From Marinomonas vulgaris (GTDB lineage: Bacteria; Pseudomonadota; Gammaproteobacteria; Pseudomonadales; Marinomonadaceae), in assembly GCF_018145875.1 (NCBI RefSeq), contig NZ_JAGSSV010000001.1, positions 62,001-126,000 on the forward strand: a stretch of 64,000 bases of DNA, read 5' to 3'. Below, piece after piece: positions 1-64,000 of the stretch (within the stretch, counting starts at the first letter, position 1; every line of letters starts with the position of its first letter). Position numbers and translations under genes: made by a program. The notes under the pieces are model-generated. The model saw nothing but the letters and a program-made list of their open reading frames with translations, made no database searches and was not told the origin of the DNA.

Positions 1-90
1 AGCAATAACAAGACTGACAATAAAGGTGCGTAACGAAAATAAACCGGAACCAACAGAAGCCCCATTAACATTATCCTGATGATCATTCAT
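1..90 (-). CDS. N-terminus of an unidentified protein (partial)
   Basis: Only the first 30 codons lie in the window. They read from an ATG at 88-90 with a purine-rich AAGAGA about ten bases upstream. The peptide is polar for about 22 residues (MNDHQDNVNGASVG...) and then turns hydrophobic (TFIVSLVIA), so an N-terminal membrane anchor or signal sequence is likely. No family could be recognised from this length. It is divergent from slyX. Confidence 0.5.
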   Translation of the reverse strand, partial: MNDHQDNVNGASVGSGLFSLRTFIVSLVIA

Positions 91-377
91 AACAGTATTT
101 CTCTTATTAAATTAAATATTAAAGTGAAGCGAAGCCATTTTTAAATTAGTAGACTTCGTGTAAGTACAAAAGATGAATAAATGAATTTTACTAAATTCTT
201 TCTGAAATCAGCATGTGAAGCTAAAGAAGATAGTAGTAAGATACCCATCTTCTTTATGAGAGCAATTTTCACGCCACTCTTACACAGTAAAGACACTGTA
301 ATGAGTGTCCTTATTTGCCTACAATTACTCATAAAATATGAATTTAGCTCGCTTAGGTTAACACACAGAAGGCATCT
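91..377. other. Intergenic region upstream of slyX
   Basis: This 287-base AT-rich gap separates the divergent partial gene and slyX. Short open frames of 60-odd codons occur on both strands, but none has a convincing ribosome site or a recognisable product. It presumably carries the two promoters. No repeat or structured RNA was seen. Confidence 0.4.
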
Positions 378-590
378 ATGAACACCTCACAAACAGACCA
401 ACGTATTGACGAATTAGAGATTAAATTGCAATTCCAAGAAGACACAATTGACAGCTTAAATCAGGTCCTTATTCGTCAGCAAAAGGACATGCTTTTAATG
501 CAAGAAAAGTTGCTATTGTTAGGCAAGCAACTAGAATCTTATCGCCAACAACAGCCGATTCAAGACGGTGACCGTCCGCCGCATTATTAA
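378..590 (+). CDS. slyX: SlyX family protein
   Basis: The 70-residue product is the usual size for SlyX. It is almost entirely one coiled coil: heptad-like ELEIKLQFQEDTIDSLNQ followed by a second amphipathic stretch. It ends in the RPPHY tail typical of the family. Start ATG 378 is preceded by AGAAGG at good spacing. SlyX is a small cytoplasmic protein of unclear function, often found near fkpA/slyD-type genes. The gene is monocistronic here and converges on rsmJ eleven bases downstream. Confidence 0.93.
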   Translation: MNTSQTDQRIDELEIKLQFQEDTIDSLNQVLIRQQKDMLLMQEKLLLLGKQLESYRQQQPIQDGDRPPHY

Positions 591-601
591 TGGCTTAAGT
601 C

Positions 602-1399
602 TTAACTAACCACCGCGTCTAAAGACTTTAAAACATAAATATCAAAGCGACCAGATTTACCCTCCAGCTGATATGTCGGTTCTTGATCATTTAAAAAAGG
701 CGCGCCTTTTGGTCGCTTCACCACCACACGATACTCGGCTAAAGACAAAGCGTAGGATAATAAGCCATCGGCATCCTCATCTTTTCCTACTAGATCACGA
801 AAAAACGCCATCTCTTTCTTGGCGGCAGCAGAACCTTTGTCGGTATGTGGATACATAGGATCTAAGTACACCACATCAAACAATTCACTGCCTTCTATGC
901 CCGTTATATCGGTTTCTAACAGGGTCATTTTCGACACGATACCAGACACCTCGTGATGCAATGACCCGCGATATAAACCATCTTTAAGCATGGCGCGCAC
1001 AAATCCTACCCGCTCACACAGAGCAAGGGTACAGCCCAAACACGCCAACACAAAGGCATCTCGACCCAGCCCGGCAGTGGCGTCTAATACTGATAATTGG
1101 CTGCGTTTGTTAAGTCCAACGGCTTTGGCGATATCTTGGCCTTTTCCTCCACCAAAGCGGCGTCTGTGATCAACAGCCCCTGACGTAAAATCCACGAAAA
1201 CAGGCTTTGGCGCTCCTTTGCCAGTTTTCGCCACAGCGACACCTTGCGATGTATTCAGCAGCAGATAGTCGTACTTCGACACCAATTTAATAGGGCCTCG
1301 CAAGAACACATAATCCAACTGTAAGCTTTGGGCTAACTTACGAGAATCCGCCTCTAAAAAACCATCCTCTGTCGCAACCGCAATCGAACTAAGCAACAC
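602..1399 (-). CDS. rsmJ: 16S rRNA (guanine-1516-N2)-methyltransferase RsmJ
   Basis: 265 residues, somewhat longer than the E. coli enzyme (about 250). RsmJ methylates G1516 of 16S rRNA using S-adenosylmethionine. The SAM-binding motif DATAGLGRD lies at about residues 106-114 and the catalytic-type DPMYP motif at about 180-184, both hallmarks of this family (formerly DUF548/YhiQ). The start is a GTG at 1397-1399, supported by a strong GGAGAG upstream. A hairpin terminator separates it from uppP, so it is probably transcribed on its own. Confidence 0.95.
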
Positions 1400-1418
1400 T
1401 ACTCTCTCCTGAAGAAAC

Positions 1419-1447
1419 GAAAAAGCTCCCTATAAAGGAGCTTTTTC
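1419..1447 (-). terminator. Rho-independent terminator after uppP
   Basis: An 11-bp perfect stem (GAAAAAGCTCC paired with GGAGCTTTTTC) with a seven-base loop lies just downstream of uppP. The arms end in A-rich/T-rich tracts, so on the minus strand the stem is followed by T residues and the structure may act in both directions. It isolates rsmJ from the adk-tsaB-uppP run. Confidence 0.8.
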
Positions 1448-1473
1448 AGCAATAACATGAAAACACATTGCCA

Positions 1474-2274
1474 TTAGATGTAAACAATACACAGTAAAAT
1501 AGAGCCTAATATCAGCCTATAAACAAAGAATGGAAAAAAGCCAATCTTATTGAGCCATTTTAGAAACAGATAAATACACAGGTACGCACTGATCGCCGAA
1601 AGCACTACCCCCATAAAAATACCAACCCAGTCAACGACCAGGTTTGATGCCACCAGCTCCACCGACTTTAATCCACCCGCCGCAAGAATAAGCGGGATGG
1701 ACAACAAGAAAGAAAACTTTGCAGCACTTTCACGGGTGAAGCCTAATGTGCGAGCTGCTGTCATAGTAATACCAGAACGGGATGTGCCGGGGATCAACGC
1801 CAATGCCTGTGCAAAACCAATAAAAAGCACACTTTTGATACCAAACTCAGCCTCTGACTTATCAGATGCACCAAAACGGTCAGATAACCACAACAGGACA
1901 CCAAACCCGATGGTGGCATAAGCAATGACTTCTAAAGAGCGCAAATGCTCACTGATAAAGTCATCAAACAACACACCAGCAACACCTGCAGGCAAGGTCG
2001 CCAAACAAATCCACCAGCCTAAACGACTGTCGGATGTGGATTGACGCGACACAAGCGAGGCAAACCAGGCCACTATGATTTGTATAATGTCTTTTCTAAA
2101 ATACCCGACAATGGCAATCAAGGTTCCCACATGCACCGCCACATCAAAAGCCAGCCCTTGATCTGGCCAATGCAGCAGTTGCGCAGGAAGAATAAGATGG
2201 GCAGAACTGGAAATCGGAAGAAACTCGGTCAATCCTTGAATCACCGACAAGAAAACTATGTGATACCACAACAT
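1474..2274 (-). CDS. uppP: Undecaprenyl-diphosphatase UppP (BacA)
   Basis: 266 residues, the normal length. This integral membrane phosphatase converts undecaprenyl pyrophosphate to the monophosphate for reuse in peptidoglycan and other envelope polymers, and confers bacitracin tolerance. The active-site motifs are visible: QGLTEFLPISSSAH at about residues 13-26 and PGTSRSGIT in the second half. Several hydrophobic helices are evident. The ATG at 2274 is only four bases from the tsaB stop codon, so the two genes are probably translated from one message. Confidence 0.96.
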   Translation of the reverse strand: MLWYHIVFLSVIQGLTEFLPISSSAHLILPAQLLHWPDQGLAFDVAVHVGTLIAIVGYFRKDIIQIIVAWFASLVSRQSTSDSRLGWWICLATLPAGVAGVLFDDFISEHLRSLEVIAYATIGFGVLLWLSDRFGASDKSEAEFGIKSVLFIGFAQALALIPGTSRSGITMTAARTLGFTRESAAKFSFLLSIPLILAAGGLKSVELVASNLVVDWVGIFMGVVLSAISAYLCIYLFLKWLNKIGFFPFFVYRLILGSILLCIVYI

Positions 2275-2278
2275 GTGT

Positions 2279-2986
2279 TTAGCGCTTTCCTATGCGAGGG
2301 GCTTGTTTTTCCCAGCTAATTTCATCTCTTAAGTAAGTAGGAATCGCCTCATAAGACGAAACTGTCTGTCCTTTTTCAAGAGCAATCGCGGCGATTTCAG
2401 CAACGCAGGCGGCGCGAGGAGCGAGTTCCGTTAACACTTGTTGTGGGGGCTCAGGCAGCAAGGCACTTAGTACCTCTTCGTAACACCAACCCGATCCAAC
2501 GCCATTAAAAGGGGTAGTAAACGCCGACAAAGCACCCGGTTTCACCACACATTCATCCACAACAGAGGTGATTTCATAGCGGCCATTGCCTTTATCCACA
2601 TGATAACCGCCTAAATAAATCTCCCCCATTCGAGCATCTAATGCCGCTAGCCAATGAGCTTGACCGGTTTTTTGAAAGCCTTCTAACGCCAACGCTTCAA
2701 GAGTCGACACAGGAATAACCGGTAAATCCGCACCAAAAGCAAGCCCTTGTACCACGCCTGCACTGATTCTTAAACCAGTGAAAGAACCAGGGCCACGACC
2801 AAAGGCAATAGCGTCCACGTCGGACAGGGTAAGTCCAGCTTGCGCTAAAATCTGATCCACCATAGGCAAGATCAAATCGTTGTGAAGGCGAGGCGCCATG
2901 CGGAAATCTTCCAACACCACGCCATCTATATTCAACGCCACCGAACAGGCTGGCGTTGAGGTATCCAATGCTAAAATAACCGCCAT
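2279..2986 (-). CDS. tsaB: tRNA threonylcarbamoyladenosine biosynthesis protein TsaB
   Basis: 235 residues. TsaB (YeaZ) is the non-catalytic ASKHA-fold partner of TsaD, and with TsaE the complex transfers threonylcarbamoyl to A37 of ANN-decoding tRNAs. The N-terminus MAVILALDTSTPACSVAL and the GRGPGSFTGLRI motif are diagnostic. The gene follows adk by seven bases and precedes uppP by four, which suggests one adk-tsaB-uppP transcript. Confidence 0.95.
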   Translation of the reverse strand: MAVILALDTSTPACSVALNIDGVVLEDFRMAPRLHNDLILPMVDQILAQAGLTLSDVDAIAFGRGPGSFTGLRISAGVVQGLAFGADLPVIPVSTLEALALEGFQKTGQAHWLAALDARMGEIYLGGYHVDKGNGRYEITSVVDECVVKPGALSAFTTPFNGVGSGWCYEEVLSALLPEPPQQVLTELAPRAACVAEIAAIALEKGQTVSSYEAIPTYLRDEISWEKQAPRIGKR

Positions 2987-2993
2987 GAACTAC

Positions 2994-3707
<714 letters not shown>

Positions 3708-3885
3708 TCAGCAACGTACAATAAGCACGATAGCAGGGTGCACAGATCGACCAATTGCAAACTTAAAATTGAATGGTCGCCAAGCATACCCAAGCCGTCA
3801 TACTTTTTGCAAATTTACCTGCTCTTTTTTATTATTTTACTGTTCTATTTGAGCGTTTTTTGATCACACTCGTTGCAATCAGGCA

Positions 3886-6516
3886 TTAGCCTGTGTTTTG
3901 CATGCCACTTGAAATACCCGCCATGGTGATCATCAAGGCTTTGTTCACCTCTGGGTTATCGGCGTCTTTACGGCTGCGGTACAAAAGCTCTGCTTGTAAA
4001 TAGTGCAAAGGGTCTATGTATGGGTTACGCACATCAATAGATTGTCGTATGGTTTTGTTGTCTTCAATGAGACGATCTTGCTGTTTTAGCAGTTTCACCA
4101 ACTCACTAACTTGTTTGAGTTTACTGCGCAACAAGCGTCCTAAGCCTTGTAAATCCTCACTGACCAAACGCTTTTCATAATACTCAGCAATTTCCGGTTC
4201 AGCTTTTGCTAATACCATGTCGAGCATGTCTAAATACGAACCAAAAAACGGCCACTCTTTGTGCATTTCTCGAAGCTTTTCAAGATTACCCGACTCCACA
4301 CCTTGCTCAAGGGCGTTCTCAGCCCCCAACCAAGCGGGCAACATAAGACGAATCTGCATCCAAGCAAAAATCCAGGGAATCGCACGCAAACTTTCTACAC
4401 CGCCATCCGAACGACGACGAGCGGGCCTTGAGCCGAGTGGCAACTTGGCCAATTCTTGTTCTGGTGTCGTGGCTCTAAAATATGGTACAAAATCTTCATG
4501 ACCACGTACAATTGAACGATATTGATTCATCGCCACTTCTGCCATTTCGTCCATAATGGCACGCCATTCTTCTTTAGGCGGCTCATCAGGAATCAAGGTG
4601 GCTTCCATCACCGCCGAACAATATAACTCTAAAGAGCGTACAGCAATGTCTGGGATACCGAATTTAAAGCGAATCATTTCACCTTGTTCAGTTACTCGGA
4701 TGGAGCCATTGACTGACCCTGGAGGTTGGGACAATATCGCCACGTGAGCAGGACCACCACCGCGACCCACAGTCCCACCTCGACCATGAAACAAGGTTAA
4801 ATGAATACCATGTTTTTGACACAAACGCGTTAAAGCTTCTTGAGCTCGATATTGCCCCCATGTCGCGGCAATTTGCCCCGCATCTTTGGCCGAGTCCGAA
4901 TAGCCAATCATCACTTCTTGGCGACCATCAATGTAAGATTTATACCAAGGAATAGAGAACAGCTGCTCGATAATGGGCTCAGCGTTGTCTAAATCCGCGA
5001 GGGTCTCAAACAAGGGCACGATTCTCATAGGGAAACTCACCCCAGACTCTTTCAGCATTAGCGCAACCGCCAAAACATCAGACGGCGCGCTGGCCATGGA
5101 AATCACATAAGAGCCAAAAGAGTTTTTCTGGCCTTGTGCGATCATCGCAAAGGTATCCAGCACTTCTCTCACTTCATCCGTCGGTGACCAATCCAATGGC
5201 AATAAGGGCCGCTTTGAATTCAGTTCGGTCAGTAAAAAGGCCTGACGCGACGCTTCGTCCCACTCGGCATAATCCCCCAAACCATAAAAGCGAGTAATGG
5301 CGGACAAGGCATCAATATGTCGAGACGCATCTTGGCGCACATCCAAGCGAACCAAGGTACTGCCGAAAGTAGCGGCACAACGAATCAAATCCAACAAAGA
5401 ACCGTTGGCAATCACTTTCATGCCGCAGTCCATTAAAGATTGATAGCACAAGGTCAAATCGTCTTTTAATTCTTGAATAGATAAAAAAATCGGTTCGTCA
5501 GAAACAGGCTTGCCCGCCAAACTGTTTCTTGCCCAATTTTTAGTGGCGAGCATTTTGTTTTCGAGGTGTCTCAACACTTCCCGATAGGGCTGGGTGCTGT
5601 CACCAACACGTTTACGCAACGCCTCGTTGCACTGGGTCATGGAAAACTCAGCGCGCAGCACACTCAAGTCTTTAATGTATAAATCCGCCGCCATCCAACG
5701 AGCTAACAAGGTCACTTCACGTGTTACCTTGTGGGTAACATTGGGATTGCCATCGCGATCGCCGCCCATCCAGGTAGCAAAATGAATTGGCGCTAAATCC
5801 AGTGGTAAACGCTCTTCTTCGGTGTACTCGCTAAATTGTTCGTCCAATTGACGAAAGAACCGTGGTACCGCTTGCCAAAGTGACTGTTCAATCACAGCAA
5901 AGCCCCATTTGGCCTCGTCGACCGGCGTTGGTCGCTGATCACGAATCTCGTCGGTGTGCCATGCTTGGGTAATGATTTCTTTCAAACGACGAACGTGTTT
6001 GGTTTCTTCTAAGGGAAGAATATTGTCTTTATCTAGGGCTTCTAATTCATTGGAAATGTTGTCGTACTTGCGAATTAAAGAGCGTCGCACAACTTCTGTT
6101 GGGTGCGCCGTCAATACCAGCTCAATCGACTGAGATTGCAAGGACGCCAGCATTTGTTCGGCACTAAATTGACGTTTATCGAGTCGTGCTAATAAATCAC
6201 CCACTGGGTTATGATAAACCCCTAAACTTTCATTGGTACGGCGACGATGGACTCTGTGGTATTGTTCAGCAATATTAGAAAGGTTAAGAAACTGATTAAA
6301 CGCCCTAGCAACGGGGACAATTTCTTTATCGTCTAAGGCTTCTAATGCGGCAATTAAAGATGCAGGATCGCCAGATTGGCGCCCATCTTTGGAAAGTAAT
6401 CGGATGTTTTCTACTTTTTCGAGAAATTCTTTTCCTAAATGGTTACTCATGCTCTCGCCAAGACAGTCTCCCAGCAACCTAACATTTTCACGTAATGACG
6501 CTTGTCGATCACTCAC
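3886..6516 (-). CDS. ppc: Phosphoenolpyruvate carboxylase
   Basis: 876 residues (E. coli has 883). It carboxylates PEP to oxaloacetate, the main anaplerotic reaction. The catalytic histidine motif VLTAHPTEV is at about residue 135, the glycine-rich FHGRGGTVGRGGGP loop is near residue 580, and the inhibitor-site/C-terminal signature with GSRPARRR is present. It ends in the conserved MQNTG terminus. The start is a GTG at 6514-6516 with a near-perfect GAGGAGG ribosome site. It stands alone between mazG and adk. Confidence 0.97.
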   Translation of the reverse strand: MSDRQASLRENVRLLGDCLGESMSNHLGKEFLEKVENIRLLSKDGRQSGDPASLIAALEALDDKEIVPVARAFNQFLNLSNIAEQYHRVHRRRTNESLGVYHNPVGDLLARLDKRQFSAEQMLASLQSQSIELVLTAHPTEVVRRSLIRKYDNISNELEALDKDNILPLEETKHVRRLKEIITQAWHTDEIRDQRPTPVDEAKWGFAVIEQSLWQAVPRFFRQLDEQFSEYTEEERLPLDLAPIHFATWMGGDRDGNPNVTHKVTREVTLLARWMAADLYIKDLSVLRAEFSMTQCNEALRKRVGDSTQPYREVLRHLENKMLATKNWARNSLAGKPVSDEPIFLSIQELKDDLTLCYQSLMDCGMKVIANGSLLDLIRCAATFGSTLVRLDVRQDASRHIDALSAITRFYGLGDYAEWDEASRQAFLLTELNSKRPLLPLDWSPTDEVREVLDTFAMIAQGQKNSFGSYVISMASAPSDVLAVALMLKESGVSFPMRIVPLFETLADLDNAEPIIEQLFSIPWYKSYIDGRQEVMIGYSDSAKDAGQIAATWGQYRAQEALTRLCQKHGIHLTLFHGRGGTVGRGGGPAHVAILSQPPGSVNGSIRVTEQGEMIRFKFGIPDIAVRSLELYCSAVMEATLIPDEPPKEEWRAIMDEMAEVAMNQYRSIVRGHEDFVPYFRATTPEQELAKLPLGSRPARRRSDGGVESLRAIPWIFAWMQIRLMLPAWLGAENALEQGVESGNLEKLREMHKEWPFFGSYLDMLDMVLAKAEPEIAEYYEKRLVSEDLQGLGRLLRSKLKQVSELVKLLKQQDRLIEDNKTIRQSIDVRNPYIDPLHYLQAELLYRSRKDADNPEVNKALMITMAGISSGMQNTG

Positions 6517-6626
6517 TTCACCCTCCTCATATTACTGATGGCACGTTATGACGCGCTTTTATTATTTGTCATGCAACCCAAACTGTTCACTCTAAAAAAT
6601 ACCACTACCTTATTAATTGCCGACCC

Positions 6627-7439
6627 TTATAAGCCTTCTCGTTTAGCCTGATCCCAATAGGCATCTAGCTCTGCTAACGAGCACTCAGCGAGCGTTTTAC
6701 CTTGCATTGAGACCAGAGCTTCAATCCGACCAAAACGTCGACGAAACTTCACATTGGTTTTGTTCAATGCCACATCGGGCGACACACTAAAATGACGCGC
6801 TAGATTGCTGACCGCAAACAACACGTCGCCCATTTCTTCTTCAATATGAGGTCGATCTTGTTCTGTAATCGCTTCTTCTAGCTCATCAAGCTCTTCTCTA
6901 ATTTTCGCGAACACGGGGCCAATATCAGACCAGTCAAAGCCTACTTTTGACACTTTTTTCTGAATCTTCACCGCTTGCATTAAAGCCGGCATAGAAGCAG
7001 GTATTTCGTCAAGGAGGCTTTGATCAAGAGTGCCTTTTTGTGCTTTTTCTTGAGCTTTTATCTGCTGCCATTGGGCAGAAATCTCAGCGTCACTTAAGGC
7101 TATCGGCTCACCAAAACGAGACATATCGCCTTCTGGAAACACGTGCGGATGGCGACGCAGCATTTTTTCTACAATGCCGTCTGCGATGTCATCAAAACTA
7201 AATCGCTGCTCTTCTTCTGCCATTTGCGCATAAAAAATCACTTGGAACAATAAGTCTCCAAGCTCTTCTTTTAAATGATCAAAGTCTTCCCGCTCAATGG
7301 CATCGAGCACCTCATACGCTTCTTCCAGCGTGTAAGGCGCGATACTTTTGTAGGTTTGCTGCTGATCCCATGGACAACCGTGTTGCTTGTCTCGCAAACA
7401 AGCCATTAGATGTCGCAATCGCGTGATGGCATCGCTCAA
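6627..7439 (-). CDS. mazG: Nucleoside triphosphate pyrophosphohydrolase MazG
   Basis: 270 residues with the two tandem MazG domains of the E. coli type. Each carries the EExxE...ExxD magnesium-binding pattern (EELGDLLFQVIFYAQ near residue 59; EEEMGDVLFAVSNLAR near residue 195). It hydrolyses non-canonical NTPs to NMPs and, in E. coli, can lower ppGpp. The likely start is TTG 7437-7439, overlapping the relA stop (TTGA) and preceded by GGGAG. This supports translational coupling to relA. A later ATG (residue 12) is the alternative. Confidence 0.94.
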   Translation of the reverse strand: MSDAITRLRHLMACLRDKQHGCPWDQQQTYKSIAPYTLEEAYEVLDAIEREDFDHLKEELGDLLFQVIFYAQMAEEEQRFSFDDIADGIVEKMLRRHPHVFPEGDMSRFGEPIALSDAEISAQWQQIKAQEKAQKGTLDQSLLDEIPASMPALMQAVKIQKKVSKVGFDWSDIGPVFAKIREELDELEEAITEQDRPHIEEEMGDVLFAVSNLARHFSVSPDVALNKTNVKFRRRFGRIEALVSMQGKTLAECSLAELDAYWDQAKREGL

Positions 7440-9685
7440 AAATCTCGCTCCCTAAAGACATTTAGCACATTGGGTAACTGGTTGATACGGTGTAATAACT
7501 TACTTAACACGCTCAGTTCGCCCACTTCAATAGTGAAGCGAATGCAGGCAGTGTGATTTTCCGTCGCCGATAAGGTATTCATCGACAACAGGTTCACCTT
7601 TTCATTCGCCAGCAATCCTGTGATGTCATTCAGCAAGCCAGTGCGGTCGTAGGCTTCCACCTGAATGTTAACCGGATATTGGTTATCCAACTCTTCGCCC
7701 CAGCTCACATCGATAATGCGCTCGGGTTCATCTAACCCCAGCTGGACAATGTTGATACAGTCTTGACGATGCACAGACACGCCGCGCCCAAGGGTAATGA
7801 AACCCACAATGTCGTCACCCGGAATGGGACTACAACACTTCGCCATTTGCGTCAGCAATTTACCAACGCCCACAATATGCACGTCGTTATCGGAGGATTT
7901 ATGGAGACTTTTTCTCAGGCGAATCGGTCGCGATGTCGCCGTTTCGCCGTTAAGGTTGTAGAAATCGTCGATCACTCGCAACACGCGAGACAGCTGAATG
8001 TCGCCCGCTCCTAACGCCACATAAATTTCGTCGGCGTAAGAGAAGTTAAAGCGTGATGAGATAGCTTGTAAATCAATGCGATTGTCATCGATACCAAGGC
8101 GTTTTAACTGTTTGTCTAAAAGGTTTTTACCCGCCTCTAGGTTCTTTTCTCGATCTTCTTTGCGAAACCAGCTTTGAATTTTGGCACGGGCTCGGTTAGT
8201 TTGCACATACCCCAAGGTAGGATGCAGCCAATCTCGACTTGGCCCCCCTTCTCGGGTGGTCAATATTTCCACTTTGTCACCGGTTTTAAGCTGGGTAACC
8301 AAGGAGATAATCTTGCCATTGACCTTAGCGCCACGGCAGCGGTGACCAATTTCTGTGTGCACGCGGTAAGCAAAATCCACCGCGGTCGCATTGACTGGCA
8401 AATCCACCACGTGACCGTCTGGCGTGAACACGTAAATACGGTCTTGCTCTATGTCACTGCGAACCTGTTCTGACAAAGACTCCAAATCGCCCTGCACTTC
8501 ATGGAAGTCCAGAATGGTTCTGAGCCATTGCAGTTTTTCTTCGTAACTTGAACTGTTCGAACTTAAATCCGTGCCCTTGTATTTCCAATGAGCGCAAACG
8601 CCAAGTTCGGCGTCTTCGTGCATTTTATGGGTACGGATTTGAATTTCCAGCGCACGACCTTTTGGCCCAATCACCGCGGTGTGTAACGACTGGTAACCGT
8701 TTGATTTTGGGTTACTAATGTAGTCGTCGAATTCTTGCGGGATAGGACGCCACAAGTTGTGCACAACACCTAATACGCCGTAGCATTCCATCGGCTCATC
8801 GACCAATATCCGCACGGCACGCACATCGTACACTTCATCGAAGCCGATGTTTTTGCGCTTCATTTTGCGCCAAATACTGTAGATGTGCTTAGCACGCCCC
8901 ATGAGATCGGCGTGAATGTTAATGGCTTTTAAGCGCTCATCGAGCAAGTTAATCACATCGTCAATGAACTGCTGACGATCCAAGCGTTTTTCGTCTAACC
9001 AGGTGGCAATGCGCTTGTATTCAGAGGGGTACAGGTAGCGGAAAGACAGATCTTCCAATTCCCATTTAATGTGTCCGATGCCTAATCGGTGAGCCAGTGG
9101 CGCGTAAACGCTTTGCACTTCTAAGGCGACCGCAACACGACGTTCTTCGTTCTGAAATTTGGCTTCTTTGATGGCGCAGGCACGCTCGGCCAACTTAATC
9201 AGCACCACTCGAACATCATCAATGATAGACACCAGCATTTTGCGCAGAGACTCTAACTGATTGTCGCTGCGACCTAACACTTCAGCGGCGGTATCGGCGG
9301 TTAGGTTCTTTGAGACTTCGCCCATGCGAATCACGCCTTCAACGATCGAAGCCACCTTGCGGCCAAACATATCGGTCACACGGGAAAGCGGCAGCTGGTC
9401 TTCTCGAACAGCACGATACAAGGCCGCAGCTACTAAGGAATCTTGATCGGCGCGAAAGCCCGATAGAATCTCTACCATCTCTAAGCCGGCACGAAAGGTA
9501 CTCGCTTGTGCGCCCCAGTAAGACGGTCGCGCGCATTGTAATTCGGCCTGACGCGCTAATTCACAAGCCATACGTAAAGGAACACGTGCACTGTCGTCAA
9601 TTAGGTGGGAAAACTGTCCCATCCATGAATCGATATCGACCGTTCCATCCTCTAACACAGGGTGATCTTTTCTTACCGTTACCAT
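7436..9685 (-). CDS. relA: GTP pyrophosphokinase RelA
   Basis: 749 residues, the expected size. Domains in order: an N-terminal pseudo-hydrolase domain in which the metal-binding HD residues are lost (AALYRAVREDQ), which is why this is RelA and not SpoT; a synthetase domain with NPKSNGYQSLHTAV; a TGS domain starting near IYVFTPDGHVVDLP; the conserved CCSPIPGD zinc-finger region; and a C-terminal ACT/RRM domain. It makes (p)ppGpp on ribosomes carrying uncharged tRNA. It sits 16 bases after rlmD and overlaps mazG, in the conserved rlmD-relA-mazG order. Confidence 0.96.
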   Translation of the reverse strand: MVTVRKDHPVLEDGTVDIDSWMGQFSHLIDDSARVPLRMACELARQAELQCARPSYWGAQASTFRAGLEMVEILSGFRADQDSLVAAALYRAVREDQLPLSRVTDMFGRKVASIVEGVIRMGEVSKNLTADTAAEVLGRSDNQLESLRKMLVSIIDDVRVVLIKLAERACAIKEAKFQNEERRVAVALEVQSVYAPLAHRLGIGHIKWELEDLSFRYLYPSEYKRIATWLDEKRLDRQQFIDDVINLLDERLKAINIHADLMGRAKHIYSIWRKMKRKNIGFDEVYDVRAVRILVDEPMECYGVLGVVHNLWRPIPQEFDDYISNPKSNGYQSLHTAVIGPKGRALEIQIRTHKMHEDAELGVCAHWKYKGTDLSSNSSSYEEKLQWLRTILDFHEVQGDLESLSEQVRSDIEQDRIYVFTPDGHVVDLPVNATAVDFAYRVHTEIGHRCRGAKVNGKIISLVTQLKTGDKVEILTTREGGPSRDWLHPTLGYVQTNRARAKIQSWFRKEDREKNLEAGKNLLDKQLKRLGIDDNRIDLQAISSRFNFSYADEIYVALGAGDIQLSRVLRVIDDFYNLNGETATSRPIRLRKSLHKSSDNDVHIVGVGKLLTQMAKCCSPIPGDDIVGFITLGRGVSVHRQDCINIVQLGLDEPERIIDVSWGEELDNQYPVNIQVEAYDRTGLLNDITGLLANEKVNLLSMNTLSATENHTACIRFTIEVGELSVLSKLLHRINQLPNVLNVFRERDF

Positions 9686-9701
9686 TTATCCGCCCTTCAA
9701 T

Positions 9702-11045
9702 TTACGTCTTTTTGTGCAATAACATCATGGTTTCTACATGGGACGTTTGAGGGAACATGTCCATCAAACCCACACGCATCACACGATATCCTTTTGCCAC
9801 CAAATACTCGGCATCCCTAGCTAACGTAGAAGCATTGCAAGAAACATACAATATTTGCGCTGGGGCAATTTTTATTATGCTGTCTAAAAATTCCAGTGCG
9901 CCCGCGCGGGGTGGGTCTAACAAAATTTTAGTCACACCCGCTGTTAATAAGGTGCTGGCCGTAGTTTCCAACGCCGCTGGCTGCGTTAAGTCCGCCGCAA
10001 TAAAGGTCGCGTTATCCACACCATTCATTTCGGCATTGCTTTGAGCCGACGCCACCATGCTGTCTTGCACTTCCACCCCAATGACCGATTTTGCGCTACG
10101 CGCTAGGGGCAAAGAAAAATTCCCTACGCCGCAAAATAGATCCAGCACCACATCGTCAAATTGAGGGGCCAACCATGCCATGGCTTGATCCAGCATTTTT
10201 TGATTCATGGCCGCGTTCACTTGAATGAAGTCCTGCGGGTGATACTGCAATCGCAGCTTATCTTCCCCATTGTTCACCTCATAGTAGCGCATCTCCTGTG
10301 ACGCTAATTCGGCTCTGCTCAATTTTGGTGCTTGCCAATATAGCGCAATTTTCGCCTCATGTGCCCAATCTTGCCATTGTTTCTCTAGCTCATCGGATAT
10401 TACTGAGGTTAAACGTACCAACACAGACACGCCCTTGGTGTCTTCAAGCAATTCAATGTGCCCCACGTTTGGCGCCAAAGGGTCGCCAGCCAGTGCGGTT
10501 TTTAACGCTAAGAATACCGTTTGAAGCGGCTTGGTCAGCACCACACAATGATCAATACTTATAATGTCGTTAGACGCTTTGCCACGAAAGCCTAATACCA
10601 CCTCCCCTTTTACCATATTGACAGAAAGACGTGCGCGACGGCGATAGGCGGTTGAAGTATCCGACAAAGTTTCTAAAGTGTGGGTTCCCATCAGGTTGCG
10701 TAGCTGTCCTTGCAGCCAATCGCGCTTCGCTGACAACTGTTTTTCGTCGGCTAAATGCTGAAAGCTACAACCGCCACAACGGGTAAAATGAGGGCAAGGT
10801 GGGTCAACCCGATAAGGGCTAGGTTCGAGTAATCGTGTCATCGTCGCTTCATCGAAACGACGACCACTTTTGGTGACTTGAGCGTCGACGGTCTCGCCAG
10901 GCAAGGCCCCTTCAATAAAGGTGACCTTACCTTGCAAACGCGCAACGCCTTTTGCTTCGTGTGTCAAACCTTCTACTTGATAGGTTTGCACGGGGCCAAT
11001 CGGCTGAGGTTTAACGGCTCGACGCTGGGATATTCTTCTTCTCAA
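9702..11045 (-). CDS. rlmD: 23S rRNA (uracil-1939-C5)-methyltransferase RlmD
   Basis: 447 residues. RlmD (RumA) methylates U1939 of 23S rRNA. An N-terminal TRAM domain (residues about 15-75) is followed by the [4Fe-4S] cysteine cluster CPHFTRCGGC (Cys84, 90, 93, plus a later cysteine), the SAM motif LDLFCGVGNFSLPLA, and the catalytic LYVSCNAST cysteine near residue 402. The start appears to be TTG 11043-11045 with only a distant purine tract, so the first residues are uncertain. Confidence 0.94.
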   Translation of the reverse strand: MRRRISQRRAVKPQPIGPVQTYQVEGLTHEAKGVARLQGKVTFIEGALPGETVDAQVTKSGRRFDEATMTRLLEPSPYRVDPPCPHFTRCGGCSFQHLADEKQLSAKRDWLQGQLRNLMGTHTLETLSDTSTAYRRRARLSVNMVKGEVVLGFRGKASNDIISIDHCVVLTKPLQTVFLALKTALAGDPLAPNVGHIELLEDTKGVSVLVRLTSVISDELEKQWQDWAHEAKIALYWQAPKLSRAELASQEMRYYEVNNGEDKLRLQYHPQDFIQVNAAMNQKMLDQAMAWLAPQFDDVVLDLFCGVGNFSLPLARSAKSVIGVEVQDSMVASAQSNAEMNGVDNATFIAADLTQPAALETTASTLLTAGVTKILLDPPRAGALEFLDSIIKIAPAQILYVSCNASTLARDAEYLVAKGYRVMRVGLMDMFPQTSHVETMMLLHKKT

Positions 11046-11148
11046 AGGAGGCTCTCTTCTTCCTGAGTCTAGGATAAACGCGGCGCTATTCTATCCCATC
11101 TGTTTACAGAACTGTACGCGAAAGCCAACCTTAATGACTGTCGCGCCA

Positions 11149-12042
11149 TTAACCATCAAAAATACCCGTGGATAAGTAACGATCCCCACGGTCACACACA
11201 ATCGCCACAATGACCGCATTATTGAGTTTTTCCGATAACGCCATAGCCGTACCGACGGAGCCACCAGAAGATACGCCACAGAAAATCCCTTCTTCTTTCG
11301 CCAAACGACGCATGGTGGTTTCTGCGACTTCTTGTGACACATCCATCACACTATCAACACGGCTTTCGTCGAAAATTGTCGGCAAATAGGCTTTTGGCCA
11401 ACGACGAATACCAGGAATACTCGCGCCGTCTTCAGGCTGCAACCCCACAATTTGGATCGCTGGGTTTTGTTCTTTCAAATAATGCGACACCCCCATAATG
11501 GTGCCAGTTGTGCCCATTGAACTAACAAAGTGTGTCACTGTACCCTGGGTTTGCTGCCAGATTTCTGGGCCTGTGGACACATAATGTGCATTGGGATTAT
11601 CTTGATTGGCAAACTGATTCAACACAACACCCACTCCTTGGCCTTGCATTTCTTGCGCAAGGTCACGGGCTCTTTCCATGCCTTCTTCTTTGCTGACCAG
11701 ATGCAATACCGCGCCGTAAGCCGACATGGCCGATTTGCGTTCTTGACTCATGTTGTCGGGCATAATCAGGTGCATCTTGTACCCTTTAATGGCCGCCGCC
11801 ATCGCCAGGGCAATACCAGTGTTTCCACTGGTGGCTTCGATGAGGCTATCGCCCGGCTTAATATCACCACGCAATTCCGCTTGCACTATCATGTTAAGTG
11901 CTGGGCGGTCTTTGACCGATCCGGCAGGGTTCTGGCCTTCTAGCTTAAGCAAGATGGTGTTGCTTGGATTAGGGTTTATGCGCTGCAAACGCACCAAAGG
12001 GGTTTGACCAATTAACGACTCAATACTAGGATATTCGATCAT
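11149..12042 (-). CDS. cysM: Cysteine synthase B
   Basis: 297 residues from ATG 12042, which matches the N-terminus usual for CysM; an ATG at 12060 would add six residues. This PLP enzyme makes cysteine from O-acetylserine and sulfide or thiosulfate. The PLP lysine lies in NPAGSVKDRP, the substrate loop in EATSGNTGIALA, and the phosphate-binding loop near GVSSGGSVG. The first half matches the CysM rather than CysK type. It lies 100 bases upstream of rlmD and divergently from the lipoprotein/sensor kinase pair, as in Pseudomonas. Confidence 0.93.
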   Translation of the reverse strand: MIEYPSIESLIGQTPLVRLQRINPNPSNTILLKLEGQNPAGSVKDRPALNMIVQAELRGDIKPGDSLIEATSGNTGIALAMAAAIKGYKMHLIMPDNMSQERKSAMSAYGAVLHLVSKEEGMERARDLAQEMQGQGVGVVLNQFANQDNPNAHYVSTGPEIWQQTQGTVTHFVSSMGTTGTIMGVSHYLKEQNPAIQIVGLQPEDGASIPGIRRWPKAYLPTIFDESRVDSVMDVSQEVAETTMRRLAKEEGIFCGVSSGGSVGTAMALSEKLNNAVIVAIVCDRGDRYLSTGIFDG

Positions 12043-12184
12043 AAAAAACTTCGTTGACATTGATGACTTAGAGAATGAAACTTACTGTTAATGTCTATTT
12101 AAGAACACTTATGCCAAACAGTACAATAAGAAAGGGTTATAAACTTAGTGTTGGTTTCAACATCAAGGCATTTTAGGGGTTAAA

Positions 12185-12400
12185 ATGCGTATTCTTTGCT
12201 TATTTGTCGTGTTTTTTGCCCTCACCAGTTGCGAGAAACCTTTGCATAACACGGACACTATGAGCAATGCAGAACTCAGAGCACAGTGGCGCCAATGCGC
12301 TTACCTTTCCTCTCCATCCCACAGCGAACAACGTCAATGTGACCACTATGAAAAAGCATGCCAACTTAGAAAACACTCGGGCGACCTGGCCTGCTACTGA
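12185..12400 (+). CDS. Small predicted lipoprotein
   Basis: 71 residues. The N-terminus is a short lipoprotein signal with the lipobox LTSC (Cys16), so the mature part would be a periplasmic, lipid-anchored peptide of about 55 residues. It contains four further cysteines (CAYLS..., QCDHYEKAC..., LAC), possibly two disulfides. Start ATG 12185 has AGGGG upstream. The gene lies 30 bases before the hybrid sensor kinase on the same strand, so it may be co-transcribed and could modulate the sensor. That last point is inference only. Confidence 0.75.
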   Translation: MRILCLFVVFFALTSCEKPLHNTDTMSNAELRAQWRQCAYLSSPSHSEQRQCDHYEKACQLRKHSGDLACY

Positions 12401-12430
12401 CCCACTCATGCCTATGTGCTGCTTGTTACG

Positions 12431-15220
12431 ATGAAAACACCTTTATTAAAAAAGCTCTCGACCATGAACGTGAGACAAACCTTATTCTGGTTCTTGTTCA
12501 CGCCTGTTTTGCTGATCTCATTATTTGTCGGTATTTTTTTGCTTACTACGCGCTTTCACGACCTTGATCACAACCTACACGAGCGCGTGTCACACATTAC
12601 CAAGCAAGTGGCCACCACCAGCGAGTACGCCATTGTATTTTCCGATCAAAATATGATGTACCGAATATTACAAAATGCCCTCAACAGCGACGACATCAAT
12701 GGTATAAGGCTCTTTAACAGCGAGCAAAAACGCCTTGCCGAACTCGGTAAAGCCCCATCAATGCAAGACACTTTTTTTCCTGAAAAAACTCAATTGCGCG
12801 AAATAGATGGTTATCTGCAATCCATCAGCCCTATTTACTACACCAGTAATACACCAGACAGTGTGTTCGACATTAATTCGGGCTTATTCAATCCGGTCGA
12901 TCAACGCAGCCTAATTGGCTGGGTGAAAATAGAAGCCAATACCGCCGCCATACAGATAGATAAGTACCAATACGCCAGCTTGGTGATTTTCATTCTAGTG
13001 CTGTTTAATACTGTCATCATCTTGGCTGCGTTTCGCCTTGCAACCTCGTTAACACAACCCATCGATAAATTGTCATCGGCATTAAACAAGCTAGTCAAAG
13101 GGCAGTTTTCCAACGTCAAGCTTATGACCCTGCCACCAGAATACGCAAGCCTACAAAAAGATTTACTCGACTTAACCGAACGCCTTGAAAATCACAATGA
13201 AGAATTGGTCAGTGGCATTGAGCAAGCCACAGAAGATATCCGTCGCAGCATGGACAGCATGGAAGAGAAAAGCGCCCAACTGCACATAGCCAATCGGGAA
13301 GCAATGGAATCGAACCGTTTAAAATCTCAGTTTCTAGCCAACATCAGCCATGAAGTGCGCACCCCTCTTAACGCTATTTTGGGCTACACCAAGACCCTAC
13401 AAAAAGACATTGAAGATACCCAGCATCGGCTTTATATAGACACCATTGAGCAGTCCACCAACAGCTTATTGGCCATTATTGGCGATATTTTAGACTTCTC
13501 AAAAATCGAAGCCGGAAAACTCAGTCTTGAAAACAATCACTTTAATTTGAAGGCACTCATCGACGATGTGTACCAAATATTGAGTATTAACTTACTCACT
13601 AAAGAGAAACAAATTGATCTGGTTCCTGAATTTAGCAGCGACACCCCTGAATGGTTTGTTGGCGACAGCACACGGGTGCGTCAAATCCTCACCAATTTAA
13701 TTGGTAATGCCATCAAATTCACTCATCAAGGCGCTGTACGTACCAAGGTTTCACTGCTTTCAAGCCATCAGCAAGATGTAACCCTGTCCTTCCAAATCAT
13801 AGATACGGGAATAGGCATTCCTGAACAAAAAATCCACCGGCTTTTTAAACCCTTTTCCCAAGTAGACACCAGCACCACGCGGCAATTTGGTGGCACAGGC
13901 CTAGGCTTGGTGATCACCAAAAAGCTTGTCGAACAGATGCATGGTAAAATCGAAGTCAGCAGCGCACCTGATATAGGCTCGACTTTTCGCTTCACCATTA
14001 ACCTGAAAAATTCCAATAAAAACGCACAAAGCAAAGTCCCCCTAGACTTTGAAGTGGCCTTACTCGAACCTAGTCTAACCTATAAAAATTATCTCGACCG
14101 TTACTTGCAAAGCATTGGTGTGCACTGCCAAAGCAGCAGCGATTTAGAACAGATGATTGCCTTTTTAAACCATCATCGCAGCAAGTTAGACTGCCTATTA
14201 ATCAGTACCGTACCTGGTGAGCAAGGCATTATTGAAACTCGTGAATTGGTGACTTACGCCACCCAGCAATTCGGCATCCCTTGTATTCTAATGATTCAGC
14301 CGCCTGGTAAAATCACCCAATATCACGACCTAAAACATCTATGCCGTGACATTTTATTGAAACCTATTAGCCACGAGCGTCTTTATAAAGCGCTGCAACG
14401 CCTTAACGCCTCCGACCCGACAACGACGGCACCACAAAAAGCCATCAGCCCACCTTATGAAAAACTTAAAGGGCTAAGTATTTTGGCCGTAGACGATTCC
14501 CCAATTAATCTACAACTACTCAACCATTGGCTTACGCCGATTGGTGTCGACATCACCTTGGTATACAGCGGAAGACAAGCCCTAGACATGGCTGAGAGTC
14601 AAACGTTTGACCTAATATTCATGGACATTCAAATGCCAGAAATGGATGGTATGGAAACCACTCAACACTTACGTAAATTACCCAACTACCAAGACACGCC
14701 GATCATTGCGCTTACCGCTCATGCTTTGGCATCAGAGCAACAGCAAATACTTGCCAGCGGCATGAACGCGTATCTAAGCAAACCCATTGATGAAGAACTA
14801 CTCCTACACACCATTGAAAAATGGTGCTCGTCGACCGAGACATTACAAGACCAAATCGACGCCAAACTCGTAAATATTTTTGACTTAAATAAAGCACTCA
14901 CCATAGTCGATGGCAAAACCGACATAGCTAAAGAAATGTTTGACATGTTGGCGGATTCACTCGATGCCGAGAAAAAATTGATACTGCATCACCTTGAAAA
15001 GCAGGACACCAAAAAACTCATCGAAGTAGTACATCGCATTCATGGCGCTTCTAAGTACACAGGCACAGTGAACATAGCACGCCAAGCGGGCTTCTTAGAA
15101 ACCCACTTAAAAGAATTGGGAATGGAAGACGTAGAAGGCGTTGTTGACGATTTCATCGACGCTATTGAAGAATTGCTGGCGAATCGCCAACTCATTCCAT
15201 GGCCAGCGTTGTCTGTCTAA
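12431..15220 (+). CDS. barA: Hybrid sensor histidine kinase, GacS/BarA type
   Basis: 929 residues from ATG 12431; an in-frame GTG at 12416 is an alternative, and neither has a clear ribosome site. Order: membrane helix (about 18-40), periplasmic loop, second helix (about 180-205), HAMP, coiled coil, HisKA with phospho-acceptor His307 in ISHEVRTPLN, HATPase with DTGIGIP and GGTGLGL boxes, a degenerate receiver lacking the phospho-Asp, a true receiver with Asp732 in FMDIQMPEMDG, and a C-terminal HPt domain with His868. This is the unorthodox GacS/BarA phosphorelay layout, expected to signal to GacA/UvrY and the Rsm/Csr system. Its 3' end overlaps the convergent acpS by four bases. Confidence 0.93.
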   Translation: MKTPLLKKLSTMNVRQTLFWFLFTPVLLISLFVGIFLLTTRFHDLDHNLHERVSHITKQVATTSEYAIVFSDQNMMYRILQNALNSDDINGIRLFNSEQKRLAELGKAPSMQDTFFPEKTQLREIDGYLQSISPIYYTSNTPDSVFDINSGLFNPVDQRSLIGWVKIEANTAAIQIDKYQYASLVIFILVLFNTVIILAAFRLATSLTQPIDKLSSALNKLVKGQFSNVKLMTLPPEYASLQKDLLDLTERLENHNEELVSGIEQATEDIRRSMDSMEEKSAQLHIANREAMESNRLKSQFLANISHEVRTPLNAILGYTKTLQKDIEDTQHRLYIDTIEQSTNSLLAIIGDILDFSKIEAGKLSLENNHFNLKALIDDVYQILSINLLTKEKQIDLVPEFSSDTPEWFVGDSTRVRQILTNLIGNAIKFTHQGAVRTKVSLLSSHQQDVTLSFQIIDTGIGIPEQKIHRLFKPFSQVDTSTTRQFGGTGLGLVITKKLVEQMHGKIEVSSAPDIGSTFRFTINLKNSNKNAQSKVPLDFEVALLEPSLTYKNYLDRYLQSIGVHCQSSSDLEQMIAFLNHHRSKLDCLLISTVPGEQGIIETRELVTYATQQFGIPCILMIQPPGKITQYHDLKHLCRDILLKPISHERLYKALQRLNASDPTTTAPQKAISPPYEKLKGLSILAVDDSPINLQLLNHWLTPIGVDITLVYSGRQALDMAESQTFDLIFMDIQMPEMDGMETTQHLRKLPNYQDTPIIALTAHALASEQQQILASGMNAYLSKPIDEELLLHTIEKWCSSTETLQDQIDAKLVNIFDLNKALTIVDGKTDIAKEMFDMLADSLDAEKKLILHHLEKQDTKKLIEVVHRIHGASKYTGTVNIARQAGFLETHLKELGMEDVEGVVDDFIDAIEELLANRQLIPWPALSV

Positions 15221-15600
15221 GCCCTCTCAAGCACCACAAACGCCTGAGCGTAGGCTTTTTCATCGGTTAGGCTAAGATGCCATGACACAGGGTAATCAAA
15301 GCGCTCAGCAATGCTCTGGTCAACCGTTAACACTGGTTGACCGCTAGGTAAGTTCGCTACAGAAAAATGCTGAAAACTGACCCCTGAACCAATCCCCGTT
15401 CCTAACGCTTTTACCGCCGCTTCTTTGGCAGCAAAACGTTTTGCCACGAACGCATTGGCTTTGTCTAAGCTCGCTAGTTCCAACCATCGAGCCTTTTCGT
15501 CCGGGGTAAGAATTCGGTCCACAAAGCGCTCACCCAAACGTTCAATGGATTGAGCTATGCGTGCAATATCCACCAAATCTGTGCCTATACCAATGATCAC
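15217..15600 (-). CDS. acpS: Holo-[acyl-carrier-protein] synthase
   Basis: 127 residues. AcpS transfers 4'-phosphopantetheine from CoA to apo-ACP. The signatures are the N-terminal IIGIGTDLVDIARI (magnesium-binding Asp) and FAAKEAAVKALGTG. The start is GTG 15598-15600 with GAGG upstream. It is normally preceded by pdxJ in gammaproteobacteria, but here recO is next, 106 bases away. Confidence 0.95.
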   Translation of the reverse strand: MIIGIGTDLVDIARIAQSIERLGERFVDRILTPDEKARWLELASLDKANAFVAKRFAAKEAAVKALGTGIGSGVSFQHFSVANLPSGQPVLTVDQSIAERFDYPVSWHLSLTDEKAYAQAFVVLERA

Positions 15601-15706
15601 CTGTTTACCTCGTAATGTTGAATTATATGACTGACTTTTATTCAGTTGCCTTGTTTAAAGTAGGCTGGGATTAAATTAAAAAAATATTGAAAAAAAGAGA
15701 GTCGAG

Positions 15707-16444
15707 TTATAAAACGCGGAAAATAGGCACACCCAAATGCCGCTCCCCTTGAAAAGGTTGCGAAGGCAGCAATCGCCGTGACGCTATGGGTTTGCCATTC
15801 AATAGGCTATCGAGCCAATGGCGATGCAGCTCTTTCGCTAAGCTAAGCACTTGTTTATCTGTCCAGTGCCCCGTGTGGTACTTCATCGCCACTTGCCCTT
15901 CTACAAACAACATGGGCAGCTGCTTTGGAATGTCACCATAGTACGGCCGCAGGCCAAATTTATAATGAAACTGATACAACTGACGCGGCTCCAGTTCCTC
16001 GCCTCGTCCTGTGGACACCATATTAATGGACACACCCAGCTCCGAAAACAAACCCACTTCAAAACGACGCAACAAGGGCGCAATCGGCGCCCCCATGTAC
16101 AAGCTTTGAATCAGCCACTCGTACAAGGTAAACATATCTGGCAGGGGTAAATTAGCTGGCAATAACTTTTCTAGCAATTCGTGTACATACAAGGCCGCGT
16201 ACAGAGGCAGTCCTTCTAGGGATTTCGCCGAGGTCACGGATTCCAAGGAGGTCACGGTTTTCAGCTCTCCCCGCCCTGCACACTCGACTTCGTAGCACAA
16301 AAAAGGCCCAGGAATGACCCGAGCCTCTTTTTTGGGTAAGCGCCACACGCCTCGCATCAGACCTTGCTCAGGGGTTAATAAATCGAGCAAGATCTTATTG
16401 TCCTGAAATGGGCGAGTGTGAATCACATACGCTGAAACGCGCAT
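15707..16444 (-). CDS. recO: DNA repair protein RecO
   Basis: 245 residues. RecO is the OB-fold mediator that, with RecR, loads RecA on SSB-coated DNA in the RecF pathway. The N-terminal OB fold (SAYVIHTRPFQDNKILLDLLT) and an all-helical C-terminal half fit the family. It lacks the C-terminal cysteine zinc finger, as in other gammaproteobacteria. It lies five bases downstream of era and is probably in the lepA-to-recO operon. Confidence 0.92.
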   Translation of the reverse strand: MRVSAYVIHTRPFQDNKILLDLLTPEQGLMRGVWRLPKKEARVIPGPFLCYEVECAGRGELKTVTSLESVTSAKSLEGLPLYAALYVHELLEKLLPANLPLPDMFTLYEWLIQSLYMGAPIAPLLRRFEVGLFSELGVSINMVSTGRGEELEPRQLYQFHYKFGLRPYYGDIPKQLPMLFVEGQVAMKYHTGHWTDKQVLSLAKELHRHWLDSLLNGKPIASRRLLPSQPFQGERHLGVPIFRVL

Positions 16445-16449
16445 CCCAG

Positions 16450-17358
16450 TTACTCTTCTTGATAGCCTAAACTGGCTAGGGCACGTTCATCATCGGACCA
16501 GCCAGAGCGCACCTTGATCCACAAGTTCAACATCACCTTGTGCTGAAAGAGATTTTCCATATCAATGCGTGCTTCTTTGCCGATCAGTTTGATCTTGTCA
16601 CCACGCTCACCGATGATGATGCGTTTTTGGCCGTTTCTTTCTACCAAAATCAGCGCACTAATATGAATGGCAGACTCTTCGTACACAAACTCTTCAATCT
16701 GTACCGCCACTTCGTAAGGCACTTCTTGACCCAATTGACGGGTGATTTTTTCACGCACAATTTCTGCTGCCAAAAAGCGTGAACTGCGGTTGGTAATCTG
16801 ATCTTCTGGGTAAAACTGCGTACCTTCTGGCATATAGCTTTCCACTAAGCGCTCTAGACGGTCAAGATTGTTATTACGCAACGCAGAAATAGGCACAATC
16901 TGAGCAAAGTTCATTCGCTCTGACAAGTTAGCTAAGCGGGGCAACAGGTCTTCTTTTTGGTCCAATTGATCTACCTTGTTCACCACTAAAATAACGGGGC
17001 AACGGGCGTGTTTTACTTTTTGTAAAACAGATTCATCTTCTTCCGTCCAGCGATCTGCGTCGATCACAAACAGCACCAAATCCACGTCTTTTAAAGCGGC
17101 GGCAGCGGTTTTGTTCATAATACGGTTAATGGCTTTGGCTTCTCCAAGGTGTAATCCTGGGGTATCCACATAAATCGCCTGCACATGACCTTCTGTTTTC
17201 ACGCCCAAAATTTGGTCACGGGTAGTCTGTGGTTTACGAGAAGTGATGGATAACTTCTGCCCCAAAATATGGTTAAGCAGTGTCGACTTACCCACATTTG
17301 GGCGTCCAACTATGGCGATATAACCGCAGTGCGTTACTTCAACTTCAACGTCAGACAT
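16450..17358 (-). CDS. era: GTPase Era
   Basis: 302 residues. Era is an essential GTPase that binds the 3' end of 16S rRNA during 30S assembly. The GTPase motifs are in order: G1 [12 protein letters not shown] (about 18-29), G2 TTRDQI, G3 DTPGLH, G4 NKVD, G5 SAL. The C-terminal KH domain has [18 protein letters not shown]. Its start overlaps the end of rnc by eight bases, the usual coupling of these ribosome biogenesis genes. Confidence 0.97.
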
Positions 17359-18034
17359 GTTTCTTTTCCAGTTTTTTCAAGGCTTTCGCCGCGGCGTTTT
17401 GCTCAGCAATACGACGACTGTTGCCCTTGCCTTCAATCGCTTCTTCACACAACTCAATAAAGCAATGCACATAAAACAATTGATCATGGGGTTCGCCAAC
17501 AATGTTCACCACTTCGTATTGAGGCAAAGCATGCTTACGAGCTTGTAGGTATTCTTGAAGACGTGTTTTCGCGTCTTTTGTTACCACTTTTAACGAGGTT
17601 GCATCTAGACGCTCTTTGTACCACGCCAAGATGTGTTGACGACAAACATCCATACCGGCGTCTAAATACATGCCGCCAATAATGCCTTCCACCGTATCGG
17701 CCAAAATCGAATCACGGCGAAAACCACCGCTTTTCAACTCACCCGCGCCCAATTTTAAGTAGTCCCCAAGCTCAAATTCCCGCGCTAATTCCGCTAAGGT
17801 ATCACCCTTTACTAAGGAGGCCCGCAAGCGGCTCAACTCGCCTTCTTTGGCTTTGGGAAAACGATGAAAAAGATCTTCCGCAATCACATAGTTAAGAATA
17901 GAGTCACCCAAAAATTCTAGGCGCTCATTGTTTTTCCCACCAAAACTACGGTGCGTTAGCGCCAGTTCAAGCAGTCCAAGGTCGGCAAAAAAATAACCAA
18001 TGCGCCGACTCAGCTTCTGATACGATGAACTCAA
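17351..18034 (-). CDS. rnc: Ribonuclease III
   Basis: 227 residues. The nuclease domain signature [15 protein letters not shown] is at about residues 38-52, the second acidic pair is in [15 protein letters not shown], and the double-stranded RNA-binding domain follows residue 155. It processes rRNA precursors and structured mRNAs. The start is a TTG at 18032-18034 with GGAGA at good spacing; no ATG or GTG would keep the conserved N-terminus. It follows lepB by 18 bases. Confidence 0.96.
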
Positions 18035-18052
18035 AATTTCTCCAAAAAATAC

Positions 18053-18877
18053 TTATTCAATCAAACCGTTATTTTTAAAACTTGGGATACTAAAAAAGTC
18101 ATCCCAATGCAGCCACACGTAAAACGCACGGCCTTTCATATTCTCGTCTGGTACAAATCCCCAAAAGCGGCTGTCTGCGCTGTTGTCACGGTTGTCGCCC
18201 ATCACAAAATACTGCCCTTCTGGCACCACCCACTCCCCTTCGTGCGGAGTAAAACGGAAGCTATTATAGATCTCGTGCTGAACATCGCCTAGGGTCTCAC
18301 TGAACAATTCCACCGGTTCTTGATTTGGATTCAAAGACACGGGCAGTTTTGCCAATAGGGTTTTACTCACAGGCTCGCCGTTGACGGTTAATTGCTTGTT
18401 GCGATATTGAATCCTATCCCCAGGCACACCAATCAAACGCTTGATGTAGTTAAGATTAGGATCGAGTGGGTATTTAAATACCACAACGTCACCCCGTTCA
18501 GGCTCTGTGGTAGGAATAATCGTCGTATTCAACACGGGCAAACGCACCCCATAGTCGAATTTATTCACCAGAATAAAATCGCCTATTTTCAACGTGGGTA
18601 ACATGGAGCCAGAGGGAATTTGAAAGGGTTCCACCACAAACGAGCGCAACCCAAAAATCACCGCAATGATGACAAAGTAAGACTTCACTTCCACTACAAA
18701 ACGAGGTGTTTCGGCTAATCGTTGCTGAGCTTCTTTGTTAATCGCCTTACGTGCTTCTGGCGTCATATTCGCCAACACGACTTTACGTTTTGGGCGGTAC
18801 ACAATGCGATCGTATACCCAAAATACGCCCGTCACAAAAAAGGCAATGGCCAGTATCAACTCGAAATCAAAACTCAT
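18053..18877 (-). CDS. lepB: Signal peptidase I
   Basis: 274 residues. This membrane-bound leader peptidase uses a Ser/Lys dyad, visible as the serine of PSGSMLPTL (box B) and the lysine of DPNLNYIKRLIG (box D). Box E GDNRDNSADSR is also present. Two N-terminal membrane segments (about 4-22 and 60-80) precede the periplasmic catalytic domain. It is 50 bases downstream of lepA on the same strand. Confidence 0.96.
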   Translation of the reverse strand: MSFDFELILAIAFFVTGVFWVYDRIVYRPKRKVVLANMTPEARKAINKEAQQRLAETPRFVVEVKSYFVIIAVIFGLRSFVVEPFQIPSGSMLPTLKIGDFILVNKFDYGVRLPVLNTTIIPTTEPERGDVVVFKYPLDPNLNYIKRLIGVPGDRIQYRNKQLTVNGEPVSKTLLAKLPVSLNPNQEPVELFSETLGDVQHEIYNSFRFTPHEGEWVVPEGQYFVMGDNRDNSADSRFWGFVPDENMKGRAFYVWLHWDDFFSIPSFKNNGLIE

Positions 18878-18927
18878 ACATCATTTCTCCATCTGGGTGC
18901 GCCAAAGCGCGCCCATTGATTGCTTGA

Positions 18928-20733
18928 TTAGCTGTCCAGTTGCAATACCGCAAGAAACGCCGACTGTGGAACTTCCACGTTACCGACTTGCTTCATGCGT
19001 TTTTTACCTTCTTTTTGCTTCTGTAAGAGCTTTTTCTTACGGCTCACGTCACCACCGTAACATTTCGCGATGACGTTTTTACGCAAGGCTTTTACCGTGG
19101 TACGAGAAATAACTTTCGCGCCAACCGCCCCTTGAATCGCCACATCAAACATTTGACGAGGAATCAGATCTTTCATTTTTTCACACAAGGCGCGGCCTTT
19201 GTATTGCACGTTGTCTTTATGCATGATCAGCGCCAACGCATCCACGCGCTCGCCGTTAATCAAGATATCCAAACGCACTAAAGGCGCAGGACTAAAATGT
19301 GAGAAGCTGTAATCCAAAGACGCAAAACCACGGCTACAGGATTTCAACTTATCGAAAAAGTCCATCACCACTTCGTTCATTGGCAATTCATAACGCAATT
19401 GCACCTGACGTCCCACGTAAAGCATGTCTTTTTGTACGCCACGCTTTTCCACACACAGGGTAATCACGTTACCAAGGTATTCTTGTGGTACCAAAATATT
19501 GGCTTCAACGATGGGCTCGCGCATTTCTTTGATGGTGCCTGGATCAGGCATTTTAGAAGGGCTGTCAACGTTGATAATTTCACCGTTATTCAACTCCACT
19601 TCGAACACCACCGTTGGAGCCGTGGTGATCAAGTCCAAGTTGTACTCACGCTCTAAGCGCTCTTGAATGATTTCCATGTGCAACATGCCCAAGAAACCAC
19701 AACGGAAGCCAAAACCTAGAGCGTCGGAACTTTCTGGTTCGAAAAACAATGACGCATCGTTCAAGGTAAGCTTATCAAGAGCGACACGGAAATCCTCGTA
19801 GTCGTCTGAACTAACAGGGAATACACCCGCGTAAACCTGTGGTTTCACTTTTTGGAAACCGGCCAATTGCGGCACATCAGGGGTGACTACGTGGGTGATT
19901 GTATCCCCCACTGGTGCGCCATGAATGTCCTTGATCCCTGCAACCACATAGCCAACTTCACCGGCTTTGAGTATGCCTGTTTCTTTGCGTTTTGGCGTAA
20001 AGATACCCGCCATATCAACAGGGTGGGCCTGTTTGGTGGACTTAATGAAAATCTTGTCTTTTTTACGCAAGGTACCTTGCTTGATACGCACCAGCGACAC
20101 AACGCCTAAGTAGTTGTCAAACCATGAGTCGATAATCAACGCCTGTAGTGGTGCATCTACATCGCCCTCTGGTGGCGGAATAGTGGCCACAAGACGCTCT
20201 AATACATCGTCTACGCCCATGCCGGTTTTTGCAGAGCAGGTCACGGCGTTCATGGCGTCGATACCGATGATCTCTTCAATCTCAGCACTTACACGTTCAG
20301 GCTCAGCCTGTGGCAAGTCGATTTTATTTAGAACAGGCATCACTTCAAGACCCTGCTCAATGGCGGTATAACAGTTAGCAACCGATTGAGCTTCTACACC
20401 TTGAGCGGCGTCGACTACCAGAAGAGCCCCTTCACAGGCCGCAAGTGAGCGAGACACTTCGTAGGAAAAGTCCACGTGCCCTGGGGTATCAATGAAATTA
20501 AGTTGATAGGTTTGGCCATCTTTTGCATGGTAATCAAGGGTCACACTTTGTGCCTTGATGGTAATGCCGCGCTCACGCTCAATGTCCATAGAATCAAGAA
20601 CTTGCGCAGACATTTCGCGCTCGCTCAAGCCTTCACAGGTTTGGATAAAACGATCCGCAAGGGTGGATTTACCATGGTCAATATGGGCAATAATTGAAAA
20701 ATTGCGTATGTGCTTAAGATTATTGGAAGACAC
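18928..20733 (-). CDS. lepA: Elongation factor 4 (LepA)
   Basis: 601 residues. This translational GTPase can back-translocate ribosomes and aids 30S maturation. G1 is [13 protein letters not shown], followed by DTPGHVDF and NKID. The LepA-specific C-terminal domain, rich in lysine and ending near FLAVLQLDS, distinguishes it from EF-G. The start is GTG 20731-20733. It heads the lepA-lepB-rnc-era-recO-acpS run. Confidence 0.97.
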
Positions 20734-20914
20734 TATTTACTCACACTTTAAAAGCGATATTTGGATGAAAACGGGCGGACTGGCCCGTATTCAGAATAGA
20801 AATTGGCGAGCATTCTACCGAAAATCCGCCAAGGACTCCATTTATTTCAGAAGAGGAAGACAATCGACTTGTCTCTATTCAGCGCATCTTGTCACCTGGT
20901 CTTAGCCATGGGTT

Positions 20915-21547
20915 TTACGGAAGCACAATGCCACGCTCTTTAAGAATACGTTCCACTGTATCAACGGTGGCTTGAGTGTGAGCGTCTATTTCAAGGTTTA
21001 CCTTATCGCCAAGCGATAAATACCCAAAGGTCGTCAGTCGGAGCGTTTCTGGAATCAAAGACACTTCCAACCAATCGTCGCCAATGTCACTGATGGTTAG
21101 ACTGGAACCGTTCAGACCAACGTATCCCTTGTTAAACAGGTAACGTCTCGCGTCCACTTCGTGCTGTCGATCGGTGGTGAAGCGGATATGCACGCTTTCT
21201 TCTATTTTCTCGATACGAGATACGGATACCGACGTCATAATATGGCCGGACATCACATGGCCGCCCACTTCATCGCCCATTTTCGCGGCGCGTTCAAAGT
21301 TAACCAGATCACCCGCTTGCAACATGCCAATGTTCGTTAATGCCAAAGTAGTGTCAATCACGTCAAAAGTCAGCACATCGTGACCAATTTCAGATACAGT
21401 GAGACAAACCCCATTGATCGCCACACTGGCGCCCAGTTGTTGGCTCAACATAACGCCCGCTGGAAAAGTGATTTCTAAGCGTTTATTACGACCCACATCA
21501 CTGGCCGATTGAACTTTTGCTGTGCCTTGCACAATACCCGTAAACAT
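20915..21547 (-). CDS. ribE: Riboflavin synthase, alpha subunit
   Basis: 210 residues made of two lumazine-binding repeats, the first starting MFTGIVQGTA (about 1-95) and the second near HIRFTTD (about 100-200). It dismutates two 6,7-dimethyl-8-ribityllumazine molecules to riboflavin. It stands alone, not with other rib genes, and no FMN riboswitch is visible upstream. In some annotations this gene is called ribC. Confidence 0.95.
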   Translation of the reverse strand: MFTGIVQGTAKVQSASDVGRNKRLEITFPAGVMLSQQLGASVAINGVCLTVSEIGHDVLTFDVIDTTLALTNIGMLQAGDLVNFERAAKMGDEVGGHVMSGHIMTSVSVSRIEKIEESVHIRFTTDRQHEVDARRYLFNKGYVGLNGSSLTISDIGDDWLEVSLIPETLRLTTFGYLSLGDKVNLEIDAHTQATVDTVERILKERGIVLP

Positions 21548-21690
21548 ACAATGTCCTCATGGATAGGCGAAAATACGCACTATTAAATCAAATACGAGGC
21601 GCTCATTCCAAGACTGCAGAAGAAATGAACACCTATGATGGAAGCGGCACAACGACTGCCGTTGCGTAAGTTATCATAGAGTCACTAATA

Positions 21691-21719
21691 GGGTTATCCA
21701 CAGGTTACGGGGATAACCC
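21691..21719. repeat. Inverted repeat containing a DnaA-box sequence
   Basis: GGGTTATCC and GGATAACCC form a perfect 9-bp stem around an eleven-base loop. The left arm and loop include TTATCCACA, an exact match to the DnaA box consensus, at 21694-21702. There is no T tract, so it is not an obvious terminator. It lies about 145-170 bases upstream of ribE. Confidence 0.5.
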
Positions 21720-21868
21720 CTGCGCCTCAAAATAAGCCTTCAATCACTAAAAAAATACTATCTTACTAATGCGACCAAATTACAGGTTTTCAAGTCAATG
21801 AAGCAGAAGCGCAAGTTATTTCGCATCTTGTGCCGAACAACCACTCAATCATTACGGCCCATAAAAAC

Positions 21869-21895
21869 AAAAAGCCACCCTTCGGCAGCTTTTTT
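21869..21895 (-). terminator. Rho-independent terminator after glgC
   Basis: On the minus strand an AAAAAGC stem extended by TGCC/GGTG (including wobble pairs) closes a small GAA-type loop and is followed by a T tract. It lies about 15 bases past the glgC stop codon. Confidence 0.75.
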
Positions 21896-21909
21896 ACACT
21901 CGATCACGG

Positions 21910-23163
21910 TTATTTTGCCAAGGCTTCGATCATTTCTTGGGTTACCAAGGTAATACCGTCGCTATTACGATAAAAACGCTCCGCATCAGCAATAGGATCT
22001 TCCCCAATAATGGTGCCTTCTGGAATGTGGCAATCTGAATCTACTACCACCTTAGTTAAACGGCAATGTCGACCAATGTCACCACGCGGCAAAATTACCG
22101 ATTTGGTCACCTGAGAATAGGAATTCACTCGTACGTTATTGAACAATATCGATTGATCCACCGTCGAACCCGATACAATGCAGCCCGCCGACACCACAGA
22201 ATTCAATGCCGTACCGATGCGCTCTTCGTAGTTGTAATTGAATTTGGCAGCGGGTCGCTGATACTGCATGGTACGAATCGGCCATTCTTCGTCATACAAA
22301 TCCAGCTCTGGGACAAGGCGTGTCAAATCCATGTTGGCTTCCCAATACGCTGTAAGTGTTCCCACATCGCGCCAGTATGGATCTTCAGGATAACTAGGGT
22401 TACCAATCACACTGCGGGAAAAGTGATGGGCTTTGATCTTGCTGCGCCCCACAAACAACGGGATTAAATCTTTACCAAAGTCATGGCTTGAATCGTCGTC
22501 ACTGGCGTCGGAGCGCAAGTTCTCTGACAGGAATTTGGTGTTGAAAATATAAATTCCCATGCTCGCCAAAGCCACATTTGGCTTACCTGGCACAGTAGGC
22601 GGATTCGATGGCTTTTCTTCAAACGCGATGATGTTGTCACCTTCATCCACGTGCATAATGCCGAACTGATCCGCTTCATCAATGGGCACTTCGATGCAGG
22701 CCACGGTTACGTCAGCACCACTTGAAATATGGTCTTCTAACATAACGCTGTAATCTTGTTTGTAAACGTGATCGCCCGCCAGAATAAGAATATATTCGCT
22801 TTCTAAGCCATCGATCATACTCAAGTTTTGGTACACTGCATCGGCTGTGCCACGATACCAATCGCCACCCGTTTGCTGCTGAGCCGGCCACAACTCGATA
22901 AACTCGTTAAAGTCTGAGCGTAAAAAATTCCAGCCTCTTTGTATGTGCTGGTTCAGAGTATGAGAGCGATATTGCGTTAACACGGCAATGCGACGCATGC
23001 CCGAGTTAATACAATTCGACAAAGGAAAGTCGATAATTTTGTATTTACCCGCAATTGGAACTGCGGGTTTAGACCGGTTGTCTGTTAATTGCTTTAACCT
23101 TGAACCGCGTCCACCGGCCAGAATAATGGACAAAGTTTTCATGCGCGCCGTATTTAGATCCAT
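21910..23163 (-). CDS. glgC: Glucose-1-phosphate adenylyltransferase
   Basis: 417 residues. It makes ADP-glucose from ATP and glucose-1-phosphate, the committed step of glycogen synthesis. The nucleotidyltransferase signature SIILAGGRGSRLKQLT is near residue 12, the substrate lysine region near EKPSNPP, and a C-terminal left-handed beta-helix (GCIVSGSTVDQSILFNNV) completes the enzyme. Start ATG 23163 has AAGG upstream. It is divergent from glgA across 93 bases; glgB, glgX and glgP are not in the window. Confidence 0.95.
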   Translation of the reverse strand: MDLNTARMKTLSIILAGGRGSRLKQLTDNRSKPAVPIAGKYKIIDFPLSNCINSGMRRIAVLTQYRSHTLNQHIQRGWNFLRSDFNEFIELWPAQQQTGGDWYRGTADAVYQNLSMIDGLESEYILILAGDHVYKQDYSVMLEDHISSGADVTVACIEVPIDEADQFGIMHVDEGDNIIAFEEKPSNPPTVPGKPNVALASMGIYIFNTKFLSENLRSDASDDDSSHDFGKDLIPLFVGRSKIKAHHFSRSVIGNPSYPEDPYWRDVGTLTAYWEANMDLTRLVPELDLYDEEWPIRTMQYQRPAAKFNYNYEERIGTALNSVVSAGCIVSGSTVDQSILFNNVRVNSYSQVTKSVILPRGDIGRHCRLTKVVVDSDCHIPEGTIIGEDPIADAERFYRNSDGITLVTQEMIEALAK

Positions 23164-23256
23164 GTGATGCCCTTAAAATTTTTATCAACACACTCTTTTC
23201 GAAGTTCCATTTAGGTATACTCTTATCATATTTCCAAATCAATAAGATGACTAATA

Positions 23257-24690
23257 ATGAAAATATTGTTTGCTGCCTCCGAAATATACCCACTTATTAA
23301 AACTGGTGGATTAGCCGATGTTGCCGGCGCACTCCCTGTGGCGCTGAGAAAAAAAGGCCACGATGTCAAACTTATTATGCCCGCCTATCAAGGCATACTT
23401 CAGAAGGTAGCGCCAATTCAACTCACGATCAACTTAGGAAACCCATTTGGCGCAGGCGATTTACTCTTACTTGAAACCCATATTCCCCAGAGTGACACTC
23501 CCATTTGGCTGGTCCAATGCCAATCTTTGTTCGAGCGCGAAGGCGGCCCTTACGCCGATAAAAACGGCAATGACTTCCACGACAACCATCTGCGTTTTGC
23601 CGCGCTATCATGGGCTATCGCTCGGATAGCGCAAGATGGCAAGCTGATAGATTGGCAAGCCGATCTTGTTCATCTAAACGATTGGCAAACGGGATTTACC
23701 GCCGCTTATTTAAAAAGCTGGCAACAAGCTCACCCTCCCATTGTAACCACAGTTCATAACTTGCGTTACAACGGAAGTTTTGACATGGGTCAATTCTCAG
23801 AGACTCAATTGTCGCCTTCCTTGCTTTCTATGCATGGCATGGAATTTTATGGCCGTTTCTCTGCGCTCAAAGCAGGCTTAGTGTACGCCGATGCCATTAC
23901 CACGGTAAGCCCAACCTACGCCCGCGAAATTCTCACACCAGAATATGGTGACGGACTGGATGGCACATTAAAAGCGCTAGAAGGCAAACTCGTGGGTATT
24001 TTAAACGGTGTGGATTACGAGCAATGGTCCCCAGACCAAGACCCTCTGATTCCTCATGCCTACCAGATTAACAATATTGAGCAAAAGCAAGCCAACAAGC
24101 TGGCCTTATTGCAAGAAAACGGCTTATCGGATGACTTAACGCATCCGATATTCGGCATTGTCAGCCGCCTCACCGAACAAAAAGGCCTGGATCTTGTGTT
24201 AGCAGCCATGCCATCTTTGCTGGAAAAAGGCGCACGTCTCATCGTACTCGGTTCGGGTGACAAAGCACTAGAGTCCGGTTACCAAAGATTACAAGAAAAT
24301 TACCCCACACAAGTCTCGGTTCGCATCGGGTATTTTGAGGATTATTCTCATCGCATTCAGGCAGGCATCGACGCGTTATTGATTCCGTCTCGCTTTGAAC
24401 CCTGCGGACTGACACAGCTCTATGCTTTAAAATACGGCACCTTGCCAGTAGTTAGACAAACAGGTGGGCTGGCAGACACCGTCTTTGAAGAAGGCGATCA
24501 AGCGAACGGTTTTGTGTTTCAAGACGCCACCAGCGAAGCATTGGGTGCGGCGATGGAACGTTGTATGGATGCTTTTTATAACACCGATCAATGGCGTAAA
24601 AAACAAATTACGGCCATGCAACAAGATCACAGTTGGGAAGCCGTTACAGACCAATGGACAAACCTATATCACTCTCTATTTACTGCTTAG
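23257..24690 (+). CDS. glgA: Glycogen synthase (ADP-glucose)
   Basis: 477 residues, GT5 family. It extends alpha-1,4-glucan chains from ADP-glucose. The ADP-glucose lysine motif KTGGLADVAGALP is at residues 15-27, and the GT-B C-terminal motif PSRFEPCGLTQLYALKYG and the second glycine-rich loop TGGLADTV are present. It is paired divergently with glgC, so the two probably share regulatory DNA. It ends nine bases before the convergent solute-binding protein gene. Confidence 0.95.
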   Translation: MKILFAASEIYPLIKTGGLADVAGALPVALRKKGHDVKLIMPAYQGILQKVAPIQLTINLGNPFGAGDLLLLETHIPQSDTPIWLVQCQSLFEREGGPYADKNGNDFHDNHLRFAALSWAIARIAQDGKLIDWQADLVHLNDWQTGFTAAYLKSWQQAHPPIVTTVHNLRYNGSFDMGQFSETQLSPSLLSMHGMEFYGRFSALKAGLVYADAITTVSPTYAREILTPEYGDGLDGTLKALEGKLVGILNGVDYEQWSPDQDPLIPHAYQINNIEQKQANKLALLQENGLSDDLTHPIFGIVSRLTEQKGLDLVLAAMPSLLEKGARLIVLGSGDKALESGYQRLQENYPTQVSVRIGYFEDYSHRIQAGIDALLIPSRFEPCGLTQLYALKYGTLPVVRQTGGLADTVFEEGDQANGFVFQDATSEALGAAMERCMDAFYNTDQWRKKQITAMQQDHSWEAVTDQWTNLYHSLFTA

Positions 24691-24699
24691 TACGAGAGC

Positions 24700-25527
24700 T
24701 TAGTTTAATAAAGAACGGCTGTGCGCTTCCCAGGCATCAATGCCAAGTTGCATGGCTCGTTCGTGAAAGCCTTCGTTAGACATAGCCGCCAACGCCTCGG
24801 CAATCTTCTGCTTCACTTGGTCGTTATTGCACATAGAGCGCTTAGACATGGTCAAATACAAGCCTTCTGAACTGATGTCGGGCGACACAGCAACAATATC
24901 CTCCGACAACCCCAATAAGCTTGCATAAGCTGACGCAGGATTCTTTTCATACAAGACATAATCCACACGCCCAGTAGCCAACATACGTAATGCTTGGGAC
25001 ACACTGGCGACCGACAAAATACTTAAATGCCGCTCAGCGTAATGATCAAAGTCTTGACCAAAGCTGTTGTTGATAACGGTCACCCCTAAGCGGTTTTTTA
25101 GATCTTCCTTGCGATGAAAAGGAAAAGGGTTACGTTTGTTTTGCCAGACAACGCTCGAAGTTTGAAGCATGACAGGCATAAAATAATCCATGTAACCACT
25201 GCGTATGTGGGTGTAAAAAGCGCCGGCCATTAAATCTACACGACCATTCTCCACCTCACTTTGCGCTCGAGACCAAGGGCCAACATGAGCCAACTGAATG
25301 TCGATTCCTGTGCGACGAGCTAACTCATCCATAATGATTCGATTCACACCCTCAAGCTGTGAAGAATCCTTGTTTTCACGCCACAAAAAAGGCGGATACT
25401 CTGAATTTCCAGACGCAATTAAAGTACGACACTGAGATTCAGATGGCTCTTCGTCGTCTGTTACCGCATGGGCGTTGAAGGAAATAGCCGCCAACACACA
25501 GCAAAGTAATGATATCTGTAACCTCAT
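24700..25527 (-). CDS. Orphan extracellular solute-binding protein, family 3
   Basis: 275 residues with a signal peptide (MRLQISLLCCVLAAISFNAHA). The rest is a periplasmic binding fold of the amino-acid type: YPPFLW near residue 45, LEGVNRIIMDEL, and GRVDLMAGAFYT. No permease or ATPase is adjacent, so it may serve an unlinked transporter or be one of the stand-alone sensory members. The ligand cannot be assigned from sequence. Confidence 0.8.
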   Translation of the reverse strand: MRLQISLLCCVLAAISFNAHAVTDDEEPSESQCRTLIASGNSEYPPFLWRENKDSSQLEGVNRIIMDELARRTGIDIQLAHVGPWSRAQSEVENGRVDLMAGAFYTHIRSGYMDYFMPVMLQTSSVVWQNKRNPFPFHRKEDLKNRLGVTVINNSFGQDFDHYAERHLSILSVASVSQALRMLATGRVDYVLYEKNPASAYASLLGLSEDIVAVSPDISSEGLYLTMSKRSMCNNDQVKQKIAEALAAMSNEGFHERAMQLGIDAWEAHSRSLLN

Positions 25528-25673
25528 ACTTGGTTACCCCCTAGCGAATAATATGGCGTTGACTGGCTGTTTTAAATCGCCACCAACACACGTTAACGCT
25601 TTAACCGAATATCAGAGGCTATCTAAGAAGCCAACTATTATCAATGCTGTTTTGTCCGTTACGATTAATAAAC

Positions 25674-27986
25674 TTAGAACCCCCAGAAACAAGAACGGCT
25701 GTCTTTTGGCTGTGTGCCCTGAATAAACGTTAGTGTTGTTTTACCTTCGCATCGCTCTGCCGCTATTTCAAATGATTCATCCAACACATCGTGTCGAACC
25801 GCGCCTTTTGGCAAGGTGCTTGGCAACGAGCGCTGCGGCACCGCTTGAGTAAAATCGATCCACACTTTCTGCGCGCCGCTGCTGCCAGTAATGCTGAGCG
25901 GCACATTGTCGTCGTCACCTAACCAGATAGTGGTGGAATAATCTCCTGTAATACCTATGTACCAGCTGTCTTTTTGCTGATTAGTCGTGCCCGTTTTCGC
26001 GGCAAAATTGAGCCCAGGAAACGCCGCCTGTGCCGCACGAGCTGTGCCTATTTTGGGTGTTTTTGTCATGCCATCTAAGGTGACCGCCAACAGGGCGTCG
26101 GTAAAAGGCACGCCTTTGTTGTGATTAAAGCGTTTGAGCAGTCGATCTTCTTGATCCATCACCGCCAATACCACACCTAATTCACTGCTTTTACCTTGGG
26201 AAGCGATCGGCTGATATAAGCGAGACACTTCAAAAGGCGACAGTTCAATGGCACCCAACGCCACGGCTGGCAGCATGGTGAAAGGTCGTTTCACCCCCAA
26301 TTGTCTCAGCGTGTCGCCCACTCGATCAAAGCCAATTTGCGATGCCAAAGACACGGTCGCCAAGTTGTAAGATTTAGCCATGGCTTCGTATAAATGCACC
26401 ACACCATGGGTGCGACGATCGTAGTTTTCCGGTTCCCACGTTTGTCCGCCCACATTAAAACGCAATCGTTTATCCTCAATTTGAGTCCACCAGGTGTAGC
26501 GCCCTGTCGCCAGGGCAGACAAATACAAGGGCGGCTTGACCAAAGAACCAATAGGACGAACCGCGCCTAATGCTCGGTTAAATCCCGTGTAGTAATCGCC
26601 ACTTGAGCCAACGACGGCTCGCACTTCTCCCGATGAACGATCTGTTACCACCATAGCGCCCTGCAAACCGGACAATTTTCTATCACGTTTTTCCAGCAAT
26701 GCCACTTGGCGTTGCATGGCCACACTCGCCGCCTGTTGCGCTCGAATGTCCACACCCGTGTAAATGCGCAAGTTTTTGGTGGCCAAGGTGGTTTCGTCAA
26801 AATCGCGGGACAATTGCATGGCCACAAGATCCAAATAGTCTCCGTAAATTGAGCGTTGTTTTTTCTTATTAGCCAAACGAATGGGCTGTTTAATCAGACG
26901 ATTGTAGTCCGCCTCCGACAGTCGGCCTTGGTTTTTCAGCACGCCTAAAACAACATTGCGTCGGTCTTTCGCGCGATTAGGGGAGCGTTCTGGGTTGTAC
27001 AACGACGGCCCTTTAACCATGCCGACAAGCAGCGCAAATTCGTCTATATTTAATTCATCCACAGGGCGACCAAAAAAGTGCTGGCTCGCAGCAGCAAAAC
27101 CATGCAATGCACTGTTACCCAATTGCGCAAGATACACTTCATTAATGTAAGCCGTGATGATGGCTTGTTTAGAATAGTGGTACTCCAATAGCACACTCAT
27201 CACCACTTCGGTGAGTTTGCGGGTGTAGGTTCGCTCTGAGCTCAGGTACATATTTTTCACCAGCTGCTGAGTTAAGGTCGAACCCCCTTGACGTCTCGAC
27301 CCCTGAGTAAAATTCACCACCACAGCACGAGCAATGCCCGTTAATGAAATGCCCCAATGCTGATAAAAATCCTGATCTTCCACCGCCACCAGCACATCCA
27401 TTAAGGGCTGAGGAATGTCTTCGTAGGTTAAAATTTGTCGGCTTTCGGTGTTACCACCATAAAGATAACCAATACGTTGCGGTTCGACTTTGGCCTCCGC
27501 GATTGCATCTCCGTTCAACGACTCAATGCCTAATCGACCATTTTCAAACGAAAAAATGCGCCTTTCACTTTTATGAAAACCCAAATGATCGACATAAGAG
27601 CGCAAATGCGCGCTGACTTTGGTTTGGCTCCGTGCCGCCCAACCTACTTTTTGGCTGTTACGACCAAACCGGTAGCCGGCGTCTTCCAGCACTTTTTCTA
27701 AATCTTGTTTTTTCCAAGGCGCGCCACTCACCAACGCAATCGGCGCACTGTAGACTTCGGATGGCACCTGCCATTTTTGCCCTTCAAAACGACTGACCAC
27801 TTGACCGTTCAACCACCATACCCAGCCAGCAAAAGGCAGGCTGGCAAGCAGTCCAAGTATGAACATCCATTTGAAACAGGCACGAAAAAACCGCTTCAAT
27901 AATGAAGGCTTACGCGTTTTTTTCTTTCTAGGCGACGATTTACGCGGCGACTTACTCGGTGATTTTGCTGGGGGTCTTTTAGGCAT
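25674..27986 (-). CDS. mrcB: Penicillin-binding protein 1B
   Basis: 770 residues from ATG 27986; a TTG further upstream is unlikely. A basic cytoplasmic tail rich in Lys, Pro and Ser precedes one membrane helix (about 38-58), then a UB2H-like region, the glycosyltransferase domain (VEDQDFYQHWG and QGGSTLTQQLVKN), and the transpeptidase domain with SxxK in GSLVKP, SxN in KSYNLA, and KTGTTNQ. It polymerises and cross-links peptidoglycan and probably needs an LpoB-like activator. It is a single gene. Confidence 0.94.
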   Translation of the reverse strand: MPKRPPAKSPSKSPRKSSPRKKKTRKPSLLKRFFRACFKWMFILGLLASLPFAGWVWWLNGQVVSRFEGQKWQVPSEVYSAPIALVSGAPWKKQDLEKVLEDAGYRFGRNSQKVGWAARSQTKVSAHLRSYVDHLGFHKSERRIFSFENGRLGIESLNGDAIAEAKVEPQRIGYLYGGNTESRQILTYEDIPQPLMDVLVAVEDQDFYQHWGISLTGIARAVVVNFTQGSRRQGGSTLTQQLVKNMYLSSERTYTRKLTEVVMSVLLEYHYSKQAIITAYINEVYLAQLGNSALHGFAAASQHFFGRPVDELNIDEFALLVGMVKGPSLYNPERSPNRAKDRRNVVLGVLKNQGRLSEADYNRLIKQPIRLANKKKQRSIYGDYLDLVAMQLSRDFDETTLATKNLRIYTGVDIRAQQAASVAMQRQVALLEKRDRKLSGLQGAMVVTDRSSGEVRAVVGSSGDYYTGFNRALGAVRPIGSLVKPPLYLSALATGRYTWWTQIEDKRLRFNVGGQTWEPENYDRRTHGVVHLYEAMAKSYNLATVSLASQIGFDRVGDTLRQLGVKRPFTMLPAVALGAIELSPFEVSRLYQPIASQGKSSELGVVLAVMDQEDRLLKRFNHNKGVPFTDALLAVTLDGMTKTPKIGTARAAQAAFPGLNFAAKTGTTNQQKDSWYIGITGDYSTTIWLGDDDNVPLSITGSSGAQKVWIDFTQAVPQRSLPSTLPKGAVRHDVLDESFEIAAERCEGKTTLTFIQGTQPKDSRSCFWGF

Positions 27987-28188
27987 AGTGAGTAAGTATA
28001 GGGAGCTTATACGGGGCAAGCAACGATGAAAAAATAACTGACTGAATTCTTACATATTGACTCACTTGTCGTTGCGCCTTAGAGTGTTTTGTTGACATAT
28101 TTTGTACGTAACAAGCCAAACGCATCTGATCACAAACATTGACGCCTTAACGAAACAACGTCAGCATGACAATAAAAGTGGTAATCAC

Positions 28189-28518
28189 GTGTTTAAAAAG
28201 TACCTTATTCCCAATGCACAAAATTTGCCCGAAGGCACAGCGTTTACTGTTGAAGCCGAAAAATACAGTTTTTTAGTCACCAAACAACAAGGCCGTATTT
28301 TTGCCTATGAAAACCTATGCCCCCACCAAAATAAGCCGCTAAACTGGTCGACTGACAGTGTCATCGACGACGAAGGGGATTATTTGAAATGCCATCACCA
28401 TGGCGCGCTTTTTTCTATCACTGACGGCACCTGCATCACAGGGCCGTGCCAAGGCCGTCATTTGAGAAAAGCCACCGTAGGCATGGAGAAAGGCGATTGT
28501 TACTTACTGCTGCCTTGA
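28189..28518 (+). CDS. Small Rieske [2Fe-2S] protein
   Basis: 109 residues from GTG 28189; a TTG at 28102 would add 29 unlike residues. It has the two Rieske boxes CPHQNKPLNW (Cys44, His46) and CHHHGALF (Cys68, His71), so it should bind a two-His/two-Cys [2Fe-2S] cluster. The short length and lack of a signal peptide suggest a soluble ferredoxin-like electron carrier, like the NirD or dioxygenase ferredoxin type. No partner oxygenase is nearby; modABC follows 70 bases later and could be co-transcribed. Confidence 0.85.
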   Translation: MFKKYLIPNAQNLPEGTAFTVEAEKYSFLVTKQQGRIFAYENLCPHQNKPLNWSTDSVIDDEGDYLKCHHHGALFSITDGTCITGPCQGRHLRKATVGMEKGDCYLLLP

Positions 28519-28588
28519 GTCATCTGGACGTTTGGCGGTGCATTTTTATGGATATCATATTGAGTGAACACACTTAGGGAATACCACC

Positions 28589-29338
28589 ATGTTTACCACC
28601 AGCTTGCGTCTGATTTTTTGCTTAATCACCTTCAGTCTTCCCCTTAAACTGCTGGCGGCTGATCTTAGCGTGGCTGTGGCGTCTAACTTCATTGTTCCCA
28701 TTAAACAATTAGCACAAGAATTCGAAGCCGAAACAGGGCACACCTTGCAACTGTCTTTTGGTTCTTCTGGTAAGTTCTTTGCGCAAATCAAGAATAACGC
28801 ACCATACGATTTGTTCCTCTCGGCAGACTTGATAAAGCCCCATGTGTTAATCCAAGAACAACTTGCCCTACCAGAAAGTTTATCTATTTATGCGAATGGT
28901 AAATTGGTGCTCTGGTCTGTTAACCCCATCGAAGGCAACACCTTAGAAAGCGCGCTACTCAAAGCCAACCGCATCGCCATTGCCAACCCCAAGTTAGCGC
29001 CCTATGGCAAAGCCGCCGAAGAAGTACTCACCCGCTTATCGGCGTGGAACGACACCCAGCGCAAGCTTGTGCAAGGGGAAAGCATTGGTCAAACTTACCA
29101 GTTTGTTTACTCACAAAACGCCAATGTGGGTTTTGTCGCTCTATCTCAAGTTCTTAGCGGCAAAACAAAAGGTCATAGCGTTTCAGTGCCAACATCTTTG
29201 TACAATCCTATTCATCAGGGCGCCGTTATTTTATCTCGCTCTAAAAAAATTCCTGAAGCAACGGAATTTATGGCATTTTTGCTGCGTCCAGACATTCAAG
29301 CTAAAATTGTGACCTTTGGCTACGCCGAAACCAAATAG
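28589..29338 (+). CDS. modA: Molybdate ABC transporter, periplasmic binding protein
   Basis: 249 residues with a signal peptide ending near LLAADLS. It has the ModA pattern: SFGSSGKFFAQIKNNAPYDLFLSAD, NPKLAPYGKAAEEVL, and NVGFVALSQV. It captures molybdate or tungstate for ModB. Start ATG 28589 has AGGGA upstream. It heads modABC. No modE regulator or convincing ModE box was seen. Confidence 0.95.
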   Translation: MFTTSLRLIFCLITFSLPLKLLAADLSVAVASNFIVPIKQLAQEFEAETGHTLQLSFGSSGKFFAQIKNNAPYDLFLSADLIKPHVLIQEQLALPESLSIYANGKLVLWSVNPIEGNTLESALLKANRIAIANPKLAPYGKAAEEVLTRLSAWNDTQRKLVQGESIGQTYQFVYSQNANVGFVALSQVLSGKTKGHSVSVPTSLYNPIHQGAVILSRSKKIPEATEFMAFLLRPDIQAKIVTFGYAETK

Positions 29339-29349
29339 GCCAACCAAAG

Positions 29350-30048
29350 ATGTTCCTTAGCTCAGCCGACCTAGACGCCATTGTACTGACACTGAAACTT
29401 GCCAGCGTGGTCACGGTATTGCTGATTCTGATCAGCACGCCCATCGCATGGTGGTTAGCCAGAACCCAGTCTTGGCTTAAAGGTCCAGTTAATGCCATTG
29501 TCGCCATGCCTCTGGTGTTACCGCCGACGGTATTGGGCTTTTATTTGCTGATCTTTCTTGGCCCTCAAGGCGCCATGGGACAAGCGTTAAGCAAACTAGG
29601 CATCGACCCTTTACCCTTTAGTTTTAACGGTTTAGTGGTGGCCTCTATGTTGTACTCCCTGCCGTTTGTGGTTCAACCCATCCAAAATGCCTTTGCTGCC
29701 ATCGGCAAGCTTCCACTGGAAGCCGCGGCGACACTGCGTTCTTCCCCTTGGGATCGTTTTTTGCACGTGGCTTTGCCCTTAGCAAAACCTGGCTACGTGA
29801 GTGCTGCTGTATTAGGATTCGCTCACACGGTAGGAGAATTTGGTGTGGTCTTGATGATTGGCGGCAATATTCCCAATGAAACGCGGGTTATTTCGGTACA
29901 AATTTATGACCATGTGGAAGCACTGGATTACTCACAAGCGCACACTTTGTCTCTTCTGATGATTGCCTTTGCTTTTGTTGTCTTGGCCTGTTTATACAGC
30001 GTGCAAAAACGACAAAAAAACTCAGCCGCTGCCTCTTCTTTTTTATGA
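29350..30048 (+). CDS. modB: Molybdate ABC transporter, permease
   Basis: 232 residues with about five membrane helices. The ABC permease coupling loop is visible as LEAAATLRSSPWDRFLHVALPLAKPG. The family phrase PLVLPPTVLGFYLL is also present. It lies eleven bases after modA and 16 bases before modC. Confidence 0.95.
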   Translation: MFLSSADLDAIVLTLKLASVVTVLLILISTPIAWWLARTQSWLKGPVNAIVAMPLVLPPTVLGFYLLIFLGPQGAMGQALSKLGIDPLPFSFNGLVVASMLYSLPFVVQPIQNAFAAIGKLPLEAAATLRSSPWDRFLHVALPLAKPGYVSAAVLGFAHTVGEFGVVLMIGGNIPNETRVISVQIYDHVEALDYSQAHTLSLLMIAFAFVVLACLYSVQKRQKNSAAASSFL

Positions 30049-30064
30049 CAAAAAGCATACGCCC

Positions 30065-31162
30065 ATGAATACACCCAACAAGTCTCTACAGGTTCGTCTT
30101 TCACAGCAACATCTTAAGCAATCGACGTTTTCACTTGAGGTGGATTTGACGCTGCCTAATCGTGGCGTTACCGCGTTATTTGGCCCTTCGGGTTCTGGTA
30201 AAACCACTCTGCTGCGTTGTATTGCTGGCCTTGAAACCCAGCAACAAGGAGACATCTCCCTTAACGAGGTCGTCTGGCAATCCCCCACGCACTCACTGCC
30301 AGCCCATAAACGCCCAATAGGCTATGTGTTTCAAGAGGCCAATTTGTTTCCTCACCTCACCTCTGAAGAAAACCTGCAATTTGCCGTGAAACGCGCCGAC
30401 ACTGAACAGTCGGTCATCACTTACGAAGACGTGGTCAGCCTGCTTAATATAGCCGCCATTTTGCCTCAATATCCACATCAACTATCCGGTGGTGAGCGCC
30501 AACGAGTCGCCATGGCGCGCGCTTTATTGGTTCAACCAAGGCTCTTATTGATGGACGAGCCGTTATCCGCGCTGGATGATGGTTTAAAACAAGAAATCCT
30601 GCCTTATTTGGAGCAGATCTGTCAGCGCGCTCAAATCCCCATTATCTATGTGAGTCACGCCTTAGACGAAGTGATTCGTTTGGCCGATTACATCGTGGTG
30701 TTAGAAAAAGGGCGTGTGATAGAACAGGGCGAAAAGTACACTTTACTGGGTCGGTTAGGGACGTCTTTTTCTCGCCATCAAGACGCCAGCGTGGTGGTGT
30801 CGGGCACGGTGACACAACAAGCGGCGCAATGGGGCTTGTCTTGGCTGACACTCAACGATCAAACCATCGCCTTTAAACAGGGAAAAGAACAGATCGGCGA
30901 TTTGGTCAGCGTGCGCATTCAATCCAGAGATGTGAGCCTCTCGTTAAGCAAGCAAGACGATTCCAGCATACTCAACCGTTTAACCGCCACGATTGACGAT
31001 ATGGATAACGACCCAAAAGACACCAGCATGGTCATGGTACGCCTGCTCGTGGGAGACACGCCGATTCTCGCGCGTATAACCGCCCTATCGGCACATAACT
31101 TGGCGTTACACAAAGGCCAAACAGTTATCGCACAAATAAAATCCGTCGCCCTGTTACGCTAG
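30065..31162 (+). CDS. modC: Molybdate ABC transporter, ATP-binding protein
   Basis: 365 residues from ATG 30065 (a longer frame runs back into modB but starts inside it). Walker A GPSGSGKTTLLR, signature LSGGERQRVAMARAL and Walker B LLMDEPLSALD are intact. A C-terminal MOP domain (about 290-360), the molybdate-sensing part of ModC, follows. It completes the three-gene importer. Confidence 0.94.
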   Translation: MNTPNKSLQVRLSQQHLKQSTFSLEVDLTLPNRGVTALFGPSGSGKTTLLRCIAGLETQQQGDISLNEVVWQSPTHSLPAHKRPIGYVFQEANLFPHLTSEENLQFAVKRADTEQSVITYEDVVSLLNIAAILPQYPHQLSGGERQRVAMARALLVQPRLLLMDEPLSALDDGLKQEILPYLEQICQRAQIPIIYVSHALDEVIRLADYIVVLEKGRVIEQGEKYTLLGRLGTSFSRHQDASVVVSGTVTQQAAQWGLSWLTLNDQTIAFKQGKEQIGDLVSVRIQSRDVSLSLSKQDDSSILNRLTATIDDMDNDPKDTSMVMVRLLVGDTPILARITALSAHNLALHKGQTVIAQIKSVALLR

Positions 31163-31211
31163 GCGTGCTTTAACGGTTTATATTTAGGTGAAAAAATTAG
31201 GGAGTGACTGA

Positions 31212-34200
31212 ATGGAACAGGTAGGGATTTACGAGCAATTAATTACTCAGGTTATTGAAAAGAACCTCAATCGTGATCAATTTTTTGTTGGCGAACGCCA
31301 GCTAGAGTCCGCCGAGGCGGCTACTTGGCTCTCGCGTTTTCTCGGTAAGCTTGTTGCCCACTCCATCGACGCCATTCCCCAATCTAACGAACGCCTACAA
31401 GAACAAATCACCCTTGCCAATAACCTAGTGCTCTGGCTAAAAGACCATATAAAAGATGATGAGCTGATCTGTGAAAACCTCATCGACAGTCAAGGACGCA
31501 TATTAACCGCCCTGTTTAATACTAACAATCCAATCGCGGCTAATTTAAAGGACTACACGAGCGATATTTTCCCGCTAACAGGACTCACTCAAAGCGAACT
31601 GTTCAGCGGCGCCAATGCAGGTATTTCCCTCGAAACCGAGATCAAGCGTGAGATCAAATCCGCTGACACCATTTACTGGCTGGTTTCATTTATTAAATGG
31701 ACTGGCCTGCGAATTTTTCAGCACGAATTGGAAGAATTCACCAAAAGCGGCAAACAACTAAAAGTCATTACCACCTCTTATATGGGCGCGACTGATGCTA
31801 AAGCGGTGGAGTTTCTCGCCAGCCTGCCCAATACAGAAGTAAAGCTGAGTTACAACAATCAGCAAGAGCGCCTGCATGCAAAATCGTATCTCTTTATGCG
31901 CGATACTGGATTCCACACTGGCTATATCGGCTCATCAAATTTATCCCATTCTGCGCTGACCAGTGGCCTTGAATGGAACCTTAAAATCACAGCACAAGAA
32001 ATTCCGCACATCATTGCCAAGACCAAAAGCACCTTTGAAACCTATTGGCAATCTCCTGACTTCGAGCGCTTTACCGGCGAAGCAGAAAGCAAAGAAAAGC
32101 TCAGAACCTCATTGAATGAACAACGCGGCATTGGCCAATCAAACCATCAGTTTTACTTTGATATCACGCCTAAAACACACCAACTAGCGATTTTAGAAAA
32201 ACTCAGCGCAGAACGACAAGTTCACCAACGATTCAGAAATCTAGTGGTGGCGGCCACTGGCACCGGTAAAACGATTATCTCGGCATTCGACTTTAAGCGA
32301 GTGTATGACGCCAAACCCAATGCTAACTTTTTGTTTGTTGCTCATCGTGAAGAGATTCTTAAACAAGCACAAAATGCTTACCGTGGGGTACTCAAAAACA
32401 ATGACTTTGGTGAGTTATGGGTCGGCAACTACCAACCTCAAAGATACAACCAATTGTTTGCCTCCATTCAAACTCTAAACAGTCAACTTACCGCACTAAA
32501 ACTCAGCAAGGATTACTACGATTACATCGTCATCGACGAAGTACATCACGTGAGTGCGGCTAGTTATCGAGACGTCTTAGCGCACTTTACACCACACATA
32601 TTACTCGGCTTAACGGCGACACCTGAACGACAAGACGGCGCCAATATATTAGATGACTTTTGTGGTGTGATCGCCGCAGAAATTCGCTTACCAGAAGCCA
32701 TTAATCAGCGTCATTTATGCCCATTCCAATACTTCGGTCTAGATGACGACACAGATTTAAGCCAAGTCACATGGCGCAACGGTCGTTACGACATTGCTGA
32801 ACTGAGTAACCTTTATACGGGTGAGAATCATCGCGCAACCAAGATAATTAGCAGCCTGAGCGACATAGTCACCAATGTTGAGCGCATTAAGTCTCTGGCA
32901 TTTTGTGTCAGTCAAAAACACGCTGAGTTTATGGCGGCTAAGTTTAACCTTGCAGGTATTCATGCGGATGTTCTGACCAGTAAAAACACCAATGAACGTT
33001 CACAGAAACAACAAGCATTGCGCCAAGGGAAAATACAAATACTCTGCGTGGTGGATATTTTTAATGAAGGGGTCGATATCCCAGAAGTGGACACCCTGTT
33101 GTTTTTGCGACCAACAGAAAGCTTAACGCTGTTTTTACAGCAACTAGGCCGTGGCCTTCGTCTGCCAGATAACGCTGGTTTATCAGCCAATTCTAAGCAG
33201 TGCTGTACCGTTCTCGATTTTGTGGGTAATGCCCGTGCTGAGTACGATTTTGCCAGTAAGTTTCGAGCACTCATTGGTAAAACTAACCAACCCCTTAAAA
33301 CAGAGATAGAACACAACTTTCCTCACTTGCCATTGGGTTGTCGAATAGAGCTGCAAGCACAAACGCAAAAGACCATTTTGCGCAATATCCAACAAGCCAT
33401 TAACAGCAAGAGACGCTTACAACAGCTTATCCATGCTTACCCTCAACACACCAACGAAACACTCACGCTAAGTAACTTTTTGCGCCTTAATCCACAAGTC
33501 AGTCTCGAAGACATTTATAAACCCAAAGAGAAAAAACTAGGTGGTTGGCATTGGCTAAAAGGTGATGAGATACCAGCTGAACAAGCCGATGTGTATGCGG
33601 CCTATTACCGAGCAATCAATACTCAGTTACTTGGTTGTGACTCCCTAAGCTATTTGCAGTTTCTAATTGAACTGTCTCGCCATAATTTCGACTTTGTGAA
33701 GACGCCTCAAAATAATCAGTTTGCTCTAATGGCCCATTACAATTTCTGGGACAACACAGGAAATACATTTGGTTTCGACACTCTTGAGCAAAGCTTACGA
33801 GCTTTGATCCACCCAGCACTGCAACAGGAACTAGAGCAAGTAATCAGCTTGCTCATTCAACGAATTCACCAACAAGAACGCGACCTCGCCTGCTTGCCCA
33901 ATCACGCGATCAAATTGCACAGCCGCTATACGCGACAACAAATACTCGCCGCATTTGGCGCCCACTCATTTGAGAAGAAATCCACCGCCCGTGAGGGTGT
34001 TTTAGAACTCAAAGAACAGAACCTAGAATTGTTATTTGTTACACTGAATAAGTGTGAAAAGACCTATTCGCCAACGACTCTGTATCACGACTACGCCATT
34101 AGCCCGACCCTGTTCCACTGGCAGACTCAAAACAGCGCCCGCCCAGAACACGGCCGCGGCCTAAGCTACATTCAGCATCGCCAAACAGGCAAAACGATAC

Positions 34201-34379
34201 TGTTGTTTGTACGCGAACAAGGAAAGGATGAAAACGGCAGAACCATGGGGTTCGTGAACTATGGCGAAGTAAAATACCAAAGCCACAGCGGCAGCCAGCC
34301 GATGAACGTAACGTGGGAATTAACCCACCCCATGCCAAGTGAAATGTGGCATGAGGCAGGGAAATTGGCGGTTGGATAA
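31212..34379 (+). CDS. PLD-nuclease/SF2 helicase/DUF3427 fusion protein
   Basis: 1055 residues. After about 130 uncharacterised residues comes a phospholipase-D-like domain with HAKSYLF (His222, Lys224) and GSSNLS (240-245). The canonical Asp of HxKx4D is not at its usual place. An SF2 helicase follows: Walker A AATGTGKT (347-354), DEVH box (442-445), TAT (468-470), motif VI QQLGRGLRLP (643-652). The C-terminal third fits DUF3427, ending with a GRTMGFVNYGEVKY stretch. Such fusions are seen in defence or DNA-processing islands. Start ATG 31212 has GGGAG upstream. It faces the HNH/methyltransferase pair convergently. The exact function is unknown. Confidence 0.88.
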   Translation: MEQVGIYEQLITQVIEKNLNRDQFFVGERQLESAEAATWLSRFLGKLVAHSIDAIPQSNERLQEQITLANNLVLWLKDHIKDDELICENLIDSQGRILTALFNTNNPIAANLKDYTSDIFPLTGLTQSELFSGANAGISLETEIKREIKSADTIYWLVSFIKWTGLRIFQHELEEFTKSGKQLKVITTSYMGATDAKAVEFLASLPNTEVKLSYNNQQERLHAKSYLFMRDTGFHTGYIGSSNLSHSALTSGLEWNLKITAQEIPHIIAKTKSTFETYWQSPDFERFTGEAESKEKLRTSLNEQRGIGQSNHQFYFDITPKTHQLAILEKLSAERQVHQRFRNLVVAATGTGKTIISAFDFKRVYDAKPNANFLFVAHREEILKQAQNAYRGVLKNNDFGELWVGNYQPQRYNQLFASIQTLNSQLTALKLSKDYYDYIVIDEVHHVSAASYRDVLAHFTPHILLGLTATPERQDGANILDDFCGVIAAEIRLPEAINQRHLCPFQYFGLDDDTDLSQVTWRNGRYDIAELSNLYTGENHRATKIISSLSDIVTNVERIKSLAFCVSQKHAEFMAAKFNLAGIHADVLTSKNTNERSQKQQALRQGKIQILCVVDIFNEGVDIPEVDTLLFLRPTESLTLFLQQLGRGLRLPDNAGLSANSKQCCTVLDFVGNARAEYDFASKFRALIGKTNQPLKTEIEHNFPHLPLGCRIELQAQTQKTILRNIQQAINSKRRLQQLIHAYPQHTNETLTLSNFLRLNPQVSLEDIYKPKEKKLGGWHWLKGDEIPAEQADVYAAYYRAINTQLLGCDSLSYLQFLIELSRHNFDFVKTPQNNQFALMAHYNFWDNTGNTFGFDTLEQSLRALIHPALQQELEQVISLLIQRIHQQERDLACLPNHAIKLHSRYTRQQILAAFGAHSFEKKSTAREGVLELKEQNLELLFVTLNKCEKTYSPTTLYHDYAISPTLFHWQTQNSARPEHGRGLSYIQHRQTGKTILLFVREQGKDENGRTMGFVNYGEVKYQSHSGSQPMNVTWELTHPMPSEMWHEAGKLAVG

Positions 34380-34449
34380 CCTTTTGTAGATTATTAACGA
34401 ATCCAATTCTGTTTTTTCTTATTTTTTAACAACACCTATATATCTCAAC

Positions 34450-35553
34450 CTAAACCTCATACCCAGCAGGCTTTTCTGCCACTAATCCAATCGGTTCGAA
34501 CTCTTGTTGCGCCACGACGGCTTGTTCAAATTCATTTATCCCAAGCCAGAGTTTGGCGTTGCTGGATTCTGCCACTTGATACGCCCAGTTGCTGACGGCA
34601 AGTGAGGTGTCTGCATTACAGTGAAAGTAGCCGCTAAGTTCTTGGGTAATGGTTTGGTTGTGGGTCACTAGGTTCTGTTCTTGCCAGTGGGCCCGGTGTA
34701 TTGGCGCGGCAAGAAAGTCTCGCTTGTTGTTATTGCAGGTACGATGAGCGGCGACAAAATTGTGGCCAAGATCGTTGGCGTAACGAGAGAACGGAATAAA
34801 GTGATCCACTTCTACGTCACCTTTCATCGGTTTACGACAGTAAAAGCATTGGTTGGTCTGCAGCTCGATTAACACAGGTTTGGCTTTCGTCAGGGCGTTG
34901 CGGTCTACGCCAAATAAGAATTCTTGTAGCTGGCTTTGGCGGCCAATTAATACTTGGTTGTGTTTAATACTTTGGATCTTTTGTAGCCATGCATTTTTTG
35001 CAAGATAGACAACAAGGTCGTAAAAGCGCCTAAAACAACTGGCGATGCCCGGATTTAGCCTTATGTATTTGGTTTCTCTGCCTAAGCCAAAAAGCTGATG
35101 AGGGTATAAGAAGCATTCTTCTTGTCTGGCCAGTATTTGCAGTCGCCACAATGGGCCCGTTTTAAGTGTGTGCATCGCGGCGGTAAAGGCGGGTTTATAG
35201 AGTGGACTTTGCTTGAGTTGGCGCATGTTGCGAATGTTGTTTTGTTGGCATTCAAACAAGACACTGATTACCTTGGATTGTGCACCCGTGTTCTGCTTAA
35301 GTAAGGCGCTTTCCCCAGTATGCTCCGCTGAAAACGGCATGGCGTGATGCCAATACAAGCTTAGAAGTTTGTCTGCCAATGCGGGCAGCTTTATCTCTAG
35401 TGTGTTGTTATCTGATAAAGGGCTCTGCTCCACGCACACATCGGCGATGGCGTGTAACAGGGCAAATTTATAGGTAGCGCTAAAGTCCCCTTCCACCAGC
35501 ATCCGCTGTATGTAAGCGATAAAGTCTAGTTGCTGCTGGATGGCGTTGATCAT
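34450..35553 (-). CDS. HNH endonuclease domain protein
   Basis: 367 residues. The N-terminal 230 residues are of no family I recognise. The HNH nuclease follows: zinc CxxC at Cys236/Cys239 (CFYCRKPM), catalytic VDHFIPFSRY (Asp250, His251), then HNF (264-266) and AHRTCNNNKRD (270-279), consistent with a zinc-ribbon HNH fold. It overlaps the upstream methyltransferase by four bases (ATGA), so the two are translationally coupled. It is probably a DNA nuclease. The pairing with a methyltransferase and the facing helicase suggests a shared role, as inference. Confidence 0.85.
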   Translation of the reverse strand: MINAIQQQLDFIAYIQRMLVEGDFSATYKFALLHAIADVCVEQSPLSDNNTLEIKLPALADKLLSLYWHHAMPFSAEHTGESALLKQNTGAQSKVISVLFECQQNNIRNMRQLKQSPLYKPAFTAAMHTLKTGPLWRLQILARQEECFLYPHQLFGLGRETKYIRLNPGIASCFRRFYDLVVYLAKNAWLQKIQSIKHNQVLIGRQSQLQEFLFGVDRNALTKAKPVLIELQTNQCFYCRKPMKGDVEVDHFIPFSRYANDLGHNFVAAHRTCNNNKRDFLAAPIHRAHWQEQNLVTHNQTITQELSGYFHCNADTSLAVSNWAYQVAESSNAKLWLGINEFEQAVVAQQEFEPIGLVAEKPAGYEV

Positions 35554-36152
35554 TTGTCTGAAGCCGCTTTGATCAAAGCATTTAGCCAGATTTCATGTTC
35601 ACGGCCCGGTCGTTGATCGGCACTTTGCCAATGCTTAATTAAGCTGAGCTTGGGGCAGGCGTGGATTAAGTCATTTAATCCATCTTCGTCTAGGTCAGTG
35701 AATTCACGCCCATTATCAAACCGTTCGCTTGTGCCATATTTAAACGACACATATAAAACCCCATCGGGTTTTAAGGCATTTTGAAGGTTAATAAAGACCG
35801 CAGGAAGCTCGTCTTTCGGGACGTGTAATAAGCTGGCGCAGCACCAAATGCCATGATATTGGTTGACGCTATCCAACTGCTGAAAGGTTTTTACCTCGAC
35901 GGTTTGTTGCAGATGTTGGCTGGCCAACGCCGCCAGCTCTTCGCTCGCATCAAAAGCACTTACACAAAAGCCTTGTTGTTTGAAATAAGCGGCATCACGA
36001 GCGGAACCACAGCCTGCGTCTAGAATGTGACCATTTGCTGGTATATTTGGTAAAAATTCACGATAAAGCGCAGACATGTCAACCTGAAGGGTTGAGTCGC
36101 TGAAGTGTTGGGCGTTTTGATTGTAAAACGTAAGCGTTGGATTCGACTTCAA
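35550..36152 (-). CDS. Class I SAM-dependent methyltransferase
   Basis: 200 residues from TTG 36152, which has AAGGAG at ideal spacing. An upstream GTG at 36191 lacks a ribosome site. The Rossmann SAM motif ILDAGCGSARDAAYF and the post-I acidic residue in VSAFDAS are clear, and GVLYVSFKYG is the later beta strand. Motif IV of DNA N6/N4 methyltransferases (D/N/S-P-P-Y/F/W) is absent, with WCCASLLHVP in that place. It therefore looks like a TehB/Methyltransf_11-type enzyme acting on a small molecule, RNA or protein, not a classical restriction modification enzyme. It is coupled to the HNH gene. Confidence 0.85.
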   Translation of the reverse strand: MKSNPTLTFYNQNAQHFSDSTLQVDMSALYREFLPNIPANGHILDAGCGSARDAAYFKQQGFCVSAFDASEELAALASQHLQQTVEVKTFQQLDSVNQYHGIWCCASLLHVPKDELPAVFINLQNALKPDGVLYVSFKYGTSERFDNGREFTDLDEDGLNDLIHACPKLSLIKHWQSADQRPGREHEIWLNALIKAASDK

Positions 36153-36284
36153 ACTGACCGCTCCTTGGTGTCTTTGCTCACTGTGCTGCACACAATAATA
36201 TCTTTTGAATTAACCTGAGTTTCCCACAGCCTTGTGGTTATTACTATGTCATATGAGCTGACATTTGTAGACAAAAAAACAGTA

Positions 36285-36317
36285 TAAAAAAGGCCTTGGT
36301 GCGAACACCAAGGCCTT
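36285..36317 (-). terminator. Rho-independent terminator after ompW
   Basis: A perfect 12-bp stem (AAGGCCTTGGTG with CACCAAGGCCTT) closes a four-base loop. On the minus strand it is followed by a T-rich tract. It lies 26 bases past the ompW stop codon. Confidence 0.88.
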
Positions 36318-36342
36318 CAAATAGCAAGGTCATTAAAACCGA

Positions 36343-36957
36343 TTAAAAAGTGTAACCCACGCTCGCCATGAAGGTCAGAGGATCGATGTCAGTCTTGATC
36401 GCATCCATACCAGTTACGTGAACGTCTGTGCTGATGTCCATGTACCACAAGGAAGCATTGGCAAACCAGTTGTCTGCTACGTTTACGTCTACACCCACTT
36501 GAGCTGCCAAACCGAAAGAGTTATCCAAGCTGATATCATAAGTTGCCAAATCACCTTTGCCTTCTTCATCGAAGAAAATAGTGTAGTTCAAGCCTGCGCC
36601 AACATAAGGACGCACCTTGCTGTCAGCTTGACCAAAGTAGTACTGCGCCATGACAGAAGGTGGCAAGTGAGAAACTTCTGCCACTTCTGATCCGCCTAAA
36701 GAAACGGAATGAGTGAAAGGTGTCGCCGCTAATACTTCCACACCAAATTGATCGGTTACCATGTAGGTAAGCGTCAAACCAATTTGCGTGTCATTATCCA
36801 ATTCAAGTTCGCCGCTGGTACCAACCTCATCGCTGCTTTCATTAGGCATAACCGTCGCAAAACCTGCGCGAACAAAAATATCACCGGCATCATGAGCCAA
36901 GGCAACGGAAGAACAAAGAGCAGAAATAAGGGCAACAGGAAGTATAGCTTTCATCAT
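36343..36957 (-). CDS. ompW: OmpW family outer membrane protein
   Basis: 204 residues with a signal peptide cut near SSVALA/HDAGD. The mature chain has the OmpW pattern DIFVRAGFATVMPNE, alternating beta strands, RPYVGAGLNYT, and a C-terminal aromatic (GYTF) for outer membrane insertion. OmpW forms an eight-stranded barrel with a hydrophobic channel. Two adjacent ATGs give the start, with AAGGA upstream. A likely FNR/Anr half-consensus site lies upstream. Confidence 0.93.
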   Translation of the reverse strand: MMKAILPVALISALCSSVALAHDAGDIFVRAGFATVMPNESSDEVGTSGELELDNDTQIGLTLTYMVTDQFGVEVLAATPFTHSVSLGGSEVAEVSHLPPSVMAQYYFGQADSKVRPYVGAGLNYTIFFDEEGKGDLATYDISLDNSFGLAAQVGVDVNVADNWFANASLWYMDISTDVHVTGMDAIKTDIDPLTFMASVGYTF

Positions 36958-37023
36958 CGATTCCTTTTTAGGTCAGTAAGTACGTCTGTGGGGCAAAAGG
37001 TATCAGGAAATTTTTGAAAACTA

Positions 37024-37037
37024 TTAACCTAGATCAA
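37024..37037 (-). promoter_or_regulatory. Candidate FNR/Anr box upstream of ompW
   Basis: Read on the minus strand it is TTGATCTAGGTTAA, which matches eight of ten conserved bases of the TTGAT-N4-ATCAA consensus. It sits about 70-80 bases before the ompW start. OmpW is known to be oxygen-regulated in other gammaproteobacteria. The promoter core below it is not clear. Confidence 0.45.
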
Positions 37038-37236
37038 GGTTTGATGACAGCCATGTCAGCATCGAAAGACACCAATGGGATAGGTCAAGAAAAGCGTAAA
37101 AATCTAAAAATAATACACATTCAATACGAGCCAAAAATACACATTAGTAAACCATTAAAAATATGTAAGTAAACTGTTTTACCATTGTGTAAGAAATCGG
37201 TAAGATCGGCGGGTATTTTTTCTGGAAGCTTTTAAC

Positions 37237-38115
37237 ATGCCAATACTCATTGCCGTCACACTTTTGTGGGCGTTTTCATTTAGTTTAATTGGGGTTTACC
37301 TCGCCGGTCAGGTAGACGCGTGGTTTTCTGTGCTGATGCGTGTCAGCTTAGCCACACTGGTATTTTTGCCCTTTCTAAAATGGCGTCAGATTGAAGCCAA
37401 TATCGCCATCAAGTTAATGGTGTGTGGCGCTTTGCAGCTTGGCATCATGTATGGGTTTTACTACCAATCTTTCTTGTACTTGTCCGTACCAGAAGTCTTG
37501 CTGTTCACTGTGATGACACCGTTATACGTGACTTTAATTAACGACATGCTGGATCGTCGGATCAACATTGGCTTTGCGGTCAGTGCCTTAATCGCTATTT
37601 TGGGTGCGGTGGCGATCCGTTACCAAGGGGTCGATGAAGGCTTTATTAAAGGTTTGTTGATTGTACAAGGAGCGAACCTTTGTTTCGCCGCTGGCCAAGT
37701 GGGTTACAAGCGCCTTATTGCCAAACAACGACCCGATTTGCCACAGCGTACCGTATTCGGCTGGTTCTTCTTGGGGGCTTTAGCAGTGGTCATTCCTTGC
37801 TATTTAGCCCTTGGCAACCCAGACAAACTGCCAACCACGTCTCTGCAGTGGGGCATATTGACCTACTTGGGCGTGGTGGCGTCTGGCTTGGGGTATTTTG
37901 CTTGGAACAAGGGCGCGACCTTGGTCAACATTGGCACCTTGGCGGTGGCAAATAATTTGCTGATTCCGGCCGGTATTATTGTCAACGTGGTGTTTTGGAA
38001 CAGAGATGCCGATATTTTACGCCTCAGCATTGGCGGTGGCATTATTTTACTGGCATTGTGGGTGAACGATAAATTCAACCAGCGACTGAACGCCAAGGCG
38101 CAAATCGCCAGTTAA
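37237..38115 (+). CDS. EamA/DMT family permease
   Basis: 292 residues with ten predicted membrane helices in two EamA repeats (about 1-135 and 145-285). Short basic loops and PEVLLFTVMTPLYVTLIND fit the drug/metabolite transporter superfamily. The substrate cannot be inferred. Start ATG 37237 has GGAAG upstream. It is a single gene with its own terminator. Confidence 0.88.
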   Translation: MPILIAVTLLWAFSFSLIGVYLAGQVDAWFSVLMRVSLATLVFLPFLKWRQIEANIAIKLMVCGALQLGIMYGFYYQSFLYLSVPEVLLFTVMTPLYVTLINDMLDRRINIGFAVSALIAILGAVAIRYQGVDEGFIKGLLIVQGANLCFAAGQVGYKRLIAKQRPDLPQRTVFGWFFLGALAVVIPCYLALGNPDKLPTTSLQWGILTYLGVVASGLGYFAWNKGATLVNIGTLAVANNLLIPAGIIVNVVFWNRDADILRLSIGGGIILLALWVNDKFNQRLNAKAQIAS

Positions 38116-38144
38116 CCTGCTCTTTTCTTAGAGTAAATCCACAT

Positions 38145-38185
38145 AAAAGCGCGAACTGATTATCCATCAGATCGCGCTTTTTTTT
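38145..38185 (+). terminator. Rho-independent terminator after the DMT permease
   Basis: AAAAGCGCGA pairs with TCGCGCTTTT across an inner partly paired stretch (ACTGAT/ATCAGA), followed by a run of T. It lies 30 bases past the stop codon, in the gap to the convergent DUF2057 gene. Confidence 0.85.
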
Positions 38186-38203
38186 GTAGATTTTGCTGCT
38201 CTA

Positions 38204-38923
38204 TTATTCCACTAGCCAAATACGAAACGCTTTTTTGGCGTCGTTATCGGCTTTTTGAAACCAAAACTGCCCCATTTCAAATTGAATGTTAGACATATCT
38301 GGTTCGCTAGATTTATTCTCCATCCATATGCGCAATGCTTTGCGCGTGGCGCTGTCGGATTGGTTGTACCAAAATTTCAACATATCCAACGCCACATCGT
38401 CCGTGGTTAACGCCGGAGCAGGCACAGGCCCAGCTTTAACAGGATCTGGCGCCAGAGCCGCTAACTTAGCGACCTCTTCGCGATAATCTCGAGTATTCTG
38501 GAAGCCAGACTGCGCCTCTAATGCTTGTTGCTGGTAATTCACCGCTTTGCCCGTGGTATTGTCTAAAATCGTAAATTCAGGCTTTTGCGCGTTCGCTTCC
38601 GCTTGTCTTTTATTGGCAATATAAGGGGCTTTAAGTGTCAAGGAGGTGTTTTCTTCAAACTGTAAATTCAACACCACAGGTTCAGATTGAAACTCTTGAG
38701 TATCGTCACCGATACGCAATAATTTGTTAAAACGCACCACAATTTGATGCTCACCCGCGTCCACATCGACTTTAAAATCGTTGCCAAATTGTCGCGAGCT
38801 TTCTAAGTCGACATACATGATCTCATACGATCTTGGCACGTCGAATGTGGCCGCTACAGCGGGCATGGCCAACACACTCGCGCACAAGGCACTCCATGCT
38901 ACAAAACGATTTTTCACCTTCAT
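38204..38923 (-). CDS. DUF2057 family periplasmic protein
   Basis: 239 residues from ATG 38923 with GGAG upstream. A signal peptide ends at AMPAVA/ATFDV. The first 130 mature residues fit DUF2057 (YccT-like): VPRSYEIMYVDLE, AGEHQIVVRF, and the PEFTILD strand. A proline/alanine linker (about 155-168) leads to two tandem C-terminal repeats sharing FW...D...KA.RIW. The function is unknown. It is a single gene, with a small RNA candidate ending 142 bases upstream. Confidence 0.8.
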   Translation of the reverse strand: MKVKNRFVAWSALCASVLAMPAVAATFDVPRSYEIMYVDLESSRQFGNDFKVDVDAGEHQIVVRFNKLLRIGDDTQEFQSEPVVLNLQFEENTSLTLKAPYIANKRQAEANAQKPEFTILDNTTGKAVNYQQQALEAQSGFQNTRDYREEVAKLAALAPDPVKAGPVPAPALTTDDVALDMLKFWYNQSDSATRKALRIWMENKSSEPDMSNIQFEMGQFWFQKADNDAKKAFRIWLVE

Positions 38924-39064
38924 CAAACGCTCCTATCATCCTTTGGAATATGGCAGAAGAATGTAGCATATCGTTTTGTTGAATAAGCCTGCGAAAACAG
39001 GCTTAGAAGACGGTTACTTGATTTTGTCTTTTTTCCGAAGGTCGATAGGTTAAAAAGCGGGCAT

Positions 39065-39087
39065 AAAAAAAGGGAGCCGAAGCTCCC
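39065..39087 (-). terminator. Terminator of the small RNA candidate
   Basis: GGGAGC and GCTCCC form a stem closed by a stable UUCG tetraloop, followed by seven T residues on the minus strand. It is 195 bases past the GGDEF gene stop and 142 bases before the DUF2057 start, so it does not simply close a coding gene. Confidence 0.85.
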
Positions 39088-39213
39088 CATTTCCCCTCGT
39101 AACAGAGACCTCAATGACTATAGGCATTCATCATTTAGGCTAACTGTTACACCACGTTGGCACCGTGATTGAGCGATGAGACGACCCCATCCGCTGCAAT
39201 GTTCTTTGATAAT
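39065..39213 (-). ncRNA. Candidate small RNA of about 149 nt
   Basis: On the minus strand a predicted start near 39213 is followed by four consecutive stem-loops. SL1 pairs AGCGgATG with CATCGCT (39188-39195 with 39172-39178). SL2 pairs ATCACG with CGTGGT (39164-39169 with 39151-39156). SL3 pairs GTAACAG with CTGTTAC (39144-39150 with 39099-39105) and encloses CCTAAATGA/TCATTGAGG. The last is a terminator hairpin. No long open frame occupies the transcript. It matches no RNA family that I can recognise. It may be a trans-acting RNA or a leader of the DUF2057 gene. Confidence 0.6.
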
Positions 39214-39219
39214 TCAGAC

Positions 39220-39247
39220 ATTATAAACAGCTCATTGAGCAGTGCAA
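39220..39247 (-). promoter_or_regulatory. Sigma70-type promoter of the small RNA candidate
   Basis: TTGCAC (39242-39247) and a perfect TATAAT (39220-39225) are separated by 16 bases on the minus strand. This is the best promoter match seen in the window. It places a transcription start near 39213. Confidence 0.7.
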
Positions 39248-39281
39248 TAGATAACTGACCGATCGTACAGTTTTTTTACTC

Positions 39282-40460
39282 TTATGAAGAAATAGGTGAA
39301 GGAGAAGTCGACACCCGATTTCGGCCTTTCTTTTTTGATTGGTAAAGAGCGTCGTCAGCGCGCTTGAGTACTACCTCTGGCGACTCCCCCGCCGACGAAA
39401 ACGCCACCCCAATACTGACTGTCACACTGACGTCTATGTCTTGTTTCTTTTTGGGATCAAACACTTCGACCAGTGCTTCTTCAATATTTATTCTTAAATC
39501 ATCGAGGGTTTCTTTCGCCTGCGCTAATCCTTTGCCTCGAAACACCACAGTGAACTCTTCGCCACCATAACGAAACGCTTTGCCAGCGCCAGAAAAATGC
39601 ATCAATTGATAAGCCACATTTTTAAGTACCTTGTCTCCCATGTCGTGACCATAGGTGTCGTTAAACTTCTTAAAATGGTCTACGTCGACCATGGCAAGAG
39701 CGTACTCTTTGGGTAAGCCAACCAAATGCTCGTTTAAAGCGCGCCGACCGGGGAGTTTCGTCATGTCGTCCACGTACGCCATGCGATGGCTTTCGAGTAG
39801 TAAAAACCAAACCCACAGTAAAAATTGCGCCGACAAAAGGGTATCAAACTGCACCGAAGAGGAGGCAAAATGACTGATGATCAGCAGGCTTAATATGCTG
39901 ATCAAGCCGCTAGCTCGAAAAGCATCACCACTTAACCACCAAGCCGTGCCAATGGTGCCCACGCTGATCAGCAAGGCCGCACCAAGCAGTACATTAGACC
40001 AAGTGTATGAGGTATATAGAAAAGTCGCGTCCAAGAAGGCAAAAGACACCCAGCCGCGCTCAATCGCATAACACCAGGTAATCAGCATGGAAATAAATAA
40101 GCCACGGTTTATCGCGTAGCGATTAAAAAAGCCCCGTTCAGGAATCAGCCCAAGCAAGGCAATACAGCAACAAGACACCACCAAATACGCGGTGAAAGAC
40201 GCCGCCTGACCAAACTCGCCATGCAGTTTGGGTACCAATAAGAGGCACACCAAAATCAGCACTCGGCCTTTGTTAAAATGCCAGGCTAGCAAGATCGCAA
40301 TGCCTGCCAGTATAAAGGGCATAAAAGGCAATAGACTAAACCACAAAGGCGGCAACAAGCCGACGTACAAGCTTCCATAAACACTCAGCAGTAAAATACA
40401 ACAGGGTACAAACAAGGAGCCTAAGCGTTCACTCATAGAAGATAATATCCGTCGAATCAT
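39282..40460 (-). CDS. Membrane-bound diguanylate cyclase
   Basis: 392 residues. The N-terminal 220 residues hold about seven membrane helices in a MASE-like sensor with no clear ligand motif. The GGDEF domain follows (MTKLPGRRALNEHL..., VDHFKKFNDTYGHDMGDK, and active-site RYGGEEF). The GGEEF variant is compatible with cyclic-di-GMP synthesis. The inhibitory I-site RxxD five residues upstream is not present, so product inhibition may be weak. It is a single gene, divergent from bax. Confidence 0.92.
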   Translation of the reverse strand: MIRRILSSMSERLGSLFVPCCILLLSVYGSLYVGLLPPLWFSLLPFMPFILAGIAILLAWHFNKGRVLILVCLLLVPKLHGEFGQAASFTAYLVVSCCCIALLGLIPERGFFNRYAINRGLFISMLITWCYAIERGWVSFAFLDATFLYTSYTWSNVLLGAALLISVGTIGTAWWLSGDAFRASGLISILSLLIISHFASSSVQFDTLLSAQFLLWVWFLLLESHRMAYVDDMTKLPGRRALNEHLVGLPKEYALAMVDVDHFKKFNDTYGHDMGDKVLKNVAYQLMHFSGAGKAFRYGGEEFTVVFRGKGLAQAKETLDDLRINIEEALVEVFDPKKKQDIDVSVTVSIGVAFSSAGESPEVVLKRADDALYQSKKKGRNRVSTSPSPISS

Positions 40461-40810
40461 TCGATTAAATAGGGTAAGTCGTTCATGTTACGACAAAACA
40501 TAATCAAGGGGAAACGTCCATCAAATGGCCTTTTTTGGTGATAAACCAGCATAAATGTCAGGCTCTGGAATCTGTCAAGAAGAAGCTAATGCTTTTAGGT
40601 ATCACTGTAGAAAATGGAACGAATATGCCTTTTACACGTCAATATAGGCGTAAAAAATGGGGTAAATACATGCAGCTTTCTCGATAACCTATTAAACTGA
40701 CGTTTGTTTGAGGATAATGATACAAATTTTTTACTTTAACGGTTTTGCCTACGGGTCACCTCGCGGGCAAGACCGGCAAAAAATATAACTCTTTTGATTT
40801 GTGGTTGTTT
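40461..40810. other. Intergenic region between the GGDEF gene and bax
   Basis: This 350-base region holds the two divergent promoters. A perfect-to-wobble 10-bp hairpin (CGGTTTTGCC with GGCAAGACCG, 40740-40775) lies 35 bases before the bax start. No gene or cyclic-di-GMP riboswitch consensus was recognised. Confidence 0.4.
40740..40775 (+). repeat. Hairpin in the bax leader
   Basis: CGGTTTTGCC (40740-40749) pairs with GGCAAGACCG (40766-40775), nine Watson-Crick pairs and one G-T wobble, around a 16-base loop. There is no T tract directly after it, so termination is unlikely. If transcribed it would sit in the 5' leader of bax. Confidence 0.45.
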
Positions 40811-41752
40811 ATGGAAAATAAAATACTCTGGATTGTTTCTATCGCGTTGATATTCATTTTGTGGATAAAAGCGGGACCCTTAAAAGACGAGCAAGAAACG
40901 CCCCAAAATGTGCCCAAACAAAGTACAAATCAAGAAAAGACCAAATCAATAGGCACAGTTCAAGCCAATAAAGTCGAAAAGAACAAAACACAGCCCGCTG
41001 AGCAAGACTCAGGAGATGCCACAGCGGATGAGAAAAAATACTATAAATCGCATCCTGTTAACAAAAACACCCCCGACTTTACGGCTATTACCGATGTAAA
41101 AGCTCGCAAAAAGGCCTTTTTTGATTTTTTAACGCCATTTGTAAATGAAAAAAACAGTTTAATTTTAAAAGATCGTGAGCGACTGTCCGCTTTATTAAAG
41201 AGCAACAAAGCACTGTCGGCTAAGAATAAGAAATGGGTCTCTATGTTGCGTAAAGACCATAGATTGGATGTTCTTGAGTCGTACACAAAAGACGATTTAA
41301 ACGCGCTACTTAACCGTATGGATATCATCCCTGTATCGCTTGTTTTAGCTCAAGCTGCCAATGAATCGGCTTGGGGAACATCACGTTTCGCCACTCAAGG
41401 TAATAATTTCTTTGGGCAATGGTGTTTCCGCAAGGGATGTGGCTTGGTGCCAGAGTCAAGAGACAGCGATGCCGACCATGAAGTGCGTAAATTCAATGAC
41501 GCACGAGAGTCCGTCTTCGCTTATATCGATAATCTAAACACCAATGCCGCATACAAAAAGCTGCGGGCGATTCGATTAGACATGCGTAGCAACAAACAAA
41601 CTATCTCCGGCTTAGCACTTGTGCATGGTTTAGAACATTACTCAGAACGTGGACAAGCCTATGTGGAAGAAATCGAAGGGCTTATCAACTACAACAAGTT
41701 ATGGCGCTTCAATCGTAACCCACCTACTGCAGAGTCACAGCCTGCACAGTAA
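40811..41752 (+). CDS. bax: Bax-like glucosaminidase domain protein
   Basis: 313 residues from ATG 40811. One N-terminal membrane anchor (ILWIVSIALIFILWI) is followed by a low-complexity Lys/Gln/Thr-rich linker to about residue 85. The C-terminal half is a glucosaminidase fold: LAQAANESAWGTSRFATQGNNFFGQWCF with the catalytic-type Glu, then DLNTNAAYKKLR-like and HGLEHYSERGQAYVEEI motifs. E. coli Bax has the same layout. It is probably an inner-membrane-tethered peptidoglycan hydrolase facing the periplasm. Confidence 0.88.
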   Translation: MENKILWIVSIALIFILWIKAGPLKDEQETPQNVPKQSTNQEKTKSIGTVQANKVEKNKTQPAEQDSGDATADEKKYYKSHPVNKNTPDFTAITDVKARKKAFFDFLTPFVNEKNSLILKDRERLSALLKSNKALSAKNKKWVSMLRKDHRLDVLESYTKDDLNALLNRMDIIPVSLVLAQAANESAWGTSRFATQGNNFFGQWCFRKGCGLVPESRDSDADHEVRKFNDARESVFAYIDNLNTNAAYKKLRAIRLDMRSNKQTISGLALVHGLEHYSERGQAYVEEIEGLINYNKLWRFNRNPPTAESQPAQ

Positions 41753-41895
41753 TGCACACACCTTGCGTTAAAAGAATATGCATTAAATACCCGTTATTGT
41801 TACGAAATTCCTTTTTCTGGGGGGTAGCTAAGCGCTAGCCCCTTCTTTACAATACTCTGGTATTTTTTTCCCACTCATAGAACGAGGAAATTCAA

Positions 41896-43812
41896 TTGGC
41901 CCGTTTACCTGTTATTGTTGGCTTTGGCGGAATCAATTCGGCTGGTCGTACTTCTTCACATCAAGCATATCGTCGAATTGTTTTTGATCTTCTGCCGAAC
42001 GCCATTCAGCAGGATGTTTTATTGGATCTTGCCACTATTACCAATACGGCCGAACATAAAAATGGCCTTTGGTACACTCGCAGTGGCGAAGCATTAGACG
42101 CCGCCTCGTTAGTCGATAGCATTGGCGAGTCTTTATTGGCTCGTACCCTTATCCGTCGTATTCATCCCGACCTATTCGATGTTGATCATGTTGTCTTACA
42201 CAAATCTACCTCCCTGCATTCCGACAACCCAGATGAAAAGCTCAGCTTCACCATAAAAACGCGCTCTTTACCCAGCGATCGTCCGACTAATTGGCAGGTG
42301 ACAGCTCTGTCTGACACCCTAAGCCAGGTCGAAGTTGACGGCACACTAGAAGCCTTTATCAAAGACACACGTTCTTTGTCAGTTAAGGCAGCAGGGCAAT
42401 TACCGACAGGCTTTGATCCGTCTAAGCTTTACCAGAGCCGTAACCATCCCCGCGGCTTACAGATGACGGTCTACGGCGCGTCAGATGCGATTAAAAGCAG
42501 TGGCATCGATTGGGAAACCATTCGTAGCAAGGTCGCCCCTGATCAGATGGCTGTGTACGCAGCGAACTCAATCGGTCAAATGGACGATCTTGGGTTTGGC
42601 GGCATGCTCAAATCGGCTTTAATGGGCAAACGCACGACATCGAAACATTTACCATTGGGCTATGCTCAAATGCCAGCCGACTTTGTAAACGCTTACTTAC
42701 TTGGCAGTGTTGGTAATGTAGGCACTTCTATTGGTGCTTGCGCCACTTATTTTTTCAATTTAGAAAAAGCCGTAGAAGGCATCAAATCGGGTAAATTCCG
42801 TGTTGCCATGGTGGGTGGCAGCGATGCGCCTATCACGCCAGAGATCATCGAAGGTTTTCGAACCATGGGCGCATTGGCAGAAGACACAGCTCTTTTGGCG
42901 CTGGATCAAATAACCAACCAAGCCGAACCTGACCACACACGAAGTTGTCGCCCTTTTGCCCATAACTGTGGTTTTACTATTGGTGAGTCCAGCCAATGGA
43001 CCTTGCTTATGGACGATGCCTTAGCCATCGAGTTGGGTGCACAAATTTTTGGCGCCATCCCAGTAGTGTTCGCTCACGCTGACGGCCATAAAAAATCCAT
43101 TTCAGCACCGGGTATTGGCAACTATTTGACCATGAGCAAGGCCATGGCTTACCTACAAAACATCATTGGTAACGAAGGTTTAACCCAGCGCACCTTTATT
43201 CAAGCCCATGGCACCAGCACGCCACAGAATCGCATCACGGAATCTCACGTGCTGAGCAAAGCTGCCACGAGTTTTGGTGCCACTGATATACCAGTTGTGG
43301 CGATGAAAGCATTTCTTGGTCATTCTCAAGGCACCGCCGGTGGCGATCAGCTGCATTTGTCTCTAGGCGTCTGGAAGGATGGCATATTGCCCGGTATTAC
43401 TACCTCTCATGCCATTGCTGACGACGTTTACCAGGATGGTTTGTCTTTCCAACTTAAGCACCAAAATTATGGCAAGGACTATTTTGATGCCGCTCTACTG
43501 AACTCTAAAGGTTTTGGTGGTAACAACGCCACAGCGGTTTTGCTGTCGCCCAAACAAGCAATGACCATGCTAAGCAAACGCTACAGCAGCGAACAGATGA
43601 GCGAATATCAGGCTAAAAACACAGCCGTCGTTGCCACAGCAGAGGAGTATAACCAAGCCATGATACGAGGCGAAATGCTGCCTGTGTATAAGTTTGGCTT
43701 TAATGTTTTAGGCGGAGAAGAACTCACCATTACCGACAAGGAAATTCATCTGCCAGGTTACGAACTTGCAGTGAACATTGATGTGGAAAATGAGTTTCAA
43801 GATCTGAAATAA
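41896..43812 (+). CDS. fabY: FabY-type beta-ketoacyl-ACP synthase
   Basis: 638 residues, close to Pseudomonas FabY (about 634), and starting with the same ARLPVIVGFGG-like N-terminus. FabY condenses acetyl-CoA with malonyl-ACP to start fatty acid synthesis and can replace FabH. The catalytic triad is visible: Cys282 in SIGACATYF, His438 in QAHGTSTPQ, His476 in FLGHSQGTAGG. About 180 N-terminal residues are extra compared with FabB/FabF. The start is a TTG at 41896 with GAGGAAA upstream. It is a single gene with its own terminator. Confidence 0.9.
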   Translation: MARLPVIVGFGGINSAGRTSSHQAYRRIVFDLLPNAIQQDVLLDLATITNTAEHKNGLWYTRSGEALDAASLVDSIGESLLARTLIRRIHPDLFDVDHVVLHKSTSLHSDNPDEKLSFTIKTRSLPSDRPTNWQVTALSDTLSQVEVDGTLEAFIKDTRSLSVKAAGQLPTGFDPSKLYQSRNHPRGLQMTVYGASDAIKSSGIDWETIRSKVAPDQMAVYAANSIGQMDDLGFGGMLKSALMGKRTTSKHLPLGYAQMPADFVNAYLLGSVGNVGTSIGACATYFFNLEKAVEGIKSGKFRVAMVGGSDAPITPEIIEGFRTMGALAEDTALLALDQITNQAEPDHTRSCRPFAHNCGFTIGESSQWTLLMDDALAIELGAQIFGAIPVVFAHADGHKKSISAPGIGNYLTMSKAMAYLQNIIGNEGLTQRTFIQAHGTSTPQNRITESHVLSKAATSFGATDIPVVAMKAFLGHSQGTAGGDQLHLSLGVWKDGILPGITTSHAIADDVYQDGLSFQLKHQNYGKDYFDAALLNSKGFGGNNATAVLLSPKQAMTMLSKRYSSEQMSEYQAKNTAVVATAEEYNQAMIRGEMLPVYKFGFNVLGGEELTITDKEIHLPGYELAVNIDVENEFQDLK

Positions 43813-43832
43813 TCGCACCGTATCGCAAAACG

Positions 43833-43873
43833 AAAACCAACGTCTGACAATCTGTTCATTCGTTGGTTTTTTT
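43833..43873 (+). terminator. Rho-independent terminator after fabY
   Basis: AAAACCAACG (43833-43842) pairs with CGTTGGTTTT (43861-43870) and is followed by further T. The loop is 18 bases. It may also serve the convergent membrane protein gene ending at 43877. Confidence 0.75.
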
Positions 43874-43876
43874 GTT

Positions 43877-44278
43877 TTAACTTTTAAAAATTAGCCGAGA
43901 AGAAGGCCATAAAGGCAAGATTATCGCTGCCAATAGCGCACTAATGGCACCAAACGACAGCAGATAAAGAGCATCGGAGCTATTCATATTTAAATGCACC
44001 GCAATGAAAACAAAATTAGGCAATACGGCAAACAGCCAAGTCCCTATTACTAAGAAAAAACCACCAGCAGATGATTTACCCCTTGTTTTCACTAACAGCC
44101 AAGCCGAAAAGAACACATACACAAAGGCAGCACAAGCGACCAGCAAGACAATATTTACAGGGGGTTGGCTTAATCCATCTCCTAATAAGGAGCCTGCAGA
44201 CAAGGACGCTGGCATAGATGCATACCAAGCCACACCCACTGCCAACTGCAAAAAGAAAACCAATAAAATTGCCTTCAT
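43877..44278 (-). CDS. Small four-helix membrane protein (possible DUF1761)
   Basis: 133 residues from ATG 44278; a GTG at 44299 would add seven. Four hydrophobic segments are evident, with AVGVAWYASMP early on that recalls the DUF1761 family. There are no catalytic motifs. Its function is unknown. It lies downstream of the SDR-like gene on the same strand, 60 bases away, and could be co-transcribed with it. Confidence 0.6.
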   Translation of the reverse strand: MKAILLVFFLQLAVGVAWYASMPASLSAGSLLGDGLSQPPVNIVLLVACAAFVYVFFSAWLLVKTRGKSSAGGFFLVIGTWLFAVLPNFVFIAVHLNMNSSDALYLLSFGAISALLAAIILPLWPSSRLIFKS

Positions 44279-44337
44279 ATTTATCTTGTTCACACTCACT
44301 CCCGCGTTGCTTGTTAATCCTCGACTAGACCGTTTTA

Positions 44338-45216
44338 TTAACTTGCTTGATACAATTCTTTGACTAAATTACGCAATTTAGAACGCCATGGGCGCTGTTT
44401 AATACCAAAATGATTAAACACTCTCCGGCACGATAAAGACTGTCTGCGCATCACCATAACTTCCTGAGCTTCTGGGAATTCATCACCAATTGCTTCCACT
44501 TCCACTTGTGCCTTAGGATCGAATTGGTTTGAGGTAGCCACAATGGCTTCCACTAAACGCAACCAACTGATTTCTTCCGCACAACAATAGTGGTAAACAC
44601 CCGTATTTTGAGCGCCATAATGACCTTGATTCACCATGGATAAAATCACTCGAACCAAATCAGACACTGGCGTTGGACTGCCGATCAGATCATCTTTGTA
44701 AGCAAGGTTTACGCCATCCTGAATCAAACCAAGGGTTCGACAAACAAAGTCGTCCCCCTTACCGCTAAACAACCAGCCCGTGCGCAATACGATATTTTGT
44801 GGCTGCGCTAGCACCAAAGTCTCAGCCTCAATCAATGCTTGCGCATAAGGCTCTGTGCTATCGGGTGTGTCGGTTTCACTGTAAGGTGCGCCCTTATCAC
44901 CCGCGAAGACTCTTGCACTACTGAGCATAATCAAGGGGGCTTTTTCTTGTTCACTCAAATAGCGCAAAGTAGACAGCAGTTTTCTGTAATCACTTTGTAG
45001 AGCATGACGCAGGCTCAAAGCATCAATGATCACATCAAATTCCATGGCTTCCAGTTCCGCTCGACGGCTTTCGTTCAATAACAAGGCTTCATCTGGGCAC
45101 AACCATTCAAATTCTGTTTTGTTTTTGGACAACGCCAGTAACGACGACCCTACTTCTGTACCGCTTCCTAGAAGAAGAATACGAATCGGATCATTAATAT
45201 TTTTTGTCATGTTCAA
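44338..45216 (-). CDS. SDR-like sugar nucleotide-binding protein (RmlD-like)
   Basis: 292 residues with an extended Rossmann fold of the RmlD/dTDP-4-dehydrorhamnose reductase type: IRILLLGSGTEVGSSL at the N-terminus, MLSSARVFAGDKGAPYSETDTP, and VLRTGWLFSGKGDDFV. The catalytic YxxxK is missing: the conserved position reads YAQALIEAE. It is therefore probably not a standard reductase. The start TTG 45216 overlaps the tatD stop (TTGA) with GAGG at seven bases; an ATG at 45210 is the alternative. Confidence 0.78.
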   Translation of the reverse strand: MNMTKNINDPIRILLLGSGTEVGSSLLALSKNKTEFEWLCPDEALLLNESRRAELEAMEFDVIIDALSLRHALQSDYRKLLSTLRYLSEQEKAPLIMLSSARVFAGDKGAPYSETDTPDSTEPYAQALIEAETLVLAQPQNIVLRTGWLFSGKGDDFVCRTLGLIQDGVNLAYKDDLIGSPTPVSDLVRVILSMVNQGHYGAQNTGVYHYCCAEEISWLRLVEAIVATSNQFDPKAQVEVEAIGDEFPEAQEVMVMRRQSLSCRRVFNHFGIKQRPWRSKLRNLVKELYQAS

Positions 45217-45992
45217 AATAAGACCTCATTCCACTTAGGAAACACTCTTAATAGATTATCATACGTCTGAGCAGCAACCTGTTCGACGCTTTCGCCTCGA
45301 ATTTCAGCCACACTTTGTGCAACCAAAGGAATCGACAGCGGCGTGTTGAGCTGACCCTGAAACCCACTCAGCGGCATATCAGGGGAATCGGTTTCCAATA
45401 CAAAAGCCGAATGATGCAGGGCCGCTAAAACGCGCTGGGCTTTTTGAGCTCTTGGATAGGTAATAGTACCACCAACACCAAGCACAAAACCAAGATCTAC
45501 AAAACGTTCCGCTTGCACCAAGCTGCCGTTAAAAGCATGAATAACGCCGCCCGACTTAAATCCAGTCTCTCGTAAACATTTCAACACCAAGTCATAACTT
45601 TTACGAGCATGGACAATTATTGGTAAAGATAAGGCTTTTGCCACTTGGAGCTGGCGACGGAAATAATCCATTTGCACCTTAATCTCGAACGCTCCAGGCC
45701 AACAGTCGATGCCGATCTCGCCAACGGCAATCGCCCCATAATGCTCACATTGGTCGCCCAGACATTCAATCTGATCCAAAGTAGCGCTCGTTAAAAAGTA
45801 CGGATGCAGACCATAAGCCACTCGCCAAGATGAATACTGCTTTGCTAAGGTGGCGAGCCGTGACCAACGGTGAAACTCAGTCGCAGGAACCAAAAATTCA
45901 GCGACCCCTCTCTCATAGCAACGGGACATGAGTTCATCTCGCTGAACATCAAACACGTTAAAATCAAGGTGACAATGGCTATCAATAAACAT
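45213..45992 (-). CDS. tatD: TatD family hydrolase
   Basis: 259 residues from ATG 45992, giving the typical MFIDSHCHLD start. Metal ligands are the HxH pair here (HCH), Glu in AVGEIGID, His in PIIVHARKS, His in GVIHAFNGS, and Asp in LETDSPDMPL. It is a metal-dependent deoxyribonuclease/hydrolase of the TatD family, closest in pattern to the YcfH/YjjV type. It is translationally coupled to the SDR-like gene. Confidence 0.88.
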   Translation of the reverse strand: MFIDSHCHLDFNVFDVQRDELMSRCYERGVAEFLVPATEFHRWSRLATLAKQYSSWRVAYGLHPYFLTSATLDQIECLGDQCEHYGAIAVGEIGIDCWPGAFEIKVQMDYFRRQLQVAKALSLPIIVHARKSYDLVLKCLRETGFKSGGVIHAFNGSLVQAERFVDLGFVLGVGGTITYPRAQKAQRVLAALHHSAFVLETDSPDMPLSGFQGQLNTPLSIPLVAQSVAEIRGESVEQVAAQTYDNLLRVFPKWNEVLF

Positions 45993-46048
45993 ACACAAAA
46001 GACTACAGGATTTACGCAAAGATGCGATGAATTATAAACAGACGGACA

Positions 46049-46080
46049 AAAAAAAGCCGCGCTATTTCAGCACGGCTTTT
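46049..46080 (-). terminator. Rho-independent terminator after pckA
   Basis: AAAAGCCGTGC pairs with GCGCGGCTTTT (one G-T wobble) around a seven-base loop. On the minus strand the stem is followed by a run of T. It lies about 20 bases past the pckA stop. Confidence 0.85.
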
Positions 46081-46098
46081 CATTTTTAGAATTGAAAT

Positions 46099-47655
46099 TT
46101 AAAGTGAAGGACCTGCTTTAACGATAGCGTCAGAAACAGTATCAAATTTCTTAAAGTTATCAACGAATTGAGCGATAAGGCCTTTCGCTTGCTCTTCGTA
46201 AGCCGCTTGATCAGACCATGTTTTACGTGGATTCAACAGAACGCTGTCAATACCAGGCACTTGCGTTGGAACATCTAGGTTTACGTCGTCTAAATGCTCA
46301 GTTTCTGCATTTACCAACACACCAGATTGAATCGCAGAAATCACCGCACGAGTCGTAGGAATACTGAAACGCTTACCGCCTTTACCATGAGCACCACCTG
46401 TCCAACCTGTGTTCACAAGGTAAACTTTGCTACCAAACTCTTCGATGCGTTTGATCAAAAGGTCCGCATACACATCTGCAGAGCGTGGGAAGAAAGGCGC
46501 ACCGAAACAGGTTGAAAAGGTCGACTTAATGCCCGTTCCTGCACCCACTTCGGTAGAACCAACCAAAGCTGTGTAACCACTCAAGAAATGGTAAGCCGCC
46601 GCTTCTTTAGACAAGATAGACACCGGAGGCAGTACGCCAGTCAAGTCACATGTCAAAAAGATGATTGCATTTGGCTCGCCTGCGCGGTTGTCATCGGCAC
46701 GTTTTTCAATGTGTTCACGTGGGTAACCAGCACGGCCATTTTGGCTCAAAGACGTGTCTGCGTAATCGGCAACACGTGTTTCTGGATCTAAAACAACGTT
46801 TTCAACGATGGTTCCGAACTTGATCGCGTCCCAAATAATTGGCTCATTTTTTTGAGAAAGGTCGATGGTTTTTGCGTAGCAACCCCCTTCAATATTGAAG
46901 ACCGTACCTTTACCCCATCCGTGCTCGTCATCACCAATCAAGAAACGCTCTGGGTCAGCAGATAAGGTGGTTTTACCTGTACCTGACAAACCGAAAAACA
47001 GAGTCACGTCTTCTTCTGTACCAACGTTAGCGGCACAGTGCATTGGTAATACATCGTGCGCTGGCAGCAAGTAGTTCTGCACAGAGAACATGGCTTTTTT
47101 CATTTCACCAGCGTAACGCATGCCGGCGATAAGCACTTTACGTTCTGCGAAGTTTAAAATCACACAACCGTCAGAGTTGGTACCATCACGCTCTGGCTCA
47201 CATACAAAGTAAGGAGCATTTAAAATCTGCCATTCGCCTTTGCTCGCTGGATTGTAAGTCTCTGGGCGAATAAACAAATTACGACCAAACAACTGATGCC
47301 AAGCTGTTTCAGTGCGCATGATAACTGGCAAATAATATTCATCACCAGCACCCACATGCAGGTCAGAAACAAATGATTCTTTAGTGTTTAGATACGACTC
47401 GACACGGTCCCACAACGGTGCAAACTTGTCTTCTGGAAAAGAGCGGTTTACAGGGCCCCAATGAATACTGTCTTTGCTGGATGCTTCTTCTACAATGAAA
47501 CGATCCATAGGAGAACGACCCGAACGAGCACCGGTTTCAACAACAAGTGCGCCATTATCAGCAAGCACGCCTTCGTCGTTTTGCAGTGCTTTCTCAACTA
47601 ACTGTGGCGTTGTTAGATTTTTATGAATACGAGTTACATCTGATGCGGAGTTCAT
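46099..47655 (-). CDS. pckA: Phosphoenolpyruvate carboxykinase (ATP)
   Basis: 518 residues. It converts oxaloacetate and ATP to PEP, the first gluconeogenic step. Kinase-1a motif [13 protein letters not shown], the GDDEHGWG kinase-2 motif, and the substrate arginine region [12 protein letters not shown] are present. The opposing enzyme ppc is also in the window. The 502-base upstream gap holds a candidate HexR site. It is a single gene with a strong terminator. Confidence 0.96.
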
Positions 47656-48157
47656 GTTACTAAATCCTCTGAACTATAAAGATTGTCTGGTCATTTTTAT
47701 TATTGTGCGAGTTTTTTTAAGGTGAAAAGAATAGTAACAAAACAATCTAAGAAAAAATATTGTTATAACAGTATGTTATTTTATTACTATATTGAAATTA
47801 ACAAATACAACTTAAGTGGCTGATAAATATATATTTTATTTTAAAATAGGAAGGGATTCGTAATTTTTTAAAGTATTTAGCTCATCATATTCGCATTTTA
47901 TTGTAGTTTTCTTTCTATTTTGAAGGGTTTCTACTAAACAGGAAACTTATTACTCTTTTTAATGAAATAGTCGGATATAACGCCGCTCTACAATTTCCTT
48001 AAAAAAGCCTTGCTAAATCTACGGTTTCTATTAAAAAACATCAAAAAAACACATCTTTTTGAACTTTTCTGTCTCCTAGCATGCTCTGAATGACAAAGCT
48101 TCATGGTAAGATTCTTTCTTGAATTTTCCCCCATTTTCAAAAGGTTGATCTATATTT
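47656..48157. other. Intergenic region between pckA and gnd
   Basis: This 502-base AT-rich region separates divergent pckA and gnd and must carry both promoters. It contains a 10-bp palindrome TGTTATAACA at 47761-47770 and, just beyond it, a HexR-like box at 47774-47788. No coding frame of note was seen. Confidence 0.5.
47774..47788. promoter_or_regulatory. Candidate HexR box upstream of pckA and gnd
   Basis: TGTTATTTTATTACT differs by two bases from the published HexR palindrome TGTAATWWWATTACA. HexR controls central carbon genes, including pckA, in several gammaproteobacteria. It lies about 120-130 bases upstream of pckA. A 10-bp palindrome next to it (47761-47770) may be part of the same control region. 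Confidence 0.4.
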
Positions 48158-49681
48158 ATGTTAAACGCGAATCAGAATTGCAATATTGGATTTGTCGGCC
48201 TGGGTGTCATGGGTAAAAACTTGGCCTTGAATCTAGCTGACCACGGCTACCGAGTTGCAGGTTTTGATCTTGACACACATAAAGTACAAGATGTTTTACA
48301 CACTGAGGAAGCCGAACGCCTCGACAACACAGCGCCTGCACGTATTATTGGCTGCTCAAATTTAGAAGACATGCTGTCCAGCCTTGTAAAGCCCAGAGTC
48401 ATTGTGGTCTTAGTTCCTGCAGGCAAGCCTGTAGACGCTGTGTGCCATAATTTAATTGCAGCAGGACTCGAACCCGACGACATAGTGGTCGATTGCGGTA
48501 ACAGTCAATGGACAGACACCATTCGTCGCGAAGCCGAATACAAAGAAAAATTCAAATTCTTTGGCACCGCCGTATCCGGTGGTGAAGTAGGCGCTCGCTT
48601 TGGCCCTTCTTTGATGCCTGGTGGTGATGCGGACTCATGGAAGTATCTACAGCCAATGTGGGAAGCCGTAGCGGCGAAAATCGGTAAAGACGGTCAACCA
48701 ATTGTGAGCAACACACCAGGCAAGCCCGTTACCGAAGGTGAACCTTGTACGGCATACTTGGGGCCAAATGGGGCAGGTCATTACGTGAAAATGGTGCACA
48801 ACGGCATTGAATACGCCGACATGCAGCTTATTTGCGAAGCTTATCACCTACTTCGCTCTTTGTTGGGTTACGAGCCAGAAGAAATCGGCAAACTGTTCGC
48901 AAAGTGGAACCAAGGCATTCTAAACAGCTACTTGGTTGAAATCACCGCAGACATTCTTCAGCAGTACGATCACGCCACTGGCGCACCCTTAGTAGACATG
49001 ATCCTAGACAGTGCCGGACAAAAAGGCACAGGTCGCTGGACATCCATCAGCGCCACTCAAATGGGCGTTCCTGCCGGCATCATCAGTGAATCCGTCTACG
49101 CACGCGCCTTGAGTACACTAACCAGCGAGCGTGAAATAGCGGCAGGCAAACTGACCGCTGATGTGGAAAGTGGTGAAATTGAAGCCGCCGACGTAGAGAA
49201 AGCCATTGAAGAAGCCCTGTACTGCGCCAAAATTTGCGCCTACGCTCAAGGTTTTCAATTATTGCGTGCGGCTCAAAAAGAATACGATTGGGTACTGAAC
49301 TTCAGCACGATTGCAAAAATCTGGCGAGGTGGCTGTATTATTCGCGCGTCTTTCCTACAAAAAATCGCCGATGCGTTTGACGAAAATCACGAGCTTGAAA
49401 ACTTACTGCTGAACGATTACTTTGCCGACGCTATGGACACAAAACAAGCAGGCCTTCGTAAAGCCGTTGTTTTAGCCGCCCAATCTGGCATTCCAACGCC
49501 CTCTTTCTTCTCTGCCTTGGCCTACTTCGACGGTTACCGCTCTGAAGTCTTACCAGCTAACTTGCTGCAGGCTCAGCGCGATTACTTTGGCGCGCACACT
49601 TACCAGCGAGTAGATGCAGAGCCAGGTCAGAAATTTCATACTTTCTGGCAAGAAGAAGGTCGACCAGAACGCAAAGTCTAG
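48158..49681 (+). CDS. gnd: 6-phosphogluconate dehydrogenase, decarboxylating
   Basis: 507 residues, longer than the E. coli enzyme (468). It oxidises 6-phosphogluconate to ribulose-5-phosphate. The NADP site GFVGLGVMGKNLALNLA is at residues 11-27, and the catalytic GAGHYVKMVHNGIEY (Lys, Asn) and QKGTGRWTS are conserved. An extra segment of about 15-20 residues (around residue 170-190, after AAKIGKDG) sits before EGEPCTAYLG. The usual GGNT motif reads CGNSQW. The C-terminus RDYFGAHTYQR is normal. It is probably active. Confidence 0.93.
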   Translation: MLNANQNCNIGFVGLGVMGKNLALNLADHGYRVAGFDLDTHKVQDVLHTEEAERLDNTAPARIIGCSNLEDMLSSLVKPRVIVVLVPAGKPVDAVCHNLIAAGLEPDDIVVDCGNSQWTDTIRREAEYKEKFKFFGTAVSGGEVGARFGPSLMPGGDADSWKYLQPMWEAVAAKIGKDGQPIVSNTPGKPVTEGEPCTAYLGPNGAGHYVKMVHNGIEYADMQLICEAYHLLRSLLGYEPEEIGKLFAKWNQGILNSYLVEITADILQQYDHATGAPLVDMILDSAGQKGTGRWTSISATQMGVPAGIISESVYARALSTLTSEREIAAGKLTADVESGEIEAADVEKAIEEALYCAKICAYAQGFQLLRAAQKEYDWVLNFSTIAKIWRGGCIIRASFLQKIADAFDENHELENLLLNDYFADAMDTKQAGLRKAVVLAAQSGIPTPSFFSALAYFDGYRSEVLPANLLQAQRDYFGAHTYQRVDAEPGQKFHTFWQEEGRPERKV

Positions 49682-49710
49682 CCACGCACTGGCTCGACAG
49701 TAAAAAGACA

Positions 49711-49750
49711 AAAAAGGCGCGAAATACTGAAGCATTTCGCGCCTTTTTTT
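49711..49750. terminator. Bidirectional terminator between gnd and trmJ
   Basis: AAAAAGGCGCGAAAT pairs perfectly with ATTTCGCGCCTTTTT around an eight-base loop, flanked by A and T tracts. It lies between the convergent gnd and trmJ genes and can serve both. Confidence 0.9.
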
Positions 49751-49768
49751 ATGACTAACGTTTCAGCG

Positions 49769-50488
49769 CTATTTCATTTTCTTTTCCATCGAGGTCAACA
49801 TACCTCTGAGCATGCCAAGCTCTTGCTGATCTAAACGTGAACGCTGGAACAAGCGGCGAAAACGCGTCATCACCTGCATCGGCATTTCTGGATCTAAAAA
49901 CTCCGTTTGCACTAAGACTTTCTCGAGGTGCTCAAGCAAGTAATCAATCTGCTCCACATTCGCGGCAGGCACATCCCATTTGCTCGCCACCACAGGAGCG
50001 TCTTTCATTAGCAGGGATTTCATTCTAAGTTCGTAAGCGATCACTTGCACCGCTGCGCCTAAATTCAAGGAACTAAAAGTCTCAACCGATGGAATATGCA
50101 CATGATAATTACAACGCTGTAATTCTTCGTTTGTCAGCCCTCTGTCCTCTCGACCAAACACAAAGGCCGTAACCAAGCCTTCATCAAACACCAAATCCGC
50201 GGCTTGTCTTGGGTCGACTAATGGCCAAGGAATATTGCGCTCGCGTGCACTGGTACCAATCACCAATTGGCAATCACCAAGCGCTTCTTCTAGCGTGTCT
50301 ACCACAACGGCATTATCTAGAATATCCGTTGCACCAGACGCTCTACTCACGGCTTCATCGCTTGGATATTGCTTGGGCGCGACCAAGTACAGGTCAGCCA
50401 ATCCCATGTTTTTCATAGCACGCGCCGCGCCACCAATGTTGCCGGGATGCGAGGTATTCACAAGGACAATTCTTACTTTATTCTGCAT
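49769..50488 (-). CDS. trmJ: tRNA (cytidine/uridine-2'-O-)-methyltransferase TrmJ
   Basis: 239 residues. This SPOUT-family enzyme 2'-O-methylates position 32 of several tRNAs. The start VRIVLVNTSHPGNIGGAARAMKNMG and the knot motif FVFGREDRGLTNEEL are diagnostic. The rest is a helical C-terminal dimerisation region. It is divergent from suhB, as in E. coli. Confidence 0.95.
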   Translation of the reverse strand: MQNKVRIVLVNTSHPGNIGGAARAMKNMGLADLYLVAPKQYPSDEAVSRASGATDILDNAVVVDTLEEALGDCQLVIGTSARERNIPWPLVDPRQAADLVFDEGLVTAFVFGREDRGLTNEELQRCNYHVHIPSVETFSSLNLGAAVQVIAYELRMKSLLMKDAPVVASKWDVPAANVEQIDYLLEHLEKVLVQTEFLDPEMPMQVMTRFRRLFQRSRLDQQELGMLRGMLTSMEKKMK

Positions 50489-50678
50489 TTTAAAAGGTAC
50501 CCATTAGAGCGAACATATAATCCTAGCCATCTTAACAGATATTTTTCACAAAGCCGTACACTGGTCAGTTTTTCACCAAAACTTCACTGGTAATACCAAG
50601 GCCATTAGGCTAGAATTCGCGCTCTTAATTTGGCATCCGGTTTTGTTTTTCTTATAAGAGTAAAGAAAACGGGGTGCA

Positions 50679-50690
50679 CGCTCTTTAACA
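50679..50690 (+). promoter_or_regulatory. rRNA-type boxA in the suhB leader
   Basis: The sequence CGCTCTTTAACA matches 11 of 12 bases of the E. coli rrn boxA (TGCTCTTTAACA), and the next bases (CTTTATTTGGCAACCTGT) resemble the rrn leader that follows boxA. It lies 70 bases before the suhB ATG. A possible -10 element (TAGAAT, 50611-50616) would place it in the 5' untranslated leader. In E. coli suhB is autoregulated by the Nus complex through such a boxA. Confidence 0.75.
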
Positions 50691-50760
50691 CTTTATTTGG
50701 CAACCTGTCGTCTTGCTGACGGCATGTGCATTTTAATGACAGAATAACTGACGGTAAATT

Positions 50761-51549
50761 ATGCAACCTAGAATCAATGTCGCCCTAAAAGCAGCCCGTT
50801 CCGCTGCGGAATACATCATCCACTCGCAAGAGAAATTGCTTTTCGATAAAGAGCAAGGTCAATCCGCTGAACAGGTTTACCAAACCGTTTGTTCAGGCGC
50901 AGAACGCAGCATTGTTTATCACCTTGAAAAAGCGTATCCAGCTGACACCATCACCACTCGCTTGCAAGGCACTGTACAAAACGGCGAAGAAGGCGAATGG
51001 ATCATCGATGCGATTCAAGGACAGCATTTATTTTCTCGCGGCCTAACAGGCAACGTTATTACAATGAGCTACCTAGTTGCCGGTAAAGTGGAGCACGCAC
51101 TTGTGCTTAACCCTCACACAAAAGATGAGTTCTACGCCAGTAAAGGTCGTGGTGCTTACTTAAACAATTCTCGTATTCGCAGCACCTCAGCTCGCACCCT
51201 AGACAATGTTACTGTTGCAGCGCAATTCCCTGCGACCGACCGTCTTGCACCTTATTTTTCAGGTCAATTTGCTGTTTTAACTGATATTGCCGAAAAAGGC
51301 GCGCGCGTCGTCATGCAAGATGCACCTGCACTTATGCTCGCTAACGTAGCCGCTGGTCGTCTTGATGCGGCTTGGGGTATCAAGCTACAGGAGTGGGAAA
51401 TGCAAGCACCATTGTTCATCGCGAAAGAAGCAGGCTGCCTATTCGCAGGCTTTGATGGCGCACCAAGCCTAGAAAAAGGCGATGTACTATGCGCCTCACC
51501 TCGTTTATTTAAAGTACTATTACCGACGTTGAACAAACACCTAGGTTAA
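50761..51549 (+). CDS. suhB: SuhB homologue with degenerate inositol-monophosphatase site
   Basis: 262 residues, full length and alignable with E. coli SuhB from end to end. The metal-binding signatures are lost. The usual EE pair is RL (67-68). The DPxDGT motif reads DAIQGQ (83-88), keeping only the first Asp. The WD motif near the C-terminus is WE (212-213). Phosphatase activity is therefore doubtful. SuhB also acts as a Nus factor in rRNA transcription antitermination, a role that does not need catalysis. The boxA upstream fits that role. It is divergent from trmJ and has its own terminator. Confidence 0.88.
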   Translation: MQPRINVALKAARSAAEYIIHSQEKLLFDKEQGQSAEQVYQTVCSGAERSIVYHLEKAYPADTITTRLQGTVQNGEEGEWIIDAIQGQHLFSRGLTGNVITMSYLVAGKVEHALVLNPHTKDEFYASKGRGAYLNNSRIRSTSARTLDNVTVAAQFPATDRLAPYFSGQFAVLTDIAEKGARVVMQDAPALMLANVAAGRLDAAWGIKLQEWEMQAPLFIAKEAGCLFAGFDGAPSLEKGDVLCASPRLFKVLLPTLNKHLG

Positions 51550-51560
51550 TCATTTGCTTC

Positions 51561-51599
51561 AAAAAAGACGCTTTTCCGGTGTGGGAAAGCGTCTTTTTT
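51561..51599. terminator. Terminator after suhB
   Basis: AAAAAAGACGCTTTCC-type arms (AAAAAAGACGCTTTTCC and GGGAAAGCGTCTTTTTT) pair almost perfectly around a short loop and end in a T run. It lies twelve bases past the suhB stop and may also serve the convergent oxidoreductase gene. Confidence 0.9.
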
Positions 51600-51649
51600 G
51601 TTTCTAACTCTTTATTTTATTTCTAACTATTGTACTTCGCGCATTGACT

Positions 51650-52687
51650 TTAATGTTTGTGATGGCTGTGCTCGTGATGATGGTCGTCTACATCAAAATC
51701 TGGCTGCTCTTCACCTGGGTAATACAAACCAATGTCTTGACGCACTTCGTCCAGCGTTGCAATTAATTCTAAACTGTCTTGCCAGCTGTAATTCGGGCTT
51801 TGTAACAGACCCTCTTGTAAACAGCGATTCACTTCGTCCGCTTCAAACTGGTAGCCATTGCCTGGGAAATCAAACGTCACTGCACGCTCTGCCCCTTGTG
51901 CCGTCACCATTCGGCACGATTTGGCCTTAAACCATTCAGAGTCCAATTCAATGTAACCTTTTGAGCCAGACAATACGGCTCGATTTGGATTACAGGAAAT
52001 CAAAGACGCATCCAAAGATGCTAACTTACCGCTCTCCCAGCCCAGCAAGATCTGTTCAAATACGTCCACGTCTGTGTCGCCGATGACCGCTTGGTTTTGC
52101 ACAAAATCTGGTTTACCGAACAACAACTGAGCCAAAAAGACAGGGTAAATGCCGATGTCCAATAAAGCGCCACCGCCCATTTCAATGTTCAACAAACGAT
52201 GGTTGGGGTCTGTCGGTGCGAGGAAATTCAAACTCGCCTGTAAACTGTTCAAGGTACCGATTTCGCCTTCTTCAACCCATTCGATAACCTGCTCAACAGC
52301 GGGATTAAATCGTGTCCACATGGCTTCCATTATGAAGACATCGTGCTCAAGTGCCAGATCGTACAAGATTCGAGACTGGGCTTCGTTGATGGTCAAAGGT
52401 TTTTCACACAACACGGCCTTGCCGGCCAAAATACAAGCCTTGGCTAAGTCGAAGTGATGAACGTGGGGAGTAGCGATGTAGATAACATCCACTTCGTGGC
52501 TGTTAATAAGGGAAAAATAGTCAACAAACGCCCACTCTATGTCGAACTTTTCTGCAAAGGCATCGGCCGATGCCTTGTTACGGGACGCCACCGCACACAA
52601 TTCACCCGCCTTAACGTGGCTAAAATCGCTGGCAAACAAATGTGCGATCTTTCCGGTTCCAATAATACCCCAGCGTACCTTCTTCAT
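51650..52687 (-). CDS. Gfo/Idh/MocA family oxidoreductase with His-rich tail
   Basis: 345 residues from ATG 52687 with GGGGAG upstream. The Rossmann NAD(P) motif WGIIGTGKIAHLFASDF starts near residue 5, the catalytic ECEKPLTI-like motif reads LCEKPLTI, and the C-terminal half is the open-faced substrate sheet (LLDIGIYPVFLAQLL). It resembles dihydrodiol/trans-acenaphthene-type dehydrogenases, but the substrate is unknown. The last residues DDHHHEHSHHKH are a histidine cluster, unusual for the family and possibly metal-binding. Confidence 0.85.
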   Translation of the reverse strand: MKKVRWGIIGTGKIAHLFASDFSHVKAGELCAVASRNKASADAFAEKFDIEWAFVDYFSLINSHEVDVIYIATPHVHHFDLAKACILAGKAVLCEKPLTINEAQSRILYDLALEHDVFIMEAMWTRFNPAVEQVIEWVEEGEIGTLNSLQASLNFLAPTDPNHRLLNIEMGGGALLDIGIYPVFLAQLLFGKPDFVQNQAVIGDTDVDVFEQILLGWESGKLASLDASLISCNPNRAVLSGSKGYIELDSEWFKAKSCRMVTAQGAERAVTFDFPGNGYQFEADEVNRCLQEGLLQSPNYSWQDSLELIATLDEVRQDIGLYYPGEEQPDFDVDDHHHEHSHHKH

Positions 52688-52760
52688 AACTTTCTCCCCG
52701 TAGCGATCGTAAATAAACATGAGCGGCTAAAAACGCCGCTAAGTCTGACGGCAAAGCAGA

Positions 52761-53429
52761 TTATAGTCTACTGGCTTTTTCAAGCTGTTGAATTCGCTCG
52801 TTTAACACATCAACCTGAGCTTCTAGTTCTCGTACTTTTGCTTCCAATTGCTGAGTATAATCCGCGCTACTCCCTGTCGATGATGGCTCGCTCCAGGTTG
52901 CGGTTATGCGTTCTGACTCGGTGCAAAAACACTCTTGATAACGCTGCTCTCGCTTACCCGGTTCCCGTGGCAATTGGCAAACATAAGGCCCGCCTGTTTT
53001 GCTTTGAAGAGACGACAAAGCCGCTTCGACGTCTTCACGGGATGAAAAACGATGTAATCGACCGCTCCGTGAGCGTAGTTCACCTGGGGTTTGTGCACCA
53101 CGGACAAACAACAAGCACACCACGGCGGTTTCCGCGGGTGACAATTGCAAATCGGAAAATTCCGTATTGCAAAAACGATGTTGATACTTACTCACCCGAC
53201 TGTGAGACCCAGAAATTTCTGTGACCAAGCCTCGTGATTCCAGTGCGTCTACCGCGTCTTGCACTTCTTGTTCTGTCAGTTGAGTGACCGGGTCGCGATT
53301 GGATTTTTGATTACAGGCATTGACCAAGGCATTTAAGCTTAGCGGATAATAATCTGGCGTGGTGATTTCCTTTTCCATTAAGCAGCCAATAACACGCATT
53401 TCAATGCTATTAATCTGGTGATAGCTCAT
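52761..53429 (-). CDS. yceH: YceH family protein (DUF480)
   Basis: 222 residues with the DUF480 pattern: two winged-helix repeats starting SIEMRVIGCLMEKEITTPDYYPLSLNAL and SPAETAVVCLLFVRGAQTPGELRSRS. A C-terminal coiled coil (VRELEAQVDVLNERIQQLEK) follows. The role is uncharacterised, but the fold suggests DNA or protein binding. It lies ten bases downstream of the sterol desaturase gene on the same strand. Confidence 0.9.
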   Translation of the reverse strand: MSYHQINSIEMRVIGCLMEKEITTPDYYPLSLNALVNACNQKSNRDPVTQLTEQEVQDAVDALESRGLVTEISGSHSRVSKYQHRFCNTEFSDLQLSPAETAVVCLLFVRGAQTPGELRSRSGRLHRFSSREDVEAALSSLQSKTGGPYVCQLPREPGKREQRYQECFCTESERITATWSEPSSTGSSADYTQQLEAKVRELEAQVDVLNERIQQLEKASRL

Positions 53430-53439
53430 CTTTTTATTC

Positions 53440-54237
53440 CTATTCGCTTTTACGAGACTTCTTAAAATTTTTCAGCGGCATCAACAACAAATCGCCCAGG
53501 GTATTTGGCTGGTATGCTTTCGTACCTGGCATGCCAATGTTTAGACCTTCGTCTCCATTCATGGCTTCTGGTCGTTTGCTGCCAAAAAACGCGTCCCAAA
53601 TACTCAAGAAAAAGCCGTAATTGCTGTTGGCTTCTTCGCTGATTCTAGAATGGTGAATACGGTGCATATCAGGCGTCACCACCAGCACCTTCACCCACTT
53701 TTCAAGCCGTGGCGATAACCTGACGTTGGTGTGATTGAACATGGCAGAGGCATTCAGCAACACATCAAAGATCAATACCGCCTCGACCGGAATGCCAAAT
53801 AGCCACACAGCGGTAGCTTTGATGCACAACGACATAACAATCTCAACAGGGTGAAAACGAATCGCCGAACTCACGTCTAATTCAGGGTCTGAATGATGAA
53901 CCCGATGCAAACGCCACAGCAAAGGCACGCGATGGAATAATCTGTGCTGCCAATAAATCAGACAATCAAGCAGCAGAATACTGATCAGCACCAGCGCCCA
54001 AAGCGGCAACCCTAGCTGAGTCAGCCAACCTTCTCCTTGATTAGATAAGGCGACAATAGACAGCAACACAGGTTGAATCAGACGCACACACAAGGCACCC
54101 AACATCAATAAAATCAGGTTATGACGCCAACGTTGCCGCCATTGCAATAAAGTACCTCTCGGTGAATACCACTGCCAGGCCATTAACGAGCTAAACGCCA
54201 CCAAAAAAATACTGATACGAAGGCTAAAATCAATCAT
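53440..54237 (-). CDS. Sterol desaturase/fatty acid hydroxylase superfamily protein
   Basis: 265 residues with four or five membrane helices. The diiron histidine boxes are HRLFH (about 103-107), HRVHHSD (115-121) and MHRIHHS (about 196-202), with HPVE between. Such enzymes hydroxylate or desaturate lipids, but the substrate is not known here. It lies between patB-like and yceH genes, all on the minus strand and closely spaced, which suggests one transcript. Confidence 0.87.
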   Translation of the reverse strand: MIDFSLRISIFLVAFSSLMAWQWYSPRGTLLQWRQRWRHNLILLMLGALCVRLIQPVLLSIVALSNQGEGWLTQLGLPLWALVLISILLLDCLIYWQHRLFHRVPLLWRLHRVHHSDPELDVSSAIRFHPVEIVMSLCIKATAVWLFGIPVEAVLIFDVLLNASAMFNHTNVRLSPRLEKWVKVLVVTPDMHRIHHSRISEEANSNYGFFLSIWDAFFGSKRPEAMNGDEGLNIGMPGTKAYQPNTLGDLLLMPLKNFKKSRKSE

Positions 54238-54261
54238 GCGTTCCTACTGTTAAAACGTATT

Positions 54262-55419
54262 TTACCCAAGACATTCTCTGTTTTTCAATGCGCTTTCAAT
54301 ACGCTCAATGGCGTTTAGCAACACAGAACGCGGGCAGCCAAAATTCAATCGCACAAAATTGCCATCGCCAAAGTCTGCGCCATTAGAAACGCCAACTCCT
54401 GCTCCGACAAAAAAATCATACGGGTTATCCAAAGACAATGCTGATACATCAATCCACGCCAAATAGGTGGCTTCTAAATGTGCCATTTTTAATGGTGTGG
54501 CTGCCAACCGCTGCGACAACAGATCTCTGTTCCCCGCCAAATAAGTCAACAAGGCTTGATGCCATTCCTGTCCTTCTTCATAGGCCGCAGTCGCCGCCAC
54601 CAGACCAAGCATATTCGCAGACGGAATCAACCCCATGCGCCCTTGATCAAACTGATTGCGCAGCGCTGTGTTTTGGATCACTGCAAAAGCATAACCTAAT
54701 CCAGCCGCATTAAAGGTCTTACTTGGTGCCATTAAGGTAATGGTTCGATTCGCTGCATCGGCGTTTAGGCTTGCAAATGGTACGTGTGGAACCGCGTCTA
54801 GGATGAGGTCACAATGAATTTCATCGCTGATCACCACTAAATCGTACTTTTCGGCCAACGTATGGATGCTCAGCAATTCCGCCTTGGTGTAAACCGTTCC
54901 GCCAGGATTATGGGGGTTACACAGCAAAATCATTTTGCTTTTGGGGTCAGCACAGGCCGCTTCGAATTGCGCCATATCTGGCACCCAACGGCCTTCCGTT
55001 AATTGCATATCCACGTTAAGAACATGGCGCCCTGTTAGGGCTGGCGCCTTAGTAAGGTGATAATACACAGGGCCTGGCACCACAATGGAATCACCTTCAT
55101 CAGAAAAAACTCGCACACTGAGATGCAAAGCACAAACAAGTCCAGGTAAATGCACTAAATCGGCAGGAGAAATCAACCAGTTATAACGAGTGGATACATG
55201 CACTTGAATAGCACTTTCGAGTGCTTGTGGCGTTTTGGTGTAACCAAACACCCCTTCTTCAACCCGCTTAGCAAGGGCTTTTTTAATGCAATCTGGCGAG
55301 TCAAAATCCATATCCGCCACCCACATGGGAATCACTGTCTCAGGAAATTTAGACCACTTATCACTGTGGCTGTTCGTACGATCGATAATGGTGTCAAACG
55401 TCGGAAAAGAGGCGTCCAC
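54262..55419 (-). CDS. PatB/MalY-like PLP-dependent C-S lyase
   Basis: 385 residues, fold-type I. PLP-binding motifs are CNPHNPGGTVY (substrate Asn), VISDEIHCDLI (Asp), and the Schiff-base lysine in APSKTFNAAGLG. These features match the MalY/PatB branch (cystathionine beta-lyase activity) more than classical aminotransferases. The start is GTG 55419 with GGGAG about ten bases upstream. It heads a three-gene minus-strand run with the hydroxylase-like gene and yceH. Confidence 0.9.
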   Translation of the reverse strand: MDASFPTFDTIIDRTNSHSDKWSKFPETVIPMWVADMDFDSPDCIKKALAKRVEEGVFGYTKTPQALESAIQVHVSTRYNWLISPADLVHLPGLVCALHLSVRVFSDEGDSIVVPGPVYYHLTKAPALTGRHVLNVDMQLTEGRWVPDMAQFEAACADPKSKMILLCNPHNPGGTVYTKAELLSIHTLAEKYDLVVISDEIHCDLILDAVPHVPFASLNADAANRTITLMAPSKTFNAAGLGYAFAVIQNTALRNQFDQGRMGLIPSANMLGLVAATAAYEEGQEWHQALLTYLAGNRDLLSQRLAATPLKMAHLEATYLAWIDVSALSLDNPYDFFVGAGVGVSNGADFGDGNFVRLNFGCPRSVLLNAIERIESALKNRECLG

Positions 55420-55667
55420 TGAATATTACTCCCATGATAGTTTTGTATTTCCTAGTAAACATAATATCGCCGCTAAACTCCAGCCATAATACATCAGAAA
55501 CGTCTCAGCAGAGTGGGATATAATGATACCTAGATGCGAGAACACCACACCAGTGACCTATTTCAGTCTATCTCACAAAATATGTAAAAATAATTCAAAC
55601 CTTAAAAACTCTATTATTATCATACAGTTAAACTACTTAGAACACTAAGTTTTAGTTTTGTCAAGGG

Positions 55668-55697
55668 TTGACCTAAATCACACAATCAACCTAGTAT
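55668..55697 (+). promoter_or_regulatory. betI promoter
   Basis: TTGACC (55668-55673) and TAGTAT (55692-55697) with an 18-base spacer form a sigma70-type promoter. The predicted start, about 55704, falls at the edge of the operator palindrome. Confidence 0.6.
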
Positions 55698-55704
55698 GGT
55701 TTTA

Positions 55705-55722
55705 ATTAAACAGCTGTTTAAT
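55705..55722. promoter_or_regulatory. Candidate BetI operator
   Basis: ATTAAACAGCTGTTTAAT is an 18-bp perfect palindrome at the predicted betI transcription start, ending 15 bases before the ATG. A dimeric TetR-type repressor bound there would block transcription, implying autorepression. The sequence resembles known BetI boxes in being AT-rich with a TTAAAC-type arm. Confidence 0.65.
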
Positions 55723-55737
55723 AAAAAGGATCAAACA

Positions 55738-56343
55738 ATGCCGAAAGTAGGAATGCCCGCAATACGAAAACCTCAGCTCATCGAGGCCGCAATCAAAGCC
55801 ATCGACAAATATGGTTTTGCGGGGGCAACGGTCAGTGTTATCGGCAAAAAAGCCGGTGTGTCACCTGCCATTATCAACCATTACTTTGGTGGTAAAGACG
55901 GTCTATACGAAGAAACGATGAAAAGCTTAATCCGAGAATTTTTTGACATTTTGGCATCGGAGGCCAGCAAAACAAAAAATCAGTCGGCCCAACAGAAAGT
56001 CATGGCCATTGTGAGCGCTGGCTTTAGTCAGTCACAAACGCACCCTCAAGTCGTCAAAGCTTGGATGGGATTTTGGGCATCGGCCATGCATAAGCCATCA
56101 TTGTTTCGATTGCAAAATGTCTATTCTCGACGTTTGAATACAGCATTGGTTTGTGCATTAAAAGAAGAATTTGCGCCCCAAAAAGCACGCAATATTGCGC
56201 TTACGGTAGCGGCACTTATCGACGGTATGTGGTTACGAGGGTCGCTAGCGGGTGGTATCGACAAAACAACGTCGGCCAAGCAAATACAAGATTATTTAGA
56301 CTTGGTGTTTCAACCACAAGTTGAGACATTGCTAACACACTAA
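55738..56343 (+). CDS. betI: HTH-type repressor BetI
   Basis: 201 residues from ATG 55738 with AAAGGA upstream; a longer frame would add 14 residues. The N-terminus MPKVGMPAIRKPQLIEAA is typical of BetI, followed by the TetR helix-turn-helix (TVSVIGKKAGVSPAIINHYFGGKDGL) and a ligand-binding domain with the family RNIALTVAALIDGMWLRGSL stretch. BetI is released by choline. It lies upstream of choXWV, here without betA or betB. Confidence 0.92.
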   Translation: MPKVGMPAIRKPQLIEAAIKAIDKYGFAGATVSVIGKKAGVSPAIINHYFGGKDGLYEETMKSLIREFFDILASEASKTKNQSAQQKVMAIVSAGFSQSQTHPQVVKAWMGFWASAMHKPSLFRLQNVYSRRLNTALVCALKEEFAPQKARNIALTVAALIDGMWLRGSLAGGIDKTTSAKQIQDYLDLVFQPQVETLLTH

Positions 56344-56359
56344 TATTTACCATTGTGGA

Positions 56360-56423
56360 GCTGGCGACAATACACGCTAGGCTCACTGTTTTAGGAGTTC
56401 ACGTTCAGTACTGGATCGCCAGC
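56360..56423 (+). repeat. Inverted repeat upstream of choX
   Basis: GCTGGCGA (56360-56367) and TCGCCAGC (56416-56423) are perfect 8-bp arms 48 bases apart in the betI-choX gap. There is no T tract. It could form a leader structure, or the arms could be binding sites. Confidence 0.4.
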
Positions 56424-56474
56424 GCTGTATTTGCTCATTCATTTTGAGTTCAAAAAAGAGAAGAGGATAAGGGT

Positions 56475-57410
56475 ATGACAAACAAGGCAATAAAAACGGC
56501 ACTCGCCATCAGTTTAGCCAGTGTAACTGGACTGAGTATGGCGGCAGATTGCTCCACGGTGCGTTTCTCCGATGTGGGTTGGACAGACATCACAGCTACC
56601 ACAGCCGTCGCCAGCAATCTGGTAGAAGCACTAGGCTATGAGGCCAAAACTCAACTATTGTCTGCTCCTGTTACCTACACTTCTCTTGCCAATGGCGACA
56701 TCGATGTCTTCCTTGGTAACTGGATGCCCACCATGCAAGCCGATATTGCACCTTACCTAGACGCTGGGACAGTTCAAGATCTTGGCCCAAATCTAGTAGG
56801 CGCGAAATACACTCTGGCCGTTAGCAAGAGCGCATTTGATGCCGGCGTGACCGATTTCGCCGACATTGCAAAATTCAAAAAAGAATTCTCTGGTCGTATT
56901 TACGGCATTGAACCGGGCAACGATGGCAACCGCATCATTCAAGATATGATCGATTCCAATGCCTTTGATCTGGGCAATTTCAAACTGGTCGAATCCAGCG
57001 AAGCGGGCATGTTGTCTCAGGTGAGCCGCAACGCACGTCGCGATAAATGGATCGCCTTTTTAGGCTGGGCACCGCACCCAATGAACGCCAATTTTGATAT
57101 GGAATACTTGTCCGGTGGCGACGATTACTTTGGCCCCGATTTTGGTGGCGCCAACGTGCACACAAATGTTCGTCAAGGCTACTTAGAGCAATGCCCTAAC
57201 ATGGGCAAGCTGATCACCAATCTTAACTTCTCTTTACCAATGGAAAACGAAATCATGGGCGCAATCTTAAACGATGGCGAAAAACCCCATGCGGCGGCAA
57301 AAGCTTGGTTAAAAGCCAACCCGGCTGTACTTACCACTTGGCTTGAAGGCGTTTCAACGGCCTCTGGCGGCAACGGCTTAAACGCAGTGAAGTCTCATTT
57401 AGGCCTGTAA
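56475..57410 (+). CDS. choX: Choline ABC transporter, periplasmic binding protein ChoX
   Basis: 311 residues with a signal peptide ending SMA/ADCSTV. It belongs to the OpuAC-type quaternary amine binding fold. The aromatic residues that cage the quaternary ammonium are visible in VGWTDI, LGNWMPT and FLGWAPHPMN, and the cysteines near C24 and QCPNMG could form the disulfide. The match to ChoX rather than ProX is based on length and these motifs. ChoX delivers choline to ChoW. The operon is probably under BetI control. Confidence 0.88.
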   Translation: MTNKAIKTALAISLASVTGLSMAADCSTVRFSDVGWTDITATTAVASNLVEALGYEAKTQLLSAPVTYTSLANGDIDVFLGNWMPTMQADIAPYLDAGTVQDLGPNLVGAKYTLAVSKSAFDAGVTDFADIAKFKKEFSGRIYGIEPGNDGNRIIQDMIDSNAFDLGNFKLVESSEAGMLSQVSRNARRDKWIAFLGWAPHPMNANFDMEYLSGGDDYFGPDFGGANVHTNVRQGYLEQCPNMGKLITNLNFSLPMENEIMGAILNDGEKPHAAAKAWLKANPAVLTTWLEGVSTASGGNGLNAVKSHLGL

Positions 57411-57553
57411 TCACAGTCTAAACAGCAGCCTAAATAGTTGTTGATCTCCCTTAACAGGCTAGTAAATAACGCGTATTCCTACTTCATATGGAATGCGCGT
57501 TCACACACGAAAACAGTACCCAGCTTAGGTACACACATCAGGAAAATACCTAT

Positions 57554-58399
57554 ATGAATTGGCTGACGGATAATAAAATCCCTCTTGGCGATTGGATGGA
57601 AAACTTTGTCGATTGGCTCGTGACAGCAGCGTCGGTGTTTTTCGATTTTATCTCCTTTACCCTAGAAACCATGATAGTCACCATGGTAGACGCAATCGAT
57701 GCCATGCACCCAATTGCGGTGATTGCTGTTATTTTGGTCGGCGTATGGTTTCTGCATCGTCAAATAGGTTTGCTTATTTTTATCGCCGCCGCCTTGCTAC
57801 TCATCATTAACATGGGCTACTGGATAGAAACCGTTCAGACCCTGGTACTGGTCATTTCTGCCACCGCCATCAGTGTCTTGATTGGCGTACCCATTGGTAT
57901 CGCCGCCGCTCACCGCCCTTGGTTGTACACCACCTTGCGCCCTATTTTAGATTTAATGCAAACCATCCCCACTTTTGTGTACCTTATTCCTACGCTGATT
58001 TTATTCGGTTTGGGTTATGTTCCAGGGTTGATTTCCACCATCATTTTCGCCATCGCCGCCCCCATTCGTTTGACCTACCTTGGCGTTAGCAAGGTGCCCA
58101 AAGAATTGATCGAAGCCGGCTTGGCATTTGGGTGCACCCGTACCAAACTGCTTTATAAGGTCGAACTGCCTGCCGCCATGCCAAACATCATGGCCGGTAT
58201 CACCCAATGTATTATGTTGTCTTTGTCCATGGTGGTTGTTGCCGCTTTGGTTGGCGCCGATGGGTTGGGCAAGCCAGTGATTCGCGCACTGAACACGGTG
58301 AATATTTCCCAAGGCTTTGAAGCTGGTATCGCCATTGTATTAGTGGCCATCATGTTGGATCGAATCTGTAAGTCACCCAATTCCAAGAGTGAAGGATAA
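57554..58399 (+). CDS. choW: Choline ABC transporter, permease ChoW
   Basis: 281 residues from ATG 57554; a longer upstream frame is not favoured. About six membrane helices and the coupling loop EAGLAFGCTRTKLLYKVELPAAMP are visible, plus the ProW/OpuAB-like phrase TIPTFVYLIPTLILFG. It ends three bases before choV. Confidence 0.9.
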   Translation: MNWLTDNKIPLGDWMENFVDWLVTAASVFFDFISFTLETMIVTMVDAIDAMHPIAVIAVILVGVWFLHRQIGLLIFIAAALLLIINMGYWIETVQTLVLVISATAISVLIGVPIGIAAAHRPWLYTTLRPILDLMQTIPTFVYLIPTLILFGLGYVPGLISTIIFAIAAPIRLTYLGVSKVPKELIEAGLAFGCTRTKLLYKVELPAAMPNIMAGITQCIMLSLSMVVVAALVGADGLGKPVIRALNTVNISQGFEAGIAIVLVAIMLDRICKSPNSKSEG

Positions 58400-58402
58400 T
58401 TT

Positions 58403-59596
58403 ATGGCTGTGGTAACCATTGAAAACGTCGATATTGTCTTCGGTGACAATCTAACCAAAACCTTACCCTTAATGGATCAAGGTCACAGCCGAGACGAGAT
58501 TTTAGGCATAACAGGCGACGTGGTTGGTGTGCAAAATGCCAACATCGAAGTCAACGAAGGGGAAATTTGTGTCCTGATGGGGTTATCCGGCTCAGGCAAA
58601 TCCACCCTACTGCGCGCAGTTAATGGCTTAAATAAAATCGCCCGAGGCCGCTGTCTAGTAAGAGACGGTGATGACATGGTCGACATGGCAAAATGCGACG
58701 ATGCTACTCTTAGACACATGCGTACCCATAGAGTGTCCATGGTGTTTCAAAACTTTGCCTTGATGCCATGGCTCACTGTACTGGAAAACGTCGCTTTCGG
58801 CTTAGAAATGCAAGGCATGCCCAAAGCTGAGCGACTGGAAAAAGCTCGCGAACAACTCAAAATGGTCAGTTTGGATCAATGGGCCGACAAAAAACCCGAC
58901 GAACTATCTGGCGGCATGCGTCAACGGGTTGGTTTGGCCCGCGCCTTCGTGATGGACACCGATGTTCTGCTGATGGACGAACCTTTTTCCGCTCTCGACC
59001 CCTTAATTCGCTCGCAACTGCAAGACGAATTGATCGAGCTGCAAAAACGCCTCAATAAGACCATTATTTTCGTCAGCCATGATCTTGATGAAGCGCTCAA
59101 AATCGGTTCTAAAATCGCCATTATGGAATCGGCTAGAATCATTCAGGAAGACGAACCCGAGCAAATTGTGCTGAATCCAGCAACGGAATACGTGGAAAAG
59201 TTTGTCGCGCACACTAATCCGTTGAACGTGCTGTGCGGACGATCCTTAATGACGCCATTGTCAGCGCTTTCTGCGGCCAACGGGCGTTTTGTTATTGATG
59301 ACGATACTTGGATGGAGCTGAATAACGGCGAGTTAGTATCTGTTGAAAATCAACAAGGGGAGCTTCCAACGCTGCGTTGGTCAGCCGATCAGGTCATCAC
59401 CAAGGTGCCGAACAATACGGTTTTCATTGTGCCCGCTGATATCAGCATGCGCGATGCCGTAGAGCTTCGCTATCATTCTGATGGCTTTTTAATCTTAGAA
59501 GACAAAGGCAAATGCATCGGCATTATGAACGACCATAATATTTACCACGCATTATTGGGCAAACATTTTGGTCGTGAAGACAATAGCGCTGACTGA
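58403..59596 (+). CDS. choV: Choline ABC transporter, ATP-binding protein ChoV
   Basis: 397 residues. Walker A GLSGSGKSTLLRAVNG, signature LSGGMRQRVGLARAF and Walker B LLMDEPFSALDPL are intact, as expected for the ProV/OpuAA class, with the extra N-terminal domain of about 50 residues before the first strand. A C-terminal region after residue 280 may hold degenerate CBS-like repeats. Its stop codon abuts that of the convergent osmC gene. Confidence 0.9.
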   Translation: MAVVTIENVDIVFGDNLTKTLPLMDQGHSRDEILGITGDVVGVQNANIEVNEGEICVLMGLSGSGKSTLLRAVNGLNKIARGRCLVRDGDDMVDMAKCDDATLRHMRTHRVSMVFQNFALMPWLTVLENVAFGLEMQGMPKAERLEKAREQLKMVSLDQWADKKPDELSGGMRQRVGLARAFVMDTDVLLMDEPFSALDPLIRSQLQDELIELQKRLNKTIIFVSHDLDEALKIGSKIAIMESARIIQEDEPEQIVLNPATEYVEKFVAHTNPLNVLCGRSLMTPLSALSAANGRFVIDDDTWMELNNGELVSVENQQGELPTLRWSADQVITKVPNNTVFIVPADISMRDAVELRYHSDGFLILEDKGKCIGIMNDHNIYHALLGKHFGREDNSAD

Positions 59597-59607
59597 TCAG
59601 TCAGCGC
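59586..59607. repeat. 22-bp perfect palindrome at abutting convergent stop codons
   Basis: The palindrome is centred on TGATCA and has 11-bp arms (GCGCTGACTGA on each strand). choV ends and the convergent osmC gene ends here with zero bases between them, and both end in GCTGAC-TGA. No T tract follows. Confidence 0.7.
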
Positions 59608-60010
59608 GGGTTAGCGTGCCGGTTAATTCGGTACCGGGTGCAATGGTGTTGTACACGGTGCCAAATTTGCGCACATTGTCATGCAACAGTGCTAGGCGCT
59701 GATCAGACTCTGAAGTTTTTACCTTAATACTGTATTCCATCGATTCCATCTTCGGTGGCGCGTCCTGTCGAACGCCATGAATCTCCACTTCTAGTCCCTG
59801 TAGATCAAACTTCAAAATAGGCGTCACGCGTTCAATTCCTTTGATAATGCAGGCCGCAAGTGCCCCCATCAATAACTCGGCGGGGTTGAAGGCGTCTTTT
59901 CGACCTTGCAAATCCGTGTCTATTACCAAGCCTGCGTCTTTGCATGACAAGGTGCTGCCATGGGCATCCACACGACTGGCGTTCACTTTAAATGTCATTT
60001 TATTGGTCAT
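59597..60010 (-). CDS. OsmC family protein lacking the second cysteine
   Basis: 137 residues with the OsmC/Ohr fold: AFNPAELLMGALAACIIKG carries the first conserved cysteine (Cys54). The second, partner cysteine of active Ohr/OsmC peroxidases is absent; the equivalent region reads KFGTVYNTIA. Peroxidase activity of the usual type is therefore doubtful, and the protein may bind thiol or persulfide compounds. It is third in a minus-strand operon with a permease and a thioredoxin-like protein. Confidence 0.82.
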   Translation of the reverse strand: MTNKMTFKVNASRVDAHGSTLSCKDAGLVIDTDLQGRKDAFNPAELLMGALAACIIKGIERVTPILKFDLQGLEVEIHGVRQDAPPKMESMEYSIKVKTSESDQRLALLHDNVRKFGTVYNTIAPGTELTGTLTRAD

Positions 60011-60049
60011 CGGCGTTGTCCTAATCCTATGAAAAGAAAAAGAGCGGCC

Positions 60050-60286
60050 TTATTTCGCCAACCACTCTTTGACAGAAGCTTCTTGTGGTACAGAACCTGT
60101 GTGAACCAAGACTTCATCGATCACGACCGCAGGAGTGCTCATCACGCCATAAGACATAATGGTCTGCGGGTCGGTTTCTTTGGATACCGTCACCGCCACA
60201 CCTTGTTCCGCGGCAACTTTCTCGATCAACTCGGCGGCTTTTTTGCATTTAGTACAACCACTACCTAATACTTTGATAATTTTCAT
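60050..60286 (-). CDS. Small thioredoxin-like redox protein
   Basis: 78 residues of the minimal thioredoxin fold. The redox motif CTKCKK has Cys11 and Cys14, and the cis-proline is in STPAVVID. There is no signal peptide, so it acts in the cytoplasm. Such proteins are often beside ArsP-like permeases. Start ATG 60286 has AAGGA upstream, and it lies 18 bases after the permease gene. Confidence 0.9.
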   Translation of the reverse strand: MKIIKVLGSGCTKCKKAAELIEKVAAEQGVAVTVSKETDPQTIMSYGVMSTPAVVIDEVLVHTGSVPQEASVKEWLAK

Positions 60287-60304
60287 TCTGTTTTCCTTAA
60301 TCCG

Positions 60305-61303
60305 TTATAAAAATGGGGTGAAGAAGTTAAATAACCAACCCACTAAGGTAAATGCACACAACAACATAACAAACAAGATTGCCAAGAGTTTCCACTGCAT
60401 CACTTGTTTCAACAAAATAAACTCAGGGAAACTCGCCGCTACGGTACTCATACAAAAAGCCAGAGTAGTACCGATTGGCAAGCCATTGACGATCAAGCTC
60501 TCCATCACTGGTATCACCCCAGTGGCATTGGAGTACAAAGGAATACCCAACAATACCGCCGCTGGCACAGACCACCATTGGCCATCGCCTAAATGTTCTT
60601 GAATCCAGCCATCCGGCACAAAACCGTGCAAAGCCGCACCTAGACCAACCCCAACAATAACCCACTTCCACACACGACCAAAAATCTCAAAAGACTCGTC
60701 TTTAGCAAATTGATGACGCTCTTGCATGGTCATTTTAGGCGTTTCTACTGGAATAGTACCTGCCGCCGGAGCAGAATTTTGGCCTCTTTCTAAGGCTTTT
60801 GCAGCGAATGACTGCAACCAGCGCTCAGCTCTGATCGCATCCAAAAACACACCACCTAAAATCCCCACACCCATGCCGATGATCACGTAAAGCACGGTGA
60901 ATTTCCAACCGAGTAAACTCATCAACAAGAGCACGGCCACTTCATTAATCAAGGGCGAGGTAATCAAAAACGCCATGGTGATACCGACCGGAATACCCGC
61001 TGAGGTAAAACCTAGGAACACCGGAATACTCGAACAGGAGCAGAACGGTGTGATCGCACCGAAGCTTGATCCCATAATATAACCCACACTCCTGTGCTTA
61101 CTGGCTAAATAGTCCCGCACGGTTTCCACATTTAACGATGCTCTCAATAACGCAATCACATAAATCATCAACACCAATAGGGCAAAAATCTTGCTCACAT
61201 CTTCGATAAAAAAATGTACCGCATCGCCCAGTTTTGTCTGCGCCGACAAACCCATAACACCGTAGGTTAACCAGCTCGCAAAATCCCCAAAAATCCCTAA
61301 CAT
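60305..61303 (-). CDS. ArsP/DUF318-type permease
   Basis: 332 residues from ATG 61303, favoured over GTG 61321 by its AGGG site. Eight or more membrane helices are evident. The motif ITPFCSCSSIPVFLGF is the cysteine signature of the DUF318/ArsP family, whose characterised members export trivalent organoarsenicals. A long cytoplasmic loop (about 165-205) lies between the halves. It heads an operon with the thioredoxin-like and OsmC genes. Confidence 0.85.
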   Translation of the reverse strand: MLGIFGDFASWLTYGVMGLSAQTKLGDAVHFFIEDVSKIFALLVLMIYVIALLRASLNVETVRDYLASKHRSVGYIMGSSFGAITPFCSCSSIPVFLGFTSAGIPVGITMAFLITSPLINEVAVLLLMSLLGWKFTVLYVIIGMGVGILGGVFLDAIRAERWLQSFAAKALERGQNSAPAAGTIPVETPKMTMQERHQFAKDESFEIFGRVWKWVIVGVGLGAALHGFVPDGWIQEHLGDGQWWSVPAAVLLGIPLYSNATGVIPVMESLIVNGLPIGTTLAFCMSTVAASFPEFILLKQVMQWKLLAILFVMLLCAFTLVGWLFNFFTPFL

Positions 61304-61321
61304 GATAACAACCCTATCCAC

Positions 61322-61677
61322 CTAACAAGATGGTTGTGTGAAACCTTATTGAAAAAACAATATATACTTAAAATCATATATGTTCATTGACATATGTACT
61401 GTTTTTCTAAATTAGTCGCTTTTTATCCTATTCCTGTTTGCTAATCGCTCGAAGCACATAACATGGCTTTTTTTTACTTTAGTGACATTTATCCATCCAA
61501 AAAAATCGCCTTATATGATGAAAATGTCACAAATAAATGTCTTTTCATCTGCTACCTTTTATTGGGTCGATTAGTGATTGCATTCAAAAATTCAATCGGT
61601 ATAGTCTGCCGAAATAATGACCAATCCCAGACATTACTCGATTCGCCCTTCTCTCTACGCGCAATAAAGGACACAAC
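61322..61677. other. Intergenic region upstream of the permease operon and MFS gene
   Basis: This 356-base region contains the permease promoter with an overlapping inverted repeat (61359-61395) and, on the plus strand, the leader of the MFS gene. The middle part has only weak short frames. Confidence 0.5.
61359..61395 (-). promoter_or_regulatory. Permease operon promoter with overlapping operator
   Basis: On the minus strand TGAACA (61381-61386) and TATATT (61359-61364) are 16 bases apart. An inverted repeat ATATGT-N6-ACATAT (61378-61395) overlaps the -35 element. This geometry fits repression, and the arm sequence resembles operators of ArsR-type regulators; no such regulator gene lies nearby. 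Confidence 0.5.
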
Positions 61678-62964
61678 ATGTTAAAGCAAACCCTATTTCC
61701 AATCTGGAGTCTGCTCATAGGTATCGCCATCTTAACCATGGCAAGTGCCTTACAAAGCTCACTGATCGGTATTCGCGCCTCGATTGAAGGGTTTAATACC
61801 ACGGCCACGGGGTTAATCATGTCGGCCTATTACTTGGGCTTTATTATTGGTTCCCTTTTAGTGCCAAACTGGGTGAAAAACGTCGGTCACATTCGTGTTT
61901 TTGCGGCGGTCGCTTCCTTGGCTTCTATTACTATCTTGATGCAGTCCGTGGTGGTCAACTCTTGGTTCTGGATGCTGATGCGTATGGGCACCGGCTTGTG
62001 CTACGCCGGCCTATTTATTGTCACTGAAAGCTGGCTCAACGACATTGCCACCAATAAAACCCGAGGCCGCCTGTTTTCTATTTATATTATCGAAATTTGG
62101 GCAAGCCAAACCCTCAGCCAATTCTTACTGAACTTATCGTCCCCTAGCGGCTATGGCTTGTTTATATTGACTTCTGTGCTGATTTCTTTGGCGGTTGTAC
62201 CTTTATTGTTGGTTCGTACGCCATCGCCGACCATTAATGTTCCAGAAAAACTCAATATTCTAGGGCTAATCAAAACCGCGCCCTTGGGGGTAACCGGTGT
62301 AACCATTGCCGGTTCCACCGCAGGGGCAATACTTGGCTTGGGAGCCTTGTACGCCAAAAGTATTGGTATGGGAATTGGTGAAATTTCTTTGTTTATCGGT
62401 GCCAGTTACGTTGGCGGAATGATTCTACAGTGGCCGATTGGTAAATTATCCGATCGTCAGGACCGTCGAGTCACCATTTTGTGGGTGGGTGTTGTTGGCG
62501 CTATCTCGGCGTTTATCGTGCCGCTTGGCAATAGCATGAACAATCAAATCGTAATGATGATAGGTATGTTTTGTGTTGGTGCGTTCACCTTCCCCATGTA
62601 TTCGTTGGCGTCGTCTCACATGAACGACCAATTAAGACCAGAGCAAATCTTATCGGCCAGTAGCGGTATGATTCTGCTAAATGGTCTGGGGGGAATTTGT
62701 GGGCCGCTTGTCGCTGCTGCACTCATGGACACCTTGCGCATCGATGCTTTATTTTGGTTTGTTGCCTCGCTCAATATGTCCGTTGCCTTGTTTGCAATGT
62801 ATCGCATCAAGCATCAACCAGCCATGATCATCGAAGAGCAAGGGGACCAAATCCCAGTGGCGCTAACGGTCTCTTCAGTAGCAACCGCAGAGATGTTGGT
62901 CGAAGCCGATACTTCATCGGCACCTGAAGAAGAAAAACCGCACGAAGTGGAAATCAAACTCTAA
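61678..62964 (+). CDS. MFS transporter, YcaD-like
   Basis: 428 residues with twelve predicted membrane helices. The loop motif GKLSDRQDRR between helices and the N-terminal pattern match the YcaD branch of the major facilitator superfamily. A hydrophilic C-terminal tail rich in Glu/Val follows helix 12. The substrate is unknown. Start ATG 61678 has AAGGA upstream. Confidence 0.88.
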   Translation: MLKQTLFPIWSLLIGIAILTMASALQSSLIGIRASIEGFNTTATGLIMSAYYLGFIIGSLLVPNWVKNVGHIRVFAAVASLASITILMQSVVVNSWFWMLMRMGTGLCYAGLFIVTESWLNDIATNKTRGRLFSIYIIEIWASQTLSQFLLNLSSPSGYGLFILTSVLISLAVVPLLLVRTPSPTINVPEKLNILGLIKTAPLGVTGVTIAGSTAGAILGLGALYAKSIGMGIGEISLFIGASYVGGMILQWPIGKLSDRQDRRVTILWVGVVGAISAFIVPLGNSMNNQIVMMIGMFCVGAFTFPMYSLASSHMNDQLRPEQILSASSGMILLNGLGGICGPLVAAALMDTLRIDALFWFVASLNMSVALFAMYRIKHQPAMIIEEQGDQIPVALTVSSVATAEMLVEADTSSAPEEEKPHEVEIKL

Positions 62965-62975
62965 CGTCTACAAGC

Positions 62976-63011
62976 CGCCACACAGCTTTTAATCACAAAG
63001 GTTGTGTGGCG
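62976..63011. terminator. Possible terminator between MFS gene and argO
   Basis: CGCCACACA pairs with TGTGTGGCG around an 18-base loop, just past the MFS stop codon. The right arm lies inside the 3' end of the convergent argO gene. The T tract is short, so this is uncertain. Confidence 0.35.
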
Positions 63012-63598
63012 ATTTTCAAAGCGATGCTCCAAATAAGAAGCGCGTTTATACGATTGAACCAGCGCCAAAAGGCCGCTTTTTCAAGCCACTTTGCACACAA
63101 TCGCCCCACCAAGGCTAGGGTCAAAAACCATACCGCAGACGCCGTTGCACCACCGAGCACAAACGACCATTTATCCTCTTGCCATTGATTCGCCAAGCTG
63201 CCCATAAGGATCATGGTGTCTAAATAGAAGTGCGGATTCAGCCAAGTGACCGCAAAGCCCATTACACATAATGGCCACAGAGCGAGGCGCTTCCCCGCTT
63301 GCTCCAAAATCAAATGTTCTTCTTGAAACGACGCACGCCATTTGCCAAGAGCAAACCACACCAAAAACGCCACCCCCGCCCATCGGGACACCGACAATAG
63401 CCATTCGTGACTTTGTAAAATCAGCCCCAAACCAAAGGCGCCCAAAGCAATGGAAATCCCATCGCTAAGAATAAACAGCAGCGCGATCGGAAAGGCATAA
63501 TGGCGCTTAAGCGCTTGCTCTAGCAAAAAACTATTTTGCGCCCCTACAGCGACAATTAACCCACCACCGGTAATGGCGCCACTCAAAAATGCCAACAT
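62993..63598 (-). CDS. argO: Arginine exporter ArgO (LysE family)
   Basis: 201 residues with six predicted membrane helices. The N-terminus GGGLIVAVGAQNSFLLEQAL and the NPHFYLDTMILMG phrase mark the ArgO/LysE branch. It exports arginine or related basic amino acids. Start ATG 63598 has AAGGA upstream. It is divergent from its likely activator argP. Confidence 0.92.
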   Translation of the reverse strand: MLAFLSGAITGGGLIVAVGAQNSFLLEQALKRHYAFPIALLFILSDGISIALGAFGLGLILQSHEWLLSVSRWAGVAFLVWFALGKWRASFQEEHLILEQAGKRLALWPLCVMGFAVTWLNPHFYLDTMILMGSLANQWQEDKWSFVLGGATASAVWFLTLALVGRLCAKWLEKAAFWRWFNRINALLIWSIALKIATQPL

Positions 63599-63711
63599 GG
63601 CGGTTTCCTTATAATGAAATTTGGCTTGATCTTACGCGACGCAGTCTTTACATTAAAATTAATTAAATTAAAACTACATTAGTAAAAATTATATAAGAAC
63701 TCGATCGACTC

Positions 63712-64000
63712 ATGATGGATTACAAAGCACTCACCAGTCTGCACGCCGTGCTCACGTTTCAAAGCTTTGACAAAGCCGCGCAAGCGCTAAATTTGACCCA
63801 GTCTGCCGTATCACAAAACATCAAACGCCTAGAACAAGAATGCGGCCGCCCCTTATTAATTCGCGCCAGGCCTGTGGTTGCCACGCCACTGGGAGAGCAA
63901 ATGCTCGCTCATTTCAATAAAGTCACTTTGCTCGAAGAGGGCTTACGAGAAAGCATTGAAGGCAACCAAATCAGACAACCTTTGCGCATCGCGGTGAACA
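63712..64000 (+). CDS. argP: LysR-type regulator ArgP (partial)
   Basis: The first 96 codons lie in the window. The start is ATG 63712 or the adjacent ATG 63715. The LysR helix-turn-helix is clear (FDKAAQALNLTQSAVSQNIKRLEQ), followed by RPLLIRARPVVATPLGE, as in ArgP/IciA. The divergent arrangement with argO supports this: ArgP activates argO in response to basic amino acids. The effector domain is beyond the window end. Confidence 0.88.
   Translation, partial: MMDYKALTSLHAVLTFQSFDKAAQALNLTQSAVSQNIKRLEQECGRPLLIRARPVVATPLGEQMLAHFNKVTLLEEGLRESIEGNQIRQPLRIAVN

What the first reader, a model, noticed from the sequence alone, without database searches (positions are those of the whole stretch)
39065..39247. 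Unannotated structured small RNA with its own promoter and terminator
Between the GGDEF gene and the DUF2057 gene, the minus strand shows TTGCAC-N16-TATAAT, a predicted start near 39213, three successive internal stem-loops (one nested, with 7-bp and 9-bp arms) and a UUCG-capped terminator with seven T residues. The unit is about 149 nt. It is not needed to end or start a coding gene, and I recognise no known RNA family. A 24-codon frame overlaps it, but its ATG lies inside the -10 element, so it would not be translated from this promoter. It could be a trans-acting RNA or a regulatory leader of the DUF2057 gene.
Basis: partly seen in the sequence, partly recalled or inferred. Interest (0 to 1): 0.8.

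Follow-up and report, generated by a model that had tools for sequence, protein, structure and literature searches.

The report
Conserved structured small RNA in Marinomonas
The window holds a so far unnamed small RNA gene, kept by every Marinomonas genome examined, with its own promoter and terminator and what looks like a binding site for a regulator of nucleobase metabolism.

Summary
A covariance model of the 3' ~102 nt hits 48 of 48 genomes of the genus (Marinomonas) at E <= 3e-11; no homologue was recognised outside it in the samples searched. Helices H2 and H3 have changes on both sides in 5 of 7 and 5 of 6 pairs. No Rfam family matches. DUF2057 follows the RNA in only 2 of 48 genomes, and in four genomes the RNA is apart from its usual downstream tetR gene, so a cis leader is unlikely: it looks like an independent RNA gene. 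New here: a palindrome resembling the RutR box (recalled) lies at two preferred distances from the -10, about one helical turn apart. The motif is enriched in the genus and recurs at xdhA, glyA/gcvT, ribokinase/nucleoside-hydrolase and other genes. Best reading: a trans-acting RNA controlled by a RutR-like TetR protein. Transcription, binding and targets are untested.

The parts
39255..39270 (-). RutR-like palindrome CTGTACGATCGGTCAG; its start is 45 bp upstream of the -10 start
   Evidence: 14-mer TGTACGATCGGTCA is one of 101 genus matches vs 15 for the reversed control; a site paired with a -10 was assigned in 45 of 48 homologous loci
39242..39247 (-). -35 element TTGCAC
   Evidence: CTATTGCAC or CTATTGCGC visible upstream of many homologues
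39220..39225 (-). -10 element TATAAT
   Evidence: TATAAT upstream in 26 of the first 27 loci, window included, 34 of 48 overall
39065..39213 (-). small RNA gene, about 149 nt (start predicted from the -10)
   Evidence: fold z -3.08; blastn homologues; CM hits in 48 of 48 genus genomes
39168..39200 (-). H1, 5' hairpin closed by AUUG/CAAU; sequence-variable in the genus
   Evidence: single-sequence folds of 47 of 48 loci, judged by eye: a hairpin here in most main-clade loci, not counted formally; the lowest-energy fold of the window itself leaves AUUG/CAAU unpaired
39151..39161 (-). mini-hairpin GCCA-ACG-UGGU, nearly invariant
   Evidence: alignment A3; 100% paired but only one pair varies, on one side, so covariation does not test it
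39099..39150 (-). H2, 7-bp stem GUAACAG/CUGUUAC
   Evidence: 5 of 7 pairs changed on both sides, 99.7% of cells paired, 41 distinct sequences
39113..39135 (-). H3, nested stem with loop GAAUGCCUAUA; GCCUA in 48 of 48
   Evidence: 5 of 6 pairs changed on both sides, 93.6% of cells paired, 26 distinct main-clade sequences; GCCTA 48 of 48
39089..39098 (-). conserved hinge GAGGGGAAAU between H2 and terminator
   Evidence: alignment A3
39065..39088 (-). intrinsic terminator, UUCG loop, U7 tail
   Evidence: conserved in A3

Best explanation
This is an independent gene for a structured small RNA found throughout the genus Marinomonas. Shown by sequence: a conserved promoter, a conserved fold (variable H1, mini-hairpin, H2 with nested H3, terminator), nearly invariant motifs (GCCAACGUGG, loop GCCUA, hinge AGGGG), an upstream palindrome at two preferred distances from the -10, and no constant downstream gene. 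Inferred: a TetR-family protein of the RutR (YcdC-like) type, most likely the one encoded beside the RNA in 44 of 48 genomes, binds the palindrome centred near -60 or -50 and controls transcription, probably as an activator, because the site lies upstream of the -35 without covering it; in one clade a second palindrome just after the -10 could add repression. The other genes that carry the motif (xdhA, hpxO, ribokinase/nucleoside hydrolase, NCS2 permease, glyA/gcvT) suggest a nucleobase signal. The RNA then acts in trans, most likely by short pairing of its invariant loop or hinge with mRNAs, aided by Hfq, which the genome encodes.
For: 48 of 48 genus genomes; covariation in H2 and H3 with controls; in G000, G022, G057 and G019 the RNA is not followed by tetR, yet each genome keeps a tetR orthologue elsewhere (75-88% identity to the query) and the RNA keeps its palindrome; spacing of the 14-mer start to the -10 start is 54-56 in 34 and 43-46 in 11 of 45 loci, none between within the 40-60 range scanned; motif 101 matches vs 15 control in 48 genomes; of 58 non-RNA sites inspected (18, 40) 18 lie at xdhA, 10 at a 63-aa small protein, 4 at ribokinase/nucleoside hydrolase, 4 at glyA/gcvT, 1 at hpxO, 1 at an NCS2 permease; the neighbour TetR carries the YcdC-like C-terminal domain PF08362; Hfq present. 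Precedent for a TetR-type protein activating sRNA genes: V. harveyi LuxR and qrr2-4 (PMC2680268, abstract and passages).
Against: No transcript data. Three RutR-like paralogues exist in the own genome, and the two others score higher against the RutR model (179.8 and 165.1 bits) than the neighbour protein (142.5), all below the cut-off of 368; which one binds is open and no binding was tested. 14 of the 58 inspected non-RNA sites lie inside genes and 6 elsewhere. In the own genome the strict motif hits only the RNA promoter and one intragenic place; whether that genome has xdhA was not checked. A looser pattern was not enriched there (75 vs 79 control). An upstream site fits an activator but does not prove the sign. 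The 12-nt complements of loop and hinge occur outside the RNA no more often than reversed controls (8 vs 14 and 18 vs 29), so targets are unknown. In 11 of 46 loci the palindrome extends outward by >= 4 pairs and could also end the GGDEF transcript. In L105 and L109 the assigned -10 is only 15 nt before the core, so H1 would not be transcribed there.
Confidence: 0.6

Rival explanations
1. Transcription-attenuating leader (riboswitch or attenuator) of the downstream gene: tetR in most species, DUF2057 in the window.
For: Same strand; the tetR match begins 86-209 nt after the core end in 44 of 48 loci; nearly invariant loops as in aptamers.
Against: Four genomes lack tetR behind the RNA but keep it elsewhere; in L016 the next gene is convergent; DUF2057 follows in only 2 of 48.
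Confidence: 0.12
2. Protein-binding RNA (sponge or RNP scaffold) rather than a base-pairing RNA; the invariant loops and hinge are a protein site. This can be combined with RutR-like control.
For: Invariant stretches without an excess of 12-nt complementary sites in 48 genomes.
Against: Not an evident CsrA sponge: in the 45 nt before the core plus the core, 44 of 48 have no ANGGA/AGGA motif and 4 have one; no exact GacA box in up to 330 nt upstream. CsrB/CsrC of M. mediterranea have both features (PMC8523701, abstract and passages). The longer 5' parts of long-form species were not counted. No partner known.
Confidence: 0.22
3. The upstream palindrome is only the terminator of the GGDEF gene, and the RNA is not controlled by a RutR-like protein.
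For: A and T runs flank it in many species; outward pairs >= 4 in 11 of 46 loci.
Against: Narrow spacing to the -10 and conserved half-site bases; the same 14-mer upstream of xdhA and other genes.
Confidence: 0.15
4. A small protein gene or a chance structure.
For: 24-codon frame in the window; without the terminator the fold z averages only -1.53, below -2 in 12 of 48 loci. Recurrent peptides such as MPIV...RGNGELRLPFF appear in part of the loci.
Against: The longest frame differs between loci (three different frames recur in the main clade), the recurrent peptides run across the terminator and follow from conserved nucleotides, their AUG is absent in 9 of 12 divergent loci by reading, and pairs change on both sides against shuffles and slides.
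Confidence: 0.02

Closest known systems
Qrr sRNAs of Vibrio harveyi with the TetR-type regulator LuxR (PMC2680268, abstract and passages)
   Same: A TetR-family protein with a palindromic site upstream of sRNA promoters
   Different: Qrr transcription needs phosphorylated LuxO; the sequences were not compared directly (no Rfam family matched ours); here the regulator is RutR-like and only inferred
E. coli RutR regulon (PMC10891134, introduction passages)
   Same: TetR-family protein, palindromic box of about 16 bp, pyrimidine and purine genes
   Different: The neighbour protein scores 142.5 bits against a RutR cut-off of 368; no sRNA target appears in the passages I saw. The box sequence itself is recalled
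CsrB/CsrC of M. mediterranea (PMC8523701, abstract and passages)
   Same: Stand-alone structured sRNA in the same genus with an intrinsic terminator
   Different: No exact GacA box and no repeated ANGGA motifs in the part counted here
nqrA motif of Marinomonas (mentioned in PMC11109978, passages)
   Same: Rare structured RNA reported from this genus
   Different: That motif lies upstream of nqrA; ours does not in the loci seen, and no Rfam family matches ours

Membership tests
stand-alone bacterial small RNA gene | own conserved promoter and intrinsic terminator | tested here: met
   (sequence only)
stand-alone bacterial small RNA gene | conserved RNA secondary structure with changes on both sides of pairs | tested here: met
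stand-alone bacterial small RNA gene | independence from neighbouring genes | tested here: met
stand-alone bacterial small RNA gene | detected transcript | not testable with these tools
   no RNA-seq held
Hfq-dependent base-pairing sRNA | Hfq in the genome | tested here: met
Hfq-dependent base-pairing sRNA | recurrent complementary mRNA sites | tested here: inconclusive
   12-nt complements of loop and hinge show no excess; shorter seeds not tested
Hfq-dependent base-pairing sRNA | Hfq binding | not testable with these tools
   needs experiment
CsrB/CsrC/RsmZ sponge RNAs | many ANGGA/AGGA motifs and a GacA box | tested here: not met
   44 of 48 have none and 4 have one in the core plus 45 nt upstream; no exact box in up to 330 nt upstream
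any Rfam 15 family | score at or above gathering threshold | tested here: not met
   sub-threshold hits have E 0.67-9.7
cis leader / riboswitch | fixed downstream gene | tested here: not met
   44 of 48 have tetR, 4 do not
RutR regulon | palindrome shared with nucleobase genes | tested here: met
   at genus level; not shown in the own genome
RutR regulon | regulator is RutR proper | tested here: not met
   142.5 bits vs 368 cut-off; paralogues 179.8 and 165.1

The most novel reading that the evidence does not exclude
A new genus-wide sRNA family that is the RNA arm of a nucleobase regulon: a RutR-like TetR protein switches the RNA on from an upstream site whose two preferred positions differ by one helical turn, linking purine/pyrimidine supply to post-transcriptional control.
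Probability: 0.4. Interest if true: 0.65.

Novelty: new member of a known kind. Interest (0 to 1): 0.52.

Why it matters
It adds a well-supported RNA family without a match in Rfam 15, present in every genome examined of a marine genus, and it comes with a concrete, cheap hypothesis (RutR-like control, nucleobase signal). If right it would be an example of a YcdC/RutR-type regulator driving an sRNA, and the near-invariant loops make target or partner discovery feasible.

Tried and rejected
Known RNA families: Rfam at gathering for the window and 20 homologous loci, and at E <= 10 for 401 bases, gave nothing usable. Leader of DUF2057 or tetR: disfavoured on synteny. CsrA sponge: not met. Coding: disfavoured. 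Relatives outside the genus: 46 of 64 genomes with a match and 38 of 39 are non-genus, none above 39 bits; I rescanned 12 non-genus loci and saw alignments for 8 of them, which rest mainly on the terminator; the others, and those, were not inspected. Genome-wide pattern scan: 38 matches, 36 Marinomonas, plus a Cupriavidus and a Bacteroidales MAG that I take as chance without inspecting them. Antisense sites of loop and hinge: 8 and 18 non-RNA matches against 14 and 29 in reversed controls, not inspected one by one. Loose operator pattern in the own genome: not enriched. AAAGAACATTG before upp in the own genome, similar to the RNA's 5' box, is not seen in L155 and L157. Papers: searches (26 papers, 20 listed; 5; 20, 12 listed; 10) for Marinomonas + small RNA / sRNA / noncoding RNA and RutR + sRNA; I saw listings, and passages of three of them (PMC5870890, PMC8523701, PMC11109978), and met no description of this RNA; only open-licence PMC papers are held. 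The E. coli RutR box sequence is recalled: one search found no paper with it and the source paper is not held.

Full report
What is there. On the minus strand, downstream of a GGDEF gene (39282-40460) and upstream of a DUF2057 gene (38204-38926; both Pfam-confirmed), lie TTGCAC, 16 nt, TATAAT, a ~149-nt unit and a UUCG terminator with U7. The unit folds at -49.3 kcal/mol, z -3.08, none of 200 shuffles as low. Rfam gives nothing at gathering for the window or for 20 homologous loci.

Conservation. A DNA search of 56 genomes found homologues at E < 1e-15 in 26 of 34 other genomes of the genus and in none of 21 genomes of other families. A covariance model of the 3' ~102 nt (R1) hits 48 of 48 genus genomes at E <= 3e-11: 36 with 99 bits or more, 12 divergent ones with 54-70 bits; 27 of these loci built the model. 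In 390 genomes of the order and 369 of the class (model R2) the best non-genus scores are 39 and 31 bits; the eight non-genus alignments shown rest mainly on the terminator. A pattern scan of genome contigs (84,980 species by the tool's description) gave 38 stretches, 36 of them Marinomonas (records near the window may be left out).

Structure. In 41 distinct sequences, H2 pairs in 99.7% of cells with 5 of 7 pairs changed on both sides; 0 of 500 shuffles reach any of the five measures and slid partners fall far below (counted together with the mini-hairpin). In 26 distinct main-clade sequences H3 has 5 of 6 pairs changed on both sides and 93.6% of cells paired; over that whole structure four measures are reached by 0 of 500 shuffles, but the number of pair types by 99 of 500. 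The mini-hairpin is almost invariant, so covariation does not test it. H1 is a sequence-variable hairpin in most main-clade loci by single folds judged by eye; in L105 and L109 the assigned -10 leaves no room for it. Mean fold z over 48 loci is -2.98, 41 of 48 below -2; without the terminator the mean is -1.53, 12 of 48 below -2, so the case rests on covariation and not on energy. GCCUA in the H3 loop is present in 48 of 48. Predicted lengths in 26 of the first 27 loci range from about 149 nt (window) to about 282 nt.

Neighbourhood. GGDEF is upstream in 45 of 48 loci, 45 of 47 scorable (L016 and L086 lack it; the L060 contig starts too close). A TetR gene follows on the same strand in 44 of 48; the exceptions are the window genome, L016, L086 and L116; DUF2057 follows in 2 of 48, L001 and L086. 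The four exceptions keep the TetR gene elsewhere: on another contig in G000 and G057, about 1.67 Mb away in G022, about 13 kb away in G019. So the RNA is not tied to a downstream gene. Around these four tetR genes, three loci (L031, L155, L158) show no motif match close to tetR; L157 has one roughly 60-180 nt before tetR.

The regulator. The neighbour TetR protein has the YcdC-like C-terminal domain (PF08362) and matches RutR models well below their cut-offs; two paralogues in the own genome score somewhat higher against RutR. A 14-bp palindromic motif begins 54-56 bp upstream of the -10 in 34 and 43-46 bp in 11 of 45 loci assigned; the window is of the second kind (44) although its two closest relocated relatives (L016, L086) are of the first (54, 55). 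The difference is about one helical turn. The loci are related, so they are not 45 independent events. Six divergent loci (L111-L116) have a second copy just after the -10. The strict motif TGWWCRATYGGTCA occurs 101 times in 48 genomes against 15 for the reversed control; by coordinates 25 are RNA promoters. Of the other 76 I inspected 58: 18 at xdhA, 10 before a 63-aa protein without family, 4 at ribokinase/nucleoside hydrolase, 4 at glyA/gcvT, 1 at hpxO, 1 at an NCS2 permease, 1 before mutM, 14 inside genes and 5 other. One example of each main type was tested against families: HpxO (569 bits, cut-off 500), SHMT and GcvT pass; the xdhA (426 vs 467, cut by the locus end), ribokinase (246 vs 300) and nucleoside-hydrolase (fragment) examples are best hits below cut-off; the permease passes Pfam PF00860. 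G022 and G019 show only two of the three paralogues yet keep the RNA's site, which argues against the amidohydrolase-linked paralogue as sole binder. In 11 of 46 loci the palindrome extends outward and may double as a GGDEF terminator.

How it most likely works. Inference: the RutR-like protein binds upstream and activates the promoter; the RNA, made under some nucleobase-related condition, acts in trans. Pairing versus protein binding is open: 12-nt complements of loop and hinge show no excess, Hfq is present, and it does not look like a CsrA sponge. LuxR acting on qrr genes is a precedent for TetR-type control of sRNAs (abstract and passages).

Noticed in passing
L227:1046-1234 (-) and nine other loci (L168, L194, L212, L218, L220, L232, L237, L240, L242): A conserved ~63-aa protein (MDSQQQYEALLAKWGY...) without Pfam or NCBIfam match (one copy tested) carries the same RutR-like motif about 66-68 bp before its ATG, followed by a second conserved palindrome TGTTGTAATAAAACAACA.
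   Followed up: partly
G000:C53 (L031), G022 (L157), G057 (L155): In three genomes the RNA locus is apart from the tetR-LysE-upp neighbourhood; the RNA now lies near an EamA transporter gene, with DUF2057 beside it in two of them and a glucosaminidase-type gene upstream.
   Followed up: partly
L111, L112, L113, L114, L115, L116: A second copy of the motif lies just after the -10 (TATTCTGACC...), suggesting added repression in this clade.
   Followed up: no
L016, L086: The GGDEF gene is missing upstream while the RNA and its palindrome are kept.
   Followed up: no
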